This document shows positions 1-64,000 of a stretch of DNA of 64,000 bases, piece after piece (position 1 is the stretch's first letter; every line of letters begins with the position of its first letter). Location of the stretch: contig DATCTN010000025.1 in the NCBI GenBank assembly GCA_036567965.1, forward strand, positions 62,001 to 126,000, read 5' to 3'. Below the pieces are notes generated by a model. That model worked only from the letters and a program-made list of their open reading frames with translations, had not been told where the DNA came from and did not search any database. The translations under genes and the position numbers were made by a program. Origin of the DNA: Candidatus Kryptoniota bacterium. GTDB lineage: Bacteria > Bacteroidota > Ignavibacteria > Kryptoniales > JAKASW01.

Positions 1-1
1 T

Positions 2-1444
2 CCCGAACTCGCTGCGGAATGGGTGGCGTATTGCAACAAAGAGAAAGGCTACCACATCAAGTACTGGGAAATCGGAGACGAACAGTGGGGCTCGTGGGCG
101 AGGGGACACACCACTCCGGAAAAATACGCCGAAAGATTTATCTCGTTCGCGAAGGCGATGAAGGGAGCTGACTCGACCATACTCGTCGCATCCAACGTCA
201 TGCCTTCGGCGGACACGAGCGGCTGGACATACCGCGTCCTGAAGTCCGCCGGCAAGTACATCGATATGGTGAGTTTCTCGTTTTATCCTTTCACCAACAA
301 ACAGGAATACGAAGACACGATATTGACCGGCCCCTACCGATATCGCCTCGCGTACAAAACCATTCGCGAAGCGCTCGAAGAAGCACTCCCGATAGCCGAT
401 CCGGCGCATGGCAAGGAAAAAGCAGACACAATGTGGATCGCTGACGTCGGCTACAATTCAATCTCAGGATATCCCGGACCGATCACGCTCTCTATCGCGA
501 ACACATTGTATATCGCCGATATGATAGGTACCATGGCACAGCTCGGAGAACAGATTTCATGTTACTGGGCGCTTCACAACTCCTATCCTCCAAGACACGG
601 CGATTACGGTATCCTTTCAGAAGATGGAAAAGGCAGACGAAATTTCGTTTACTACGTTTTCCCGTTATTCACTCGATACTTTGGAAGAGATCTTGTCAAC
701 AGCACATGCTCAGACACTTCCCTTTCCGTATACTCGAGCCTGACCGGTAACGATACTCTTTCGATCATCCTCATCAACAAAAACAAACGCACCGCCGCGA
801 GGGCTGACATAGAGTTGAAAGGATTCACGGCGCAGGGTTCTCCCACAGCATTGATCCTCAACTCCGAGCACAAGCTGGATAAGTTTGATGCGCTCAAGCA
901 TACCGCTTCTGTACTTTCAGAGAATATCCCTCCCTATTCTATTGTCGTTCTTCAGCTGCAGCGAGAAGGTGCCGTTCCACCGCCGGAAAACCTGGCGCTC
1001 GGAGCGCGGGCCACTGCATCCTCATTTGCTCTCAATGGTCCTGACTTCGGACCCTCAAGGGCTGTAGACGGCAAGCAGTACACACGTTGGGCTTCTTCAG
1101 CTTTGTGGGGAAAAGAAGGCGGACTCGACGAGCAGTGGTTTGAACTTGACTTTGGAAAGCAGCGCAAGTTTAACACGATCGTTCTCCACTGGAGTGAGGG
1201 ACACGGAGTTCAATTTATCATACTAGTCTCGCCGGACAAAAAGAACTGGCACACAGTAGTTCAGGAGCAGCAGGGTGCCGGCGGAACGCAAAATTTTGGT
1301 TTTGAAGATGTCAGAGCCCGTTTCATCAAACTCATCTGTCTGAAGGGAACGCACTCGGTCTCGACCTACTCGATAAACGAATTCGAAATCTATGATTATC
1401 CGAAGAGTTTGCGAAAGAGTACGTCTTACAAAAATGAAAATTGA
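2..1444 (+). CDS. GH51-like glycoside hydrolase with C-terminal F5/8 type C domain, 5'-truncated by window edge
   Basis: The reading frame is open from base 2 (PELAAEWVAYCN...) so the gene starts outside the window; the GTG at 23 is only the first start codon inside it. The visible part holds the second half of a TIM-barrel resembling alpha-L-arabinofuranosidases of family GH51: AAEWVAYCN followed by KYWEIGDE, the place where the family has WEIGNE with the acid/base Glu. A beta-sandwich region follows (about residues 230-315, counted from base 23), then a discoidin/F5-8 C carbohydrate-binding domain (about 322-465: NLALGARATAS, RWAS, WFELDFG, INEFEIYDY). The position where the family has the nucleophile (TEYNS) reads VGYNS, so hydrolytic activity is doubtful. 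It ends 9 bases before the ATG of the NamZ-like gene and is probably co-transcribed with it. Substrate is inferred only from family. Confidence 0.8.
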   Translation, partial: PELAAEWVAYCNKEKGYHIKYWEIGDEQWGSWARGHTTPEKYAERFISFAKAMKGADSTILVASNVMPSADTSGWTYRVLKSAGKYIDMVSFSFYPFTNKQEYEDTILTGPYRYRLAYKTIREALEEALPIADPAHGKEKADTMWIADVGYNSISGYPGPITLSIANTLYIADMIGTMAQLGEQISCYWALHNSYPPRHGDYGILSEDGKGRRNFVYYVFPLFTRYFGRDLVNSTCSDTSLSVYSSLTGNDTLSIILINKNKRTAARADIELKGFTAQGSPTALILNSEHKLDKFDALKHTASVLSENIPPYSIVVLQLQREGAVPPPENLALGARATASSFALNGPDFGPSRAVDGKQYTRWASSALWGKEGGLDEQWFELDFGKQRKFNTIVLHWSEGHGVQFIILVSPDKKNWHTVVQEQQGAGGTQNFGFEDVRARFIKLICLKGTHSVSTYSINEFEIYDYPKSLRKSTSYKNEN

Positions 1445-1452
1445 ATACTGAA

Positions 1453-2676
1453 ATGACACTTGACCAGGCAAAAGCGACAAGAAAACAAGGCGGTGAATCT
1501 CGACAGGTTAAGTTCGGAAGCGAGCATTTCTTCGAATCAGGGCTTGAACTCATCAAAGGAAAGAGAATCGGGTTTGTCACGAACCACTCGGCAGTACTTT
1601 CCGATGGGAGACACGAGGTGGACGTCCTAAGGGAAGAAGACGAAGTGGTGGTTGCGGCTTTGTTTTCACCCGAACACGGCATACGAGGAAGCGCTCCTGC
1701 CGGTGCACATGTCGAAAGCGAGTTGGACCCGGCTACCGGGCTCCAGATTTATTCCCTCTACGGAGACCATACAAAACCGGAAGAATGGATGCTCAAGAAT
1801 GTAGACATCTTGATTTATGATGTTCAGGATGCAGGGACACGTTTTTACACCTATATAAGCACGATGGCGCTCGCCATGGAGGCTGCCGCCGAAAAAGGAA
1901 TCCCGTTCGTAATTCTCGATCGACCGACGATAGTCACCGGAAATTTGATCGACGGTCCATTCCTGCACGACGATGCGCGTTCATTCATAGGCATGCTTCC
2001 GGTCCCAATTCTCTACAGCATGACGCCGGGCGAGCTCGCGGGCTTGATACAACAAGAGTATCTCAAACCTAAGGGACTCGAACTCGATCTGACCGTTTCC
2101 ACTCTGCTGAATTACAAAAGATCTATGTGGTATGATGAGACCGGCCTCCCTTGGGTAATTCCTTCACCTAATGTCAAAACAATAGAGGCAGCGACACTTT
2201 ACCCCGGTACTGCATTGGTCGAAGGAACTAACTTGAGCGAAGGCCGGGGAACACCGTATCCATTCCAGTACATCGGTGCGCCATTCATCGACGGGGTCAA
2301 ACTAGCTGCGTCATTGACTGAACTTGGTTTACCAGGAGTTGAGTTCGACCCGGTTACTTTTGTTCCACGATTTTCCAGCGTGGTCTCTCACCCGAGATTC
2401 AGCGGCGAGTTGTGCCACGGCATCTACCTTCGCGTTACAGATCGTACCATGGTGAAACCTGTCGAAGCAGGAGTCGCTTTGGTCTGTGCGATGCGCAAGC
2501 TAAATCCGGCCCAGCTCAAGTTCCGGTCGGACGGCGCTTTCGACAGACTGTCAGGTGACAAGAATATCAAGTCGATGATTGAGAAGGGAGCCGGATATCT
2601 GGAAATCGCGGCGACCTGGAAATCACGCCTTGGGACTTTCGACGAAGAAAGAAAAAAGTATTTCCTCTATCCTTAA
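1453..2676 (+). CDS. namZ: NamZ/YbbC family exo-beta-N-acetylmuramidase (DUF1343, GH171)
   Basis: The protein of about 407 residues matches the DUF1343 family throughout: GKRIGFVTNHSAV near the N-terminus, SPEHGIRG, IYDVQDAGTRFYTYISTM, FVILDRPTIVTG, and a C-terminal half with LPWVIPSPN and EGTNLSEGRGTPYPFQ. Characterised members remove terminal MurNAc from the non-reducing end of peptidoglycan fragments. No signal peptide is obvious; the N-terminus (MTLDQAKATRKQGGESRQ) is polar, so the site of action is uncertain. The frame is open from a TTG at 1441 that overlaps the preceding stop; the ATG at 1453 is preferred although neither has a good ribosome site. Together with the NlpC/P60 and epimerase genes at 4596-6828 it suggests peptidoglycan salvage. 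Confidence 0.88.
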   Translation: MTLDQAKATRKQGGESRQVKFGSEHFFESGLELIKGKRIGFVTNHSAVLSDGRHEVDVLREEDEVVVAALFSPEHGIRGSAPAGAHVESELDPATGLQIYSLYGDHTKPEEWMLKNVDILIYDVQDAGTRFYTYISTMALAMEAAAEKGIPFVILDRPTIVTGNLIDGPFLHDDARSFIGMLPVPILYSMTPGELAGLIQQEYLKPKGLELDLTVSTLLNYKRSMWYDETGLPWVIPSPNVKTIEAATLYPGTALVEGTNLSEGRGTPYPFQYIGAPFIDGVKLAASLTELGLPGVEFDPVTFVPRFSSVVSHPRFSGELCHGIYLRVTDRTMVKPVEAGVALVCAMRKLNPAQLKFRSDGAFDRLSGDKNIKSMIEKGAGYLEIAATWKSRLGTFDEERKKYFLYP

Positions 2677-3037
2677 TTCTTGATCTGACTCAAATACGAC
2701 TATCGGTTTCTGCCGTAAATTTCAAACCCCCACTCCCTTCATTCACCATGTCAATCCAGACATCGCATTCGTCCGAGATCATGTTTGGGTAGTGTCTCAT
2801 TTTGAACTAAAGAAGAAAAATTCCACATATGGCCTTCGGAAAAAATGGCGATTAGGAAATTTCCAAAGTGGGATCAAGAAACAAATACTGTCCGACGGCG
2901 CCGAAGGCGCCTAGTTTATCCCGCTCATTAATATTAATTGCGGATAATGCGGGATGCCGCAAGGCGGCATTTGTTTCTTCAATGAGGAAATTTCCAGCTC
3001 AACGAGTTGAGTTGTCAACCGTTTTTTCCGACAGCTA

Positions 3038-3063
3038 CACTTCACGAAACGTTTCGTGAAGTG
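3038..3063. repeat. perfect 26-bp palindrome
   Basis: The sequence from CACTTCACGAAAC to GTTTCGTGAAGTG reads identically on both strands without a loop. It lies inside the palindrome-rich element and could form a cruciform or a protein-binding dyad. Confidence 0.9.
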
Positions 3064-3217
3064 AACGCTTGATTTTTCTCCGCCAGAGGACGGATCCGCC
3101 TTCGGCGGACTTTGGTACTTTCCGGCGCCTGTCCCGATTTCAATCGGGATATCAAGACAAAGGAAAGTACAACAGAATCGTTAAGAGTCATCAGATCTTT
3201 ATTGTTCACTTTCTTTT

Positions 3218-3241
3218 GTCCCGAAGGGATCCCTTCGGGAC
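3218..3241. repeat. perfect 24-bp palindrome centred on GGGATCCC
   Basis: GTCCCGAAGGGA followed by its exact reverse complement TCCCTTCGGGAC. Related TCCCG...CGGGA hairpins recur at about 3130-3150, 3252-3268, 3382-3401 and 3520-3563, so this looks like one copy of a palindromic motif family. Confidence 0.9.
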
Positions 3242-3583
3242 TCACTCAAAAGTCCCGCTCTTCGGGATCCCGTTCATCGTATGGTTATTTCTGAACGGGA
3301 AAAGTGAACGGAAAGTCCGCCTTCTGCGGATGCGCCGCATATAAATAATCGGAGGCGCAAAAAGGGTGCCCTGCGGAAATGGTCCCGACTGTCGTCGGGA
3401 TCGTCCTGTACTCAGCTATATGCGATTTTTTGAATAGCTATTCCGATTCGTTCACCTGACAAAAAATCGCTAATACGAGTCGTCAAACCTTGTGAGTATT
3501 CTCTCTTCCCAACGGGACTCTCCCGAAGGGATCCCTTTCCCTAAGGGACTCCTTCGGAGCGGGACATTTTCGCAAGGGGATAT

Positions 3584-4435
3584 TCACACTTCAAGTTGAG
3601 ACACTACCAATGTGTGCGCTGGCTTCATTCCTTTTGGAACATCGGCACGATACAGGACCGGATTCAGCTCGCTTGCGGCAGGTTCTCCCGGCCTCGCTCC
3701 CGGGACAAAAACGTTCGCGTCAACCTGCTGGTACTTGTTCGGACTTTTTACCATTCTTGCGCCATCGGCAAAATAAATTATTGTCATTGCTTCCCTTACC
3801 GATTGACTTCTGTTAGGATAGGCGGAATGCACGACAAATCCCGAATGGAAAGTTGCGTCGCCTGCTTTCAGTTCATGACTTCTTCTCATGTAAGTGGTTT
3901 CCAGTATAAGCTTTTCGACTTCATCTTCATTCGAAAGAGAAATCGGTCTATTGCAGATCAGTCCATTCTTGTGTGAGCCGCAGGCAAAAACCAGGGAACC
4001 CATTTCTTGAGTGACATCAGTCAGCGGCATCCACATGGTTATTGTCTTGTCGGTATCGAGCGGCCAGTAAAACATATCCTGGTGCCACGGCGTCCTCTCT
4101 CCTCCCGGAGGTTTGAAGAGGGCTTGATCATGGTACAGCCTTACAGAATTTACCCCGATGAGACCTGCGGCTATTTTAGCGAACTTCTCCTGAAAGACGA
4201 ATTTCGCAATCCTGCCATCGAGCCTCCATGCATTCGTGACCTGCAGGAAAAGTTTGGTGTAATCGTCGAGCCGTCCCTGCCTGTCATTCTTCTCCGTCAT
4301 CTTTCTCACAACTTCCTGGATGTACGTTCGTACCGATCTTATTTCCTCCACGCTAGCAAGACCCTTGATCAGAGCGTATCCGTTGGAATCGAAATATCGT
4401 TTCTCTTCAGGACCGACGTCCAGAGTGTCGATCAA
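3584..4435 (-). CDS. phytanoyl-CoA dioxygenase (PhyH) family Fe(II)/2-oxoglutarate oxygenase
   Basis: The 283-residue protein has the PhyH fold signature: FDSNGYALIKG at the N-terminus, YHDQALFKPPG, the metal-binding pair His118 and Asp120 in TPWHQDMFYW, distal His203 in FVVHSAYPNRS and the 2-oxoglutarate-binding Arg214 eleven residues later, matching the H-to-R spacing of the human enzyme. Such proteins hydroxylate small organic substrates in the cytoplasm; the substrate here is unknown. The final codons (encoding LVVSQLEV) lie inside the right terminal inverted repeat of the adjacent element, so the native C-terminus may have been replaced. It is divergent from the NlpC/P60 lipoprotein with a 160-bp gap between starts and splits the NamZ gene from the other cell-wall genes. 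Confidence 0.9.
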   Translation of the reverse strand: MIDTLDVGPEEKRYFDSNGYALIKGLASVEEIRSVRTYIQEVVRKMTEKNDRQGRLDDYTKLFLQVTNAWRLDGRIAKFVFQEKFAKIAAGLIGVNSVRLYHDQALFKPPGGERTPWHQDMFYWPLDTDKTITMWMPLTDVTQEMGSLVFACGSHKNGLICNRPISLSNEDEVEKLILETTYMRRSHELKAGDATFHSGFVVHSAYPNRSQSVREAMTIIYFADGARMVKSPNKYQQVDANVFVPGARPGEPAASELNPVLYRADVPKGMKPAHTLVVSQLEV

Positions 4436-4595
4436 TTTGAATGCGTCCTTTCTTACCTCATGCTCAATTTCGTTAAGATGTCTGAATATTCACATGAGGT
4501 TGCATCATGAAATCAGAGAAGGTCAGCGCGACAGCCAATTCGATTGTCAATTCACCCTTTTTGGTTTAAATTTGAATATTAAACCTGGTGGACTG

Positions 4596-5774
4596 ATGAA
4601 GCACCTTCTTCCCATACTTTTGCTTTCATTTATATTGGCCGGATGCGGCGTGAACAAAGCTCGTATCGCGCGCATCGACATGATCCTGGATTCCCTGAGG
4701 GGCGAGTACGCTCAGGATCCAAGAACTTCCGTTTTCAAAGTCAGCGCGGAAATTCAGGACGAAGGCATCGTCTTAAGAGGAGAGGTGGACGATCCCGATG
4801 CGAAAGCAAAACTCTTTTCGGACATTCACGCCGCAGGAGAGAATACTCTGACAGACTCTGTGACAGTCCTGCCGGAATCAGGTCTCGAGCCCAAAGTCTA
4901 CGGAGTAGTCGACGTGAGCGTTGGAAATTTGTATGCCGGCCCGCACGATGCGGCAGAGCTTGTCGATCAGGTTCTGCTGGGTCACACGGTCAAGGTTTAC
5001 AAAAAGACCCGCGATTGGTTCTATGTCAAGTCCACTCCTGAGCTGCCATGGGACAAAGGATATCTCGGCTGGATTGACACGGGGAATATCGTGTTGATGG
5101 ATTCTTCGGCCATCGCCTCGTATCGCGCTAAGAGGAAGATCATCGTCACTACGATTCTCACGACACTTCGGAGCATGCCAAACGGCGGTTCGACGATATC
5201 CGACCTCGCGATGGCCGACTATCTCACGCCGATCAGAACTACTTCCTCAAGCTTCAAGATTGAGCTCCCTGACGGCAGAACCGGTTACGTGTCGAAATCT
5301 GACGCCCAGTTTGAAGATGAGTACTTAAACTCACACAAGGCAACGCCGCAAAGCATAGAAAAACTCGCCAAAGATTTTCTGGGATTTCCCTACCTGTGGG
5401 GTGGTACGAGCACCAAGGCGATGGATTGTTCCGGTTTTGTTAAGACCGTGTTTAGAATGAACGGCATCGATCTTCCCCGCGACGCGAGCCAGCAAAGCGA
5501 CATCGGAGACAGTGTGGATCCCGGAGTCGACTTCTCAAATCTTGAGAAGGGCGATTTGTTATTCTTCGGAGACAAAGCGACCGCGCAGAAGCCGGAAAAG
5601 ATCGCGCATGTAGGAATATACCTCGGGTCCGGCTTTTTCATTCATTCGAGCAGCCTGGTGAGGATCAGCAGCTTCAACAAAAACGATTCCCTTTTTGACA
5701 AATACGATCTTGAAAGATTTGTAAGGGCAAGGAGGATACTCGGTGTCCAACCGAATCAGGGCAAACATGATTGA
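4596..5774 (+). CDS. NlpC/P60 lipoprotein, gamma-D-glutamyl-diamino acid endopeptidase-like
   Basis: The frame is open from 4320, but the ATG at 4596 starts a clean lipoprotein signal, MKHLLPILLLSFILAGC, with lipobox LAGC (Cys17). The mature part has a short BON-like segment (about 45-95: VSAEIQDEGIVLRGEVDD), two SH3-like segments (about 100-170 and 190-240) and an NlpC/P60 peptidase domain (about 250-380) with catalytic Cys278 in MDCSGF, His338 in HVGIYLG and His350 in FFIHSS. This layout resembles YkfC-type enzymes that cut the D-Glu-to-diaminopimelate bond of muropeptides, here anchored in a membrane. The next gene, a dipeptide epimerase, overlaps it by 32 bases, the classic partner for the L-Ala-gamma-D-Glu product. 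Confidence 0.9.
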   Translation: MKHLLPILLLSFILAGCGVNKARIARIDMILDSLRGEYAQDPRTSVFKVSAEIQDEGIVLRGEVDDPDAKAKLFSDIHAAGENTLTDSVTVLPESGLEPKVYGVVDVSVGNLYAGPHDAAELVDQVLLGHTVKVYKKTRDWFYVKSTPELPWDKGYLGWIDTGNIVLMDSSAIASYRAKRKIIVTTILTTLRSMPNGGSTISDLAMADYLTPIRTTSSSFKIELPDGRTGYVSKSDAQFEDEYLNSHKATPQSIEKLAKDFLGFPYLWGGTSTKAMDCSGFVKTVFRMNGIDLPRDASQQSDIGDSVDPGVDFSNLEKGDLLFFGDKATAQKPEKIAHVGIYLGSGFFIHSSSLVRISSFNKNDSLFDKYDLERFVRARRILGVQPNQGKHD

Positions 5775-6828
5775 CAGCGATTTTACGAGGATCGCCTCAA
5801 GCGGGAAAGCAACACTCGACTTTCTAAAATATGATCTGAAGCTTACTCACACTTTCACGATCTCCAGGAGTTCTCGCGACACCGTGCCTGTGGTGATAAT
5901 CAGATTCAGAAAAGATGGCATCACATCTTATGGTGAGGCGTCACCCAACTCGCGTTACGGCGAGACCGCGGAAAGCGTAATCAGATTCCTTGGTAATGTG
6001 GACCTCGGGAGATTGTCGGATCCTCTTCAGCTCGAGGCAATTGGCATTTACATTGACTCGCTCGGCCCGGGCAATTCAAGTGCGAAGTGCGCTATCGACA
6101 TCGCGATGCACGACTGGGTAGGCAAGCATCTTGGCATCCCGCTCTACAGATATTTTGGTGCCGACAAACAGAAGATTCCGTTGTCGACGTTCACGATCGG
6201 GATTGATTCCCCGGAAGTCATGATTCAAAAAGTGAAAGAGGCCGAGAACTATCCTGTTTTAAAAATCAAAGTAGGGTTGCCGAACGACGAAGAGATATTC
6301 AGCGCTGTACGGAGCGTGACGGACAGGGTCCTTCGAGTAGACGCGAACGAAGGATGGAAGTCGAAGGAGGAAGCACTCGAGCGAATAAACTGGCTGTCGA
6401 CGCAAAACGTGGAATTCATCGAGCAGCCGATGCCCGCCGCGCAACTCGACGACGCCAGGTGGCTGCACGAGCGGGTAAAGATGCCGATCATTGCCGATGA
6501 AGCGCTTTCGATTCACAATGTCGAAGCGCTGTCAACCGCTTACGACGGAATCAACATAAAGCTCCAGAAGAACGGGGGATTGGCGAAGGCGGGAAAACTC
6601 ATAAGAGCAGCGCGCGCAAAGAAAATGAAAATAATGCTGGGCTGCATGATCGAATCGTCCGTCGGGATCACTGCTGCCGCTCACATTTCGCCGCTTGTGG
6701 ATTGGAACGATCTCGACGGGAACGTGTTGATCTCGAACGATCCTTTCACCGGTGTCCTGAACAGAAACGGCACGCTCACGCTCAGCGATCAACCCGGACT
6801 CGGAGTAGAGATTCGGGAAGAAGACTAG
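5743..6828 (+). CDS. dipeptide epimerase (L-Ala-D/L-Glu epimerase), enolase superfamily
   Basis: The 361-residue protein shows the muconate-lactonizing/AEE subgroup motifs: general base Lys176 in LKIKVG (KxK), metal ligands Asp200 (RVDANEG), Glu227 (FIEQPM) and Asp252 (IADEAL), and Lys273 in NIKLQKNGG, with the C-terminal D-x-D-type specificity loop DLDGN. It would epimerise L-Ala-D-Glu to L-Ala-L-Glu in the cytoplasm so that ordinary peptidases can use the dipeptide. The GTG start at 5743 is chosen because AAGGAGG lies at 5729-5735; it gives a 32-base overlap with the upstream NlpC/P60 gene and implies translational coupling. A downstream ATG at 5767 is the alternative. Confidence 0.92.
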   Translation: MSNRIRANMIDSDFTRIASSGKATLDFLKYDLKLTHTFTISRSSRDTVPVVIIRFRKDGITSYGEASPNSRYGETAESVIRFLGNVDLGRLSDPLQLEAIGIYIDSLGPGNSSAKCAIDIAMHDWVGKHLGIPLYRYFGADKQKIPLSTFTIGIDSPEVMIQKVKEAENYPVLKIKVGLPNDEEIFSAVRSVTDRVLRVDANEGWKSKEEALERINWLSTQNVEFIEQPMPAAQLDDARWLHERVKMPIIADEALSIHNVEALSTAYDGINIKLQKNGGLAKAGKLIRAARAKKMKIMLGCMIESSVGITAAAHISPLVDWNDLDGNVLISNDPFTGVLNRNGTLTLSDQPGLGVEIREED

Positions 6829-6946
6829 CAGGCCGCGCAATTCAAAAAAGTTCCGCCTGATTTCTCATGACGGGACTGATTCGGTGACTTATTTTCGATT
6901 ATTCTAATTCAAGCAAAACAATGTACTTTATGCAAAATGTATCGTA

Positions 6947-9193
6947 TTACTTCCCCCAATCAGATGGCTCCCTGCTCATAGTGAATCGCAGCGTCGCTCC
7001 GTTTTTCAGTTCGTCATGAGTGATGAAAGGACTGTTCCACGGCTTTCCGTTTACAGTGAGCGAATGTACGTATATGTTCTCATCGTTCGCATTCTGTCCA
7101 TAAATCGTGATTGTCTTTCCGTTGCCAAGACGGATCGTGCATTTTGAAAACGCAGGTCCATGGAGATAATAAAGATTCTGGCCGGCGTTCGGGAAGAACC
7201 CCATCGCCGCGAAGACAAACCACGATCCCATCGCTCCGCTGTCGTCGTTTCCCGGCTCGCCCGTCATCGTGTATCCTGTCTTCATCAGATGTCGCACCCA
7301 GTAACTTGCCAAATCCGGTCTGCCTGCGTAATGGAAACTGTGAATCACAAGGAATGCGGGCTCGTTTGAGTAGTCGATGAGTCCGTTTTCCAGCGCGTGA
7401 TTCAATCGGGACACGTATTCTTGCTTCCCACCGCACATCTCCACGAGTTTCTCAGTCTCCTGCGGAACAAAATAAGAATACGTCCAGGAACTCCCCTCAT
7501 AAAAATATTCGTGCCATGATCCCCACTCTTTTTTCGGATCGATGTTAACCCACCCGTCGGCCTTACGCGGCGAGATGAATCCTTTGAATCCGTCGCTGGT
7601 CAAAGTCGAGTCCCAAAGATTCTCCCAGTCGGAACTGCGGGTCAGGAATTTTTTATAATCGGCCTTCGTACCCAGACTGTGGGCTATCTCTGCCGCGCAA
7701 TAATCATTGTAGGCATATTCGAGTGTCTTGGAGCATGACATTATCCCGGCAGGTATCCAGCCGGTTCTCCGATATGCGCTGTCGGGGCTTGCTGTATCGC
7801 CGTAACTTCCTTCGTATCCCCTTCTTTCGAAATCAGCGTCGTGCCTGATAATCCCGTACGCGTCTTTCCAATTCACTCCGTCCATTCCCTTAACGAAAGC
7901 GTCCGCGATAATATTGTCCACGTCGTTTCCGCCTTGCTCCTCTTTCATGTCTATACCGCCGATGAATGAATCCTTCACGACACCATTTTTCTTATACCGC
8001 TCAATGAATGAATTAATATTGCCTCTCACCATCGCGGGATCGATCAGTTCCATCAGCGGGAACAATGTCCGCCACGTGTCCCACACAGCGTATTCATCGT
8101 CCCACAACGGCGCTCCAGTCGGATATCCTTTCATGTCGCCCGTTCTGTCATGCGGCATCAGGAATGAATGGTACAATGCTGTATAAAAAATTTCCTTGAG
8201 TGAGTCAGATCCCCCTTCGACTTCAATCTTGCGCAACTCCCTGTTCCAAATTGTCCTTGCTTGTCCTCTCACGTTGTCAAATCCCCATCCCGGTATTTCG
8301 GTGCTGAGCCAGTGCCCGGCCTGGTCGATACTCCTGAATGAAACTGCGATCTTCATGAACAATTGCTCGTTCTCGCTAGTCGCAAATCTTAAATACCCCC
8401 CGACTCGGTCGTTACGTTCAACAAGACTGTCGGAACTTTGTCCCGGCGCAATACATCCATTTCGCCATGTACCATAAGTCAAGGGCTTCTTATTGAATTC
8501 CGCCCGGAAAAATACTTCGTGCCTGCCGTCTCCAAATCCGCCCGAGTAAGTGCCTTCACCACTGACAGCGAACCCACCACCGGTATCGATGGCGATCTTG
8601 CCGGCCGATACGTACGCTGACCCGTCTTTCATAATATCCATCGGTATGTTGTGCGTAATGTCGATCAAAACATAAGCGGAATCAGATTTTGGAAATGTGA
8701 ATCTGTAAATCGCCGAATGATATGACGGAGTCACATCGACCTTAATTTTGTACCGAGTGAGAAATACCGAGTACTCATAAGCTTTCGCGGCCTCGCCGGA
8801 TTTCGGAGAGTCGTGATCAGTTTCCCCGACACGAAGACCTATCTGCGGCGATACTAACACTTCCCCGTATTTTCCCCAACCTGTCCCGCTCACATGAAGT
8901 TGGCCGAAACCTCTTATCGGCTCAGCTGGAGAATAGCCGTCTTGAGATCCATTTTGTGTTTCCGGACTCGGGTTGATCGAGCCGAAAGGCAGCTGAGGTC
9001 CGATGACACAGTTGGTTCCATCATCCAGAACCCCGATAAAAGGATTTACGAAATCGACAGGTTCGTGTTTTGATTGCCGTCGATCCTGCGCTTGAGCCTG
9101 CGGTTGAAATAGAATCAAGGTCAAAACGAAGCAAAACATACCACTCAGGAACAATATCCGGTTTGTGATTGGAATTAAGATCTTATGGTTCAT
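6947..9193 (-). CDS. GH92 family alpha-mannosidase, secreted
   Basis: The 748-residue protein has a signal peptide ending near AQAQDRRQ and then the GH92 layout: VDFVNPFIGV and GPQLPFGSINPSP at the start of the beta-sandwich domain, SGTGWGKYGEV, then the (alpha/alpha)6 catalytic domain with LMPHDRTGD, YAVWDTWRTLFPL, EEQGGNDVD, SSWTYSYFVPQ and GEPGNDDSGAMGSWFVF, the calcium and catalytic-base region. GH92 enzymes are calcium-dependent exo-mannosidases acting on alpha-1,2/1,3/1,6-mannosides of glycans. An AGAGGAA ribosome site precedes the ATG. It shares direction with the GH31 gene upstream (gap about 156 bases), so both may serve periplasmic or surface alpha-glycan trimming. Linkage specificity cannot be read from sequence. 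Confidence 0.93.
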   Translation of the reverse strand: MNHKILIPITNRILFLSGMFCFVLTLILFQPQAQAQDRRQSKHEPVDFVNPFIGVLDDGTNCVIGPQLPFGSINPSPETQNGSQDGYSPAEPIRGFGQLHVSGTGWGKYGEVLVSPQIGLRVGETDHDSPKSGEAAKAYEYSVFLTRYKIKVDVTPSYHSAIYRFTFPKSDSAYVLIDITHNIPMDIMKDGSAYVSAGKIAIDTGGGFAVSGEGTYSGGFGDGRHEVFFRAEFNKKPLTYGTWRNGCIAPGQSSDSLVERNDRVGGYLRFATSENEQLFMKIAVSFRSIDQAGHWLSTEIPGWGFDNVRGQARTIWNRELRKIEVEGGSDSLKEIFYTALYHSFLMPHDRTGDMKGYPTGAPLWDDEYAVWDTWRTLFPLMELIDPAMVRGNINSFIERYKKNGVVKDSFIGGIDMKEEQGGNDVDNIIADAFVKGMDGVNWKDAYGIIRHDADFERRGYEGSYGDTASPDSAYRRTGWIPAGIMSCSKTLEYAYNDYCAAEIAHSLGTKADYKKFLTRSSDWENLWDSTLTSDGFKGFISPRKADGWVNIDPKKEWGSWHEYFYEGSSWTYSYFVPQETEKLVEMCGGKQEYVSRLNHALENGLIDYSNEPAFLVIHSFHYAGRPDLASYWVRHLMKTGYTMTGEPGNDDSGAMGSWFVFAAMGFFPNAGQNLYYLHGPAFSKCTIRLGNGKTITIYGQNANDENIYVHSLTVNGKPWNSPFITHDELKNGATLRFTMSREPSDWGK

Positions 9194-9349
9194 AATGAAT
9201 TCCTCTTGAAAATAAAATTAGTCCTGAGCTTTCAGTGATAAAAGGCCCGATCGGATTTTACGTTTCGATTCAGAGATACTTTTATATTCCTGACTCGCCC
9301 GAGCAAGTATATAGACCAAAATTCTGTTGTCTCAATTCAGAAGCCCTTG

Positions 9350-12079
9350 TCATCGGATAACTATGTCGATCTTCTTATCCATATCTTCAAACGGAACCGT
9401 CACTTGAATCCTTGAACGCGCGTCATCCCAGCTCCATTCGAAACTGTGGTCGGTCTCCGACAAACCCGGATGATTCGTCATTCTCACTTCAGCCGGCCGC
9501 CGCAACCCGGTTACGTTTATCGAGTAGGCCCGCCTTTTCAATTGTCCTTTGAAAGTCCCCGCCGATGGACCTATCGACAACAAGTAGCTTCCGTCCTTCT
9601 CCCTATTGAAAATGATGGGAGTCCATGAGCAACGACCTTTCTCATAATCCAATGAGATGCCGTCATCTTCATAAAGATTAAATGACGCCGAACCAGGTCC
9701 ATAGACCTGGACATCAAGAGTGTCCAGTCTTCTCTGATCGGAAAACTGCATTGGGTTTTGAAGCGGAAGAATCGATCCCTGTTTTACGAAAAGAGGAAGA
9801 TCTTCGATCGCGTATTTGTTTGTGATCGTCTGACCTCCTGAGTAAACCTTTCCACTAAAGTAATCGACCCAATGGCCTGGAGGGAGATACGTCGTTGCAC
9901 TATCGGTGGAATCCACGACCGGCGATACGAGAAGCTCATCTCCCAGCAGATATTCCTCTGGATACAAATACGCCTGGGGTAATGAAGGATATTTAAGATA
10001 TAAGGCCCGAGCGAGAGGCATAGCACTGTCATAAGCGATTCTTGAATAAGTATATATGTAGGGAAGAAGCTGCTCACGCAGGTTGAAGTACATCCGGGCG
10101 ACTTTCATTCCGGTATCGCCGTAGACCCAGGGCATTCTCAGGTTTCCGTCCGCCGGATTCTCATAAGCACAGTGAAGTCTGAATAACGGGCTCAGCGCTC
10201 CGAACTCGAGCCATCTTGAGTACAACTTTACGCTGAGCGTGTCGCCATGGAACCCACCAATATCGTGAGTAATATACGGCACGAGATCGTTCCCGCCGCG
10301 CGCTGTGAAGCTGACCTGGTATGCCAGCATCGGCCACTCGGAGTACGTGTCACCCGTGAAGAATGCCGGGTATCTCTGGCTGCCCCATCCGGCGTACCTG
10401 CTGGCGATCAACGTCCTCTCCCGTGTTGAATGTTCCGAGTAATCGTAGTACAGCTTGTTCGTCCACAGCTGGCTGTTCAGTCCGGAGACCGGGCATGGGC
10501 CACTCCCGTCGATCCACCAGAAGTCGACACCCTGCTTCATGAGCGGAGCGTGGAGGATCTTCATGAATAGATTTGCTTGGCGCTTGTCGGCAAGGTTGAA
10601 TTCGATTAACCCGCCAGGAGTCGCGTCGCTAATCTCAATGGGAAGTTTCGTGAGGCCGCCATAATTGCTCCAGTCATTGATCCGGAGCGCGATCAGGTTC
10701 GAGTTGCCTCTCTGAATGAAGTTACTGATGTCCGTGCAAGTCAACGTATTGTAAAATTTGTTGCCGGCAGACATGTGGTGGGCAGTTTCTTTTCCATTTA
10801 TGTAGAGATCGTACTGATCTGCCGCGCCACCTAATATCAAGTATAAACGCTTCGGAGAGTTTTCAGGTATCTCGACCCATTTTCTGTACCATCCGAATCC
10901 ATGATAGTCCGGATGTCCCTGGCTTTCCCACGGCGCCCCGCCGTTGATGATTTCCCAACTGGAATCCCGGAGGCCTGCAGAGAACCACGACGCGAGCATT
11001 CCTGTGTCGGTCGGATCGGTCTTGAATCTCCAGCCGGTCGGGAAGCTCAGCGAGAAGGTCGGCTTGTTTGCGGGAGTGACATTTAGAAGCCGTTGCGCTT
11101 CTTTTGAATGACTGTCCTCTTCAGAAAGTGCGCTCTCTCCGATTCCTTTAGGGTGGTCGTTGACGCTTACATGGATTCCTTCTTCATGGACTTTTTTCAA
11201 AAACGCCGGAGCGTCTTTGAAAACCGGACTCCAATCGTAACCTCCTTGCCATCCGAAATTGTGCCAGCCGAAATCCAAAACGAGCACATCGAGTGGGAGC
11301 CCGACCCCTCTGAAACGACTGATCTCGCTCAGAAGATCGTCCGAGGTGAAGTGATAGTTTGCGACCAGATCCGAACCTTTTACATATTCATAGTTCAAGT
11401 CTGTCATCCAGATGCCGAAGCTGTAGCGCGGCACCATGGGGATCTTTCCGCAAAGTTCGGAAAATTCTTTCAGTCCGTGGGAGTAATCGAGGCCATAAAC
11501 CAGGAAGTACCAGTCCTGGTCGGCTTTATCCGGACGGGCCGCGATCCAACCTGATGCCGGATCTATCACAGGCGAATTGCTATCGTCCAATTCGAAGCAA
11601 CCGCCTTTGCTCAGGACTCCGGTCTGCGGCTCAGGAAGTCGATCGCCGCTTGCGCCGTCGAGAGTCGTAACTCCTCCAAGGTTCAGACTGTCTCTGTTTC
11701 CCGGTGCCCAAGTGCCCGCAGTGTCTTTGTACCGCCATGACAGGAGGAGATTCTTCCCGGTGAATTTCCCTGACCCGACCAGATATCGTACAGAAACAAA
11801 TTCTGAAGATACTTCAAGCCACCCATCCTTCTCCATGCTGGTCACAGCAGTTCTGACCCAATGTCTATTTACAACCACCACAGTCGGCGCGTTCGTGAAT
11901 CTTGAGTTAGAAGAATATTCAAGTCTGACCAAAGTGGGAGACAAAAATTCAATCCTGACAGGACCGGAGACAACTGTACCACCATGTTGCTTGTATCTCT
12001 GTTTTCCATCGACAATCAGGTTTGATAAGACTGTCAAGAAGAAAATTGTTGCTGCTGCAATTTGAAAGTGTCTTCTCAT
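9350..12079 (-). CDS. GH31 family glycoside hydrolase with a jelly-roll domain inserted in the barrel
   Basis: The frame opens at 12106, but AAGGAGG at 12085-12091 (minus strand) sits just before the ATG at 12079, which begins a signal peptide MRRHFQIAAATIFFLTVLS. The 909-residue protein has the GH31 N-terminal beta-sandwich, the barrel beginning PRYSFGIWMTD and LDVLVLDFGWH, nucleophile Asp524 (FWWIDGSGP), acid/base Asp577 (FTGDTYSEW), THDIGGFHGD and the C-terminal sandwich domains (LLGDELLVSPVV, DDGISLDYEKG). Between barrel parts, about residues 341-490, lies a beta-sandwich resembling the sugar-binding domain of GH2 enzymes (YRKWVEIPE, YDLYINGKE, NLIALRINDW). GH31 members hydrolyse alpha-glucosides or alpha-xylosides; the insertion suggests a particular branched substrate. 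Confidence 0.92.
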   Translation of the reverse strand: MRRHFQIAAATIFFLTVLSNLIVDGKQRYKQHGGTVVSGPVRIEFLSPTLVRLEYSSNSRFTNAPTVVVVNRHWVRTAVTSMEKDGWLEVSSEFVSVRYLVGSGKFTGKNLLLSWRYKDTAGTWAPGNRDSLNLGGVTTLDGASGDRLPEPQTGVLSKGGCFELDDSNSPVIDPASGWIAARPDKADQDWYFLVYGLDYSHGLKEFSELCGKIPMVPRYSFGIWMTDLNYEYVKGSDLVANYHFTSDDLLSEISRFRGVGLPLDVLVLDFGWHNFGWQGGYDWSPVFKDAPAFLKKVHEEGIHVSVNDHPKGIGESALSEEDSHSKEAQRLLNVTPANKPTFSLSFPTGWRFKTDPTDTGMLASWFSAGLRDSSWEIINGGAPWESQGHPDYHGFGWYRKWVEIPENSPKRLYLILGGAADQYDLYINGKETAHHMSAGNKFYNTLTCTDISNFIQRGNSNLIALRINDWSNYGGLTKLPIEISDATPGGLIEFNLADKRQANLFMKILHAPLMKQGVDFWWIDGSGPCPVSGLNSQLWTNKLYYDYSEHSTRERTLIASRYAGWGSQRYPAFFTGDTYSEWPMLAYQVSFTARGGNDLVPYITHDIGGFHGDTLSVKLYSRWLEFGALSPLFRLHCAYENPADGNLRMPWVYGDTGMKVARMYFNLREQLLPYIYTYSRIAYDSAMPLARALYLKYPSLPQAYLYPEEYLLGDELLVSPVVDSTDSATTYLPPGHWVDYFSGKVYSGGQTITNKYAIEDLPLFVKQGSILPLQNPMQFSDQRRLDTLDVQVYGPGSASFNLYEDDGISLDYEKGRCSWTPIIFNREKDGSYLLSIGPSAGTFKGQLKRRAYSINVTGLRRPAEVRMTNHPGLSETDHSFEWSWDDARSRIQVTVPFEDMDKKIDIVIR

Positions 12080-12594
12080 TTTCGCCTCCTTAATCCAGCG
12101 GTCCATTCGATCATTTATAGATGTCGAGAAATTACGACACTACTTCGCAATGCATTCTTAGAAAGCTTCTTCATCCGAGCCACACACTGCAAATTAGCTA
12201 TTTAAGTTAAAGTGTTCATCACAGTCTGACGCAAGCCTGTGAAGATCAGGCGAATAAAGATAGCCATTTGAACTTTGCAGTTCCTGTGAGGGGTAATGGC
12301 TCTTATCGATGTTCGGACTTATAGTTCAATGAAGAGCTGGCGGGCCATCTGCTTTATGCAATGAGAATCAACTGCAGCTCATCACGGGTAAGATCTTAAA
12401 GATCGGATAACCAGTGAGGTTTAGTCGCAGAAAGAGCGATCATGTGTCCAAATTTTCGGAGAACTTACAGAGAGGACTGAAGGAGGAATTCGCTCTTCCC
12501 GTCTTGAAAGAGGTGAAATTTCAAAACAGGAGTGTTTAGACTCGAGACATTACAGATCAGTAGTCCGGAAGAAGAAACAGTGCGGACACGTGCA
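12080..12594. other. intergenic stretch without recognised genes
   Basis: It separates the GH31 gene start from the 3' end of the ABM-domain gene, both on the minus strand. Only very short open frames occur, with no recognisable family motif; no strong hairpin with a T-run was seen. It probably contains the GH31 promoter. Confidence 0.5.
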
Positions 12595-13350
12595 CTACAT
12601 GAAGCTCCTTCCGGTGACAACTCGGTAGCCCTGCACTGACAGGTCATCGCTTGTGACTGCGGTCTGGCTTCCGCCTCTTCCGAGCGACATTTTCCACTGA
12701 TATAAACCGGAAAGGAGATGTTTAACATTCCGGACGAGCAGATCGAAAGTGCCGCTTGCTTCATACTCATCAGCGGTTTCTTTGCTGTCCCATATCGTCA
12801 ATGAGATAGTCTCATCATCGTCGTTTGCGCTCTCAGAAAGATAACTATACCTGCATCCCTTCGTGGTTCGTAGCACGGGAAGGATCTTGCTTATGTAAGT
12901 TTCCAGGAATTCGCTCATTTTCCCCGGCTGAATGCGCATCGACAGGATGCGAACATAAAGTGCGCCCGGGCTCACAGAGATCGGAGAGGTCTCAGGCAAA
13001 TGAGCGACCTGGTACGCCTTCACCGTCGGTTCTTCAGTGATCGGGACATACTCCATTGTCTGATCGGCTGAGAGTTTCACTTTCCACTCAGTGGCATAAG
13101 CAAGGTACGACTGTACACCCTCGAGGAGATAGGTGTATGTGCCTTTCCGTACATATTCATCGACCGCTTCAGCATTCTCCCAGAGAGTTAGCGAGATGCA
13201 TTCGGTGGGTTGATGGATGCTCTGCACGAGAGTCGCGAACTTGCAGCCCCTGACCTTCGCGAGTTCGGGAATGATCTCCATATCATAAGCGGCGCGAAGC
13301 TTATCCACGCTTTCCCGCCTGACCTTCACTTGCACCAGTCTCATGAACAT
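12595..13350 (-). CDS. tandem antibiotic-biosynthesis-monooxygenase (ABM) domain protein
   Basis: The 251-residue protein is two copies of a ferredoxin-like dimeric alpha/beta-barrel domain. Copy one (about 1-90) has MRLVQVKVRRESVDKLRAAY, GCKFATLVQS, ECISLTLWENAEAVDEYVR; copy two (about 130-225) has YVRILSMRIQPGKMSEFLET, GCRYSYLSES, ETISLTIWDSKETADEYEA. Both end in a segment WKVKL or WKMSL. The repeat makes an internal pseudo-dimer. Such domains serve in small monooxygenases and in ligand or signal sensing; no catalytic residue can be assigned. It follows the Ser/Thr kinase gene (gap about 112 bases) on the same strand and may be co-transcribed with it. A start six bases further in (second ATG, MRLVQV) is possible. 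Confidence 0.8.
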   Translation of the reverse strand: MFMRLVQVKVRRESVDKLRAAYDMEIIPELAKVRGCKFATLVQSIHQPTECISLTLWENAEAVDEYVRKGTYTYLLEGVQSYLAYATEWKVKLSADQTMEYVPITEEPTVKAYQVAHLPETSPISVSPGALYVRILSMRIQPGKMSEFLETYISKILPVLRTTKGCRYSYLSESANDDDETISLTIWDSKETADEYEASGTFDLLVRNVKHLLSGLYQWKMSLGRGGSQTAVTSDDLSVQGYRVVTGRSFM

Positions 13351-13462
13351 GGGCCGCCTTCTTTTCTAAGCGCGATCGGATTTCAATTTCAATCGGCTGT
13401 CCAGTCCGTCCCGCTCGACATTTGCGCAGACGAGGGATCGGGATTCGTCTTCCGTGTGCAGC

Positions 13463-16204
13463 TCATCTCCCCTGAATTTCTTCCTTCCAGTTCGAAACAA
13501 GTGTGATAGGTGAGGGCATGCTTTTATTGTTCGGGACCGCAGCGAGTATTTCATTTCCCGACTTATCTATCGAAAATATTCTCGTCACCGTGCCCTGTGA
13601 ACCGAAAACAACATATGGTCTGCCGGGCGAGATGGATGACCCCGATTCATTTACGTCGACCGCTTCAATCTTATCATCGTATGTCTGGAAGTAGATCTTC
13701 TTCCCGTTCTCCATCCAGAGAGGAAAATCACCGCCGTCGACGGATACTTGCCATTTTCCATTTCCGTTTCCGAACGGAACGATGTAGACCTGATTTCTAC
13801 CGGACTCATCCGAGACGTACGCGACCCATTTCATGTTAGGCGAAAACTGGGCTGCACGCTCATTGAAATCCGTAGCGAGAAATTTCACGGGCGTTTTCGT
13901 GCCCGTCAGCGATAGGACCAGCAGGTCCCATCCGCTGTTTTTACCGGCGAACCCGACATCTCCGAGGAGCGCGTACTTCATGTCGGCTGAAAAACTGTAG
14001 ACAAATTCGGGGTCGTCGGACTTGTGAAACTGGACGGCGTCGCGGGAGCCGTCTGAGTTCTTGATATACGGATTGAACGACAGCTTTTCGGGATTTGAGC
14101 TGTAAGCGATCTGTTTTCCGTCTGGTGTCCAGATTGGATTGATGTGGCCCGCCTGTTCAAACGTCAGCCGCGTCATGACATTCCTTTCGATGTCGTAAGT
14201 CCAGATGTCGAGGTTCCTGTCGATTTGGTCGTACGAGTCGAAGGCAATCTTGTGCCCGTCAGGTGAAAAACAAGCGGAAAGAAAAATTTTCTTGTTGAAT
14301 AAGTTTCTGGTAATATTTCCATTCTTGTCAAGGAGCACAACTTTTTCGTTATCCGGGTTGCTCTCTTCATAAACCAATGTGCCTTGTTCGGACACAGAAA
14401 ACGTTCCGGATATTCTGATGTCCCAGTACTGCATATTTTCGGCGACGGGTATTCCTTCGCCGGAGAGATTCATATTGCCCGGATCGAATTTTTCCGCCAA
14501 CAGAATCGACTGTCGCAGATAGAAAATATATCCATCCGCGTACTGCACGTTCGATGAAGCGCGAATAATCTTCTGACCTCTCGCGTCGCCAAGCGAGGCA
14601 ACGAATATACCGTCAGTTGGACTCGATCCCGATTGACTGTTTTGGCTGGAATAGAGAAAGTGTTTGCCATCGGGAAGGAAGAACGGCCACCTGAGACTCA
14701 ATGTGGACGTGTCGGTCTTGACCAACAGATTCGGTTCGCCTCCGGACGATGCCACTTCGGAGAGTCCGCCCGAGGAATTCGGCGCAAAAACTATCATCCC
14801 GTCCTTGTTCCACGAACCTCCCCTTCCTGCCGGTGCGTCGCAGATCGGGAGCGAAGTACCAGCATCGAGTGAGACCTTCATCAACTTATGACTGTCGAAG
14901 TAAGCAATGTATTTGCTGTCGGATGACCAGAAAGGATAGGCTTCAACCGATACATCCACGAGCGCCCTCGACGCCAGCGAGTTTGTCGGCCTCAGCCACA
15001 ACTTTATTGTTCCTAAAGAGTCAGACCCGACAAATGTGATATATTTTCCGTTCGGAGAGATTGCCAGATTGCTTCCCTGAGAATTCAGCAAACTCACACC
15101 GGGCGGCGGAAGCACAGTGGCTTTAATTTCCTGGTCGTGGTTATCGCCGCTTTTGAAAACCGGTAATAAAACCGACAGAACCAAAGCGACCATGAGGAGT
15201 CCCGATCCGGCCCAGAGGATCCGGGGATTGTAAATGAACCGGCGCGAAAAACTTTCGCGGGGAGGAGAATCGATATACATCGAACTCGCATCAACTCGAA
15301 TTTCCTTTGCCGAACGGGCGTCCGACGCCGTGTTGAGAGGCTCATGGACCGTCGACATGCGGCTGACTCTCTGTCGTCCTGTGTCTCTCCTGAATCTTCT
15401 CAGATCTTTGGACAACTCACGCGCGGACTGGTACCTGTCGTCCTTTTCCTTTTCAAGACACTCAAAGATTATCCGGTCAAGTTCAGGATCTATTCCTTCC
15501 TTCCTCGCGCTCACCGGCTCGGGATCCACGTTTACAATTTCGTACATGATCGCAGTCTCGTGAACCCCTTTGAACGGCGACTCACCTGACAACAATTCGT
15601 ACAATACCACTCCCAGCGAAAAGATGTCGCTTCTATGATCGACATCCTGACCCTGGACCTGTTCGGGAGACATGTACCCAATTGTGCCCAGTGTTGTGCC
15701 GGCTTTCGTGAGACGGGAAACATCGGCCGGGTTATTGAGCTTTGCGAGACCGAAATCCATCACCTTCGCTATCCCGTTTTTTGTCAGCATGATGTTTTCG
15801 GGTTTTATGTCGCGATGAACTATTCCTTTCTCGTGAGCCGCTGCAAGTCCTTCGGCAGCCTGTGCCCCGATATCGACGACTTGTCTCACCGAAAAATTTT
15901 GGTTCCTGTTTCTGAGCGTCTGGCCGTCGACGTATTCCATGACAATGAAAAGCTGTCCTTCGTGTTCCTGGATATCATAGATGGTACATACGTTAGGGTG
16001 ATTGAGCGCCGAAGCGGCTTTCGCTTCCTGTGTGAATCTCATTTTATCTGCCTCAGCGGCCGTGAAGCTTGAAGGAAGAAATTTCAGAGCGACGAGCCGA
16101 TCCAGCTTCGTATCATGGGCCTTATACACTTCGCCCATTCCGCCTTCGCCAAGTTTCTCGAGGATTTCGTAGTGCAGGATGGTCGTGCCTGTAAGCTCGC
16201 TCAA
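13463..16204 (-). CDS. membrane Ser/Thr protein kinase with extracytoplasmic PD40/TolB-like propeller
   Basis: The 913-residue protein starts at a TTG preceded by GGAGGAATAA. Residues about 11-270 are a Hanks-type kinase: GEGGMGEVYKA P-loop, Lys41 in ALKF, HRDIKPEN (130-137) with catalytic Asp132, DFG (150-152), GTIGYMSPEQ activation region. A single membrane helix follows (about 328-350, ILWAGSGLLMVALVLSVLLPV). The outer part carries WD40-like PD40 repeats (SPNGKYITFVGSD, FLPDGKHFLYSSQ, SPDGHKIAFDSYD, TPDGKQIAYSSN). The kinase would phosphorylate cytoplasmic targets with the propeller as sensor or scaffold. It is followed by the tandem ABM gene and preceded by a second kinase, all on one strand. 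Confidence 0.93.
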   Translation of the reverse strand: MSELTGTTILHYEILEKLGEGGMGEVYKAHDTKLDRLVALKFLPSSFTAAEADKMRFTQEAKAASALNHPNVCTIYDIQEHEGQLFIVMEYVDGQTLRNRNQNFSVRQVVDIGAQAAEGLAAAHEKGIVHRDIKPENIMLTKNGIAKVMDFGLAKLNNPADVSRLTKAGTTLGTIGYMSPEQVQGQDVDHRSDIFSLGVVLYELLSGESPFKGVHETAIMYEIVNVDPEPVSARKEGIDPELDRIIFECLEKEKDDRYQSARELSKDLRRFRRDTGRQRVSRMSTVHEPLNTASDARSAKEIRVDASSMYIDSPPRESFSRRFIYNPRILWAGSGLLMVALVLSVLLPVFKSGDNHDQEIKATVLPPPGVSLLNSQGSNLAISPNGKYITFVGSDSLGTIKLWLRPTNSLASRALVDVSVEAYPFWSSDSKYIAYFDSHKLMKVSLDAGTSLPICDAPAGRGGSWNKDGMIVFAPNSSGGLSEVASSGGEPNLLVKTDTSTLSLRWPFFLPDGKHFLYSSQNSQSGSSPTDGIFVASLGDARGQKIIRASSNVQYADGYIFYLRQSILLAEKFDPGNMNLSGEGIPVAENMQYWDIRISGTFSVSEQGTLVYEESNPDNEKVVLLDKNGNITRNLFNKKIFLSACFSPDGHKIAFDSYDQIDRNLDIWTYDIERNVMTRLTFEQAGHINPIWTPDGKQIAYSSNPEKLSFNPYIKNSDGSRDAVQFHKSDDPEFVYSFSADMKYALLGDVGFAGKNSGWDLLVLSLTGTKTPVKFLATDFNERAAQFSPNMKWVAYVSDESGRNQVYIVPFGNGNGKWQVSVDGGDFPLWMENGKKIYFQTYDDKIEAVDVNESGSSISPGRPYVVFGSQGTVTRIFSIDKSGNEILAAVPNNKSMPSPITLVSNWKEEIQGR

Positions 16205-16363
16205 TTATTCCTCCGACTTGATTTCAGAACAAAATGCACATGGACCACCTTCGCTGGTGCCATCCGTTCTCTCGCAGCAAATTATCCTTTATAATATTAG
16301 CCCAATTCTCCGTGACGTTAATCGGCGTTGGAGCGGTCCTGTAAGAAACATTGAATATCAGGT

Positions 16364-18481
16364 CTATTTGTCTCCGATGAGTTCAACGAATTGAGGATCG
16401 CTGCGAATGCTGTCGAGATCGGAATCACGCTTCATCCATTCGTAGTTCTCCCAGCCGGTCGCCAGTGCCTTTCGAAGAGACTCGATTGCAAGCTTAGACT
16501 CACCAAGGCGAGCGTAAAAGCAAGCGCCATTGTACAACATCAAAGCATCGTTCGGACTTAGCTCGAGTGCTATTCGCCCCTGGACTTTTGCTTCCTCAAC
16601 TTTTCCAATTTCAGCGAGAGCGGTGGCATGGAAGATTCGCGCGCGTGCGTCGTCGGGATGCTGGGCCTGGTAGCGCACATACATTTCCAGAGCCTGCATT
16701 AGGACTTCCTCAAGCTTTTTCGGGTCGCCGACTCGCTCATAGCACATTCGGAGATCCGTGTACGCCGAGTAGAAATCGGGATTAAGCGCGATGACTTTCT
16801 TGAAAAGATCGATCGCCTCCTGATACCTGTCCGTGCTGAAAAAGATCCTTCCCAGTATCCAGTGGCCGGTAAAATTATTCGGATCAAGGTCGATCGCCTT
16901 TCGCCCGGCGGCGTTCGCTTCGTCGAGCGATTTCCTGTTGTAGTAAGCGAGCGCAAGCGCGGCGTAAGCTTCCGAAAGTGTCGAATCATACATCAACGCT
17001 TTGAGCCCGGATTCGATCGCCTTGTCCAGCCAGACAGTATTTCTCTCGAAAAACTGGTAGAAGTAGGCGTATGCTTCACCGAGCCCCGCGTAGGCGGACG
17101 CGTATCGCGTGTCGAGCTCGGTGGCTTTCTGAAATAGCTGAATAGAAAACTGGAGATTATTCTTCGACATCCTGTAGAGGAAATCACGGCCGCGTAAATA
17201 CATATCGAACGCCTCAGCATTCACGGTTGAACGCTTCTCGAGCACGATCTTTTCCGTAGGCGACAGCTTCACCCGGAGGGCTTCCACTATTTGCCTGGAC
17301 ACCTGCTCCTGGATATCGAAGACATCGGCAAGCCTGCCCTTGTAGGTTTCGCCCCACAACTGAGTCCCGCTAGCGACGTCGATCAGCTGGACCGAGATTC
17401 GCAGGTCATCCTTGAATCTCCGAACACTTCCCTCCATTATGAATCCTGCGCGAAGTTCTCTGCCGATCGTCTTGATATCCTTTTTCGTACCCTTGTATTG
17501 CATCGAACTCGTTCGTGCGACGACGCTGACATTTTTAATCCTCGACAAATTCACGATCAACTCTTCGGCCAATCCTTCTGCGAAATAGTCGGTCTCGTTG
17601 TCAGAGCTGATATTTTCGAACGGCAGAACGGCAATTCTTTTCTCACCGTCCTCGTCTTGTCTTGTCTTGCCGCTCACTTGAAGCGCCCGCACGTCGGAAA
17701 GAAACTCGGACGCATGCTGATACCTCGCATCGGCATCTTTCGACAGAACTTTCTTTATTATATCGTCCAACCCGGGGGGTACATCAGATCTGAAGCTGCT
17801 CACCGGCTCAATCTCTTCATTCAGAATTGAGTAGATCATTGCCTGTTCGAACTCGCCTTTGAACGGCAGTTTTCCGGTCAGCATTTCGTAAAAAATCACA
17901 CCCATCGACCAAAGATCCGCGCGATGGTCTACTTTGTCGCCGCGCGCTTGTTCAGGAGACATGTATGCTGCTGTACCGACGGTAGTCCCTTCCCTCGTGA
18001 CCAGCACGCTCCATTTTACTTTTGCCAGACCAAAATCCATGATCTTGACCTGCCCGGTTTTAGTGAGCATGACATTCCCGCACTTTATATCACGGTGCAC
18101 TATCCCTTTTTGATGAGCCGCTTGCAGGCCGCTCGCGACCTGTTCAATTATTCTGAAACATTCGTCGACTCTTACCTGCCCGCTCTTGATTCTCTGACCG
18201 AGCTCAGGCCCGTCTATGTACTCCATGACTATGAAAACTTCTTCTCCGTCGTCTTCTATCGCATGAATAGTCGCAATGTTAGGGTGATTTAGCGCTGCCG
18301 CCGCCTGTGCCTCCAGTTCGAATCTGTTGCGCTCCTCCTGGCTGGCGGAAATGTGATGAGGGAGGAACTTAATAGCCACTTCTCTCTTCAACTTAGAGTC
18401 TTCAGCTTTGTATACGACGCCCATCCCTCCCTCGCCCAGCTTCTCGATAATCCTGTAGTGGGAGATTGTCTTACCGATCAT
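16364..18481 (-). CDS. cytoplasmic Ser/Thr protein kinase with FlgO/TolB-N-like domain and TPR repeats
   Basis: The 705-residue protein has AAAGGAGG six bases before its ATG. The kinase domain (about 9-270) has GEGGMGVVYKA, Lys38 in AIKF, HRDIKCGN (129-136), DFG (149-151) and GTAAYMSPEQ. No transmembrane helix follows. Residues about 280-415 match the domain found in adenylate-cyclase-linked and CadC-like regulators (IAVLPFENISSDNETDYFAEG, RTSSMQYKGT, FIMEGSVRR, GTQLWGETYKG), and 420-690 are TPR repeats (YASAYAGLGEAYAYF, AALALAYYNRKSLDEA, ALELSPNDALMLYNGA). The HRDIKxxN motif has Cys-Gly instead of the usual Pro-Glu. It lies between a GAF-SpoIIE phosphatase and another kinase, so kinase-phosphatase signalling is likely. 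Confidence 0.92.
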   Translation of the reverse strand: MIGKTISHYRIIEKLGEGGMGVVYKAEDSKLKREVAIKFLPHHISASQEERNRFELEAQAAAALNHPNIATIHAIEDDGEEVFIVMEYIDGPELGQRIKSGQVRVDECFRIIEQVASGLQAAHQKGIVHRDIKCGNVMLTKTGQVKIMDFGLAKVKWSVLVTREGTTVGTAAYMSPEQARGDKVDHRADLWSMGVIFYEMLTGKLPFKGEFEQAMIYSILNEEIEPVSSFRSDVPPGLDDIIKKVLSKDADARYQHASEFLSDVRALQVSGKTRQDEDGEKRIAVLPFENISSDNETDYFAEGLAEELIVNLSRIKNVSVVARTSSMQYKGTKKDIKTIGRELRAGFIMEGSVRRFKDDLRISVQLIDVASGTQLWGETYKGRLADVFDIQEQVSRQIVEALRVKLSPTEKIVLEKRSTVNAEAFDMYLRGRDFLYRMSKNNLQFSIQLFQKATELDTRYASAYAGLGEAYAYFYQFFERNTVWLDKAIESGLKALMYDSTLSEAYAALALAYYNRKSLDEANAAGRKAIDLDPNNFTGHWILGRIFFSTDRYQEAIDLFKKVIALNPDFYSAYTDLRMCYERVGDPKKLEEVLMQALEMYVRYQAQHPDDARARIFHATALAEIGKVEEAKVQGRIALELSPNDALMLYNGACFYARLGESKLAIESLRKALATGWENYEWMKRDSDLDSIRSDPQFVELIGDK

Positions 18482-18590
18482 AAAAGTCCTCCTTTAGACC
18501 TGGATCAAAAATCAATCTGAACGTATTTCAAATTCACACCGGAAACGTCGCACGAATTATCGTCATACTCGGCCGGCATATCTTAGAGTT

Positions 18591-19895
18591 TCAAATCGCT
18601 TCTCGTTTAACGACCAATGCGGTTATATCGTCATACTGCGGAGCCTCACCGGCATAAGTCTTAACGCCGTCGACAATCTTTCCCACCATCCCCTCGGCGG
18701 AATTACCGAGGTTATTCCTGATTATGTCCAAGATTCTTTCTTCTCCAAACTGATCCCGGTCGGCGTCCATCGCTTCGGTTACGCCGTCTGAAAAAGTAAT
18801 CAGGAAATTCCCGGGGCCAAACTCGATCACCGATTCCTGGAATGGAAAGTCCTCCATGATGCCGACGACCGTACCACCTTCCCTGAGGCGAACGTGCTCG
18901 GCTTTCCCGCTGATCACCACGGGCGGCTCGTGACCTGCGTTGCAGTATGTCAGCGTATGCATCCGCGTATCCAGGATGCCGTAGAAAAGTGTAGCAAACT
19001 TTTCCGGGCTCGTGCTCTGATAAAGCTGTCGATTTACTTTCGCTATACACTCTTTGACTGAGCCCGCCATGTGAGATTGACTTCGGAGGGACGCTTGAAG
19101 ATTTGCCATAAGAAGCGCGGCGGTCAATCCTTTTCCGGACACATCTCCCAGGCAAACCGCGATCCTGTTTTGATCAAGAGAAATGAAATCGAAATAATCG
19201 CCGCCGATAGTTCTGGCCGGATAAGTTGCACCGGCGATGTCGTATCCCGGGATCTTCGGCGACTCTTTCGGCAGGAGGTCCGCCTGGATTTGTGCGGCAA
19301 GCTTGAACTCCTGCTGCATCTTTATGAGAGATCGTTCCTCCTCATATAGTCTCGCGTTCTCAACGACCTGCGCCGACTGGGCTGCGATGATTGCAAGCAG
19401 GCGCTGATCGTCCAGCGTGAAACCCTTTCCGCCCTTCTTGTTATAGACGGCAAGCACGCCCTTCAAGGCCGAACGGGTAAGCATCGGGACGCACAGGACA
19501 GAATGCACGGAGCCGTCCCACGGAATGCCCCGGAACCTTTCATCATTGGGCGGGTCGTTAACGGTCAACGGCTTCTTGTTCAGGATCATCCAGCCCAGCA
19601 AGGCCTGATTGAAGTGGAACTGTCCATGATCCGACGAACTCACCATTGAGCGGATCAGAGTCTTCATCGGCTGATCGGGCTGCTCATCGACAACTGTGAT
19701 CACGCCCTGTTCAGCATTGACCGCTCTCAGCGAACGGCCGATTATCTTCCGGATGACTTCCTCGGAGCTGTTGAGAGCGCCAATCGCAGTTGCGAGCTCG
19801 TTGAGAATCGACAACTCGTCCACTGCACGCTTCAGACGTTCGTTTTCTTCTTCGAGCTTGTGCACCTGGGTGGAACTGCCATCAGAAGTGATCAT
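18591..19895 (-). CDS. GAF-domain SpoIIE/RsbU-type PP2C serine phosphatase
   Basis: The 434-residue protein begins with a short coiled coil (HKLEEENERLKRAVDEL), then a GAF sensor (about 30-190: SVLCVPMLTRSALKGVLAVYNK) and a SpoIIE-type PP2C domain (about 215-430) with the metal-binding acidic motifs GGDYFDF, GDVSGKG and FSDGVTE, plus ALLMANLQASLRS and YCNAGHEPP. There is no membrane segment. Family members dephosphorylate anti-anti-sigma factors or other phosphoproteins in partner-switching pathways. It sits directly upstream of the two Ser/Thr kinases on the same strand (gap about 109 bases to the next gene) and is a natural counter-enzyme to them. No anti-sigma or STAS protein is seen nearby. 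Confidence 0.92.
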   Translation of the reverse strand: MITSDGSSTQVHKLEEENERLKRAVDELSILNELATAIGALNSSEEVIRKIIGRSLRAVNAEQGVITVVDEQPDQPMKTLIRSMVSSSDHGQFHFNQALLGWMILNKKPLTVNDPPNDERFRGIPWDGSVHSVLCVPMLTRSALKGVLAVYNKKGGKGFTLDDQRLLAIIAAQSAQVVENARLYEEERSLIKMQQEFKLAAQIQADLLPKESPKIPGYDIAGATYPARTIGGDYFDFISLDQNRIAVCLGDVSGKGLTAALLMANLQASLRSQSHMAGSVKECIAKVNRQLYQSTSPEKFATLFYGILDTRMHTLTYCNAGHEPPVVISGKAEHVRLREGGTVVGIMEDFPFQESVIEFGPGNFLITFSDGVTEAMDADRDQFGEERILDIIRNNLGNSAEGMVGKIVDGVKTYAGEAPQYDDITALVVKREAI

Positions 19896-20321
19896 CTAAC
19901 ATGAAACCCTTTTTTAACTGACCGGATCAATCTTTGAATTGAAATTGGCTGGCTCTATTGCGTAGCCGGCTGCATGACGCAAAGCATGACATCAGTGGGA
20001 TCGCTCAAAGTTGTGAACGATATAGCACGGGCCAAAGTTCCGATTCCAGAAGGGGATCGCGGAAATCGTCAGGATGGACGAGATGCCTGAAAGTAAGAGG
20101 TCCCGCAACGATTACTCGTGACGGGACCCGAATTTCAGAGGAGCCGGGACTCAGCTAACCGCAGGGCTTGATCCTCCAGCCTGCGTCTAAATTTGTCGAC
20201 TGTCCGTAGAGACGTTCCTTGCAACGCCGCTTATGTGAATTCCAAATCGAGGCGATGATACGGATTAATCACACATAATTCGCGTTGACGGACATTTTTA
20301 ATTCAGGACAGCGGAGTCAAT
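19896..20321. other. intergenic stretch with one conserved hairpin
   Basis: It lies between the tricorn-like gene (ends 20322) and the phosphatase gene (starts 19895), both on the minus strand. The only structure found is the hairpin at 20100-20127; no further gene is supported. Confidence 0.6.
20100..20127 (-). terminator. hairpin with conserved loop downstream of tricorn-like gene
   Basis: GTCCCG and CGGGAC pair around a loop containing CGATTACTCGTG. It lies about 195 bases past the tricorn stop codon, and on the minus strand is followed by CTCTTACTTTC, a weak T-tract. It is 25/28 identical, loop included, to the hairpin at 52354-52381, which has a true T-run. Confidence 0.5.
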
Positions 20322-23300
20322 CTATTTTACATCTGGGAACTTCCGAACCGGTGGAGCCGGTTCCTTCTGCAAGTTCACAGGATGCTCTTTCAGCAGGCGA
20401 AGTGCCTCGTTGACTGCACTCTCCAATTGAGGATCTCTTCCTGCCGCCACATCTTTCGGAGTTATGATGACATCGATATCGGGAGCGATACCTTTGTTCT
20501 CAACGTCCCATGCACCGCTCAGATTGTAAAATCCGCCGCGCGGGACGGTAACAAAACCGCCATCTATCAGAGGTGGATAATCCCAGATTCCGACCAGACC
20601 GCCCCATGTCTTTCGCCCGACAAGAGGACCCAGCTGTTCCTGTCTGAACATGTAGGGCATCATGTCGCCGCCCGATCCGGCAAATTCATTTATAAGCATG
20701 ACCTTCGGTCCCCAAATCCCGGCGAGAGGTTCGGTCCAGGAGTCATGATTCCCGACGGGGTTGTTGAAATATCCACGAAGTTTGCGGGCGACTATATCTA
20801 TAATGTAGTCGGCGATCAGGCCGCCACCATTGAACCTTTCATCCAACACCGCGCCCTGCCGGTCTTGCTGTCCGAAGTAGTAGCGATTGAAGTAAGTGTA
20901 TCCTGCATCAGCCGTGTTCGGAAGCCACACGTAAGCCAGCTTCCCGCCGGATAGTTTGTCTACCAATCGCCGGTTGTCTTCCACCCATGCCCGCGAGCGA
21001 AGTGCGGACTCACTTCCAACCGGAACGACTACCACGTTTCTTGCGCCGTCCTTCGAAGGACGTGAATTAAAAGAGATGGTAACTTGTTTTCCCGCGAGAC
21101 CTTCGAGTGCTGCTTCCGGGGCGACAGGCGGAGCGAGATCAACTCCGTTTATCGCAATGATATAGTCTCCTTCATGGACATCCACTCCGGGCGCAGAGAG
21201 AGGCGCTTGAAGTTCAGGATTCCAATTCTCACCGGTGTATATCCGTTTGATTCGGTATCTGTTATTCTCAACGACGAAGTCAGCACCGAGCAATCCTACC
21301 GCAGTCGACTTTGTTTCCCCTACGTCTCCACCGAAGACAAAGTGATGTCCCACTGCAAGCTCCCCTCCCATCATGTCGAGGATATAATTCAAATCCTGCC
21401 GATGGTTAACATACGGCAGATATACCGAATACTTTTTGTAGACTGAGTCCCAGTCAGCGCCATGATAGTTTCGGACGTAGAAGAAATCGCGGAAGAAACG
21501 CCACGCTTCTCTGTAGATCTGCCGCCACTCAGCGGTCGGATCCACGCGCATGTTGAGCTCGACTTTCAATTTGCCGTCACCTGCTTTCGGCTCCGATTCC
21601 GAGCCGGCGATGAACCAGTCGTCTCCCTGATGATACAGGATCTTCATACCGTTTGTTGAAACCGCGAACTGCTGCACCCCGCTCAGGAAGGTCGCGTCCT
21701 TTCGTTTCTCCATGTCCCAGCGATGCACAGTCAACGGAGGGTTATACGTTTGTTCCGGATAAAAAGTGAGACCGGATTCGACCACGAATACTATGCCCGA
21801 CTGGCCCGGATTAATCCCGACGTAATTACGAAGCGGCAATGGAAGCGCAAGTATGCGTTGGCCGATCCCTTCGAGATCAATTTTCACTACTCCGGAATCC
21901 GCCGCTTTCTCGGACTTCTTGTCCGTTTCTTTCTTGTCGGTCTGCGCTTTCTCCTCATCGCTTTGGGGAAGGAGGGGAGATGGAACATCTTTGGTCAGCA
22001 CGGCAAAGTACACTCCGCGTCGCACCGGCCGCTCGAGCGAGCCGAGATCGAGCCATCCTGAATTAAGTGCAATATCTGTGCTCGCAAGAAAATAGAGATA
22101 CTTTCCACTCTTGTCCCATGCGGGCGAGATGACATCAGAAAGTCCGTCGGTAATTTGGGACGACTTTTCTTCCTCGAGTGAGTAGACCATGATGCCGCGA
22201 AAGAGGTTCGGCAGCTGCTTGGCATACGCAATCCATTTTGAATCGGGAGACCAGCATGGTATCATTGTCCGTTCGGGATGGGCCATCCTGTCGGTGTCCA
22301 CGCGATGACTCGTTCCCTTTTCAACGTCAACGATCCAGAGATTCCTGTCCGCATCGGTAAATGCAAGATGCTTCGAGTCGGGCGACCACGATAAGTCAAA
22401 GAAGAATGTCGGATGCTCCAGCACAATTTCTTTCGGTGGAAGAAGTCCATCCTGATCCGAAATCATCAGGCGGTATTCGCCGCTCTCATCCGAGAACCAG
22501 GCGATCTTCTGTCCATCTGGCGACCATGCCGGGTCCCTGTCGGCGGCGCCGGCGGAGCGCGTGATATTTCGCGTGTCACCTTTCTCGGCTGGCACCGTGA
22601 AGATTTCTCCCCGAGCCTCGAACAATGCACGGCTGCCGGTTGGCGAAAGTGAAGCCGCCATGATTTCCTTCCTGACATCCTTCCATTGAGGCATTGCCCA
22701 GGGAAAATCCCCGTGTACGGTGATTGTCAGCCCTTTGTCAAGGCCGGTACCGGGATCCAGAGTGTGAAGAGTGCCGGCTTGTTCGTATACCAGAATTCCG
22801 CCGCCGGCTGCAAGCGACTTAACATCAACGCCGTCATACTGTGTCAACTGTCGAACACTGTCGGTATTCTGGTCGTATTCAAAAACGTTGAACGTCCCGC
22901 TCCTATCCGACAGGAAATAGAGGCGGCTGCCGAGATACACCGGATAACTGTTGACGCATACTGGGCCCGGCACTTCGGTCTGAACGAGGTCGGGAAATGA
23001 AACGATTCGAATCGGCAGCGCCTGTCCGCCGCGGTACCATTTCCATTCCGACTGCCATCTCTCATCTTCATAGGCCAGATGCCGGCCGTCTGCTGAGTAA
23101 GATGCTCGCATCGCCGATGGAATAGGCAGGCGTGTCGCCAATCCGCCGTCTTTTGATACCGTCCATAGCTGAGTCAGTCCGACCGGCGCGCTTGCACGAT
23201 TTGAGGCGATCAGAATCTGGCTTCCATCCGGAGTCCAATCGCACACGCCGTCGTAACTCGGATGCCACGTGACGCGTCGGGGCTCACCCCCGCCGGCATC

Positions 23301-23570
23301 CATGACATAAACATCAGTGTTCCCCCCGTAAGCAGCCGTGAACGCGAGCAACTTCCCATCGGGTGAGAAGTGCGGCGCGCTCTCAGTTCCTGGAAAACTC
23401 GTCAGCCTTCGTGCTTCTCCGCCGGTCCGGTCGACAATCCAAAGATCGTTCGCGTAAGCAAATACGATAGACTTGTCACTCACGGCGGGTTCGCGCAGCA
23501 ACTTTGTACCCTGTGCCTGCAAAACGCACGGGACCAAGATTGCAATGAAAATGAAAATCCGCTTTAGCAT
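20322..23570 (-). CDS. tricorn-like S41 family serine protease, secreted
   Basis: The 1082-residue protein has AAAGGAG before the ATG and a signal peptide ending near VLQAQ. Order of domains: a six-bladed-type PD40 propeller (about 25-290: FSPDGKLLAFTAA, WTPDGSQILIASN), a second propeller (about 300-670: WSPDGQKIAWFSDESGEYR, WSPDSKHLAFTD), C1 helical domain (680-750), PDZ domain (about 755-850) and catalytic C2 domain. The tricorn catalytic residues are present: His742 in AVGHHFVF, Ser966 in NEFAGSGGDM and Glu1024 in DVENKGIAPDIDV. Tricorn proteases degrade peptides; this version is predicted to act outside the cytoplasm. Length is typical of the family. Its hairpin terminator candidate lies at 20100-20127. 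Confidence 0.95.
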   Translation of the reverse strand: MLKRIFIFIAILVPCVLQAQGTKLLREPAVSDKSIVFAYANDLWIVDRTGGEARRLTSFPGTESAPHFSPDGKLLAFTAAYGGNTDVYVMDAGGGEPRRVTWHPSYDGVCDWTPDGSQILIASNRASAPVGLTQLWTVSKDGGLATRLPIPSAMRASYSADGRHLAYEDERWQSEWKWYRGGQALPIRIVSFPDLVQTEVPGPVCVNSYPVYLGSRLYFLSDRSGTFNVFEYDQNTDSVRQLTQYDGVDVKSLAAGGGILVYEQAGTLHTLDPGTGLDKGLTITVHGDFPWAMPQWKDVRKEIMAASLSPTGSRALFEARGEIFTVPAEKGDTRNITRSAGAADRDPAWSPDGQKIAWFSDESGEYRLMISDQDGLLPPKEIVLEHPTFFFDLSWSPDSKHLAFTDADRNLWIVDVEKGTSHRVDTDRMAHPERTMIPCWSPDSKWIAYAKQLPNLFRGIMVYSLEEEKSSQITDGLSDVISPAWDKSGKYLYFLASTDIALNSGWLDLGSLERPVRRGVYFAVLTKDVPSPLLPQSDEEKAQTDKKETDKKSEKAADSGVVKIDLEGIGQRILALPLPLRNYVGINPGQSGIVFVVESGLTFYPEQTYNPPLTVHRWDMEKRKDATFLSGVQQFAVSTNGMKILYHQGDDWFIAGSESEPKAGDGKLKVELNMRVDPTAEWRQIYREAWRFFRDFFYVRNYHGADWDSVYKKYSVYLPYVNHRQDLNYILDMMGGELAVGHHFVFGGDVGETKSTAVGLLGADFVVENNRYRIKRIYTGENWNPELQAPLSAPGVDVHEGDYIIAINGVDLAPPVAPEAALEGLAGKQVTISFNSRPSKDGARNVVVVPVGSESALRSRAWVEDNRRLVDKLSGGKLAYVWLPNTADAGYTYFNRYYFGQQDRQGAVLDERFNGGGLIADYIIDIVARKLRGYFNNPVGNHDSWTEPLAGIWGPKVMLINEFAGSGGDMMPYMFRQEQLGPLVGRKTWGGLVGIWDYPPLIDGGFVTVPRGGFYNLSGAWDVENKGIAPDIDVIITPKDVAAGRDPQLESAVNEALRLLKEHPVNLQKEPAPPVRKFPDVK

Positions 23571-23876
23571 GGACCAATCTCCTTTCTTAATTCAATCGAT
23601 TGATGCACCGGATGCAGAATCATAGAATTCCAGATAATCGCAGCAGACGAGACCTATAAATGATCCGATCGCCACAAGCCCTCTGATGTTGTTGGAGTTT
23701 AACTCCGGATGTCATGACATTCAAGCGTTGTAGGAAGCTGTCGAAATCCGTTTGCAAACTGATAAAGCCTGTCGATCTAACAATACAAGAAGAGTCCCCG
23801 CCCGCAAGATGGAACAGGGACTCCTGACGTTAATCGCACAAATTATTTAGGCGTGAACTTTCTTTCCGCGTTCTCT
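23571..23876. other. intergenic stretch with terminator hairpin
   Basis: It lies between asnA (ends 23877) and the tricorn-like gene (starts 23570), both on the minus strand, and contains the hairpin at 23792-23823. Nothing else was recognised. Confidence 0.6.
23792..23823 (-). terminator. probable terminator of asnA
   Basis: GAGTCCC (23792-23798) and GGGACTC (23817-23823) form a 7-bp stem, followed on the minus strand by TTCTTGTATTG. It lies about 55 bases after the asnA stop codon. Confidence 0.55.
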
Positions 23877-25007
23877 TCAGTTCAGCACGTGGATGTTCTT
23901 CAGTGAGCACATGTCCTTCAGCACTTTAGGCCAGACAGTCACGCTGACTTCGCCGAGATGCGCCTTCTTCAGGAGGAGCATGTAAGTACGTGATTGCCCG
24001 ATGCCTCCGCCTATCGAAAGAGGAAGCTCGTTCTTTATGATTCCCTGATGATAGGGGAATTTAAGAGACTCAAGTTGATGGGAGAGTTCCAGCTGCTTCT
24101 TAAGGGTTTCACCGTCGACGCGGATCCCCATGGAAGTCAATTCATGACGCCGCTTCGTGACGGGGTTCCAAACCAGTATGTCTCCGTTGAGGCCATGCAT
24201 CTGTCGACCATCTTCCGATTTGGTTTCAGTCACCCAGTCGTCATAATCCGCGGCGCGCATCTCATGCGGGTATCCGTCCTTGAGGACCCATCCGATCCCG
24301 ATGATGAAGACGGCCGGATACTTCTGAAGAAGCGCCGTCTCGCGCTGCTTGCGGGGAAGGTCCGGGTACATATCCAGAATATCCTCGGCATGAAAGAAAG
24401 CGAGTTCCTCCGGCAGGTTTGGGTACTTGGCGTTCTTCAATTGCGGGAACATGTGCTGGACATGCGTCTCCGCACCTTTCAGCACCTTCCAGATTTTCGT
24501 GACGACTTCCTTCAGGAACTTAAGGTTGCGCTGTTCCCTGCCGATAACCCTTTCCCAATCCCATTGATCGACGTACACGCTGTGATCGTGATCGAGAAAG
24601 TAATCCTTCCGGACAGCGCGCATGTCGGTACACAGCCCTTCGCCGCTCTTCATATCGAACTGCTTTAATGCCACCCGTTTCCATTTGGTCGCAGCCTGGA
24701 CCACCTGCGCGTCGATGGGGTGCTTGTTGTAGTCGTTTGAAATGTGGAACTGGATCGGTGTCCGCGAGCCGTCGCGGTCGAGCATGTCGTTGACGCCGCT
24801 CTCGACATCGACGATAAGCGGAACTTGTACCATCATAAGGTTCAGTTCTTTGCATAAGTTTTCTTCGATGTAATTCTTTACAGCAAAGATAGCCAGCTGT
24901 GTCTCTTTCGGGCTGAGGAGAGAATGATAATCGGCGGGGAGGATCTTCTCCAATTCGTCGTAGTTACCAATTCCTGGCCCTGCCAAATCAGCTTTTTTGT
25001 CCGACAT
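23877..25007 (-). CDS. asnA: aspartate--ammonia ligase (asparagine synthetase A)
   Basis: The protein makes asparagine from aspartate, ammonia and ATP. It matches AsnA, a class II aminoacyl-tRNA-synthetase-like fold, over its length: ETQLAIFAVKNYIEENL, VQVPLIVDVESGVNDMLDRDGSRTPIQF, VQAATKWKR, YVDQWDWE, LNGDILVWNPVTKRRHELTSMGIRVD and the glycine-rich SIGGGIGQSRTYMLLL. The frame is open from 25070, but GGAGG eight bases before the ATG at 25007 sets the start, giving 376 residues, somewhat longer than the E. coli enzyme of about 330. It is divergent from the GH5-like gene. Confidence 0.95.
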   Translation of the reverse strand: MSDKKADLAGPGIGNYDELEKILPADYHSLLSPKETQLAIFAVKNYIEENLCKELNLMMVQVPLIVDVESGVNDMLDRDGSRTPIQFHISNDYNKHPIDAQVVQAATKWKRVALKQFDMKSGEGLCTDMRAVRKDYFLDHDHSVYVDQWDWERVIGREQRNLKFLKEVVTKIWKVLKGAETHVQHMFPQLKNAKYPNLPEELAFFHAEDILDMYPDLPRKQRETALLQKYPAVFIIGIGWVLKDGYPHEMRAADYDDWVTETKSEDGRQMHGLNGDILVWNPVTKRRHELTSMGIRVDGETLKKQLELSHQLESLKFPYHQGIIKNELPLSIGGGIGQSRTYMLLLKKAHLGEVSVTVWPKVLKDMCSLKNIHVLN

Positions 25008-25314
25008 TGTCCAGACCTCCGGTTTGTGGTTGCAATAGTTTTTGTTCGCGAAAGAAGACTTGCTCTTCAAATATTGGAATCACATGCGTAAAATTCAATC
25101 GCAAACTCACATCCGCGCAACAGATTGATCTCTTCCGATACCATATGTCCGTTAAACTTAGCTCCATCCTCGGCTGTAGGAGGAAAATGTCTGCCTGAAT
25201 CCAATCAAGCTTGACGCACACTTAGTCGCCCGTTAACTTAGGCATTGACAGAGATGTGGACTGCGACCTGCTGTACATTAACATTTCAAAATTTCCGTGA
25301 TGGAGCAACTGACA

Positions 25315-28300
25315 ATGGTTTACATGAAATTATCAGATCGATCCACAGGCAATAGTCTTTTGTGGATTTCCGCATGCTTGTGTCTTCTATGGCTGACGCC
25401 GGGCACGACAATTTGCCGGCAAGGATCCGGTCGGCCGGCACAGATCATTTGTTTTCAGTCAAACACATTTCCCACCGTTGATGCACCAAGGATCGACCCG
25501 GCAACACTCAAGGATGCACTTAAGGGTTATGATGTCGCATATCCTGAAAATACAGAATCATTGAACCGGGAATTAAACGGAGCTGGATCCTCATTACTGA
25601 TCCTTGCATACGGGAGCGCGTTTCCTGTCGGTTCATGGCAATCCATTCGAAGTTTCATCTCGCGAGGCGGAGGCCTCATTTTGCTCGGGGGTTCTCCGTT
25701 TCATCAACCGGTCATGGAAAACTCCGGTAGATGGGTCATGGGCACACTTCAGCCGACTTATGCACACGAGCTCCTCATCGGTCCCGCTGATGAAATAGAC
25801 ATCCGCTCCGATCCATATTATTACTCCGGCGCAAGGTTGAAAATCGCGGAAGGAGTCGAGATCAGCCCGAGCAAATTCCAGATGCCGTCCAAAGTTTACG
25901 AGCTTACAGTGCGGTTCACATCTGGAAATGATTTTGCAAATGAGATTGGAAGCGCCGGTCCGCGGGACGCGGTGATGCGGCCGCTGGTCCAGGTGTTGAA
26001 CGGCGACGAACTTCCGGTCGCCTGCCCGCTTCTTGAAATCGACAGGCTTCGAGGCGACGGAGCCGGTGGGAGGTGGATCATCGAACCTTCGGACTTGACG
26101 GTCGATGTCTCTCTCATCAGGTTTTGCGTACAGAGAGCTCTTCAAGGCGCAGTGGAAATCGAAGCGAACCCGTTCTTCGCATGCGTCGCCGATGGAGAGT
26201 TACCGGCCATAAGAATAAACCTGTCTCGACCGGCCCCAACAGAGGAAGACACGGACTCAATTCAAGCCCGCGTGACGGTCACGAATTCCGCTGGCGAGAG
26301 GGTCTTCAACACCTCTTTTGTGCTGGTTGGAACAAAACAATTTCAGTCGGCTGCTGTTAAAATTTCTGCAGACAGGCCATTGCCTCCCGGATTTTACAGA
26401 GCTGACGTGGAATGCGCAGCTGTACCATGGCGACCCAACTCTGTTTCAGCAGGCTTTTGGATCAGAGACGAGAAGCTCCTTCGATCGGGGCCTGAACTTT
26501 CGACCTCGAGAGACTGGCTTCTGAGAAATGGAAAAACTTTTCCGGCAATCGGAACGAGTTACATGGGAGCTCACCAGGGGAGAAAATTTCTCATCGAGCC
26601 CGATCCACTTTCATGGGAGCAAGATTTCGCCAGGATGGAGAAACTGGGAGTGAATTTTGTGAGGGCCGGTCTCTGGACAGGGTGGCAGAAGATTATGCTC
26701 GATCCCGGCAACATCGACGAATCGTTCCTGCGCTCGCTGGACGCGCTCGTACTCACGGCCGCGAAGCACAACATCATTTTGTGCTTTAATCTTTTCGCCT
26801 TCCAGCCTCCTCTTAACGGCGGAACGAATCCATACCTGGATCCTCGTGCTCTTGAGTGGCAGAAGTCGTTCGTGACATTGATCGCGTCGAGATATCGAAA
26901 TGTCGGATGGATCAATTACGACCTGATAAACGAGCCGTCGTATTCTCCCGCCGACAAAATATGGCAGAATCTCCCCATCGGGGACGAGTTCGAGCGAGCC
27001 GCGTGGAAGGAATGGGTTGCGAGGAATTGCGGACCGGATCGCGACTCGATCACGGATAACTGGCGCGGCGGTAATATAGATTCGCTGCCGAGCGAGGACG
27101 ATATTTCCTACAGTCAGATCAGAGAGAACAAGCATCCAAGAAAGGCACTCGACTTCGTCAGGTTTACTCAGGACGTACTTACGAATTGGGCAGACGAAAT
27201 CCGCGGCGTGATCCGCCGGAGCGGAGGGAATTCACTCGTCACGCTCGGCCAGGATGAAGGTGGCACCGGCCTTCGCTCGGAACAACAATTCCACTACACT
27301 GCAGTCGACTACACTTCGATGCACACGTGGTGGCTCAACGACGAACTGCTGTGGGATGGAGTAATGACAAAAGTCCCGGAGAAACCAAACCTGATATCTG
27401 AAACCGGACTCATGCGTCTTGAGAACATCGATGGAGAGCCGTGGCGTTCGCCGGGAGCAGCGGAAAAACTCCTCGGGAGAAAATTCGCGTATGCTTTCCA
27501 GAGCAGGGGCGCAGGCGCGGTTGAATGGTGCTGGAACATAAACGAATACCAGTCCACGGACAACGAGGTCGGAATCGGGATGACCCGCGCTGATGGGACT
27601 TTGAAAAAAGAATCTCAGGTGATCAAGGACTTCTCCGACTTCTTCCGCGCAGCAGCGCCCTACCTTTCCGATTATCAGCCCGACCGCGTCATCTTAGTAA
27701 TACCGGCCTCTAAACTATTTTCAGGCCGGCCAAACGCGCTTGCAGGCACACAAAGGATAATTACTACGCTGGCGCGAAATTTCGGGATTGTGCCGACCGC
27801 ACTATCTGAATACAAGCTCACCGATGTACGTCTCAGGGGCGCGAAGCTTGTGATTGTCCCTGACCCGGAAATGCTTTACGACAGCGCAGCCTCCGCGCTA
27901 TTCGAGGCTTCCCGCAATCGCTCGATCATCTTGTTCACGGGAAGTATTGAAGGTAACCAATATGGAAAACTCACTCCTCAAATCATGAGACTCGGTCTGC
28001 AACTGACGAGCACACCCGTGAGTCACTACGAGGGGACTAATTGGGGTTCCGGCAGCGAAAACGGCCGTCGATTTGTAACGTTCGGACAAGAGGAAAGCGA
28101 GTATCTGAGAAAAGCGGATTGCAGTCCGCTCGATTCGCTTACCGGAACAATTCTTCAGGAGCCCTTGCCGATTGAGTGTGCGAGTGAAGATGAGCCGTTA
28201 ACGGATATGCTGACGGCGGTACTGAATTACTCCGGAATTAGTACTCATGTTTTCAATTCGCCGGTTGCCGCGAGAGTACTCATGAGCGCCAGTTCGGCGC

Positions 28301-28473
28301 TTGTAGTCTGCGTCAACGAGTCGTCCGTTGAATTCACTCAGCCGGTACTTGTCGATGGCCATGAATTCGGAATACCGGTCGGTCCGGGGGGAACAAGGCT
28401 GGTACTCATAGAACGAAAGAGCGGTAAGATCATCGAAGCAACATCAGGAGAAGCAATTTCAAAAGTAAAATGA
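25315..28473 (+). CDS. secreted GH5-like glycoside hydrolase with N-terminal GATase-like domain
   Basis: The start is uncertain: GTG 25297, ATG 25300, ATG 25315 (GGAG at 25302-25305) and ATG 25324 are in frame; 25315 is used. A hydrophobic segment (LLWISACLCLLWLTPG) acts as signal. Residues about 40-165 look like a class I amidotransferase-like flavodoxin fold (SLLILAYGS, ISRGGGLILLGGSPF). The TIM barrel (about 395-760) starts NGKTFPAIGTSYMG and has acid/base Glu540 in NYDLINEPSY-type context and nucleophile Glu696 in LISETGLMR, with MHTWW between, consistent with clan GH-A, family GH5 or close. The tail (about 770-1050) again has an amidotransferase-like stretch (GAKLVIVPDPEMLY, SIILFTGS) as seen in beta-galactosidase-type enzymes. 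Substrate unknown. Divergent from asnA. Confidence 0.82.
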   Translation: MVYMKLSDRSTGNSLLWISACLCLLWLTPGTTICRQGSGRPAQIICFQSNTFPTVDAPRIDPATLKDALKGYDVAYPENTESLNRELNGAGSSLLILAYGSAFPVGSWQSIRSFISRGGGLILLGGSPFHQPVMENSGRWVMGTLQPTYAHELLIGPADEIDIRSDPYYYSGARLKIAEGVEISPSKFQMPSKVYELTVRFTSGNDFANEIGSAGPRDAVMRPLVQVLNGDELPVACPLLEIDRLRGDGAGGRWIIEPSDLTVDVSLIRFCVQRALQGAVEIEANPFFACVADGELPAIRINLSRPAPTEEDTDSIQARVTVTNSAGERVFNTSFVLVGTKQFQSAAVKISADRPLPPGFYRADVECAAVPWRPNSVSAGFWIRDEKLLRSGPELSTSRDWLLRNGKTFPAIGTSYMGAHQGRKFLIEPDPLSWEQDFARMEKLGVNFVRAGLWTGWQKIMLDPGNIDESFLRSLDALVLTAAKHNIILCFNLFAFQPPLNGGTNPYLDPRALEWQKSFVTLIASRYRNVGWINYDLINEPSYSPADKIWQNLPIGDEFERAAWKEWVARNCGPDRDSITDNWRGGNIDSLPSEDDISYSQIRENKHPRKALDFVRFTQDVLTNWADEIRGVIRRSGGNSLVTLGQDEGGTGLRSEQQFHYTAVDYTSMHTWWLNDELLWDGVMTKVPEKPNLISETGLMRLENIDGEPWRSPGAAEKLLGRKFAYAFQSRGAGAVEWCWNINEYQSTDNEVGIGMTRADGTLKKESQVIKDFSDFFRAAAPYLSDYQPDRVILVIPASKLFSGRPNALAGTQRIITTLARNFGIVPTALSEYKLTDVRLRGAKLVIVPDPEMLYDSAASALFEASRNRSIILFTGSIEGNQYGKLTPQIMRLGLQLTSTPVSHYEGTNWGSGSENGRRFVTFGQEESEYLRKADCSPLDSLTGTILQEPLPIECASEDEPLTDMLTAVLNYSGISTHVFNSPVAARVLMSASSALVVCVNESSVEFTQPVLVDGHEFGIPVGPGGTRLVLIERKSGKIIEATSGEAISKVK

Positions 28474-28589
28474 TTGCCTGAGGAGTCGTGCTTGTCCCAC
28501 CATCATCGCATTTACCGATGCCTCGCGTACGAGTCGACTTACCGGCGGGCGACGGCTTTCGATCAGGTCACTTACTACGTATTCGACAG

Positions 28590-29795
28590 CTATCTGTGAA
28601 TCGCGACCTTCCCTTTGAGCAGCTTGAGGCTCCGGCTGGCGGTTGCGCTTTGTGGAAGATAAGTTAAAAATTTCGACGCGGGTTTATAGAAGAGTCCGCT
28701 CAGAGTGGTCACGTACACATTTCTTCCAAATTTGTTGACAGAAGTGATCTCGTTGTATTCTAAACCCCTGTCATCGATTTCCTGGTACACCCCTGTCGCA
28801 AGGTCGATGCGGGCGATCTGGCTGTATACATAAAAGAACATGTTACTGTCAACCTGAAAGAATCTGCAATTACGAAACGTAGGATCTGAGAAACTCCCGA
28901 ACTGGGTCCAATTTTCTCCGTTATTTGTAGACCGGTAAATCGCGGCAGCCTCTGTCATAGCGTACAGCGTATCATTGTAATTGAACATATCATAAAATCT
29001 TCCGAGGATGTCCGGCAGAATTCTTGCGGTTCCGTTCGAATGAATGATGTAATCATTATTGCCCATGGCAATAAAGAAATTGTCCTTGTAAGAGCTTATT
29101 AAGAACGTCTGCCCGCTAAATTTGTCGCTCACGTCAGGCTCAATTTTTTTAACTACTGGAGAAAGGGCGATGAACGGTTCATAACCCACTGTAAGAGTTT
29201 TCCTGGCATTGAGATCCATCAGACAAAGAGATGCTCCGTCGGAATCGAGAACACACGTGAAAAACTGTCCCAGATCGTTGAATGCCCCGACGGGAAATTG
29301 ATAATCAATTGCGGATGGAACTGCGTCGGTTGAGAATGATGAATCGAGGTCGTGCATATTGAACCACCATTCATAAAATCCACCCCTCACCGTGGTATCT
29401 GTTCCGATCAGTGTGGCTGTTGAGGGAACGAACAGATACTCCGCTTCCCGCCCTCCGTACGTCCCGTACGCCCAGAAATCACCGCAGTATTCCGGCTTCG
29501 TCGAAAGATTAAGCTGCGTGGGGAAGAAGAGTTCAATTGACGGCGCAATAGAAGACGTATCGAAACGCGAAACGGTCTGAAGCCCCGCCACAGTATAATC
29601 ATTTCCGTGCACGGCGCCGTTAAGGAGAATCTTATCCAGGCGATAGAGACTCGGATCAACCTGCCACGTTCCGCCTGTAGTGTCGTATTGAGCTTGAAGA
29701 GTATTCGAACTCTTTTTTGAGCACCCTAAGAGAATTACACTCGCCGTCGTCAGGAATAATGACAGTCGAAAAATCTCGATTAAGCTTTTTGCCAC
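28590..29795 (-). CDS. lipoprotein with BNR-type propeller-like repeats, function unknown
   Basis: The GTG start has GGAGGTG just upstream. The 401-residue product has a lipoprotein signal (SLFLTTASVILLGC, Cys at about 25) and then an all-beta sequence with scattered sialidase-like motifs (IYRSTNNGENWTQFG, YAMTEAAAIY) suggesting a propeller. No catalytic motif was found. It follows the secreted propeller gene (30104-32107) on the same strand with a gap of 308 bases that contains a hairpin, so co-transcription is uncertain. It is convergent with the GH5-like gene. It may be a surface lipoprotein. Confidence 0.75.
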   Translation of the reverse strand: MAKSLIEIFRLSLFLTTASVILLGCSKKSSNTLQAQYDTTGGTWQVDPSLYRLDKILLNGAVHGNDYTVAGLQTVSRFDTSSIAPSIELFFPTQLNLSTKPEYCGDFWAYGTYGGREAEYLFVPSTATLIGTDTTVRGGFYEWWFNMHDLDSSFSTDAVPSAIDYQFPVGAFNDLGQFFTCVLDSDGASLCLMDLNARKTLTVGYEPFIALSPVVKKIEPDVSDKFSGQTFLISSYKDNFFIAMGNNDYIIHSNGTARILPDILGRFYDMFNYNDTLYAMTEAAAIYRSTNNGENWTQFGSFSDPTFRNCRFFQVDSNMFFYVYSQIARIDLATGVYQEIDDRGLEYNEITSVNKFGRNVYVTTLSGLFYKPASKFLTYLPQSATASRSLKLLKGKVAIHR

Positions 29796-30103
29796 AATTC
29801 ACCTCCCGAGAAAACTGCTGCGTTTAAGAACCGGGGCTCGAGGGTAGCTTGCATGCATGCGCACGACAGAAACGCACCCGCCACAACTCACCCGCGAAGC
29901 ACTATCATTTAAGAATATGCTTTGCCTCGGGATATTCTTCAAGCCCGATTCCGTCAGAACCCTTCACCTTGTCGTCGTCTGTTAGCGACAGGAGTCGCTA
30001 TGTACCATCCCGCAGCATCACAATGATAGGAAAGAAAGATCTTCGAGACGATCAGCAGTTTCTTCTGATCATTGATTTGAAGAAGCATGAACTCGTTAGC
30101 AGG
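29796..30103. other. intergenic stretch with hairpin and short degenerate frames
   Basis: It follows the propeller gene at 30104. It holds the hairpin at 29983-30000. A short minus-strand frame (about 29920-30005) ends in EEYPEAKHILK but has a stop just upstream and no start; it could be a gene remnant. No sorting-domain remnant (NFPNPFNP) was found here. Confidence 0.5.
29983..30000 (-). terminator. hairpin downstream of propeller gene
   Basis: TAGCGAC (29983-29989) and GTCGCTA (29994-30000) form a perfect 7-bp stem with loop AGGA, about 100 bases beyond the stop codon of the propeller gene. There is no adjoining T-run, so its role as terminator is only possible. Confidence 0.35.
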
Positions 30104-32107
30104 TTAATGGCCACCGAGCTTTTTACGATCGATATCCCTCTGACCAGGTGCACGCGATCGTATTGTGTGATCGACAAGCTCCGCCACACTTCTTTTCCAG
30201 ACGCCATAATCCCATGTTCCTGCGTACAGATAACCGTCGCTTATCGTGAGTCCGATGATCACTGAATCGATGAGACCCGTATTTGCGAGCGTCCAGTGAT
30301 CGCCATTGTCATTCGATAAATATACTCCCCCTCCTCCACCGAGGAACAAGTTCTTTTCGCTGTTGACGAGCACGTGCGCGTCGGTGTCAATGAGACCGTA
30401 GTTAATCCGGGTCCAATTCCGTCCGTCTTCATTCGAGCGGAAGATCCCGTTGCCTTCCGTAAGCGCGAATAATTCGGAGTCTACAACAGTAATTGCATTG
30501 AAATAGTTATCTGTCAAATTACTATCGACCTGCGACCATGATACACCGTCATTGGTCGAGACAAAAATATTGCCGCCCGTGATTCCTGCAAATATCTTAT
30601 TGTCCTTGAAGGCTAGCGCCTGCGCTTCACGAAGCTTTCCGGAGCTGGATGACGCACGTGGAGGCGGCACAGAGGGAATGACCTTTGATGGGCCCCGCTT
30701 CTGAATTACGACTCCCGGATACCATTGATTCCCATTGTTTAAAGATAATCCGCTGTCGCTCCATGCCCAGGTCCTGCCGTTGTCGGTCGAATGAAGAAGT
30801 CCGTCGCCCGTTGATGCAAAAATGTCGGAATCCCTCACCGCAAGTGAAGAAGCGAAGCCTCTTCCCTGGCGGCCTCCAATATTCGAATCAATCCAGCTCG
30901 CGCCTTTGTCTGTCGAAGCATAGAATTTGTTCCATGTCCTAACGTAGAGATTATCGCCATGTGCTTCGAGCGCCGTGATGAAGTGACTGGGAAAAGTTGA
31001 CGCAGCGCTGTCCAGCCTCGACACGATCCATTCTTTTCCACCATCGGTGGAGCGGGACACGCCGAATCCCTTTGTCCCTGCATATATGTTCTTTCCACTT
31101 GCTGCCATGTGAAACACGCCAGCCTTCAGCAAGCCATTGTTAATTTGACTCCAACTTTTTCCATTATCCGATGAACGATAGATGCCATTGGACGTAGTGC
31201 CCACATACATATTACTCTCGGTCTTGCAAAATGTAAGGAGGTCTGCTTCATCATAGTTCAAGAGAGTCCAGGTCTTGCCTCTATCGGGCGAGACAGAAAG
31301 TTTCATGTCTGAAAACACATATAAATCCGTTCCCGTGGTACCGGCCAAATTCGGATACGTTCTCATTCCCAGTTTATTCGTAACTATCCATTCGTTTCCA
31401 TTATCAGTAGAATAAAACAGGCCGCCGTTGGTCTGTGCAAACAGGACTGAGCCCGACATCACGGCAAGATTGATTATCCAATAATATTTCAGCCCGCCGT
31501 CATGCCAGCTCCTCCCCAAATCTGTTGAAATATATATTCCGCTGTCTGTGCCCGCGAACAAGTTGCGACCCACGAAGGCGAGCTTACGAATGTTGACTTT
31601 GTTCAAGGTAGAGTCCGGCACGCTCCAGGACTTACCTCCGTCGGTGGATTCATACAGTCCACGCATCCAGGTCCCGGCGAACAGGAAGTGCTTTCCTGAA
31701 ACTGAAATCGCGGCGAGCGAGCTGACCTTGACTTTTTTCATGCTCGTGTCCGGCTCGGACCAGGTTTTCCCGTTGTCTCTTGATTCAAGGATCCCCTCCG
31801 TACTTCCAACGAAAAGGTTCGATCCCTGGGAGACGATGGATCTGAATATCGTCTCCGTACCGGCGGCATAAACCGGAAGCCAGCTATCACCACGATCCGT
31901 CGATAAGAATATTTCCGATGCGACTAGGTTAGGTCTAGATACCCAGGGTGCACTCACGCCAGCCAGGAGAGTGTTTCCCTTTGCATAGAGAAACCCGATA
32001 CTCCCGCCGCAGTACGGACCGTTTGTTGGAACCCATTGTCCCCTTGCAATACCAAAAGCCAATAGAACTAAGATGAAAAGAAAAATTGTGCTGTGTGTGG
32101 ATTTCAT
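30104..32107 (-). CDS. secreted BNR/Ycf48-like beta-propeller protein without sorting domain
   Basis: GAGGAG precedes the ATG; the signal peptide ends near GIARGQW. The 667-residue protein is built of about 14 repeats of roughly 40 residues with the sialidase-like core STDxGxSW and linking segments such as VGRNLFAGTDSGIYIS. It closely resembles the T9SS protein at 52468-54531 from N-terminus (QWVPTNGPYCGG against QWVRTNGPYGGD) to the last repeat (YAGTWDYGVWKRSVAEL against YAGTWQGGVWKRPLSEM), but then ends in a short basic tail (HTIRSRAPGQRDIDRKKLGGH) where the paralogue has its T9SS sorting domain. It is therefore either released differently or 3'-truncated. Confidence 0.85.
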   Translation of the reverse strand: MKSTHSTIFLFILVLLAFGIARGQWVPTNGPYCGGSIGFLYAKGNTLLAGVSAPWVSRPNLVASEIFLSTDRGDSWLPVYAAGTETIFRSIVSQGSNLFVGSTEGILESRDNGKTWSEPDTSMKKVKVSSLAAISVSGKHFLFAGTWMRGLYESTDGGKSWSVPDSTLNKVNIRKLAFVGRNLFAGTDSGIYISTDLGRSWHDGGLKYYWIINLAVMSGSVLFAQTNGGLFYSTDNGNEWIVTNKLGMRTYPNLAGTTGTDLYVFSDMKLSVSPDRGKTWTLLNYDEADLLTFCKTESNMYVGTTSNGIYRSSDNGKSWSQINNGLLKAGVFHMAASGKNIYAGTKGFGVSRSTDGGKEWIVSRLDSAASTFPSHFITALEAHGDNLYVRTWNKFYASTDKGASWIDSNIGGRQGRGFASSLAVRDSDIFASTGDGLLHSTDNGRTWAWSDSGLSLNNGNQWYPGVVIQKRGPSKVIPSVPPPRASSSSGKLREAQALAFKDNKIFAGITGGNIFVSTNDGVSWSQVDSNLTDNYFNAITVVDSELFALTEGNGIFRSNEDGRNWTRINYGLIDTDAHVLVNSEKNLFLGGGGGVYLSNDNGDHWTLANTGLIDSVIIGLTISDGYLYAGTWDYGVWKRSVAELVDHTIRSRAPGQRDIDRKKLGGH

Positions 32108-32235
32108 TTCGACTCCTCGCTTTCCTGCGCCATATTTGCCCCTTGTGACATTCCTTCGTCAAGTTAGTGGATGGGCAAGGAATTGACAATCCAGATTCTT
32201 TCAATGACTCCGTACTTCGACGGAATAATTTGGAA

Positions 32236-33918
32236 TCAGTATCCTTCCGCAGTCCCGGCGCCTCTGGGATCCGCTACTCCCTCGAACCCGCCGGGCGACA
32301 CGAGAATAGCCTGGACTTCGCCGATGTAATCTCCCGGAACAAGCTTGTACCCTCGCGCCATGAGACTCTGCTCAACATCGTAAACAAGAGCCGACTTTTC
32401 ATAATGGACCTCATCAGGGACCCACTGATGATGAATCCTCCCTGCCTCTTCTGCTTGAGCCAGAGGCATATCGAAGTCGATGATATTCAACATGACTTCG
32501 AGGACCGCATTTATAATTGTCGTCCCTCCGGGTGAGCCAAGGACAAGAAACGGTTTTTCATTTTTCAACACGATTGTCGGAGACATAGAGCTCAGCATCC
32601 GCTTGCCAGGCTGAATCGAGTTGGCGTCGGCACCGATCGCGCCGAACTGGTTCGGTGTGCCGGGCTTTGCGCTGAAGTCATCCATTTCGTTGTTCAAAAA
32701 AAATCCCGCCCCATCCACAACCACCATCGAACCGAAATAGCTGTTCAGAGTCGTAGTGACACTGACCGCGTTCCCATCTTTGTCGATGATCGAGTAGTGC
32801 GTCGTGTGTGACCCTTCTTTGGGCGGATTTATCAAGTCAGGATATATTTCTCCACTTGGAGTCGCCTTGAAGCTGTCTATTCCAGCCGCGATAGTCGCTG
32901 CGTACTCTTTCGAAACCAACTTTTCCACCGGCACCTTGAAAAAGTCGGCATCACCGAGGTACTTGTCGCGATCTGCGAATGCATGTCGCATCGCCTCTAT
33001 CTCGTAATGAAGGCTCTGCGAGGCTCCATAACCGTATCTGCGAATGTCGAACCGCTCAAGAATGTTAAGAATCTCTGCAAGGCACACTCCGCCGGAACTT
33101 GAAGGCGGCATACCTACGATCTGATATCCATGATAAGTAGTCGAGATCGGTTTAAGAATAACGGCATGATAATTCTCAACGTCTTGCGCGGTGATGACAC
33201 CTCCGGTCGCCTTGTCTTCATTTGCGATCAACTCCGGAATTTCACCTTTGTAGAATCCATCTCTGCCTTCTGTTGCGATCTTTGACAAAATTCTCGCGAG
33301 ATCCCCTTGTTGGATAACATCACCTTCCTTGAACCGTGTGCCATCTTTTGTGAAGTACTTCATCGTAGATGGAAAATCTTTCATGAATCTCGCAGCGCTG
33401 TCTAATCCGACCTCAAGCCATTTGTTGACCCTGAATCCCGTATCCGCGATCGCAATCGCCGGAGCCATGACCTTACCGAGAGGGAGTTTGCCGAACTTTT
33501 CTTCCGCCATGAGCAGTCCATCAACGTTTCCCGGGACACCAACAGCCAGCCCGCCTGCAAGACTTTTCCCGGGAATGACATTTCCGACACTGTCGAGAAA
33601 CATGGTGCATGTTGCGGCAGCGGGTGCGGACTCTCTCGCGTCGATCGCGTAATTGTCGCTATTGCTCAGATGGATCAAATAATACCCGCCTCCACCAATG
33701 TTTCCGGCTTGAGGGTAAGTTACTGCCAGCACGAATCCCACCGCTACTGCGGCGTCGACGGCGTTTCCCCCCTCTTTCATAATTCTTACTCCAACGCTCG
33801 TCGCCAGCGAATCTGCAGAAGATACCATTCCGTTTGTTCCGAAGGCCGGCTTCAGAACGGAAACCTGGGCAACGGTCGACGTTGCTGCAAAAAGAACTGC
33901 AAGAAGAACTCGACTCAC
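32236..33918 (-). CDS. ggt: gamma-glutamyltranspeptidase
   Basis: The enzyme transfers or hydrolyses the gamma-glutamyl group of glutathione-like peptides and is exported. The frame opens at an ATG at 33951, but a GTG at 33918 with AAGGGA seven bases upstream directly begins a good signal peptide (SRVLLAVLFAATSTVAQ) and is preferred, giving 560 residues. Hallmarks: GMVSSADSLATSVG, GGNAVDAAVAVGF, GNIGGGGYYLIH, DARESAPAAA, the autoprocessing Thr373 in SHTTHYSIID, RMLSSMSPTIV and LGSPGGTTI. The precursor would be cut before that Thr into large and small subunits. The C-terminus GVADPRGAGTAEGY is typical and complete. Neighbours give no clear pathway. Confidence 0.95.
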   Translation of the reverse strand: MSRVLLAVLFAATSTVAQVSVLKPAFGTNGMVSSADSLATSVGVRIMKEGGNAVDAAVAVGFVLAVTYPQAGNIGGGGYYLIHLSNSDNYAIDARESAPAAATCTMFLDSVGNVIPGKSLAGGLAVGVPGNVDGLLMAEEKFGKLPLGKVMAPAIAIADTGFRVNKWLEVGLDSAARFMKDFPSTMKYFTKDGTRFKEGDVIQQGDLARILSKIATEGRDGFYKGEIPELIANEDKATGGVITAQDVENYHAVILKPISTTYHGYQIVGMPPSSSGGVCLAEILNILERFDIRRYGYGASQSLHYEIEAMRHAFADRDKYLGDADFFKVPVEKLVSKEYAATIAAGIDSFKATPSGEIYPDLINPPKEGSHTTHYSIIDKDGNAVSVTTTLNSYFGSMVVVDGAGFFLNNEMDDFSAKPGTPNQFGAIGADANSIQPGKRMLSSMSPTIVLKNEKPFLVLGSPGGTTIINAVLEVMLNIIDFDMPLAQAEEAGRIHHQWVPDEVHYEKSALVYDVEQSLMARGYKLVPGDYIGEVQAILVSPGGFEGVADPRGAGTAEGY

Positions 33919-34069
33919 GTGATATTCCCTTCTCTCCGAGATTGGTGTCATAAAGTTCTATTAAAGGAAAATTTAGACATTCAATCAACCATTGGCAATC
34001 ATGGTGGTCGTGAGTACGGTATCTGGGGGATCCGCCAATTTCACAGGCGGGACATTCGAGTACAGGTGG

Positions 34070-34519
34070 CTAATCAAGCTTGCCTAACAAGAATGGAGGT
34101 AACCACGGCCGCAGCTTCACCTGCTCTTCTCTTGTTAAATACTTAAATCCTCTTACCTCTCCGACGCAATTTGGTGAACCGCAAGTACAGGTGAACGGCT
34201 CAGTGAGCTCATAGTCTGTGGTCAGGTAGTTATTTGTGACTTCTTCCCCGGCCTTGATGCTCCTTTTTGCCAGCAGACAGAGTTTTTTCCAGTCCACATA
34301 CGTGTTGGCGTTACAGCTATGATTCAGGTATGCGTTTGAATCGTCAGTTCCCTCAATGTGCTTATCATCGTCAATCTGGATCGAGTATCGAGTGGGGTGA
34401 TCCAGTATGGGGCCATCAAAAGTGAGCAATACTTCATCCCTTACTATTTCTTCCACAGCGAACAGACCCCTCTGATTGTCTTTTCTGGTTTCAACAATCA
34501 CTTTCTTACTAAGTGCCAA
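34070..34519 (-). CDS. SET-domain protein with post-SET cysteine motif
   Basis: The 149-residue protein is a minimal SET domain: RGLFAVEEI (about 17-25), YLNHSCNANTYV with the NHSC motif at 66-69, GEEVTNNYLTTDYEL (91-105) and a post-SET-like CTCGSPNC at 111-118 that could bind zinc with the Cys of NHSC. SET proteins transfer methyl groups from S-adenosylmethionine to lysines; eukaryotic ones act on histones, bacterial ones on largely unknown targets. There is no signal peptide, so it is cytoplasmic. Flanking genes are unrelated. Substrate cannot be predicted. Confidence 0.88.
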   Translation of the reverse strand: MALSKKVIVETRKDNQRGLFAVEEIVRDEVLLTFDGPILDHPTRYSIQIDDDKHIEGTDDSNAYLNHSCNANTYVDWKKLCLLAKRSIKAGEEVTNNYLTTDYELTEPFTCTCGSPNCVGEVRGFKYLTREEQVKLRPWLPPFLLGKLD

Positions 34520-34696
34520 CGTTCACTCCAGTGAGGCAATAAGATTCCGAAATCGTTTTAAATATTATTTCAGATGAATCTCTGGAATAAATTCAATTGC
34601 AGTTTGAATCTTCACAAGCGATACCATCCGAAAGAATATGGATGTAGTGTGTTCGTTCCACTTTATGGACATACAGACGCAGTGTTCGGTCGTATC

Positions 34697-35761
34697 TCAA
34701 TGCAACTTTTCCAAAGCCTTCTTCGACTCCTCGAGGTCCGGGTTAAGCTCCAGGGATTTCCTGTAAGCCGCGCGCGCGGAGTCGACCTTCCCGAGTTTTT
34801 CATATATCATCCCTATACGCCAGTAGCAATATTCGGGTGCAGGGGCGTTCTTCACATCATGAGCATTGAGAGCTTTTTCAAAGCATGCGACCCCTTTATC
34901 CAAGTCGGTTCCTGAGAGAAGGTCCACTTTCCCCAGCTGATAGTACACGGGATAGTTCTGCGGATCTCTCTTGAGTGCGCTGTCAAACATCTGGCGAGCA
35001 TTTGTGAAGTCATTTTTCTGGGTATAATACAGTCCGGCCTGGTAATAGACGTCAGACTTATTGTCGACCGCTGCCACGGCTTTGGTGAATACGTCGTCGG
35101 CTTTTGTCCGGTCATTCTCGTCGATGTAAAAAATCCAGAGAGCTCTATACGCTAATGGTTTTTTCGCATCTATGGAGATTGCCTTACGATAGCACTCTTC
35201 CTGTTGAGCTTTCTCCTTCTGGTATTCGTGAACCCTCGCTTCGGCAAGATATCCTGAGTACGTATCATAGCTTTTGATCGTGTCCGATTGCGCCGCGGCT
35301 TTCTCCACGCTTCCACCGATGATTCCGGGTGCCTGAAGATAATACTCCACAAGACTCATTCTCGCATCTGTATATTTAGGATCGAGACTTACCGCAATGA
35401 GCCACTGCTCCTTACAGTTTGAGGCGGCACCGAACTTACTGAAAATCCCCGCACGCTGTGCCTTGACGCCGTAAGCATCGCCGAGCATAAAATGGTATTT
35501 CGCGACTGCCCCGTTGAGGCTAATCGCTTTATCCAGGTAATCAATTGCAGCGTCGTAGTCGCTCCCCATAACGAGACTGCCGAGATAGTAATACACTTCT
35601 GCATTCTGAGGATTTTCCTTTGCCGCCTCCAGGAAAAGAGATTTCGATTGTGCAAATCTCCCTTCATTGTAGAGACGTACCGCTTCGTCGAATTTCGTTT
35701 GTCCCGGCGCGTCGATTGAAAGAATCGGAGTCAGAAGTGCAATAACCAATAATGTCTTCAT
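34697..35761 (-). CDS. periplasmic TPR-repeat protein
   Basis: AGGAGGGG precedes the ATG. The 354-residue product has a signal peptide (MKTLLVIALLTPILSIDAPGQ) and then about nine tetratricopeptide repeats (FDEAVRLYNEGRFAQSKSLF, AEVYYYLGSLVMGSDYDAAI, SDVYYQAGLYYTQKNDFTNA, YPVYYQLGKVDLLSGTDL). It is a helical scaffold with no enzymatic motif. It is transcribed toward the SET gene (gap 177 bases), and its role is unknown. Confidence 0.85.
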   Translation of the reverse strand: MKTLLVIALLTPILSIDAPGQTKFDEAVRLYNEGRFAQSKSLFLEAAKENPQNAEVYYYLGSLVMGSDYDAAIDYLDKAISLNGAVAKYHFMLGDAYGVKAQRAGIFSKFGAASNCKEQWLIAVSLDPKYTDARMSLVEYYLQAPGIIGGSVEKAAAQSDTIKSYDTYSGYLAEARVHEYQKEKAQQEECYRKAISIDAKKPLAYRALWIFYIDENDRTKADDVFTKAVAAVDNKSDVYYQAGLYYTQKNDFTNARQMFDSALKRDPQNYPVYYQLGKVDLLSGTDLDKGVACFEKALNAHDVKNAPAPEYCYWRIGMIYEKLGKVDSARAAYRKSLELNPDLEESKKALEKLH

Positions 35762-36157
35762 CGTAAGCCCCCTCCTGAAGTAGAATCGCGAGCAACAGTC
35801 GATGTATAATGATCCTGAAATCGGTTGATTATTTCATTTCCGTCCGCTGTCGTGCATCCGTGAAATCACATTGGGGTCCTCTGTCCTCAACATTAGATAA
35901 GGGTCCAAAATGGATTTGTGAGGAAGTTTTTTCAATTTCAATTTTCCTCGTTTCTTGGGATGATTTCTAATAAGGTCGCATTCTACTGTGAATATTCCTA
36001 AGGTTGATCGTTGCTCGAATCGAATTTAGCGGAATGGAAGATCAAGAAACCGGGCGGGACAACTTATTACAGAACTTAAGTGTAGGATATCGCTCTGTAT
36101 TTTCAATCTTACCGGAACTTGAAACAAGCGGATTTGTTCTTATAAGAAATCGGGTAT
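35762..36157. other. divergent intergenic stretch
   Basis: It separates the TPR gene (minus) from the outer-membrane protein gene (plus) and must hold both promoters. No gene, hairpin or repeat was recognised. Confidence 0.5.
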
Positions 36158-37072
36158 ATGATGAACAAACTCGGAAGCTTTGTTACCTGTTTGATAGTAG
36201 CGGCATTCTTCTTACCTGCCACAGTCTTCAGCTGTGCATGTGGATGCAGTGTCTTTTCAGTTGGTGCAAGATGGATGATGCCCATTTCAGCAGGATATCG
36301 GATTTCTCTTATGTATGATTTCATGGATCAGGGTAAAGACTGGAGCAACTGGCATGGTGCATCAGCGGACTTAAATGACGACAAGGAAATAAGAACGAGC
36401 TTCTATACTCTCGGGGTACAGGACATGATAACCAGAGACTGGGGAGTCATGATAGAAGCACCATTATGGGACAGATATTTCAAAACCAAAGAGGATGGCG
36501 GGGGCGCGGCTGGTGTAGACCATGAAGCATTTGGTGACACACGAGTCATGGGAATGTACACCGGTTTGTCTGAAGATATGTCAACCGGAATACAATTTGG
36601 CTTGAAGCTCCCGACCGGGCCATTCAACCAGTCGCTAATGGACAGAGATACGCAAATCGGAAGTGGAACGACAGATTTGCTTCTTGGCGGGTATCAAATG
36701 GGCCAGGAAGACAACTGGGGATGGTATGCACAGGCGCTCTGGCAACACTCGTTTGACGCGCGTGATGGTTATCGCCCCGGCGATAGTTTTGATTTTAGCA
36801 TAGGGGCTCACTATGACAATCTGCTGGAGACATATAGGATTGTCCCGATGCTCCAACTCATTGCTTCGTTCCGCGACATTGACAGCGGAGTCAACTCGGA
36901 CCCAAGCAATACAGGATACGATAGACTCTACCTGGCGCCAAGCGTTCAAGTCAATTTAAGTCAGATGGTCAATCTGTACGGAGAATTGAAAATTCCAGTA
37001 GTCACTCATGTTCGGGGATATCAGCTTATTTCGCCGGCGCTCTTTAGTGCGGTAGCAAGCTTCAGCTTTTAA
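36158..37072 (+). CDS. outer-membrane beta-barrel protein with N-terminal CxCGC motif
   Basis: The 304-residue protein has a signal peptide ending TVFS followed at once by CACGCSVFSVGARWM, a cysteine motif seen in a family of putative transporter/porin-like outer-membrane proteins. The rest alternates hydrophobic and polar residues in amphipathic strands (SFYTLGVQDMITRDWGVMIEAPLW, STGIQFGLKLPTGPFN, LYGELKIPVV) and ends in Phe (AVASFSF), as expected of a barrel inserted by BamA. The cysteines may bind metal or form disulfides at the periplasmic face. It stands alone on the plus strand; ATG 36161 is an equally possible start. Function is not established. Confidence 0.78.
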   Translation: MMNKLGSFVTCLIVAAFFLPATVFSCACGCSVFSVGARWMMPISAGYRISLMYDFMDQGKDWSNWHGASADLNDDKEIRTSFYTLGVQDMITRDWGVMIEAPLWDRYFKTKEDGGGAAGVDHEAFGDTRVMGMYTGLSEDMSTGIQFGLKLPTGPFNQSLMDRDTQIGSGTTDLLLGGYQMGQEDNWGWYAQALWQHSFDARDGYRPGDSFDFSIGAHYDNLLETYRIVPMLQLIASFRDIDSGVNSDPSNTGYDRLYLAPSVQVNLSQMVNLYGELKIPVVTHVRGYQLISPALFSAVASFSF

Positions 37073-37248
37073 AATAAAACCTATCGCTCTCTCACAACTC
37101 CCGTTAGAGACGTTCTGAACCGCGTGACCGGACTCATGCGCGTTGTGATTCCTGTAAAGTGAATTTCTGCGTGCGGATTTCATGCTCAACAATGGCGGAC
37201 AATTTTGGGGGCGTGTCATTCGATGACGGAGTGGAAGCTGACGATCCG

Positions 37249-37843
37249 TTACAGCTTCAGTCGCAGGCCTAATTCCGCGGTCATGCCGTAGAACTCCTCG
37301 GCACTCGGGAAATTTGCGCCCTGATTGATCTGTGTGTCGCGGGCGCCATTCAAATTGTTGAAGTCAAGGTACACCTGGATCCCGTACCATGGAAGGTCTT
37401 GTTTGACAGAAGCGTCCCAGCGATTCGGCGGCATTCGCGTCAGGGAGCTCCTGTATTTTTGCGGCTGATACAACACTTGTGATTTGCATGGCTGACAGCT
37501 GTTGGTTTATAGCCGCATTTTGCCCGCTTGCCTGTGCGGTGACAACCACTTCTTTTCCACGAAGTGCTGCTGCCGTCAGCTTAATTTCGAGCCCGGTAGG
37601 AATATCCGGACCAACACGAACTTGCATCTCTTCCGTCTGATAACCGACGTAAGTAATTCGAACTGTGTAAGAACTCGGCGGAACGTCCCGGATTACAAAC
37701 CTGCCGTCAAGATCAGTCGCTGCTCCCATGCTGGTCCCCTCAAGCATCACAGTCGCTCCCGGCAAAGGCTCATCGGTCGTCGCGTCTCTTACGGACCCTT
37801 CAATTCCGGAGCCGCCGGCTCGAGTCGGGTCATGTCTCGACAT
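37249..37843 (-). pseudogene. TonB-dependent receptor remnant: N-terminal domain fused out of frame to the last beta-strands
   Basis: The frame 37364-37843 encodes the carboxypeptidase-regulatory-like domain and plug start (GIEGSVRDATTDEPLPGATV, GTSMGAATDLDGRF, NAAINQQLSAMQ, QELPDANAAESLGR), closely matching residues about 30-165 of the receptor at 42060-45065. The overlapping frame 37249-37476 encodes RWDASVKQDLPWYGIQVYLDFNN to ELGLRLKL, matching that receptor's last 58 residues. About 785 residues of plug and barrel are missing at a junction near 37415-37430, where CGCTGGGAC codes for both S-L-G-R and R-W-D in the two frames. The signal peptide is also lost. No functional receptor can be made. 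Confidence 0.9.
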
Positions 37844-37908
37844 GAAATCGGAATCCCGAAGACAATGCAGATACTCTCAAGAGGATTCTGATGCCGGGAG
37901 AGATCTCC

Positions 37909-38190
37909 TCAAGGCTGAAGATGGTGAGGCGTGCCGGTCCATGGAAACGGCATTGCGGATTCTATTTCATCCCGGAATGAATCACAACAGACTTTTCGGA
38001 TCTCCCATTCAAGTGGATGTTTCGCGAGATTCATCTCGATCGTCGCGTTTGCCTCTTGCCCGTGAAGCGGACAGGCGACTGCAGCAAATGCAGGTCGAAC
38101 GATATTGATCATCCTCTCGCACAAATAAGCTTTCGGATCGGTGTTTAAGTCAACGCTTCTTTCCCCGTCTCTGAACTCATAAGCAATCAT
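37909..38190 (-). CDS. small cytoplasmic Cys-containing protein, function unknown
   Basis: The 93-residue frame starts at ATG 38190, ten bases after AAGGAG; a GTG at 38196 is an alternative. The sequence MIAYEFRDGERSVDLNTD... contains AVACPLHGQEANATI and KVCCDSFRDEI, a spacing of cysteines and histidine (CxxH...CC) that could bind a metal. No signal or membrane helix. It lies just upstream of the TonB-receptor remnant on the same strand. The family was not recognised, but the ribosome site and non-random composition favour a real gene. Confidence 0.55.
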   Translation of the reverse strand: MIAYEFRDGERSVDLNTDPKAYLCERMINIVRPAFAAVACPLHGQEANATIEMNLAKHPLEWEIRKVCCDSFRDEIESAMPFPWTGTPHHLQP

Positions 38191-38657
38191 AATCACTTTA
38201 CTCCTTGACACAATTTTCTGAATGCGACTTTTCTGAGGAGTGTTATCGAACTAAAGTGTGCGGGTTACATTTTCGATTTCAAACGACATTTTCAATCTGC
38301 CATAAAGACCGGCTCCACTTATTCGATCCTTCTCAGACAACCCAATGACAGGATCAACTTAACACTCTTCGGAAAACGAACAATCTTTTTTGAGGTTAAA
38401 TTTCTGTTAAAGAATGCCCACTCGTAGGTATCGAATTAGAAAGGTGAGCCAGAAATCTGACTTGTAAGGAATATCAGTCTTCTCAATTCGCTGTTATTAG
38501 CCGAACTGATACTCGATTGTTAGTTCATTCCTTCGTCGGGTGGCTCATTTGATTTTCTGTTGAATGCTCCTGCTACCCACAGCGTATAAAAAACGACAAT
38601 CAAATCACTTCCGGATTGAGTTGAGAAGCCGCCATACGGATACCACTCTTGCGAAGG
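38191..38657. other. intergenic stretch without recognised features
   Basis: AT-rich sequence between galK (ends 38658, minus) and the small Cys protein (starts 38190, minus). No gene, strong hairpin or operator palindrome was seen. Confidence 0.5.
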
Positions 38658-39833
38658 TCAATCGGGAACTACGTCGGTGCCGGGCATCAGATCGCATTCA
38701 TACACCTGGGGCAACTTACCCGTTTTCTCGAGGTAAGCCTCCTTGATCTTTCCATTGAAATCTTCCAGCGAGTCGCGTTCCACAAGGTTCAGCGTACATC
38801 CGCCGAATCCTCCGCCCATCATTCTAGCGCCGAGAACACCATCGATCTTCGATGCCGCTTCGACAAGCAAGTCGAGCTCTCTGCAGCTTACTTCGTATTT
38901 GTCCCTCAAGCCCTGATGGGAGAGATATAGGAATTCTCCGAACCGGGCATAATCGTTCTGCTCGAGACATTTGCAGGCGGAATCGACACGGGAGTTTTCT
39001 TCGACCACGTAGCTGCACCGGTTAAACACGATATCACCCAATTCGTCCCTGTGTTCCCGCAGCATTTCAAGTCCTACGTCACGAAGGCTCTGAACCCGCG
39101 GATCATATTTCCTCACAATCTTCACCCCTGTCTCGCACTGTTGTCTTCTCGGATTATACTCGGAAGACGCGAGACTGTGCTTTACGCCTGTATCGCACAG
39201 GACGAATCTCAGGTCCTTCCTCACGAACGGGACGTATTCGTAATCAAGACTCCTGCAATCGAGATGCAGCGCCGATTCCCCTTTGCTCATGAGATTCGCA
39301 AATTGATCCATGATCCCGCATCTTACGCCGACAAAATCATTCTCGGAGCGCTGGGCTATTCTGGCAAGCTCGGCGCGTTCTATGCCAAGGTTGAAAATAC
39401 TGTTCATAGCAAACGCCAGCCCCGATTCCACTGCAGCGGAGGATGACAATCCAGAACCTATCGGGATATCTCCGGCATACACACATTTGAATCCGGTGAC
39501 TGGATATCCGGCTTTGCCAAGTTCAGCTACTACCCCGATGAGGTAGTTCGCCCATGCCTTCTCTGATCTTGCGGGACTGCGCGATTCAAAACGATAATTA
39601 TCTTTGAAATCCAGTGAGGTCACCGTCACTTCGAAGCCGTTCCCCGGTGCCACGGCAAGATAAATGGCCCGGCCTATCGCTGACGGAAGAACAAACCCTT
39701 CATTATAATCAGTGTGTTCGCCGATCAGATTGATCCGGCCCGGTGACCTGACTATGATCATCCTCTCATTGTTACCGTACAATCGTACGAATTCTCTCCT
39801 TAGTAAGTCGACGATTGATGAATTTGACTCCAA
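38658..39833 (-). CDS. galK: galactokinase
   Basis: The enzyme phosphorylates alpha-D-galactose at C1 with ATP, the entry step of the Leloir pathway. The 391-residue protein has all GHMP-kinase motifs: the galactokinase signature GRINLIGEHTDYNEGFVLP, the ATP-binding PIGSGLSSSAAVE, the GIMDQFANLMS segment with catalytic Asp, and motif 3 ARMMGGGFGGCTLNLV. Length is normal. It lies on the same strand as the T9SS beta-helix protein and TonB receptor genes and fits with the GH53 galactanase at 46368 as the cytoplasmic end of galactan use. No galT or galE is in the window. Confidence 0.96.
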   Translation of the reverse strand: MESNSSIVDLLRREFVRLYGNNERMIIVRSPGRINLIGEHTDYNEGFVLPSAIGRAIYLAVAPGNGFEVTVTSLDFKDNYRFESRSPARSEKAWANYLIGVVAELGKAGYPVTGFKCVYAGDIPIGSGLSSSAAVESGLAFAMNSIFNLGIERAELARIAQRSENDFVGVRCGIMDQFANLMSKGESALHLDCRSLDYEYVPFVRKDLRFVLCDTGVKHSLASSEYNPRRQQCETGVKIVRKYDPRVQSLRDVGLEMLREHRDELGDIVFNRCSYVVEENSRVDSACKCLEQNDYARFGEFLYLSHQGLRDKYEVSCRELDLLVEAASKIDGVLGARMMGGGFGGCTLNLVERDSLEDFNGKIKEAYLEKTGKLPQVYECDLMPGTDVVPD

Positions 39834-40167
39834 AATTAATCGCTCCGATTTAGATTGAACAGCCTTTCGGCTTTTTATCTCAATTATGTTTGGAATGCAC
39901 CTTCGTGATCCCCAACAGGTTTTTATTTTCCTGACGCTTACGGGGGCGTCTTACATCTCACGCTTCTCATTCCGAATGCAGATCTTCATTCGATACAGAG
40001 GGAGATCCTCGATTTCATAGAGTGTTTCGATACTCAGCTCGGATGCCGGAGAGAAATTTCAAGCGCGCTACCGAGCCGCATGAAACATTTTGACGGACAT
40101 CGGGAACCGCCTGCAGCCGGGGAAGGGCTGCAGGCAGGATCCGTCACTCCAGAAGGAGAAGAACCCG
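39834..40167. other. intergenic stretch with strong hairpin
   Basis: It lies between galK (start 39833) and the T9SS beta-helix protein (end 40168), both minus. The hairpin at 40109-40135 is the only recognisable element; the remainder probably holds the galK promoter. Confidence 0.5.
40109..40135 (-). terminator. strong 10-bp hairpin downstream of T9SS beta-helix gene
   Basis: GCCTGCAGCC (40109-40118) pairs perfectly with GGCTGCAGGC (40126-40135) around a 7-base loop, 32 bases past the stop codon at 40168. No T-run follows on the minus strand, so termination may be Rho-dependent or the hairpin may stabilise the mRNA end. Confidence 0.5.
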
Positions 40168-41883
40168 TTACTTAAGAAGAAGCATCTTCCTCGTAATCGA
40201 ATTAGTCCCTTGTCGAAGGGTATAGAAGTAAACTCCGCTGGCGAATTTATCCAAGCTGACATTGTAGACGTATTCACCAGCTACTCTATTACCCTGGTCA
40301 ACCACTTGCACAACCTGTCCAAGCACGTTGTAAATAGTCAGACTCATCGCTCCCGAATGAGTCAGGCTGACTTTAATTGTCGTGGTCGGGTTGAAGGGAT
40401 TTGGAAAATTCTGACTCAAGTCGAACTGTGTAGGTATTACGTTGGGGATCTGACGCACCGCCAACTCCTCGGGGAACCAATTCAAGTCACCCAGGTGCTT
40501 ACCATCAGAGCCCGTGAGCGAACCTGAGTATCTCAGATTCTCAGGTACAGGGTAGCCCTGAGTCGTCGCCCAATTGCTCGCCACGCCAGGCCAATCCCCC
40601 GTTAGTGACGGTGGATTATAGAGAGAGTACACATAGGGGCGTATTCCCTGGCCCGTTCCGCCGTTATTCCAACACGTATCAACAAATGCAACCATTTTCC
40701 CTGCTGCCAGAGTCACCAGTGCGGAATTGAATCCCGGGTCGACACTATCGTTGTTTGCGACATTGATGTTGGGCCACGCTGTCGTGTTCGTAAGCATGCC
40801 AGGCTGAGTGTTTATGAATGTTGGCCAATGGAGGCTGTCGCTCGCCCAAGCACCGCCTTTATATTGCATCCAATTGTTCACTATTTGTTGTGGCCAGAAG
40901 TAGGCATTGTTTGTGATCGTGATGTGCCTGGCAGCTTCCGTCAAGTCGTAAGGAGATCCCACCAGCGAACGCAGCGAGTCTATCGGGATTAGCGAAGATC
41001 CCCAACTGCCGGGAGTATTGTTGTACCATGACGCAGGGTAGGCTGTCGAGGAAACGCTGAAGAATATGTTGTTCTTTATTACTGTGTTGGTCATTTGGTA
41101 CAAATCAAAGGCTCCTCCCTCTCCCGAAATGAAAATAGTGTTGTGCTCGAAATCCAGATATGCACAACCGTACCCTGATGAACCCAGGACGTAACCACCC
41201 GTTAGAAAGAAAGTGTTGTTCTTGAATATCGCAGTATCGCACGGGTATGTTCCCGGATCCACCCACGCAAAGCCCGGATTCTGCGGATTATCATCCTGGT
41301 TATTCCTGAACTCGCAATTGGTGACATAAAAGCTCTCATGATCATGGTTATACGTATCAAAAAGGTTAGGAGTACCGGCGCCGGAAATATTCTCAAGGAT
41401 ACAGCGGTCAAAAATATAAACATCGCTGTCACCGGCCGGAAGAACAAACCGGCCTGTAAAAGCTACGCTGTCGGTACGCGTACCTAAGAAGTATAAACCC
41501 TTCAGTGTGAGAGTATCATTTCCCTGTGGATTGAAAAAATATCCAATCGACGAGTTGTCCTCAGCAATCGACGGCGCGACTACAGGAGGGTGTCCCGTAG
41601 TTGGGTTGATGTAGCCAACGATAGTGACACTCCCTTTCGCTGATACAGGCGCAGTCATGTAATAAACGGTGTCCAGAGCGCCGGTTGGCTTCAACAGAAA
41701 GACGGTATTAGGTTTGACCAACCCCGACGCAACCGTATCAGCGTTTATGAAATTGTTGAGGTTGCCCGGAGGCAATGCCGATACGATGACAGTATCAGCG
41801 CCTTGGGCGGCAAACGATGCCGATGGCACTGTTGCAAGTGACACAACAGCGATCAAAAGCAACGAGATGATAGCTGATTTCAT
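40168..41883 (-). CDS. secreted right-handed beta-helix-like protein with T9SS sorting domain
   Basis: The 571-residue protein has a signal peptide (IISLLLIAVVSLATVPSASFA), a body with solenoid-like repeats typical of pectate-lyase-fold proteins (LTLKGLYFLG, IFDRCILENISG, FYVTNCEFRNN, AIFKNNTFFLTGG, LDFEHNTIFISG, VIKNNIFF), a linker near 460, and a type IX sorting domain from about 487 (DLSQNFPNPFNPTTTI, IYNVLGQVV, ASGVYFYTLRQG, ITRKMLLLK). It is predicted to be exported and fixed to the cell surface. No catalytic residues can be named; binding or lyase activity on a pectin-related or galactan side chain would fit the neighbours galK, TonB receptor and GH53. Confidence 0.85.
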   Translation of the reverse strand: MKSAIISLLLIAVVSLATVPSASFAAQGADTVIVSALPPGNLNNFINADTVASGLVKPNTVFLLKPTGALDTVYYMTAPVSAKGSVTIVGYINPTTGHPPVVAPSIAEDNSSIGYFFNPQGNDTLTLKGLYFLGTRTDSVAFTGRFVLPAGDSDVYIFDRCILENISGAGTPNLFDTYNHDHESFYVTNCEFRNNQDDNPQNPGFAWVDPGTYPCDTAIFKNNTFFLTGGYVLGSSGYGCAYLDFEHNTIFISGEGGAFDLYQMTNTVIKNNIFFSVSSTAYPASWYNNTPGSWGSSLIPIDSLRSLVGSPYDLTEAARHITITNNAYFWPQQIVNNWMQYKGGAWASDSLHWPTFINTQPGMLTNTTAWPNINVANNDSVDPGFNSALVTLAAGKMVAFVDTCWNNGGTGQGIRPYVYSLYNPPSLTGDWPGVASNWATTQGYPVPENLRYSGSLTGSDGKHLGDLNWFPEELAVRQIPNVIPTQFDLSQNFPNPFNPTTTIKVSLTHSGAMSLTIYNVLGQVVQVVDQGNRVAGEYVYNVSLDKFASGVYFYTLRQGTNSITRKMLLLK

Positions 41884-42021
41884 GATAAGTCATCCTTTCT
41901 TTTGTTGGTTATATTTCGGGAATAAAATTCGGCGACAATTTTTGATCACATGATAATCGGACTTGTTTCGGAGCTTGCGTTCTGACGGCGACGAAACATT
42001 CACGTACACGCTCCTCTCATA

Positions 42022-42047
42022 AAACCCCTCTCGCATTTTCGGGGTTT
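42022..42047 (-). terminator. Rho-independent terminator of TonB receptor gene
   Basis: AAACCCC (42022-42028) and GGGGTTT (42041-42047) form a stem followed on the minus strand by a short T-run (TTTTATG), 13 bases beyond the receptor stop codon. Confidence 0.7.
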
Positions 42048-42059
42048 GCCTTTGGTGAG

Positions 42060-45000
42060 TCATTGCAGTGTCCAACGGAGACCTAAATCTGCCGAAAGTC
42101 CATAATCAGACTCTGACGTTGGAAAACCGGAGCCTCTGACTAAGTAGTTATCGTTTGCACTGTTCAGATTGTTGATGTCAAAAAATAATTGGGTACCGAA
42201 CCATGGCAAACCTTGTTTCACCGCGAGGTCCCACCGTACGTAGTTTGCTTTGTCGGAACGAAGCGCGTTATAGAAGTTCGTACCATTATATACTTCTGAC
42301 TGGTATATCATGGAGGTTAAAATGGAAAATTGGCCGTAATCATATCCAAGCGAAAGGTTAACAACATCATTTGGCTGCTGGATGAGTCTATCGTTGTAAG
42401 AGGAATCTATGTGTACTGTCGGAAAAGGATAGACCGGCGAATGCTGTGTGACGTTGTAAGGGTATGTCGCTTTAGAAAATATGTGGGTGTAATTGACGTT
42501 CAGAACCAGTCCGCTCAAAAGACCGGGTAAATACCAGAAATGCGTCTGCCACTCGGATTCAATTCCCCAGACATTAACCGGGAACGGACTGTTGATATAA
42601 GTAGAGAGCGAAAATGTTTTTGTAGTACTGGGAACCCCCGGATATTTTGAAGGATCGGTTATGTACGTGCCCTGACCGAAGATCAAATCATCGATACGCT
42701 TCAGAAAGGGACTGACCGCAAGTAATCCGACAGTGTTGTCGTATACCGCCACCCGGACATCGTAGTTATGTGAATACGCGGGTTTTAATGCATAATTATT
42801 CCAGACCACATAGTGACCACTGTTGCTCGCGACATCCTCTCTCGGCACGATCTGGCTGAAATCCGGATACGCGAGTGTGGTAGTATACGAGCCACGGAAA
42901 CTCAGCCAGAGAAACGGATCATACTTCAGACTAACGTCCGGCAGCAAGTATCCATGGTATTCATCTTTTGTTACCCAGGTGTGGGGCAGCGAGCTCGGAT
43001 ACGGATTGGTGGCATCCGCATCTCCAATAAACTGAGCGGCGGTATAGGTGGTCTTAAGTCCCTGATACCGAACACCGGTGATCATGGCTAACTCGGCACC
43101 GAGATTAATAGTTGCCATCAGATACTCAGCGCTCCTGAATTCGTTTCCAGTGTAGTCACTCGCGAGACTTCCGTACACGTCGGGAACATAGTCAGGAACC
43201 GTTTCCGGCTGGGCCGTTTGCTGACCAAGGGTTTTTAATTCGTCGATGATCGTACCGATCGTGCCCGCAGTTACTCCGGAATACATTCCATAGTCGCCGT
43301 TAAGGAATTTTCCAAAATTCATATTTGGATCGTAGAATCCAAGAATCGAGAAGTTTCTGGCGCCGGTAGAATCAAGATTATACGGCGGTTTTGTCAGCCA
43401 TGGGAGAGCCTGAACAAGTTGTAATCGGCGTCCGGTGGCATAGCCACCATACAAGCTCCCGTAACCGTCGTCAAAATTGTAATATCGGGTGGTGTATTTA
43501 TATTGCCCTCCGCCCTTCAGCATCACAGAGACTTCGTCCGATAGATTGAAACTCCTCTCCAGGTCAATCGAGCCCTGAATATCGTTCTGCTTGTTGTAGC
43601 TTCTCCATGTCGCGTTGCCCTGCCAGAACATATTATTCAGGTTTATCATGTTTTGAGCAGCTTTGGAGATCTGCAAAGGGTTTTCATAATTCGGTATGCC
43701 GCCTGTCCCTGCTGAGAGCTGCTGAAATACCAGCCTCCAACCGTTAGGAGTAAAATTATCCGAGTACGAATTAGAAAGCTTCATACTCACGTTGATCGTA
43801 CTTACAGTCTGCTGATAGTGCAAAATATTTGTCATGACATTGAGATCATTGGTTGACCTCTGTGTTCCGAATAGTATATCATTGCCGTAGTTCGCGAGAT
43901 CGTAAGTTTCATCGTGGGATTCGTTGGTCATCGTACCGTGACTTAGCAAATTCACGAGAGATATCTTGCCGTTTGGCAATCTGTAATCCAATGTTAGTGT
44001 TCCATCATATCGCTGCTCTAGTGTCGGGTCGAAAGAGAGATTCAGGCTGCCGAGGACTATTGAGTCGGGCTTGTCCTGTTTGTCGGGTTGATAGTATGAT
44101 CCTCCCAGTTCGTTCGAAGTGAGGTTCTGCCTTTGCGCAATTCCTTGTACAAATATTCCCAAACGGTCGTCGAAGAACCTCTTCTCTATGCTCGCGACAA
44201 ACTTGTAATCGTTATATGTACCCATAAGATTATTATACGCCCCTTGGGCAAGGAGAGTAACCGAAGGCGCACCGGAATGTGTTCCTTTTGCTTCCCTGAT
44301 GTCAAAGTTCACTGTACCACCAAGAACAGCGGCATCCATATCAGGTGTAACTGTTTTGTAGACTTCAATTCCTTCCAGCGAGCTTGACGAGATCATACTT
44401 ACATCCACCGCGCGGCCACCAGGACTGTTAGTAGGAGCAGCGTAAGCACCGCTGGCAGAAATGCTGCCAGCATCGTTTGATGGTATCGGTATACCATCGA
44501 CCGTTATCATATTGTATTGAGGTTGAAGTCCGCGGATCACTATCTGCGTGGCTTCGCCTCCATTTCTGACAAGTGAAATGCCCGGCAGCCTTCCGACGGA
44601 TTCCGCCGCGTTTGCATCAGGAAGCTCTTGTATACGCGCCGCAGAGACAACATTTACCACATTGCTGGAGGTCAATTGTTGATTGATCGCAGCATTTTGA
44701 CCGCTCGCCTGGGCTGCGACAACTACTTCTTTTGCGGTGACACCCACCGCCACCAGCTGTATATTTTTTTCAAGCTGCTGATCTTCTTTTAACTCTATTT
44801 TTATCATCTGCGTGTTACAGCCGATGTATGACGCCTGTAAGGTGTAAGAACCCGCCGGAACATTTGATATTGTATACTTCCCCTCCAGGTCTGTAGCTGC
44901 CCCCATCGAAGTTCCAACAAGTTGAACGGTGGCACCGGGAAGGGCATCGCCGGTACTCGCGTCGGTAACCTTGCCTGTAATCCTGCCGGTGGCGCCCCAC

Positions 45001-45065
45001 GATAATTGAGATGCTACCGCAACGATCAAGATGGCCAGAAAACAAGTATAAGCTTTTGCCAACAT
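42060..45065 (-). CDS. TonB-dependent receptor, outer membrane
   Basis: The frame opens at 45083, but ATG 45065 with GGAGGT ten bases upstream begins the signal peptide MLAKAYTCFLAILIVAVASQLSWG and gives 1001 residues. Domains: carboxypeptidase-regulatory-like domain (about 27-110: ITGKVTDASTGDALPGATV), plug (about 120-260: SAARIQELPDANAAESVGRLPG, IVIRGLQPQYNMITVDGIPIP) and a 22-strand-type barrel to the C-terminus (DYGLSADLGLRWTLQ). It would take up a glycan fragment with energy from TonB. No SusD-type partner is present. LacI-type operator palindromes lie 360-535 bases upstream, and a terminator follows. A decayed paralogue is at 37249-37843. Location next to GH53 and galK suggests galacto-oligosaccharides. 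Confidence 0.93.
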   Translation of the reverse strand: MLAKAYTCFLAILIVAVASQLSWGATGRITGKVTDASTGDALPGATVQLVGTSMGAATDLEGKYTISNVPAGSYTLQASYIGCNTQMIKIELKEDQQLEKNIQLVAVGVTAKEVVVAAQASGQNAAINQQLTSSNVVNVVSAARIQELPDANAAESVGRLPGISLVRNGGEATQIVIRGLQPQYNMITVDGIPIPSNDAGSISASGAYAAPTNSPGGRAVDVSMISSSSLEGIEVYKTVTPDMDAAVLGGTVNFDIREAKGTHSGAPSVTLLAQGAYNNLMGTYNDYKFVASIEKRFFDDRLGIFVQGIAQRQNLTSNELGGSYYQPDKQDKPDSIVLGSLNLSFDPTLEQRYDGTLTLDYRLPNGKISLVNLLSHGTMTNESHDETYDLANYGNDILFGTQRSTNDLNVMTNILHYQQTVSTINVSMKLSNSYSDNFTPNGWRLVFQQLSAGTGGIPNYENPLQISKAAQNMINLNNMFWQGNATWRSYNKQNDIQGSIDLERSFNLSDEVSVMLKGGGQYKYTTRYYNFDDGYGSLYGGYATGRRLQLVQALPWLTKPPYNLDSTGARNFSILGFYDPNMNFGKFLNGDYGMYSGVTAGTIGTIIDELKTLGQQTAQPETVPDYVPDVYGSLASDYTGNEFRSAEYLMATINLGAELAMITGVRYQGLKTTYTAAQFIGDADATNPYPSSLPHTWVTKDEYHGYLLPDVSLKYDPFLWLSFRGSYTTTLAYPDFSQIVPREDVASNSGHYVVWNNYALKPAYSHNYDVRVAVYDNTVGLLAVSPFLKRIDDLIFGQGTYITDPSKYPGVPSTTKTFSLSTYINSPFPVNVWGIESEWQTHFWYLPGLLSGLVLNVNYTHIFSKATYPYNVTQHSPVYPFPTVHIDSSYNDRLIQQPNDVVNLSLGYDYGQFSILTSMIYQSEVYNGTNFYNALRSDKANYVRWDLAVKQGLPWFGTQLFFDINNLNSANDNYLVRGSGFPTSESDYGLSADLGLRWTLQ

Positions 45066-45447
45066 TTTGATTTCTACCTCCATCTACTTTTAAGGAATCG
45101 ACCGCAGTGTATTTTAAGAGGCTTTCGCGAGATAAAGGGGAGATCGCCGCCGATCCGCCAACTGCCACATGGCCTGTCGTAAGGTGTCCCACATTCGAGG
45201 CCCTGAGCGGGGGCGATCGGGTTAGAGTTAGCCAACGGAACGAGCGGATAACGATGGCGCGCGGGTAGTAATGAGGGTCGGTCTTCAGGCATCGCCAATA
45301 TCCGCAAATGGTAGAATACGGCAGGAAATCGCACAGTGGTCCTCATGCAAATCGAGGCATTTGGGGGGATAGGCTGTAACCAAGCTTTCAAATAATATCT
45401 CCCTTTAGCGATTCCAGCACCAAGTAAGCGCCAACATAGCACGAAGA

Positions 45448-45465
45448 TTTGTTAGCGCTAACAAA
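45448..45465. promoter_or_regulatory. LacI-family-type operator, perfect 18-bp palindrome
   Basis: TTTGTTAGCGCTAACAAA is a perfect palindrome with the central CG typical of LacI/GalR-family operators (TGTTAGCGCTAACA core). It lies about 385 bases upstream of the TonB receptor start. A degenerate copy (11/14 to the core) is at 45423-45436. Confidence 0.75.
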
Positions 45466-45554
45466 AATCGACGACCTCAGGCCCTAACCAGATTTTTCAA
45501 TTATTACCTCCCGCCGTTAAGAACACCGATTTAAGACGAATGACGCTCGAAAAT

Positions 45555-45568
45555 TGTTAGCGCTAACA
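45555..45568. promoter_or_regulatory. second LacI-family-type operator, perfect 14-bp palindrome
   Basis: TGTTAGCGCTAACA repeats the core of the site at 45448-45465, 105 bases centre to centre. A degenerate copy (11/14) follows at 45586-45599. Paired sites at this distance would permit repressor looping. Confidence 0.75.
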
Positions 45569-45970
45569 TAGTTAGCAACGCGAAAAGTTAGCGCAATCAA
45601 ATACTAATGTCAAGAGCCCCCAGGTTATTTCTTTCATACAGCACCGGTTCATGAAAAAGTGTGACTTTACTGTCCTGACTATTTCAAGCTCTTGAGCGGA
45701 GATGGAACCGTTATCAATCCGAATCTCTGACGTTGTTCGTCCCAGAAGGATCCGATTCGCCTCTACACAAGTATCGTCCGAGAGGTTTATTACGTTTTTC
45801 GCCGGCCGCCAGCGAACACGAACCCGGCCAAGAGTCTGCGACCCGAAATCCCGGCCTCACAGGGAATGGTCGTGATGAGTGATCAACGGAAAACTGGATT
45901 TCCTTACGGTCCCTTGTTCCCCCGTCTTGCTTTCGTCTTTTAAAATGAACAGCTTATCTTCTGATGAACG

Positions 45971-46270
45971 ATGCACTTGTATGTTACAGTTTTTGCGGAT
46001 GCCGAAGACATCGCCAATGTGAAGCTGGAAATACTCGACAATGATGGCTGGGTGGTCCCCGATGCGAATAACCTAGTCGAATTCAAAATCGAAGGAGAAG
46101 GGAGATTGGCAGGTACCGATAACGGCAATCCTCTAGATCTAACGCAAATGAAAAGCAACCAGCGCACCGCCTTCAATGGACTCGCACTCGCAGTTGTTCG
46201 ATCGACACACAAAGCAGGTACCATTCGTTTGATCGCCGGTTCCAAAAATTTAAAGAGCACGGTAATTTAA
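45971..46270 (+). pseudogene. C-terminal fragment of a GH2 family beta-galactosidase
   Basis: The 99-residue frame matches the immunoglobulin-like C-terminal domain of GH2 beta-galactosidases: LEILDNDGWVVPDANNLVEFKIEGEGRLAGTDNGNP, then FNGLALAVVRST and AGTIRLIAGSKNLKS. An in-frame stop (TGA at 45965) lies just before it, there is no ribosome site, and nothing of the TIM barrel is found upstream. It therefore is a remnant whose 5' part was deleted. The enzyme would have acted on galactose-containing oligosaccharides, in keeping with the neighbouring GH53 gene, which follows after 97 bases on the same strand. Confidence 0.78.
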
Positions 46271-46367
46271 ATTACTTCACATAGTTCAGTGAATGCGCCA
46301 ATGAACGTCGAGAGTTTAGAACATTGAATGTTCCACTTAAAGACAATAGAATAGATAGGACAAGAAC

Positions 46368-47729
46368 ATGAGACAATGCTCGATGACTGAACAGTCAGTT
46401 GTGAGAGGAAAATGGATGATGGCACGAGTATTTTCCCTGTCATCCATGAAACTCTATCGGATACTTGTGTTCTCCAGTGTGTTGCTTTTTCATCCTCAGG
46501 AAAACATTGCGCAATTTGCAAATGGCGCAGATGTCGGTTGGCTCTCGCAAATGGAGGCGATGAAATACGTGTTCAAGGATAATTCGGGAGTTAAGATGAA
46601 CTGCCTGGATATTCTGAAGGAAAAAGGGATCAATGCACTCAGGTTCAGAGTATGGGTCAATCCGAGCGGCGGATACTGCAATAAAAAAGATGTGGCGTAC
46701 ATGGCTCACCGTGCTGACAGCATGGGTTTCAGTGTGTTGATAGACTTTCACATGAGCGATACCTGGGCTGATCCAGGCCACCAAACAAAACCAGCAGCCT
46801 GGGCGAGCGATTCAATTGCTCAACTACAAACAGATGTTTACAACCATGTTTACAGCGTTCTGGATACACTCAAATCAATCGGTGTAGTTCCAAAATGGGT
46901 GCAGATCGGGAATGAGACCAACGACGGCATGCTGTGGGAAGATGGAAGGGCAACGACTCACATGAGTAATTTTGCCGCCTTGATTAAGAGCGGTTATAAT
47001 GCCGCAAAAGCTGTTGACAGCACAATCCAGGTAATTGTTCATTTATCAAACGGGCATGACGATGTAATGTACAGGTGGATGTTCGATGGCTTGAAAAACA
47101 ACGGCGCCAAATGGGATATAATTGGAATGTCGGTGTACCCTTATTGGGCTGGTTTATCCTGGGCAACAGATGATAGCCTGGCACTGGTAACCATGAATGA
47201 CATGATCGCAAGATATCAAACGAAAGTAATGGTGGTTGAAGCAGGCTATCTTTATAACGATCCGGTCAATGCAAATCATTATTTGTTGGATCTTATAGCG
47301 AAAACAAAATCGGTGAGTGGGCTGGGTGTCTTTTACTGGGAGCCTGAAAGTTATAATTGGAACGGTTATCAACTTGGGGCATGGAATCCCGCAACGGAGG
47401 AGCCCACAGCTGCCATGGATGCTTTCTTAGGAATAAGTGCTACTCTTGTTAGACCGCCAAAAAATATTCCAGGTTACGATTTCAATATCTATCCCAATCC
47501 ATTTAATCCGAGCACGACAATCGAATATGAACTCCCTGCCTACTCAAATATTTCTATCGTTATATACAACGTGCTTGGCGAGGAAGTAGCCAGACTCGTC
47601 GACGGTTATGAGAACGGCGGTTATCACAATATAACCTGGTCGGCGGACAACGTTTCAAGCGGTGTGTATTTCTGCAAAATGGTATCAGAAAATTTCCTGG
47701 CACTGAAGAAGATTGTCTTGCTCAAATGA
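46368..47729 (+). CDS. GH53 arabinogalactan endo-beta-1,4-galactanase with T9SS sorting domain
   Basis: The enzyme cuts beta-1,4-galactan side chains of pectin. The catalytic barrel (about 50-370) has the GH53 motifs NGADVGWLSQMEA, ALRFRVWVNPSGGYC, LIDFHMSDTWADPG, acid/base Glu183 in IGNETNDGMLW, SVYPYW and nucleophile Glu291 in VVEAGYLY. A type IX sorting domain follows from about 372 (YPNPFNPSTTIEYELP, VIYNVLGEEVARL, LALKKIVLLK), so the enzyme should be surface bound. Start is uncertain: ATG 46368 (AGGA seven bases upstream), ATG 46416 (AGAGGAAA upstream) and ATG 46446 (MKLYRILVFSSVLLF, best signal peptide) are in frame. It belongs with galK and the TonB receptor. Confidence 0.95.
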   Translation: MRQCSMTEQSVVRGKWMMARVFSLSSMKLYRILVFSSVLLFHPQENIAQFANGADVGWLSQMEAMKYVFKDNSGVKMNCLDILKEKGINALRFRVWVNPSGGYCNKKDVAYMAHRADSMGFSVLIDFHMSDTWADPGHQTKPAAWASDSIAQLQTDVYNHVYSVLDTLKSIGVVPKWVQIGNETNDGMLWEDGRATTHMSNFAALIKSGYNAAKAVDSTIQVIVHLSNGHDDVMYRWMFDGLKNNGAKWDIIGMSVYPYWAGLSWATDDSLALVTMNDMIARYQTKVMVVEAGYLYNDPVNANHYLLDLIAKTKSVSGLGVFYWEPESYNWNGYQLGAWNPATEEPTAAMDAFLGISATLVRPPKNIPGYDFNIYPNPFNPSTTIEYELPAYSNISIVIYNVLGEEVARLVDGYENGGYHNITWSADNVSSGVYFCKMVSENFLALKKIVLLK

Positions 47730-47883
47730 GACCCGGTTCCCGATAGAGTCGAAGAAGATTTTATAGACTTGCTCATTAACAAAGTCTCAGCGACTTGTTT
47801 CTACAGATTCCCCATGAACATTCCCTCGGTTGACGCGTTTGAAAAGGTTTTTCTAAAACCCTAAGCAATAACCTTTGCAGATT

Positions 47884-49278
47884 CTACTTGGCGTAGCCGT
47901 TCTGCTCAAGCCAGCTTTGGGCGTCCTTGTTCCCGAGCAGGGCGGCCTTCTTAAGACAATCAGCCCCCTTTCTGGTTTCTCCCTTCTTATCGTATGCAAG
48001 ACCGAGATTGTAGTATGCGCTTGAAAACTTTGGATCGAGCTTTATGGCTTTCATATACATGACTATTGCAGTGTCGGTGTTTCCCTTCTTACTGAATGCA
48101 TTTCCCAAATTATAAAAGGCCCGGGGATGTTGAGGACTTATCCCAATCGCCTTTTTATAGAGGAAGATAGCTTTGTCGACACTATCTAGATCTGCGTACA
48201 CAAATCCCAGGTTGTCGTAAGCAAACGCATTGTTAGGATCAAGTTCTATTGCCTTCTGCAATAATGGAATGGCTTTGTCGACGCTGTCTGTCACCGCGTA
48301 GTAGTGCCCTAGTGCGGCGTAGCCATAAGAGTCGTTCGGATCAATCCGTATTGCCGTCTCGTGAAATTCTATCGCCTTCTCGAGGTCGCCCTTCTTGTAG
48401 TATGCATATCCCAGATCATCGTACCCGTACGAATCGTTCGCGTCAAGCTCAATTGCCCTGTTGAACATGGGTATAGCTTTATCGATGCTGTCTTCGCCTA
48501 CATAGGCAAACCCCAGATCGTCATACGCGCGCGAATACCCAGGATTCAACGCGATAGCTTTCTGAAAAAGTGAAATAGCCTTGCCGGTATCCCCATTGGA
48601 GTAGTATGAAAGTCCTAAATTGTGGTAAGCTTCGGAGTACTCCGGATCAAGTTCAATTGCCTTTTCAAAGAAGAGTATGCGCTTGTCCCTCTTCTTCATC
48701 ACATCGGCGCCGTATCCCTCCTCAAACCAAAGGCTCGCAGACAAAATTCTTGCGGCTGATGCATAGTGAGCCAGTTCTTCCTTCCTTTTGCTCACATCCT
48801 TCTCTCCTGCAATCAACTCCCGCAAAGTATCCATGAGTGTGGCCGCCGAATCCGCTCTCCAACCTGTGATCACGAGATCTTTCATTTTGTCCCGGTCATT
48901 TACGATAGTCGAAATCGATTTTGTGACTTCTGTGCGATTCACCGATACAGACGCCTCGATTAAATATTTCTTTCCATTCCAATGCTCATTCACAATCTTT
49001 GTGTTAGTAACCCCGCCCAATATTGAACATATCTGGCCGCTGTCGAGTCGTGAGAACGCACTCGCCTTCTCCGTGCTTCCGTCGGCGGAGGTGTTCTGTA
49101 AATACAGACTGATCTCTTGCAGGAGTGCTCGCTTGACATTATAAAGTGCCAGGGTACCTGAGGACATCTTATTATCACCGATGCCCGCGAGATAAGTGTA
49201 ACTACGAACGAACGTTTTGCTCTGGGAATACAGCGGCAGGCCGCTTAAGAGCATCAAAATAGAAATCCAGATTTTCAT
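47884..49278 (-). CDS. exported TPR-repeat protein
   Basis: ATG 49278 has AAGGAGG upstream and starts a signal peptide MKIWISILMLLSGLPLYSQS; a longer frame to 49302 is less likely. Residues about 20-185 are a non-TPR domain with the pattern of LPP20/FlgT-like stress-response domains (VKRALLQEISLYLQN, WNGKKYLIEASVSVN). Then come about eight regular tetratricopeptide repeats (EYSEAYHNLGLSYYSNGDTGKAI, YGYAALGHYY, SAYYNLGLAYDKKGETRKGA). The repeats are nearly identical in length (34) and well conserved. Convergent with GH53. A scaffold role is likely; no partner can be named. Confidence 0.85.
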   Translation of the reverse strand: MKIWISILMLLSGLPLYSQSKTFVRSYTYLAGIGDNKMSSGTLALYNVKRALLQEISLYLQNTSADGSTEKASAFSRLDSGQICSILGGVTNTKIVNEHWNGKKYLIEASVSVNRTEVTKSISTIVNDRDKMKDLVITGWRADSAATLMDTLRELIAGEKDVSKRKEELAHYASAARILSASLWFEEGYGADVMKKRDKRILFFEKAIELDPEYSEAYHNLGLSYYSNGDTGKAISLFQKAIALNPGYSRAYDDLGFAYVGEDSIDKAIPMFNRAIELDANDSYGYDDLGYAYYKKGDLEKAIEFHETAIRIDPNDSYGYAALGHYYAVTDSVDKAIPLLQKAIELDPNNAFAYDNLGFVYADLDSVDKAIFLYKKAIGISPQHPRAFYNLGNAFSKKGNTDTAIVMYMKAIKLDPKFSSAYYNLGLAYDKKGETRKGADCLKKAALLGNKDAQSWLEQNGYAK

Positions 49279-49558
49279 TGACCCTCCTTCTAAAAAAATC
49301 AATTAAGACTCGAAATATGTTTTGGACCAATTCGATTCCTCATGCGTCTCAGCGTTTGAAGAGTGGGTACACATCAACTCGGATTGGACGTTTGTCGAGC
49401 CAGAAAAGTTTGTCCACAGTCTGAATCACTCCTTGAAGGGTGATTGGAAGATCCACTTCCGAGCCGTTGCTCGTCGCTCCCATTCGATTTGCTTCCCGAT
49501 AAGTCCTATGGAGCCGCCAGTCAGGGCTTGATTACCCGGCGAGGTATCCGGGTTCCTT

Positions 49559-49930
49559 TTACTGGTTCTCAAGTTTAGAAGAAAGAGTTTCGTGGACTAT
49601 CTGAGCAAGAGCGTATGGGGTGAACGGTTTTCGAATGAATTGCATGCCTCCTTTCAGAATTCCCTGAGGAGCGAGTTCGTTCGCAGTGTAACCGGACATA
49701 GACAGTGTTTTGATTCCAGGCTTCGGCATGGCAATCTTATCACCCAATTCTTTCCCGCTCATGATTCGCATGATCACATCAGTTAATAACAAATGAATCA
49801 TTCCGCCGTTAGCTTCGGCATGCAGCAGTCCTTCGTCCGGTCCAAGGGCAGTCAGAATTTTATATCTCGATGAGCACACCTTCAATATTGCGCACTGGCA
49901 CCCACTTCGATGACTTCGGAGTAACAAGTC
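49559..49930 (-). pseudogene. frameshifted response-regulator receiver-domain remnant
   Basis: The C-terminal two thirds of a receiver domain is readable: YKILTALGPDEGLLHAEANG, HLLLTDVIM with the phospho-acceptor Asp, SGKELGDKI, KTLSMSGYTANEL and the conserved Lys in FIRKPFTPYALAQIVHETL, as in receiver domains at the ends of hybrid histidine kinases. The preceding helix is in another frame (VRNIEGVLIE, ending about 49870), so a frameshift separates the parts, and no Asp-Asp pocket or kinase domains remain upstream. Product, if any, would not be functional. Confidence 0.75.
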
Positions 49931-49963
49931 GTTTTGCAGGCCTTCCCCACTTTGTTTGTACAT

Positions 49964-50311
49964 GTAATGTTCCTGCAGGGGCTTGCAAATACACGCGCGT
50001 GAGAAGGAGCATCCCGATTTGCCGGGAAGTATCCGTGCGTTATGGTGTCATGAAGAATCACGCAGACCCGAAACGAGTTCATGCACAAAAATGGATCGCC
50101 GATTTTGAGGTCAGAGACCATTACCAGACGCTCGAAGCAACCAACCTCTTCCACAATCTGCCTTGCGCTCCGGAGGTCGACTTTAACCGGGAGACTCCTC
50201 CCGGCCGCAGGCAGTCTCAGGTTCGGGTACCGATAACGTGTCCATTTCCAAATGCAACTTCTACCTGCTTAAAAAGCAAAGTCACCTTTTAGATCACCGT
50301 TCAGATTTTTG
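49964..50311. other. intergenic stretch, possibly further decayed kinase sequence
   Basis: No intact gene is present. It lies upstream of the receiver remnant where kinase domains would be expected, but I could not recognise histidine-kinase motifs in any frame. Confidence 0.4.
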
Positions 50312-51337
50312 CTATCTGCCCAGAATAAGTATGGTGAAGGAGCCAGGGACCATCGGCGGCCGCGGTCGTGGATTATCATTCGTCGGTTCAGGCGCTTTAC
50401 CGAACTCAGCGGCCGAGAGATAAATCCGGTGTGTCTTTAAATCGATCGACATTGTGCGTGCGCTCATTTGTGTTTTCACGTTGTCGACAACCGTGAACTT
50501 GTCCGGTGCATCTTCATGTACCACTGTCAACGTTCCGTCGCGTCCGTTCGAGCTGAATGCATATTGAGTTTCCGGATCGAAGCCGGCGGCGTCCGGACCT
50601 TCTCCAATCGGCACGTCAGCGATCACTTTCCCTGTCCCAAAATCGGAGACGATCATCTTTTTGTTGCTTGCAACCGAGAACAGAAGATGATGTTGCCGAT
50701 CAATGGCAAGACCGGAGGCCTCTTCGCCCGGAGCAATCGACCACGTCTTAAGGACTTTCAGCGTCTTCGCGTCAAATCCCGTGATTGTGCTCTTATCCTC
50801 TATATTAACGTATATATTTCCCGCACCATCGGCCTGGGCAAACTCCGGCTTTCCGTCGAGTGGCACTGTTCCCACGACAGAATCAGTCGCGGCATCGATG
50901 GCCGTGGCATCCGAGCTTCTTCCGTTGAACGTGAACACGCGTTTCGACACCTCGTCATAGATGATCGCGTCGGGATTGAGTGCGCCGATCTTGATCACCT
51001 TCAGTGTCTTGAAATCTTTCAGATCAAACACGGTGACGGCTGTGTCCCGCCCGTCGCTGATATATCCTTTTCCAAACTCGCGCGCCAACGCGATGCCATG
51101 GACCCCGTTCGTATTCGGAATGTCGGCTACAAGAGTTTTCTTCTCCATATCCATCACCTGGACATGAGTCCCGCGCGAGATGAAAAGCATCCCGCTCACG
51201 GGATCGGCGTTGAGATAATCCCATCCGCCTTCGCCGCCCAGCTTCACTTTGTCCAGAATTTTATATCCCGAATCCTGCGCACTTGCCGAGCAGACAATCA
51301 GTGCGAAGACGCCAAAGATAGAAAGCAATTTCCGCAT
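50312..51337 (-). CDS. YncE-like YVTN beta-propeller protein, exported
   Basis: The 341-residue protein has a signal peptide (MRKLLSIFGVFALIVCSASAQ) and a seven-bladed YVTN-type propeller: WDYLNADPVSGMLFISRGTHVQVMDMEKKT, IALAREFGKGYISDG, DPDAIIYDEVSKRVFTFNG-like blades, IDAATDSVVGTVPLDG, FDPETQYAFSSNGRDGTLTVV. A proline-rich insert (PEPTNDNPRPRPPMVPGS) precedes the last strand FTILILGR. Such proteins bind ligands or DNA or carry unknown functions in the periplasm; no enzyme motif is present. It is transcribed alone, toward the receiver remnant. Confidence 0.88.
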   Translation of the reverse strand: MRKLLSIFGVFALIVCSASAQDSGYKILDKVKLGGEGGWDYLNADPVSGMLFISRGTHVQVMDMEKKTLVADIPNTNGVHGIALAREFGKGYISDGRDTAVTVFDLKDFKTLKVIKIGALNPDAIIYDEVSKRVFTFNGRSSDATAIDAATDSVVGTVPLDGKPEFAQADGAGNIYVNIEDKSTITGFDAKTLKVLKTWSIAPGEEASGLAIDRQHHLLFSVASNKKMIVSDFGTGKVIADVPIGEGPDAAGFDPETQYAFSSNGRDGTLTVVHEDAPDKFTVVDNVKTQMSARTMSIDLKTHRIYLSAAEFGKAPEPTNDNPRPRPPMVPGSFTILILGR

Positions 51338-51689
51338 GATAACACCTCATTAATAGTTCAATAAAGTTAAGTTGAAGAAGCTAAGTTTAACCCGACCGAT
51401 ATTCAATTCACCGGTTCTCAATGACCCGCTTCAACATATGCCGGCTGAAAAGTCACGGGATCTGGTCAGAAATTGAGAGACTGGAGATCAATGGGGTCAC
51501 ATCGCGCGGCGCAAAACGAACGCCCGATGAAATCCGACGCATGCCCTGGACAAAAGACTGAAACAGGATGCCGTTAGTCGTTGACGAGAACTCAATTACC
51601 GTCTCTGAGGAAAAACCTTGAGAATTTTAGTAGAGCACCAAAGTAACATCATTTTCAAAGTAGAGCCACGATGCCGTTCAATGGTTCAC
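51338..51689. other. intergenic stretch without recognised features
   Basis: It lies between the PepSY-like gene and the YncE-like gene, both on the minus strand. No gene, palindrome or clear terminator was recognised. Confidence 0.5.
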
Positions 51690-52196
51690 CTAATCTTCGT
51701 CCTCACCATCGTTCTTCGCGCTGGATTTCGAATGTGTGATTATCTTACCGGATGGATCAATTTCCATCCCCGCATGAGTCTTGCCCGTTTTAATTCTCAA
51801 TTCGTACGTCACCACGGTTCCAGTGGTCTTTTTCTCTGCCCTTGTGATATTGCCATGGGGGTACGCTGTTTTAACTGCCTTCAATACCTGATCCGGAAGA
51901 TCCTTTGCCGGAACACCTTCTTCTATCTCAGTGGCTGTCCCATCTGCCAGATACGAAACATCCAGGCTCATTTTGCCTTGCATGCTCTCGACCTCGTAGG
52001 AGGTCATCCCATTTTCAGTCTCGGTCGAGTAGCCTTTGACCACTGCTTTGGGATACGCTTTCGTGAATGCTGAGATAACAGCCGGTGGAACATCTTTCTT
52101 CGTGATCTTCTTTTCCTTTGCACCCGCGTCAACCACCAGTATAAATGAAACAAGAAGGGTAAAACCTTCGAGAGCCACGCGTCCGATGTTCTTCAT
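51690..52196 (-). CDS. periplasmic PepSY-like (beta-lactamase-inhibitor-like) domain protein
   Basis: GAGAGGAG precedes the ATG. The 168-residue protein has a signal peptide (ending near VVDAGAKEKK) and two copies of the small PepSY-like fold: VPPAVISAFTKAYPKAVVKGYSTETENGMTSYEVES and LPDQVLKAVKTAYPHGNITRAEKKTTGTVVTYELR, each a helix followed by strands, ending in an acidic tail (KNDGEDED). Family members are small periplasmic proteins of unclear function, some induced with protease or envelope systems. No partner is adjacent. Confidence 0.82.
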   Translation of the reverse strand: MKNIGRVALEGFTLLVSFILVVDAGAKEKKITKKDVPPAVISAFTKAYPKAVVKGYSTETENGMTSYEVESMQGKMSLDVSYLADGTATEIEEGVPAKDLPDQVLKAVKTAYPHGNITRAEKKTTGTVVTYELRIKTGKTHAGMEIDPSGKIITHSKSSAKNDGEDED

Positions 52197-52353
52197 GTTG
52201 CAACTCCTCTCAATTTTCTGGAACGATAATTACTACCTTAGAACGAACAACCTGCAATTTATCATCAAACCATGAAACCACAGTGAAAAACCGCACCCAT
52301 CCATTTGATTGGTTACGATTGGCCTGCCCTGGGGCCAAGATTAAAATAAAAAA

Positions 52354-52381
52354 GTCCCGCCACGATTACTCATGTCGGGAC
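52354..52381 (-). terminator. Rho-independent terminator of the T9SS propeller gene
   Basis: GTCCCG and CGGGAC form the stem with a loop containing CGATTACTCATG; on the minus strand AAG and CTT extend it, and the run TTTTTTATTTTAA follows directly. It lies about 87 bases after the stop codon at 52468 and is nearly identical, including the loop, to the hairpin at 20100-20127. Confidence 0.8.
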
Positions 52382-52467
52382 TTAAGATATCGATCTTAAT
52401 AAGAATTGGAGCTAGTTGGTCAGCAGTTCGCCACAGCGACTGGCGTATTTCTGACCAGACGACCGAA

Positions 52468-54531
52468 TCATTTGGCCATCAGCATCTTTCTGGTGATAGT
52501 TACACCAGGTGCGTTAAGCCTGATAAGATAGACGCCGCTCGCAAATCTTGATCCGTCGAACGCAACTTCATGATAGCCCTGTGTCTCTTCGCCATCGACA
52601 AGAGTGCTCACTTTTTGTCCGATGAGATCGTAGACATTGATCGAGACATGCGAGTTCTTGGGCAGAGCATATCTTAACACCGTAGTCGGATTGAACGGAT
52701 TTGGAAAATTCTGAGACAGAGAGAATTCTGTCGGGAGGTCGCCATTTGTTCCTTTGATTCCGGTGATCATCTCAGATAGTGGTCGTTTCCAAACGCCGCC
52801 TTGCCAGGTCCCTGCATAAAGAGTGGTGCTACTGAAGGCAAAATCTTGAACGTTAGTGTTTGTCAAGCCGGTACTGACTTGAGTCCAGCTGCCGCCATTG
52901 TCCGTGGTGAGATAGACACCGCTCTCAACGGTCCCTGCAAAGACGTTGGTACCACTGACGCCAAAACCCCAGATTGTAGTACTTGTCAAGGTCGTTTGTG
53001 TCCAGCTGCTCCCGTTGTCTGTGGATAAAAAGGCGCCGCCACCTTCAGTCCCGGCAAAGAGGTTTGTTCCGCTGACGGCAAGAGCACTAATACCGTAGTT
53101 TGTCAAACCCGTGTTGACTGCTGTCCAGCTTGCGCCGTTGTTGGTGGATAGGAAAACACCGCCACCCTGGGTCCCGGCAAAGAGGTTCGAGCCGCTGACG
53201 GCAAGAGCATAGGCATCTGTATTTGTCAAGCCGGTATTAACAGCGATCCAGCTTGAGCCATTGTTGGTGGAGATGAGAACTCCGACATTCGGAGTCGCAG
53301 CAAATAGGTTGGCGCCGCTCACAGCAAGAGCACAGACCGTGGTGTCCTTTAAGCCGGACTGGGTCCAGCTTGTTCCGTTGTTGGTCGAGAGAAATGCTCC
53401 GCCGCCGGTGGCGGCAAAGAGGTCGCTGCCGCTCACGGCAAAACCATTGACATATGGGCTTGTTATGCCAGTATTTGCAGTGGTCCAACTTGCGCCGTCG
53501 TCGGTGGAGAGAAAGACACCTGCGTCATTTGACGCTGCAAGGAGGCTGGTCCCATTCAGAACAAGAGCGGCAACTTCGGGATACAGGCCAATCTGTGTGA
53601 GCTGTGTCCAGCTGCTGCCATTGTTGGTAGAGAGGAAGACACCGCCACCGATAGTCCCTGCAAAGAGATTCGTGCCGGAAACAGCAATAGCTTGAACATC
53701 AGTGTTCGTCAAGCCTGCTGTGGCTGGAGTCCAACTTGCACCGTTGTTGGTGGAAAGATAGACACCGCCGCCCCAGGTACCGGCAAAGAGATTCGTGCCC
53801 GATACGATAAGGGCTTTGACATCAGCATTCGTCAATCCTGCGGTGACATTTGTCCACGTTGTGCCGCTGTTCGTGGAAAGAAAGGCGCCGCCGTAAGTCC
53901 CGGCAAGGAGATTCGTGCCCGATACCAAAAGAGTATACACCTCTTTATTCGCTAATCCTGTCGTATCGGCAGTCCAGCTTGTGCCGTTATTGGTGGAAAT
54001 ATAGACGCCGCCCCAAGTCCCGGCAAAGAGATTCGTGCCCGATACCGCAAGAGCGTGGACATTTTTGTTCGTCAATCCCGTTGTGTCTGGAGTCCACGTA
54101 GCGCCATTGTTGGTAGAGAGAAAGACCCCGGCGCCCCAGGTCCCGGCAAAGAGATTCGTGCCCGACAACGCAATTGCATCGACAATCTTATAAGACATCC
54201 CTGCAGTGTCTAAGGTCCAGCTTGTGCCGTTGTCGGTAGAAAGATAGACGCCGCCATCGGTCCCAGCAAAAAGGTTCGTGCCCGATACGGCAAGAGTATA
54301 GATATTTTTATACCTCAAACCCGCAGTGTCTGCAATCCAGGTTATGCCGTTGTCGGTAGAAAGATAGACGCCGCTGCCCCAAGTCCCCACAAAGAGATTT
54401 GTGCCGGAGACTGCAAAGGCTCCAATGTCGCCTCCATATGGACCGTTCGTTCGAACCCATTGAGCATGCAATTGATTCACACCCATGATTAGGCAGAATC
54501 CCGCCAACAGAAATCTTAAAAGGTTTCTCAT
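52468..54531 (-). CDS. secreted BNR/Ycf48-like propeller protein with tandem repeats and T9SS sorting domain
   Basis: AAAGGAG precedes the ATG; the signal peptide ends near VNQLHAQW. The 687-residue protein has about 14 near-identical repeats of some 42 residues, each with LSTxNGxSWT and VSGTNLFAGT, which fold as sialidase-like propeller blades. The last 90 residues are a type IX sorting domain (SLSQNFPNPFNPTTVL, VYDLIGQKVSTLVDG, FASGVYLIRL, ITRKMLMAK), so the protein should be displayed on the surface. The repeats are also similar at DNA level (unit about 126 bases), implying recent duplication. Likely an adhesin- or scaffold-like surface protein; no sialidase catalytic residues are visible. 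A paralogue without sorting domain is at 30104-32107. Confidence 0.92.
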   Translation of the reverse strand: MRNLLRFLLAGFCLIMGVNQLHAQWVRTNGPYGGDIGAFAVSGTNLFVGTWGSGVYLSTDNGITWIADTAGLRYKNIYTLAVSGTNLFAGTDGGVYLSTDNGTSWTLDTAGMSYKIVDAIALSGTNLFAGTWGAGVFLSTNNGATWTPDTTGLTNKNVHALAVSGTNLFAGTWGGVYISTNNGTSWTADTTGLANKEVYTLLVSGTNLLAGTYGGAFLSTNSGTTWTNVTAGLTNADVKALIVSGTNLFAGTWGGGVYLSTNNGASWTPATAGLTNTDVQAIAVSGTNLFAGTIGGGVFLSTNNGSSWTQLTQIGLYPEVAALVLNGTSLLAASNDAGVFLSTDDGASWTTANTGITSPYVNGFAVSGSDLFAATGGGAFLSTNNGTSWTQSGLKDTTVCALAVSGANLFAATPNVGVLISTNNGSSWIAVNTGLTNTDAYALAVSGSNLFAGTQGGGVFLSTNNGASWTAVNTGLTNYGISALAVSGTNLFAGTEGGGAFLSTDNGSSWTQTTLTSTTIWGFGVSGTNVFAGTVESGVYLTTDNGGSWTQVSTGLTNTNVQDFAFSSTTLYAGTWQGGVWKRPLSEMITGIKGTNGDLPTEFSLSQNFPNPFNPTTVLRYALPKNSHVSINVYDLIGQKVSTLVDGEETQGYHEVAFDGSRFASGVYLIRLNAPGVTITRKMLMAK

Positions 54532-55054
54532 TGTTTCTCCTTTCGTGAAGTGATTAAAGGCAATTGAAACTACCTATTACAAATTTGCATTACCTTCTCA
54601 ACTACCTGAGGAGCAACTTGTCGATCGAATGCCGATTAATTCCTGAATGTTCTTTGGCAGCTACTGTGTGTAGGAATGCGAATACTTACAGTCGTATATA
54701 ATTCCCTGACGGCAGAAGGTAACCCCCGTTTAGCCAATAGTCAAGCTGGGGTTACTCCTTGGGTGAATTTGCAGCTTCGTCGTATGCTGGACATCGACGT
54801 CAGGAAGACCACATAACTGTCTTGTTCGTCCGACTCGATCTGTTTGGGGCACAGCATGTCTGCATACTCCTTGAACCTTCCGCCTGACATTCAAGACTGA
54901 CAGCGGTAAGTTCATAAGTTTCTGTCACGGCAACGGGGCTGAAAAATGACGCTGAATCCCGCGATGTTTATCCGTAGGAAGGTGAAAACAACTTAACGCC
55001 AGATTATCCCGCTCGCTATTGTCGCAAGCAGGTGCTAAAGAAAATTCGTGGGGA
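54532..55054. other. intergenic stretch with one long-loop hairpin
   Basis: GTAACCCC (54719-54726) pairs with GGGGTTAC (54748-54755) around a 21-base loop, about 300 bases after the FolE2-like stop codon. No gene is supported; the promoter of the propeller gene should lie near 54532-54640. Confidence 0.5.
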
Positions 55055-55849
55055 TCAGAGCGAACCGCCTCCGAACCCACCACCGGGGAACCAGACCGCC
55101 TTTTCATTCGCTATCACGGTGCTGTATGAGTGCAGCATCCCGTAGTTGAGGCAATGCACTGCAAACCAATCGAGGTTCTCGATGCGGGAAAGTTCTTCCT
55201 TTATCTCATCAAGCATCAGGACGCTGTCCTTGCGTTCGGAATGAATCTTTCGTATTACAAAATTCTGATCTTCATCGGTCAGGAAGGAATAAAGCGGAAC
55301 AAGCGAATGACGATCGACCATATCTATCAGGTCTTCGGGATAAATATCCTGACTCGACTCAGTTTCTACTACGACCGTGCTGAGCTGTCCGAACAAACCC
55401 CTATGCTCATCATTGCTGAAAGACTTGGGATAGGTCGTGATGACAGGAACACTGATCTTAAAGAGGACCTTTACCGACTCGATGCTTGTGATCTTGGCGG
55501 AATAAGTACAAATATAGCGCGTCATACACTTTTCTTTTGATACCGGTGTTATTTTTTCGACGAAGAAAGGATACTCGAAATCTATTCTCACCATAGTGGC
55601 ATTAAGCTCCCTTATGTAGTCCCCTATATTTTGTTTCAACGCCTTCGTACCTATCGTTCCACGATGGCGGTGCAGGATCTGGATTACCCTATCTATCCAG
55701 CCGGCCTCGAACTCCTGCATAATCCTTGCGCTCACAGAAAGATTGGCGACTGTCGGCTGACCATCAGGAAACGATTTGGACAGCACTTTAATTGGAAGTG
55801 GAAGATCTCTTATGCCGACATCAGCGAGAAATCTCTTTTCTTCAGACAT
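55055..55849 (-). CDS. divergent FolE2-like (GTP cyclohydrolase I type 2 fold) protein
   Basis: ATG 55849 overlaps the stop of the upstream gene by eight bases and has AAGGTG seven bases before it; 264 residues result. The sequence follows FolE2 order: DVGIRDLPLPIKV at the N-terminus, QPTVANLSVSARIMQEF, strand IDFEYPFFVEK, ISVPVITTYPKSFSNDEHRGLFGQLS, LIDMVDRHSLVPLYSFLTDEDQ, and NYGMLHSYSTV. In FolE2 the segment after the VPV strand is usually LCPCS with the metal-ligand Cys; here it is TYPKS, and the N-x-E-S-I-H segment reads NYGMLHS, retaining His only. The standard GTP-opening chemistry is therefore doubtful. It ends in GGGFGGGSL. The third gene of an operon with two acetate-kinase homologues. 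Confidence 0.72.
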   Translation of the reverse strand: MSEEKRFLADVGIRDLPLPIKVLSKSFPDGQPTVANLSVSARIMQEFEAGWIDRVIQILHRHRGTIGTKALKQNIGDYIRELNATMVRIDFEYPFFVEKITPVSKEKCMTRYICTYSAKITSIESVKVLFKISVPVITTYPKSFSNDEHRGLFGQLSTVVVETESSQDIYPEDLIDMVDRHSLVPLYSFLTDEDQNFVIRKIHSERKDSVLMLDEIKEELSRIENLDWFAVHCLNYGMLHSYSTVIANEKAVWFPGGGFGGGSL

Positions 55850-56930
55850 GTTCTTCACCTTTTCGATTAATGGTGTGAATCGTTTTTTCGGCCAGCACTT
55901 GCCAGCGGTCGTATTCGAAGCACAACACTCTGACTCTCGATTCCGGACTCGACAACACGGTCGGCCGTTCCTCCATTCCGTTGCCTCCACTGCACATCAC
56001 GCCTAAGAACTCAAGCCTGTTACATAGTTCTCTGATGAACTTCATATACATCCCTATCTGCACACTGCTGAATATTATGGCATCGAGACCGCCGAGAACG
56101 GAGACGAAAGCGCCGACAGACTTCAAAACCTGGTAAGTGTACAGCTCGCGGGCAAAATCGTACGACTTTCCTTGATGTCCTCCAACCACATCTTCCATCC
56201 GCACACTTTTTCCGACAAGGGCTCTGAACCCGCTCTCCTCTGAGAGAAGATGGTTTGTTTCATGCAGGGAGAATCCCGATGACAATAGATAGAAGACTAC
56301 CGTCGGGTCCATGTCTCCACAGCCGCCCTCTGATATTATTCCTTCGATTGGTGTAAACCCGATAGAAGTTTCGATTGCATTTCCATCGAGGATCGCCGCG
56401 ACGTTCGTGGTTCCTCCGAGGATCACGCTTACTATCCTTTTCAGATCTGCGTCTGATTTCTTGTTTAATTGAGCCAACGACCATTCATGTTCCAAACCAT
56501 AACCGCCGTATCGTCTAAGCTCCCTCTCCCTCAGCTCTGCCGGGACGGCATAGGTTGATGATTCAGCCGGCATTTTGCTGAACAAACCCGTTTCGCAGAG
56601 AACGACGTGGGGAACCGAAGGAAGGCTTTGTGAGGTATGCTTTGCGGCCTTAAATGTCAACTCGTTGTACTCAGGCAATATTCCAATAGATGCTTCCAGA
56701 TCTGCAAGAACCCGGCTTGCCACAATCTCTCCTGAGTTTGTCATCCTTTTCCAGCCATTATAAAGCACGTAGCCTACGGCCTCGATCTCATACTTGTCTT
56801 TCAGGTCACTCAAGACAGAAGACATGGACGTGTCATCCGGGTCGCAGGAGCCTTGGTCCAAGACGCCTGCATTACAGTATGCCCACCGCAGCTTCGGAGG
56901 AGCTGGATCAAACAGCAATACGGTTTTCAT
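55842..56930 (-). CDS. acetate-kinase-fold protein lacking catalytic residues (pseudokinase)
   Basis: The 362-residue protein aligns with the neighbouring acetate-kinase homologue in its second half: VILGGTTNVAAI for HLGTGGSSVAAI, SIGFTPIEGIISEGGCGDMDPTV for SMGFSPLPGLVMSTRCGDIDPMM, HLLSEESGFRALVG for the KESGLLGISG segment, and LGGLDAIIFSSVQIG. Acetate-kinase residues are replaced: the NCGSSS phosphate loop reads DPAPPKL, GHRFVHGG reads GYVLYNGW, FDTAFH reads LCETGLF, GFHGLS reads GGYGLEH and STRCGD reads EGGCGD. It should not phosphorylate carboxylates. It overlaps the upstream gene by 23 bases and the FolE2-like gene by eight, suggesting a complex of fixed stoichiometry. Confidence 0.75.
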   Translation of the reverse strand: MKTVLLFDPAPPKLRWAYCNAGVLDQGSCDPDDTSMSSVLSDLKDKYEIEAVGYVLYNGWKRMTNSGEIVASRVLADLEASIGILPEYNELTFKAAKHTSQSLPSVPHVVLCETGLFSKMPAESSTYAVPAELRERELRRYGGYGLEHEWSLAQLNKKSDADLKRIVSVILGGTTNVAAILDGNAIETSIGFTPIEGIISEGGCGDMDPTVVFYLLSSGFSLHETNHLLSEESGFRALVGKSVRMEDVVGGHQGKSYDFARELYTYQVLKSVGAFVSVLGGLDAIIFSSVQIGMYMKFIRELCNRLEFLGVMCSGGNGMEERPTVLSSPESRVRVLCFEYDRWQVLAEKTIHTINRKGEEHV

Positions 56931-58128
56931 TTTTCAACAGCTTCTCCCCCTCCTCGTAGATAACCGCTTCCTCATCGTTGGGAACAACCCAGACCCCCAC
57001 TGAAGAGCTTCCAGAGTTGATCGAGGTAATCTCGTCGCCGGATGCCCCGACATTCAGGTATTCATCAATGTCGATCCCACACCACTCCATTTCTCTGCAA
57101 ACCATCTGCCGCACGTACCAGTTATGCAGCCCGATGTCATCTGTAAAGACAAGGAGATCGATTCCGCCGAGCTCCGCGATAAAGCTACCGATGAATTTTT
57201 TTATCCTGTGCACATACATTTTTATTGCAAGATCTGTTTCTTCGTTTCCGTTCTGATTGTAACGATTGATAATATCCCTTATGTCGCTGGAGAAGCCGGA
57301 TATCCCAAGCAGACCGCTCTCCTTGTTAAACAGGTCCATGAGGAGTTCCGGCCTATAACCATACGTGATCATGAGATAGGTAGCCATCATCGGATCGATG
57401 TCTCCGCATCGTGTGCTCATCACCAGGCCGGGCAACGGAGAAAATCCCATTGACGTATCCAGAGAATGTCCTCTCCGAATGGCCGCGACACTCGATCCTC
57501 CGGTTCCCAAATGGCAAGCAACTATTCTCGAATTTTCCAGAGAGCTTTCCAGGTAATCTTGCAAGCTTTTTAACACATAAGAATAGGAGAGTCCGTGAAA
57601 ACCGTACTTCTTGAATCCAAACCTTCTGACAATGGTCTTCGGCAATGGATAAGTACTGGCGTAGGATGGAATGGTCTTATGGAATGCGGTGTCGAACACC
57701 ACATAATGCTTCACCTGGGGCAAAATCCTGCGCGATACGAGGATCACATCAAGCGCGACTTTGTTGTGAAGTGGCGCCAGCGCCACGCACTGTTCAAGAA
57801 GTCGAAGTGTCCTCTCGTCAACAAGTGTTGTCTCTGAAAATGATCTTCCGCCATGGACGAAGCGGTGGCCGATGTAATCGACATCAACATCGTGATCCTT
57901 CAAGAAATCCAACACGAGGCTTGCGGCGGCAGCGTGCGAGTCTAACGGAACAACCTTCTTTATCTCTTCACCACCGAAATCGAATGTCAGATAAGATGGT
58001 TCTGTACCCTTGACATGCACCCTGTGTGCCTTGCCTGCCAGGAGTACTTCCCGTTTTCCTGGAGATCTTACTTTGAAAAGCTTGTAAGTAAGGGAGGAGC
58101 TACCGCAATTGAAAACTAGTATATTCAA
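56908..58128 (-). CDS. acetate/propionate-type kinase homologue (ASKHA fold)
   Basis: The start is taken as TTG 58128 (LNILVFNCGSSSL), where acetate kinases begin; the frame is open to an ATG at 58191 whose extra residues are not conserved. The 406-residue protein keeps the acetate-kinase catalytic residues at near-standard positions: Arg89 (GHRFVHGG), His121 (APLHN), Asp146 (FDTAFH), His178 (GFHGLS), Arg240 (STRCGDIDP) and Glu386/387 (VVPNDEEAVI). Unusual are HLGTGGSS for HLGNGAS and FTDDIGLHN for the family's FTGGIGEN, so adenosine or acyl binding may differ. It heads an operon with a pseudokinase paralogue and a FolE2-like protein; no phosphotransacetylase is near. A role in acyl phosphate or another phosphotransfer is possible. 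Confidence 0.82.
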   Translation of the reverse strand: MNILVFNCGSSSLTYKLFKVRSPGKREVLLAGKAHRVHVKGTEPSYLTFDFGGEEIKKVVPLDSHAAAASLVLDFLKDHDVDVDYIGHRFVHGGRSFSETTLVDERTLRLLEQCVALAPLHNKVALDVILVSRRILPQVKHYVVFDTAFHKTIPSYASTYPLPKTIVRRFGFKKYGFHGLSYSYVLKSLQDYLESSLENSRIVACHLGTGGSSVAAIRRGHSLDTSMGFSPLPGLVMSTRCGDIDPMMATYLMITYGYRPELLMDLFNKESGLLGISGFSSDIRDIINRYNQNGNEETDLAIKMYVHRIKKFIGSFIAELGGIDLLVFTDDIGLHNWYVRQMVCREMEWCGIDIDEYLNVGASGDEITSINSGSSSVGVWVVPNDEEAVIYEEGEKLLKNENRIAV

Positions 58129-58333
58129 ATCCCAAATGCACCTTTTCAATATCGAGCCTGGATAGAAGAAAATCAATGCGGCATGAGGCATACTTCGTCA
58201 TCCGGCCGTTGCTTCTGCTACTCATATCTTGCATCCAACTGTCGCGGGGCCTTTCCGTTTTTCGTGCTCCGATGTGAATTTACCGATACAACTTTTTTGC
58301 CAAGATAAAGTTGCGTCGAACATGGGGGTAAAA

Positions 58334-58876
58334 TCATGAGCTTCTTGGCGCAGTGATGAGACTCGGCCGAAGTGATAAGCATGCTTCTGATTTCGAATTT
58401 GTACCATGATAGGCTTCTTCAAGCGAGAGCGTTGTCTCTGCCTCAAAATCTTCTCCTTTGATTGCGTAAGTCTTCCTTCTTCGTCTCTGGCCGCGCTCTT
58501 GCCCAAAAAGGAATTCAAAGAGATCGGCTGTGCCTTCATCCGCAAACATCGCATCGAAATCTTCACGGCTCATCCGATGTGTTTTGGCGCCTTGATCACT
58601 CGCATATCTCGACCAGTCGAATCCTCCTGGTTGTGCTCCAGCTTCCTGATAGTGCTTCCAATCTTCGCCGAATTGATCGTACTTCTTCCGCTTTTCCGGA
58701 TCGCTAAGGACTTCATTTGCTTCGTTCACTTCTTTGAACTTCTCCTCGGCGACTTTATCTCCCTTGGTTCTGTCCGGATGGTACTTAAGAGCAAGCTTTC
58801 GGTATACGCTCTTGATTTCCTCTGGTGTTGCATTTTTTGTGACACCTAACACTTTGTAATAGTCTTTGTAATTCAT
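58334..58876 (-). pseudogene. DnaJ/CbpA-like co-chaperone truncated after the start of its substrate-binding domain
   Basis: The frame encodes a complete J domain ([24 protein letters not shown] in [36 protein letters not shown]), a glycine-poor linker, and the start of the C-terminal domain ([23 protein letters not shown]), as in CbpA. It then runs into [14 protein letters not shown] and a stop, with no continuation of the two beta-sandwich domains in any frame downstream to 58200. A CbpA would be about 300 residues; this is 180. The J domain could still stimulate DnaK. It is co-directional with the acetate-kinase-like operon that starts about 200 bases downstream. Confidence 0.75.
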
Positions 58877-59367
58877 CTGCCTCTAACCTATGATCTATTT
58901 TTCATCAATACAGTTAAAGAGAACAGACAGGACTGACCTACCCTCCAATCATATATATCAATGTAAAGCAAGTGACCAGGGGTAATTCAAGAAGCGATCC
59001 CTATACAATCTGGATCATTCTTTGAGGCAAGAGAATGATAGCCGGCCTCTGATCAGCTTTGCTCCCCGATCGGAACGATGACCCGAGCTGCCAAGGAAGC
59101 CAATGCGTCTATTAACTAACCATAAGGTCCGGGAATGGTCTCGATCACTGTCGAGACCTGGAAGATTCAGTCATGTTGTTGAACAATAAGTAGAATACTC
59201 GTGGTTCTTTATCAGAATGGTTCACAACCTTCCGTTGCAATCACGAAAGATGGTTAATGTCTCCTATCTCGCCTGGTGCGATTGTTACTCCAGGTTGAGG
59301 ATCTCCGTCTCGAGAATTCTTATGGGTCTGCATTCCACGCGCGGAGTGTGTTAGACTTGCCCTTCAG
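58877..59367. other. intergenic stretch with one perfect hairpin
   Basis: GGTCTCGA (59137-59144) and TCGAGACC (59151-59158) form an 8-bp stem with loop TCACTG, about 210 bases past the stop codon of the membrane protein gene at 59368. No gene was recognised. Confidence 0.5.
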
Positions 59368-60261
59368 TCAAAGGGGAACACGTTGATTTTTGTATTTCCA
59401 GGAAGGGTATTTGAAGATTGGCCTCGTGCCGTAAAACAACACTCGCTTTCCTTGAGCTATAGATACCCCGCTTCCATCTGCAATTACCAGCCTTCCTTGA
59501 GCTTGAAACACGCCATTGATGCGAATGCTGTCTCCCGATTTGAATACGAGTTGAAACACGGGCATTGTGTCAGCGCTTACAATCTCAAGTGCGGTACCGC
59601 TGTAATTCCCATCCCAAAGATTGGGCAAATTATAAACCACATTTCGCCTGATACGGATTGGTGGCAAGTCAGATCCCGAAAAAATATCCGCATCGAGGTA
59701 CAGTTTTCCCCTGTCCACGTAGATTGCAAACGGAAATTCTGAGCGGGATGTTGAGAGCGAATCATGTGTTGCCTGCTCCAATTGCTTCTTCGTGTAAGTA
59801 AACGAGACCCCTTCTCCGCCGCCGAAAATCACGGTAAGTTCGTCCGAATTGAACGGGTATCCCGAAGAGAAATGAGAGAGTTGCGTCATGTTCTGTTTAG
59901 GGAGAAGTGGTCCGAATACTTGAGGCCGAGTCAAATAGACCAAAATTATCATGACGCCGATGACCGGAACGATAAAATACTTGTATTGGTAAATAATTCT
60001 ATTGAGAATTTCAAAATGCGTCCCGACGGCAATCGATAAGATTGCGAAAAAGAATAATACGACGCCGAATGTTCCCTGAATCAACTCACCCGCAAGAAGA
60101 AGTACGATCCCGCTTGCTCCGACCAAAACACCGGGCAGATTGCGTGGCTTTCTATGGGCAACATAGACATCACTGTGGTACTTTTTGGATCTAAGGATTT
60201 TTCTAAAATCGTGAGGATGATACTCGAGAGGTTGGCGGTTTCTGTATTGGACCGGTTTCAT
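59368..60261 (-). CDS. membrane protein of unknown function, last gene of pilin-like operon
   Basis: The 297-residue protein has a basic N-terminus (about 1-45), three predicted membrane helices (about 43-63 GVLVGASGIVLLLAGELIQG, 64-82, 94-110 YFIVPVIGVMIILVYL) and an extracytoplasmic beta-rich part of about 180 residues (LYLDADIFSGSDLPPIRI, FQLVFKSGDSIRINGVFQAQGRLVIADG). The family was not recognised. It follows the DUF4900-like gene by 78 bases on the same strand and may help in assembly of the pilus-like structure. Confidence 0.7.
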   Translation of the reverse strand: MKPVQYRNRQPLEYHPHDFRKILRSKKYHSDVYVAHRKPRNLPGVLVGASGIVLLLAGELIQGTFGVVLFFFAILSIAVGTHFEILNRIIYQYKYFIVPVIGVMIILVYLTRPQVFGPLLPKQNMTQLSHFSSGYPFNSDELTVIFGGGEGVSFTYTKKQLEQATHDSLSTSRSEFPFAIYVDRGKLYLDADIFSGSDLPPIRIRRNVVYNLPNLWDGNYSGTALEIVSADTMPVFQLVFKSGDSIRINGVFQAQGRLVIADGSGVSIAQGKRVLFYGTRPIFKYPSWKYKNQRVPL

Positions 60262-60339
60262 CGACTAAAAGTAATCATTGAGCTTACAGTTCCCTATCAA
60301 ATCAAGGATGATACACTCCGGAGAAACGATAGTCATTCT

Positions 60340-61602
60340 TCATTCGTACCAGGAGAGGACGCTGAATGTTCCTGTGACTGGATAATAAGGAGGTCCGACA
60401 CTCGAAAATCTCGGATCGAATCTATAATCCGGATCGTACCCGTACGTACCTGTTGGGTCAGAGGTCACGCCGAGATAACTGTTCGAAATGGATCCGTAAA
60501 CATGGACTGAACCTAAATTCGTGTAGGATGTTCTCGCATCGTAGTAGCACTGGAAAGTTCCGTTCTGGGCATAAATTGCCGCTTCAATTAGCGGATTTAC
60601 AGGAGGATACGAAGGGCTGATGCCCAGGTATGCGTTGTTGCTTTCCACAAGAACGTTGTTCTGTGCCACGATGCCAATTAAGTCTGAACTGCCGGGATTC
60701 GTCCTTGGATCAGAACTGCACGACACATTTCCGCTTATATATATGTTGCCAAAGCCGGTGAAGGAGCTTCCTCCGGCGGCGACAGTCATCTGGCCGTTCA
60801 CGGTGCCCTGAACATGGAGGTTACCATTATTGACGAAGATGACTCCATTTGGAGCGAATGAGGATAATGAAATTGTCGTGTCGACCGGATGCATGTTTGT
60901 ATGAAAAGTCACCGTCGCGTTCGAGTTGAGTGTCATGTACACATCGAACGGTGCCGGGCTGCTTGGGTTGTTGATCACTTTTCCTCCGGCAGTGGCAGCA
61001 GCCTGAACATTCGAAACTCCCGAAGCAGGCATCGAAATACTCACACCGGATAGATACGGACCGTAGATGATAGGTGTTCCTCCGCCGGTAATATCGTTCT
61101 TGCTCGTGACTTTTCCGTAAAAGACCGGCGTCCCTTCAACATTGAACGTCCCTTCGCTATGGAAGCTTCCCCAGATTGTGTCGCCCGAGTCCCATGAAAG
61201 ATTGTTCATTGTCCCCGTGTACAAACCAAATGTCGAGAAATAGTTCGGTCCGAACTCTACTTTGACAGTATCTGTGACGCTGCCGTTAGTGCCAGCCGGG
61301 GGATATGTACCCGTGGCAGTCAAAAGCAGGTGATACGACCCCACGGAATCGACACGGACGTTGTACGTTCCTCCCGACACGCTGCCGGAAAGTTGAAAGC
61401 TCTTACTGCTAGGTTGATTCAAGAACACACGGCTCCCGCCAAGGTTGGCTGCCGAGATCGCTATCGAATGCGCGGTAGTCTCATCATAATATTGGAGGAA
61501 ATTGTCGACGGAATTCGACGAGACCCGACTCCAATACTTGCCAGTCAACGCAAACAGAATGGTGTACCCGAGAATTACCAGTAATGTTCCTCTTCCGACC
61601 AT
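60340..61602 (-). CDS. large pilin-like (minor pseudopilin/DUF4900-type) protein
   Basis: The 420-residue protein has a single N-terminal hydrophobic helix (LLVILGYTILFALTGKYW) preceded by MVGRG, then a long extracytoplasmic beta-rich region with Gly, Ser, Asn and Thr (GSVSGGTYNVRVDSVGSYHL, ITGGGTPIIYG, LHVQGTVNGQMTVAAGGSS, NVLVESNNAYLGIS). This resembles PilX/DUF4900-type proteins found with type IV pilus and type II secretion minor pilins. The helix lacks the usual G-F-x-x-x-E prepilin cleavage motif. Stop and start of the neighbouring gene are nine bases apart, so it is in an operon with two smaller pilin-like genes. Confidence 0.7.
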   Translation of the reverse strand: MVGRGTLLVILGYTILFALTGKYWSRVSSNSVDNFLQYYDETTAHSIAISAANLGGSRVFLNQPSSKSFQLSGSVSGGTYNVRVDSVGSYHLLLTATGTYPPAGTNGSVTDTVKVEFGPNYFSTFGLYTGTMNNLSWDSGDTIWGSFHSEGTFNVEGTPVFYGKVTSKNDITGGGTPIIYGPYLSGVSISMPASGVSNVQAAATAGGKVINNPSSPAPFDVYMTLNSNATVTFHTNMHPVDTTISLSSFAPNGVIFVNNGNLHVQGTVNGQMTVAAGGSSFTGFGNIYISGNVSCSSDPRTNPGSSDLIGIVAQNNVLVESNNAYLGISPSYPPVNPLIEAAIYAQNGTFQCYYDARTSYTNLGSVHVYGSISNSYLGVTSDPTGTYGYDPDYRFDPRFSSVGPPYYPVTGTFSVLSWYE

Positions 61603-61611
61603 AGTATATTC

Positions 61612-62217
61612 TTATCGCTCCAGATTTCTTGAGACCATTCTTGTTTGTCTCCATGTTGCAAAATTGCTGCTGTAATCGGCGTTGAACGCAGCGATCGGTT
61701 CCACACGGATGTTTAAAACTATGAACTGCACCTGGTTCGGTGCGCCGAATGGAGTCGTGATCTGATTCCCGAATGCCCCATAATACTGTATCTGGAATTC
61801 AGTCATTCCGAGATTTGAAGGCATAGGGGGACCGCTGTTAATCTGTCTATACAGCAATCTCGCTCTGGGATTTGGACATCCGGGAATGGCCGTATTAACC
61901 AGCCAGTATTTTACAGTATCGACGTTGCCCAAATTCGAGACGTCAGATAGAAACCAGATCGTACTCGTGTCTCCTTTCTGAATAAAGGTGCTGACCGCAG
62001 AGCTGGGAAGTTTCACAGCATTCTTGCAGTACCCGATTTTTCGGAAGTCGTACTGAAGGTATTCGACCAGCTCCACCAAATTCTGCTGCACGGTCAGCCC
62101 TGCCTGTGAGTCAAAGGTGGTCTGTATGGACTTCTGGTTTAATTGAAGTGCAGTGAGAAGCAACATTCCGCTGACCAGAAATGAACCCGCGAGATCGATG
62201 AGTGTCGTTGTTCCCAT
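61612..62217 (-). CDS. PilW-like minor pilin protein
   Basis: The 201-residue protein has an N-terminal hydrophobic helix directly after MGTTT (LIDLAGSFLVSGMLLLTALQLNQ), an amphipathic segment (QNLVELVEYLQYDFRKIGY) and a beta-rich C-terminal part (STIWFLSDVSNLGNVDTVKYWLV, MTEFQIQYYGAFGNQ, QFIVLNIRVEP). The order, a long helix then a domain with YDFRKIGY and RLLYRQ, recalls PilW-type minor pilins. The prepilin peptidase motif is absent. Nine bases separate it from the genes on either side. Confidence 0.7.
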   Translation of the reverse strand: MGTTTLIDLAGSFLVSGMLLLTALQLNQKSIQTTFDSQAGLTVQQNLVELVEYLQYDFRKIGYCKNAVKLPSSAVSTFIQKGDTSTIWFLSDVSNLGNVDTVKYWLVNTAIPGCPNPRARLLYRQINSGPPMPSNLGMTEFQIQYYGAFGNQITTPFGAPNQVQFIVLNIRVEPIAAFNADYSSNFATWRQTRMVSRNLER

Positions 62218-62226
62218 CAGGCAATT

Positions 62227-62727
62227 TCAGAAAGGCCAATAACTGAATACGGACTGCATCTTGACTGTATCAGGGCTCGAAGAGTTCCAGACCCAGATAT
62301 CCAGTCTCTTGTTCCATGTCTGGGTGTTGGCATTACCCATTAGATTATTTTGGTTGACATAGCAGACTCTCGTGTAGACGTAGTAAACGCCGGTCGCGAG
62401 AGAATCAATCTCAAGTCGTCCTTGGTTGTTGAGACCGTTAAAATCATCAAAGTCATCCAGGTCTGTTGAGTCGCCATCTTCTTGTCCCAATGAGTTTGCA
62501 GGAGTAAGTTGACTCAATGCAGTGACCGAGCTCGTATCAGTGACTTCGTCAAAGGGTAATCCCTGGGCTTCTTCCATGATTGAAGACGCAAGAGAAATCT
62601 CCTCGATTCCTATGTTCGAATGAAGAAGTATCGCGCTTGTGTTGTTGATGTTTCTATTGACGGTAAGAATCACGCCTCCGAGTATTGCGATAGCACCGAT
62701 TGTGACCAACATCTGACCGGTCCCCAT
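62227..62727 (-). CDS. short pilin-like protein, first gene of the operon
   Basis: AGGGAG precedes the ATG. The 166-residue protein has the same layout as the next gene: MGTGQ, hydrophobic helix (MLVTIGAIAILGGVILTVNRN), a helical stretch (EEISLASSIMEEAQGLPFDEVTD) and a C-terminal beta-rich part with an acidic loop (DGDSTDLDDFDDF). It resembles PilV/GspI-like minor pilins with sequence IMEEAQGLPFDE, though no prepilin cleavage site is seen. It begins a four-gene operon that runs to 59368. Confidence 0.7.
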   Translation of the reverse strand: MGTGQMLVTIGAIAILGGVILTVNRNINNTSAILLHSNIGIEEISLASSIMEEAQGLPFDEVTDTSSVTALSQLTPANSLGQEDGDSTDLDDFDDFNGLNNQGRLEIDSLATGVYYVYTRVCYVNQNNLMGNANTQTWNKRLDIWVWNSSSPDTVKMQSVFSYWPF

Positions 62728-63024
62728 GAGGCTCCCTTAATTAAAGTCTCTCAAATGTACAGCCACCAATAATCCACGACGCTGAAAATATTGCCGTCAA
62801 CATCATCAAACCATATTCATCTTGCATGGTAAGATCAGTTAACGCTCACTACCAATCAAGAGCAATGACACAATAGCTTTTCGAAGGGTATATAAAAAAA
62901 CCCTCTCTCTTTCGATTCGCCTTAATGGATTCACCCAAACACCTTGCGTTCCCCTGGTGAGCTAACACAAACAGATCTTATGAGGTTGGCGATGCCGCGT
63001 CCACGGGACACCAACTTCCCGAGA

Positions 63025-63492
63025 TCATTGCTTAAAAAACTGGTTCCTATTGATATGGCGTTTGCCAGTCGCGGTCAAAGTTACGACACGGTGGGAGAAA
63101 ACCGCATTAGCACTTGTATAGGGGTTAAGAATGGCAATTGAAAAATTCCCCGTTGAAGCTATCGTGGTGTACCCGCTCGCGGTAAATTGCACTATCCTTA
63201 CTTCGCACGAATATGCATTAATACCGACAGGTATGGTCCATTCATACGTGCCCGCTCCGATGGAGGTGGAAGCTATGTAGTTCCAAGAGTACCCAGCGTC
63301 TGTTGAATACTGCAAAGTCACAGTGCTCGTGGAGTCTTTTTTGACTTTCCACGATATCTCTTGGTTGGCTCCTGCTGTCAGGAATGAATTGTTATTCGGT
63401 GAAGTCATCTGTGCTTGAGCCACTTGATCGTGTGAAGCTGCAAGAGCAAACACCGCCAAGAAAGCTGCGATCGCCACAAACCTTCTATTCAT
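63025..63492 (-). CDS. short secreted Ig-like domain protein, possibly truncated
   Basis: GAGGAAGAG precedes the ATG. The 155-residue product has a signal peptide (FVAIAAFLAVFALAAS) and one Ig/fibronectin-like domain of the type found in surface proteins of this group (LTAGANQEISWKVKKDSTSTVTLQYSTDAGYSW, YEWTIPVG, CEVRIVQFTASG). It ends in a basic tail (TGKRHINRNQFFKQ) with no type IX sorting domain, although proteins with this domain usually have one. It may be a 3'-truncated gene. It stands upstream of the pilin-like operon, 298 bases away. Confidence 0.7.
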   Translation of the reverse strand: MNRRFVAIAAFLAVFALAASHDQVAQAQMTSPNNNSFLTAGANQEISWKVKKDSTSTVTLQYSTDAGYSWNYIASTSIGAGTYEWTIPVGINAYSCEVRIVQFTASGYTTIASTGNFSIAILNPYTSANAVFSHRVVTLTATGKRHINRNQFFKQ

Positions 63493-64000
63493 GACTCTTC
63501 CTCACAAGAATTTCTTCTTGGACGCCCTTCGTTTTTTGGATTATGATTGGACGCTGTTCAGGTCTGTGGTAACTGCTGAAGTCTCTCAGGCTCTCCGCAA
63601 ATTCGTATCAGCCTCAATTGCACTCTCACCTTCAAACCGAAATAAGATAACTGCCTTCGATGGTAAAAAAAAGTGCGCCGTATCACGCTTTCCACTTTTT
63701 TCAGATTCAATGTCTAACCACTAAGTCGAATATCGTCCCTCGAACCTGATACTGAAATTCACTCGCTGAGACCACCCTGTACTAGACAATTTCATCAATT
63801 TTCCCAAAAAAGTGAGCGAGAATTTGCCGGCCGTAAGTCAAAGGCGCTGGCCTTGAAGGAGTCTAAGTGCAATGCCTGTGTGAGGTTATGGGAATTGGAA
63901 TCGAAGTCGGATGGGAATCTTGGAACTCAATCCAACAAACGATTTAAATACGTTTGAGAGGTGGGAAGGTATCAAGAAGAATTAGTCGAATTCGTTCGAG
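63493..64000. other. stretch without recognised genes up to the window end
   Basis: Upstream of the Ig-like gene; no supported reading frame, hairpin or repeat was found on either strand. Confidence 0.5.

Follow-up and report, generated by a model that had tools for sequence, protein, structure and literature searches.

Three open reading frames lie on the minus strand of the analysed DNA, a 64,000-nucleotide stretch from a Candidatus Kryptoniota bacterium (hereafter the window), with an overlap of 23 bp between P0001 and P0002, and of 8 bp between P0002 and P0003:

56908..58128, minus strand: P0001, acetate kinase of the EhACK (PPi-dependent) type, 406 aa, TTG start, PF00871
55842..56930, minus strand: P0002, acetate-kinase paralogue without catalysis, proposed partner subunit, 362 aa, PF00871
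55055..55849, minus strand: P0003, FolE2-like T-fold protein without metal-site or catalytic residues, 264 aa, PF02649

Profile searches assign P0002 to the acetate kinases and P0003 to FolE2, the families named for them in the first-pass annotation, with scores of 377 bits (P0001) and 155 bits (P0002) against PF00871, and 80 bits (P0003) against PF02649. P0001 is the only one of the three proteins to pass the NCBIfam ackA cut-off, and a TTG start at the same position is also seen in its Myxococcales relatives L036 and L040.

The first-pass annotation took the three overlapping genes to be one unit and suggested looking for the same order in other genomes, and both points are borne out, with the overlaps present and the order conserved in other phyla. 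Neither of the outcomes that it named as fatal to the system idea, absence of the trio elsewhere or assignment of P0002 and P0003 to other families, was obtained. GTDB contigs were searched with P0003 as the query, giving nine loci. The order kinase, dead paralogue, FolE2-like protein is complete in L035, L036, and L040 (Myxococcales), and in L038 and L039 (Omnitrophota), with a further complete cassette at L077, drawn from the same phylum as the Omnitrophota genome G300, and a partial one at L043 (Myxococcales), where the last two cassette genes lie at the contig end. Outside the window, Myxococcales and Omnitrophota thus account for seven loci with the cassette order, six complete and one partial, with neighbouring genes overlapping by 4 or 23 bp, abutting, or lying a few bases apart. 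Among three Myxococcales copies, dN/dS is 0.12–0.18 for the kinase and 0.07–0.13 for the T-fold protein, with a value of 0.34 for the paralogue in one Myxococcales pair (L036/L040); the range of 0.07–0.34 indicates that all three genes are maintained under purifying selection. The order kept in other phyla rules out chance adjacency and, together with this selection, argues that the trio is more than coincidence.

The cassette is rare and patchy, being present in one of the 396 genomes sampled from the window's phylum and missing from two congeners, which dismisses it as a core feature of that phylum. In the Omnitrophota sample it occurs in 2 of 193 genomes, and a kinase more than 50% identical to P0001 was found in only 1 of 237 genomes of the Myxococcota sample, a distribution that fits horizontal spread. 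Genes neighbouring the cassette in the window (a BNR/Por-secretion protein, PepSY, and DnaJ) are absent beside other cassettes and are not considered parts of the system. No PADLOC model is matched by P0001–P0003, arguing against anti-phage defence, no relative was found in viral contigs using exact-pattern seeds, arguing against a phage origin, and the matches on plasmids are ordinary FolE2 proteins of 20–24% identity, arguing against a plasmid origin. The suggestion of a nucleotide-modifying system found no support.

The closest PDB sequence to P0001 is that of the Entamoeba histolytica acetate kinase (EhACK; EC 2.7.2.12, PDB 4h0o), well ahead of the bacterial enzymes, with an identity of 44.6% compared with about 33–41% to ordinary acetate kinases. 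EhACK is in turn 44–48% identical to the cassette kinases, compared with 32–39% to ordinary ones. In a maximum-likelihood tree, EhACK, the cassette kinases, and a set of kinases linked to Pta genes form one clade with support of 100/100, in which EhACK, on a long branch, is sister to P0001 (98/94). Removal of the motif columns leaves this grouping the same (clade 100/99, EhACK and P0001 as sisters 97/92), such that shared motifs are rejected as its cause. AU tests do not distinguish a position of EhACK inside the clade from one as sister to it (p = 0.26 and 0.355), and weakly reject a position outside the group of kinases with an extra Gly (p = 0.027 and 0.040). As judged from sequence, with this clade support and AU values of 0.027–0.040, P0001 and EhACK share descent.

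P0001 has the fold and acetate pocket of ordinary AckA (EC 2.7.2.1; MtACK, 1g99; TmACK, 2iir; and L001, encoded in the window genome itself), with V93, L122, F179, and P232 of the pocket retained alongside MtACK residues N7, S10, S12, R91, H123, D148, H180, R241, and E384 in our residue table. The claim of the first-pass annotation that all the classical acetate-kinase residues (R91, H123, D148, H180, R241, and E384, as in ordinary AckA) are kept is therefore correct, however the grouping of P0001 with the Entamoeba PPi enzyme means that these residues need not denote an ordinary ATP enzyme. The PHOSPHATE1 motif of P0001 reads S-S-S-L-T, the Lys being missing (K14→T), and the PHOSPHATE2 motif reads HLGTGGSS, with an inserted Gly and identical to that of EhACK, where ordinary acetate kinases read HLGN-GSS. 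The ADENOSINE motif reads FTDDIGLH, with E334-N335 lost from the position of the GEN motif of ordinary AckA. MtACK position 331, a Gly in MtACK and other ordinary enzymes, aligns with a bulky residue in both P0001 (Asp) and EhACK (Gln), which in P0001 may block the adenosine pocket; the pocket bears Asp-Ile in P0001 where EhACK has Gln-Met.

In addition to clade membership and the retained catalytic residues, P0001 and EhACK have in common K14→T, H184→Y, the extra Gly, a non-Gly residue at adenosine-pocket position 331, and the loss of E334-N335. EhACK, the cassette kinases, and the Pta-linked kinases all carry the extra Gly and K14→T/S and lack GIGEN; K14 is retained in the sister kinases (pair2 and M20-linked). 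The cassette differs from EhACK in being bacterial, in the dead paralogue and T-fold gene added by its operon, and in that the donor of P0001 is predicted from sequence.

The extra Gly203 and the Gln323-Met324 of EhACK have been studied as determinants of donor specificity and as structural differences, with exchange of these residues in EhACK and MtACK leaving the donor of either enzyme unchanged (PMC5517563, Dang and Ingram-Smith). Since the swaps did not switch the donor, the motifs of P0001 are indicative of PPi use rather than proof of it, and we consider that P0001 probably uses PPi/Pi as its donor/acceptor. Were P0001 instead an acetate or other acyl kinase that depends on ATP/ADP and contacts the nucleotide differently, the cassette would represent a second, regulated acetate kinase, with the change of donor restricted to the Entamoeba branch. 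The Asp, rather than Gln, at residue 331, the outcome of the residue swaps, and the length of the EhACK branch are all consistent with this, however EhACK, the cassette kinases, and the Pta-linked kinases share the same three motif changes, and besides the cassette the window genome encodes an ordinary AckA, making an ATP/ADP-dependent P0001 fairly unlikely.

P0002 has lost MtACK residues N7, S10, S12, K14, R91, H123, H180, R241, and E384. Across its family PHOSPHATE1, R91, H123 (with the exception of L038), R241, and E384 are replaced, with H180 becoming Tyr or Gln, and by these replacements P0002 does not qualify as an active acetate kinase. The first-pass annotation, which had the phosphate loop, both Arg, both His, and the Asp replaced, is right with respect to the phosphate loop, R91, R241, H123, and H180, but the change of D148 to Glu is confined to the window copy, with Asp in the cassette orthologues, and H184 is retained. 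Nor is the likeness to acetate kinase limited to the second half of the protein as was thought, with the acetate kinase profile match beginning at residue 43 and the AlphaFold model (pLDDT 84) showing the full acetate kinase fold, with a TM-score of about 0.8 to both 6ioy and 4h0o. P0002 is 36–43% identical to its cassette orthologues, and has conserved motifs of its own, FDPxPPxLRW and RRYGGYG.

A dead acetate-kinase paralogue is the next gene in 17 of 17 bacterial extra-Gly kinases, compared with none of 46 ordinary AckA genes. The count of 17 covers each distinct bacterial extra-Gly kinase for which the sequence extends downstream (the pair of L054 being that of L078). All 17 belong to one clade, and as such do not represent 17 independent events. 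Beyond the cassette, they include a two-gene pair in Myxococcales (L078–L080) and the Omnitrophota loci L107–L114, and the pairing of kinase and dead paralogue is therefore much broader than the three-gene cassette. In L107–L110 the partner comprises only 234–248 aa, with the N-terminal domain gone and the C-terminal domain retained. Acetate kinases are dimers, with the C-terminal domain forming the dimer interface, and of the anatomical features it is these C-terminal-only partners that hint most strongly at dimerisation being retained.

The view that the paralogue is a plausible partner subunit is upheld, and P0001 and P0002 quite likely form a heterodimer. P0002 could otherwise be a separate regulator, or an enzyme of a new reaction built on the acetate kinase fold. 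It evolves faster than its neighbours, as seen in the dN/dS of 0.34, and its private motifs would suit such a role; the paralogue, however, always lies directly downstream of an extra-Gly kinase, often overlapping it, and the persistence of C-terminal-only versions is what would be expected of a dimer partner. We therefore regard a separate role as unlikely. In the heterodimer that we favour, P0002 would bind P0001 through its C-terminal domain, and may tune or stabilise it.

The family profile of P0003 matches FolE2 (GTP cyclohydrolase IB; PF02649) structures only (2r5r, 3d2o, and 8g6c), over the whole length, and FolE2 is also the first structural match of its model, which is of modest quality (pLDDT 60). 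As the first-pass annotation stated, P0003 has the FolE2 fold and reads TYPKS at the LCPCS of FolE2, where a metal-ligand Cys stands. The losses go further, with the window protein replaced at NgFolE2 residues C147, C149, H159, E201, E216, E243, and H248. C147, H159, and E201, which we take to be the metal ligands of GTP cyclohydrolase IB, are Y, F, and Q, respectively. In 14 aligned family members, C147 is Y or D, C149 is variable, H159 is F, L, or Y, E201 is Q or R, E216 is V or T, E243 is G or S, and H248 is Y. Of the FolE2 residues, Q161 and H246 are retained across the family, and identity across phyla is high, at 56–63%. An ordinary FolE is present in 11 of the 11 genomes examined, and this, together with the lost metal ligands, indicates that P0003 is most likely not a cyclohydrolase, nor the source of that activity in its organism.

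The loss of key catalytic residues from both P0002 and P0003 might suggest that the cassette consists of decaying, functionless gene remnants, as might frame breaks in some MAG copies (the paralogue of L035 and the kinase of L038). However, the frames are open and under purifying selection, and the replacements at C147 (Y/D), E201 (Q/R), and H248 (Y) of P0003 are fixed family-wide, making decay highly improbable.

We tentatively regard P0003 as a conserved, non-catalytic T-fold protein with a ligand-binding or regulatory function. Descended from FolE2, it could act as a scaffold for the complex or have a ligand of its own, for which a purine or pterin nucleotide is conceivable. Relatives of P0003 without kinases occur in Zixibacteria (L037 and L115–L118) and Humimicrobiia (L041 and L042), where they adjoin an ATP-cone/Mrr_cat gene or come after a clp operon, and the role of P0003 is thus not tied to the kinases. 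These solo relatives, together with the high conservation of the family, lend weight to an alternative in which P0003 acts on a new substrate as an enzyme, or serves some other process as an accessory protein, and came to the kinase pair by chance within one mobile cassette. The three genes, however, overlap or abut in Myxococcales, Omnitrophota, and the window genome alike, and we place this alternative a little below even.

The first-pass annotation could name no pathway that couples the kinases to a protein of the GTP-cyclohydrolase fold. For the kinase pair, two of the three genes, the Pta operons of several Omnitrophota relatives do make a pathway nameable. In L108–L111 the gene order is an HTH-cupin regulator, a PAS-GGDEF protein, Pta, an EhACK-type kinase, and the dead paralogue, with L108 matching PF01381/PF07883, PF00990, and PF01515 (Pta, 329 bits), and the Pta of L109–L111 identified by matching sequence. 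In L112–L114 the kinase pair follows the HTH-cupin regulator, with an M20-like hydrolase in place of Pta in L112 and L113. Pta converts acetyl-CoA to acetyl phosphate, such that the adjacent kinase is provided with its substrate. The arrangement resembles the Pta-AckA pathway in having Pta immediately upstream of the kinase, and departs from it in having an EhACK-type kinase with the dead paralogue behind it; Pta is not adjacent to the cassette of the window.

With Pta supplying acetyl phosphate, P0001 would catalyse acetyl phosphate + Pi ↔ acetate + PPi, as does the Entamoeba enzyme, and with Pi as acceptor the net reaction would be acetyl-CoA + 2 Pi → acetate + CoA + PPi. More speculatively, the resulting PPi may be consumed by the membrane H+-pyrophosphatase of the carrier genomes, this enzyme being encoded in 13 of 13 genomes checked compared with 4 of 14 controls, and also in the congeners without the cassette. 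On balance we lean towards the three genes being a cassette, spread horizontally, that provides a PPi-type acetate kinase, its dead partner, and a T-fold protein. A more doubtful extension is that there exists a bacterial class of PPi-forming acetate kinases, heterodimeric with a dead paralogue and acting with Pta to convert acetyl-CoA to acetate and PPi, to which one cassette adds a FolE2-derived T-fold ligand sensor, and from which Entamoeba acquired its enzyme and lost the partner.

A 2017 paper described EhACK as the only acetate kinase known to use PPi/Pi (PMC5517563), and one of 2022 still called its role undefined and named no partner enzyme as the maker of its acetyl phosphate (PMC9983610). 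In work on the PPi-driven glycolysis of Clostridium thermocellum, a PPi-acetate kinase was set aside because the sole acetate kinase is ATP-dependent (PMC8863071). Our literature search, with most subscription papers lying outside it, found neither a candidate for a bacterial PPi-dependent acetate kinase nor a description of a dead acetate-kinase partner and, though not exhaustive, found no link between acetate kinase and FolE2 in the present sense, nor a FolE2-like family of this kind.

The bacterial clade bearing the EhACK signature is a likely origin of the amoebal enzyme, and its kinases, some of them within a Pta operon, are a candidate source of PPi in anaerobes. With P0001 and P0002, the pairing of a metabolic kinase with an inactive copy of itself can be put to a direct test, and the cassette points to an unrecognised saving of energy as pyrophosphate in bacteria.

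The same Myxococcales genomes that carry the cassette also hold a second pair (L078, L079 and L080), composed of an extra-Gly kinase and a dead paralogue, with no accompanying FolE2-like gene, the kinase having the motif HLGSGGAS and Thr at position 331.

The surroundings of the cassette in the window and in the Myxococcales loci L035, L036 and L040 are as follows:
Window 58222-58876, minus strand: DnaJ-domain gene (PF00226), directly upstream of the cassette
L036:4053-5708, L040:2426-4081 and L035:4526-5707: regions preceding the cassette, PRC-barrel proteins

The DnaJ-domain gene stops early, with no recognisable DnaJ C-terminal region, and may be a remnant where the cassette inserted. In the three Myxococcales loci PRC-barrel proteins come before the cassette, with a cation P-type ATPase lying farther upstream in L036, and L035 showing a similar start.

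The Humimicrobiia loci L041 and L042 encode a P0003 relative without kinases, followed on the same strand by a further gene:
L041:2724-3560 and L042:8791-9627: ATP-cone and Mrr_cat protein

This restriction-endonuclease-like protein of 278 aa exhibits weak similarity to CARF-PDDEXK models (PADLOC). Divergent acetate kinases of Humimicrobiia genomes (L058 and L059) share ~29% identity with P0001, with an HLGG-SSS motif and the substitutions R91 to K and D148 to E.

A further kinase pair is found in Omnitrophota:
L112-L114: operon of HTH-cupin regulator, M20-like hydrolase (L112 and L113), extra-Gly kinase and dead paralogue

The extra-Gly kinase of these operons retains K14, with Ser at position 331. 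The M20-like hydrolase adjoining the acyl kinase in L112 and L113 may hint at a different acyl source.
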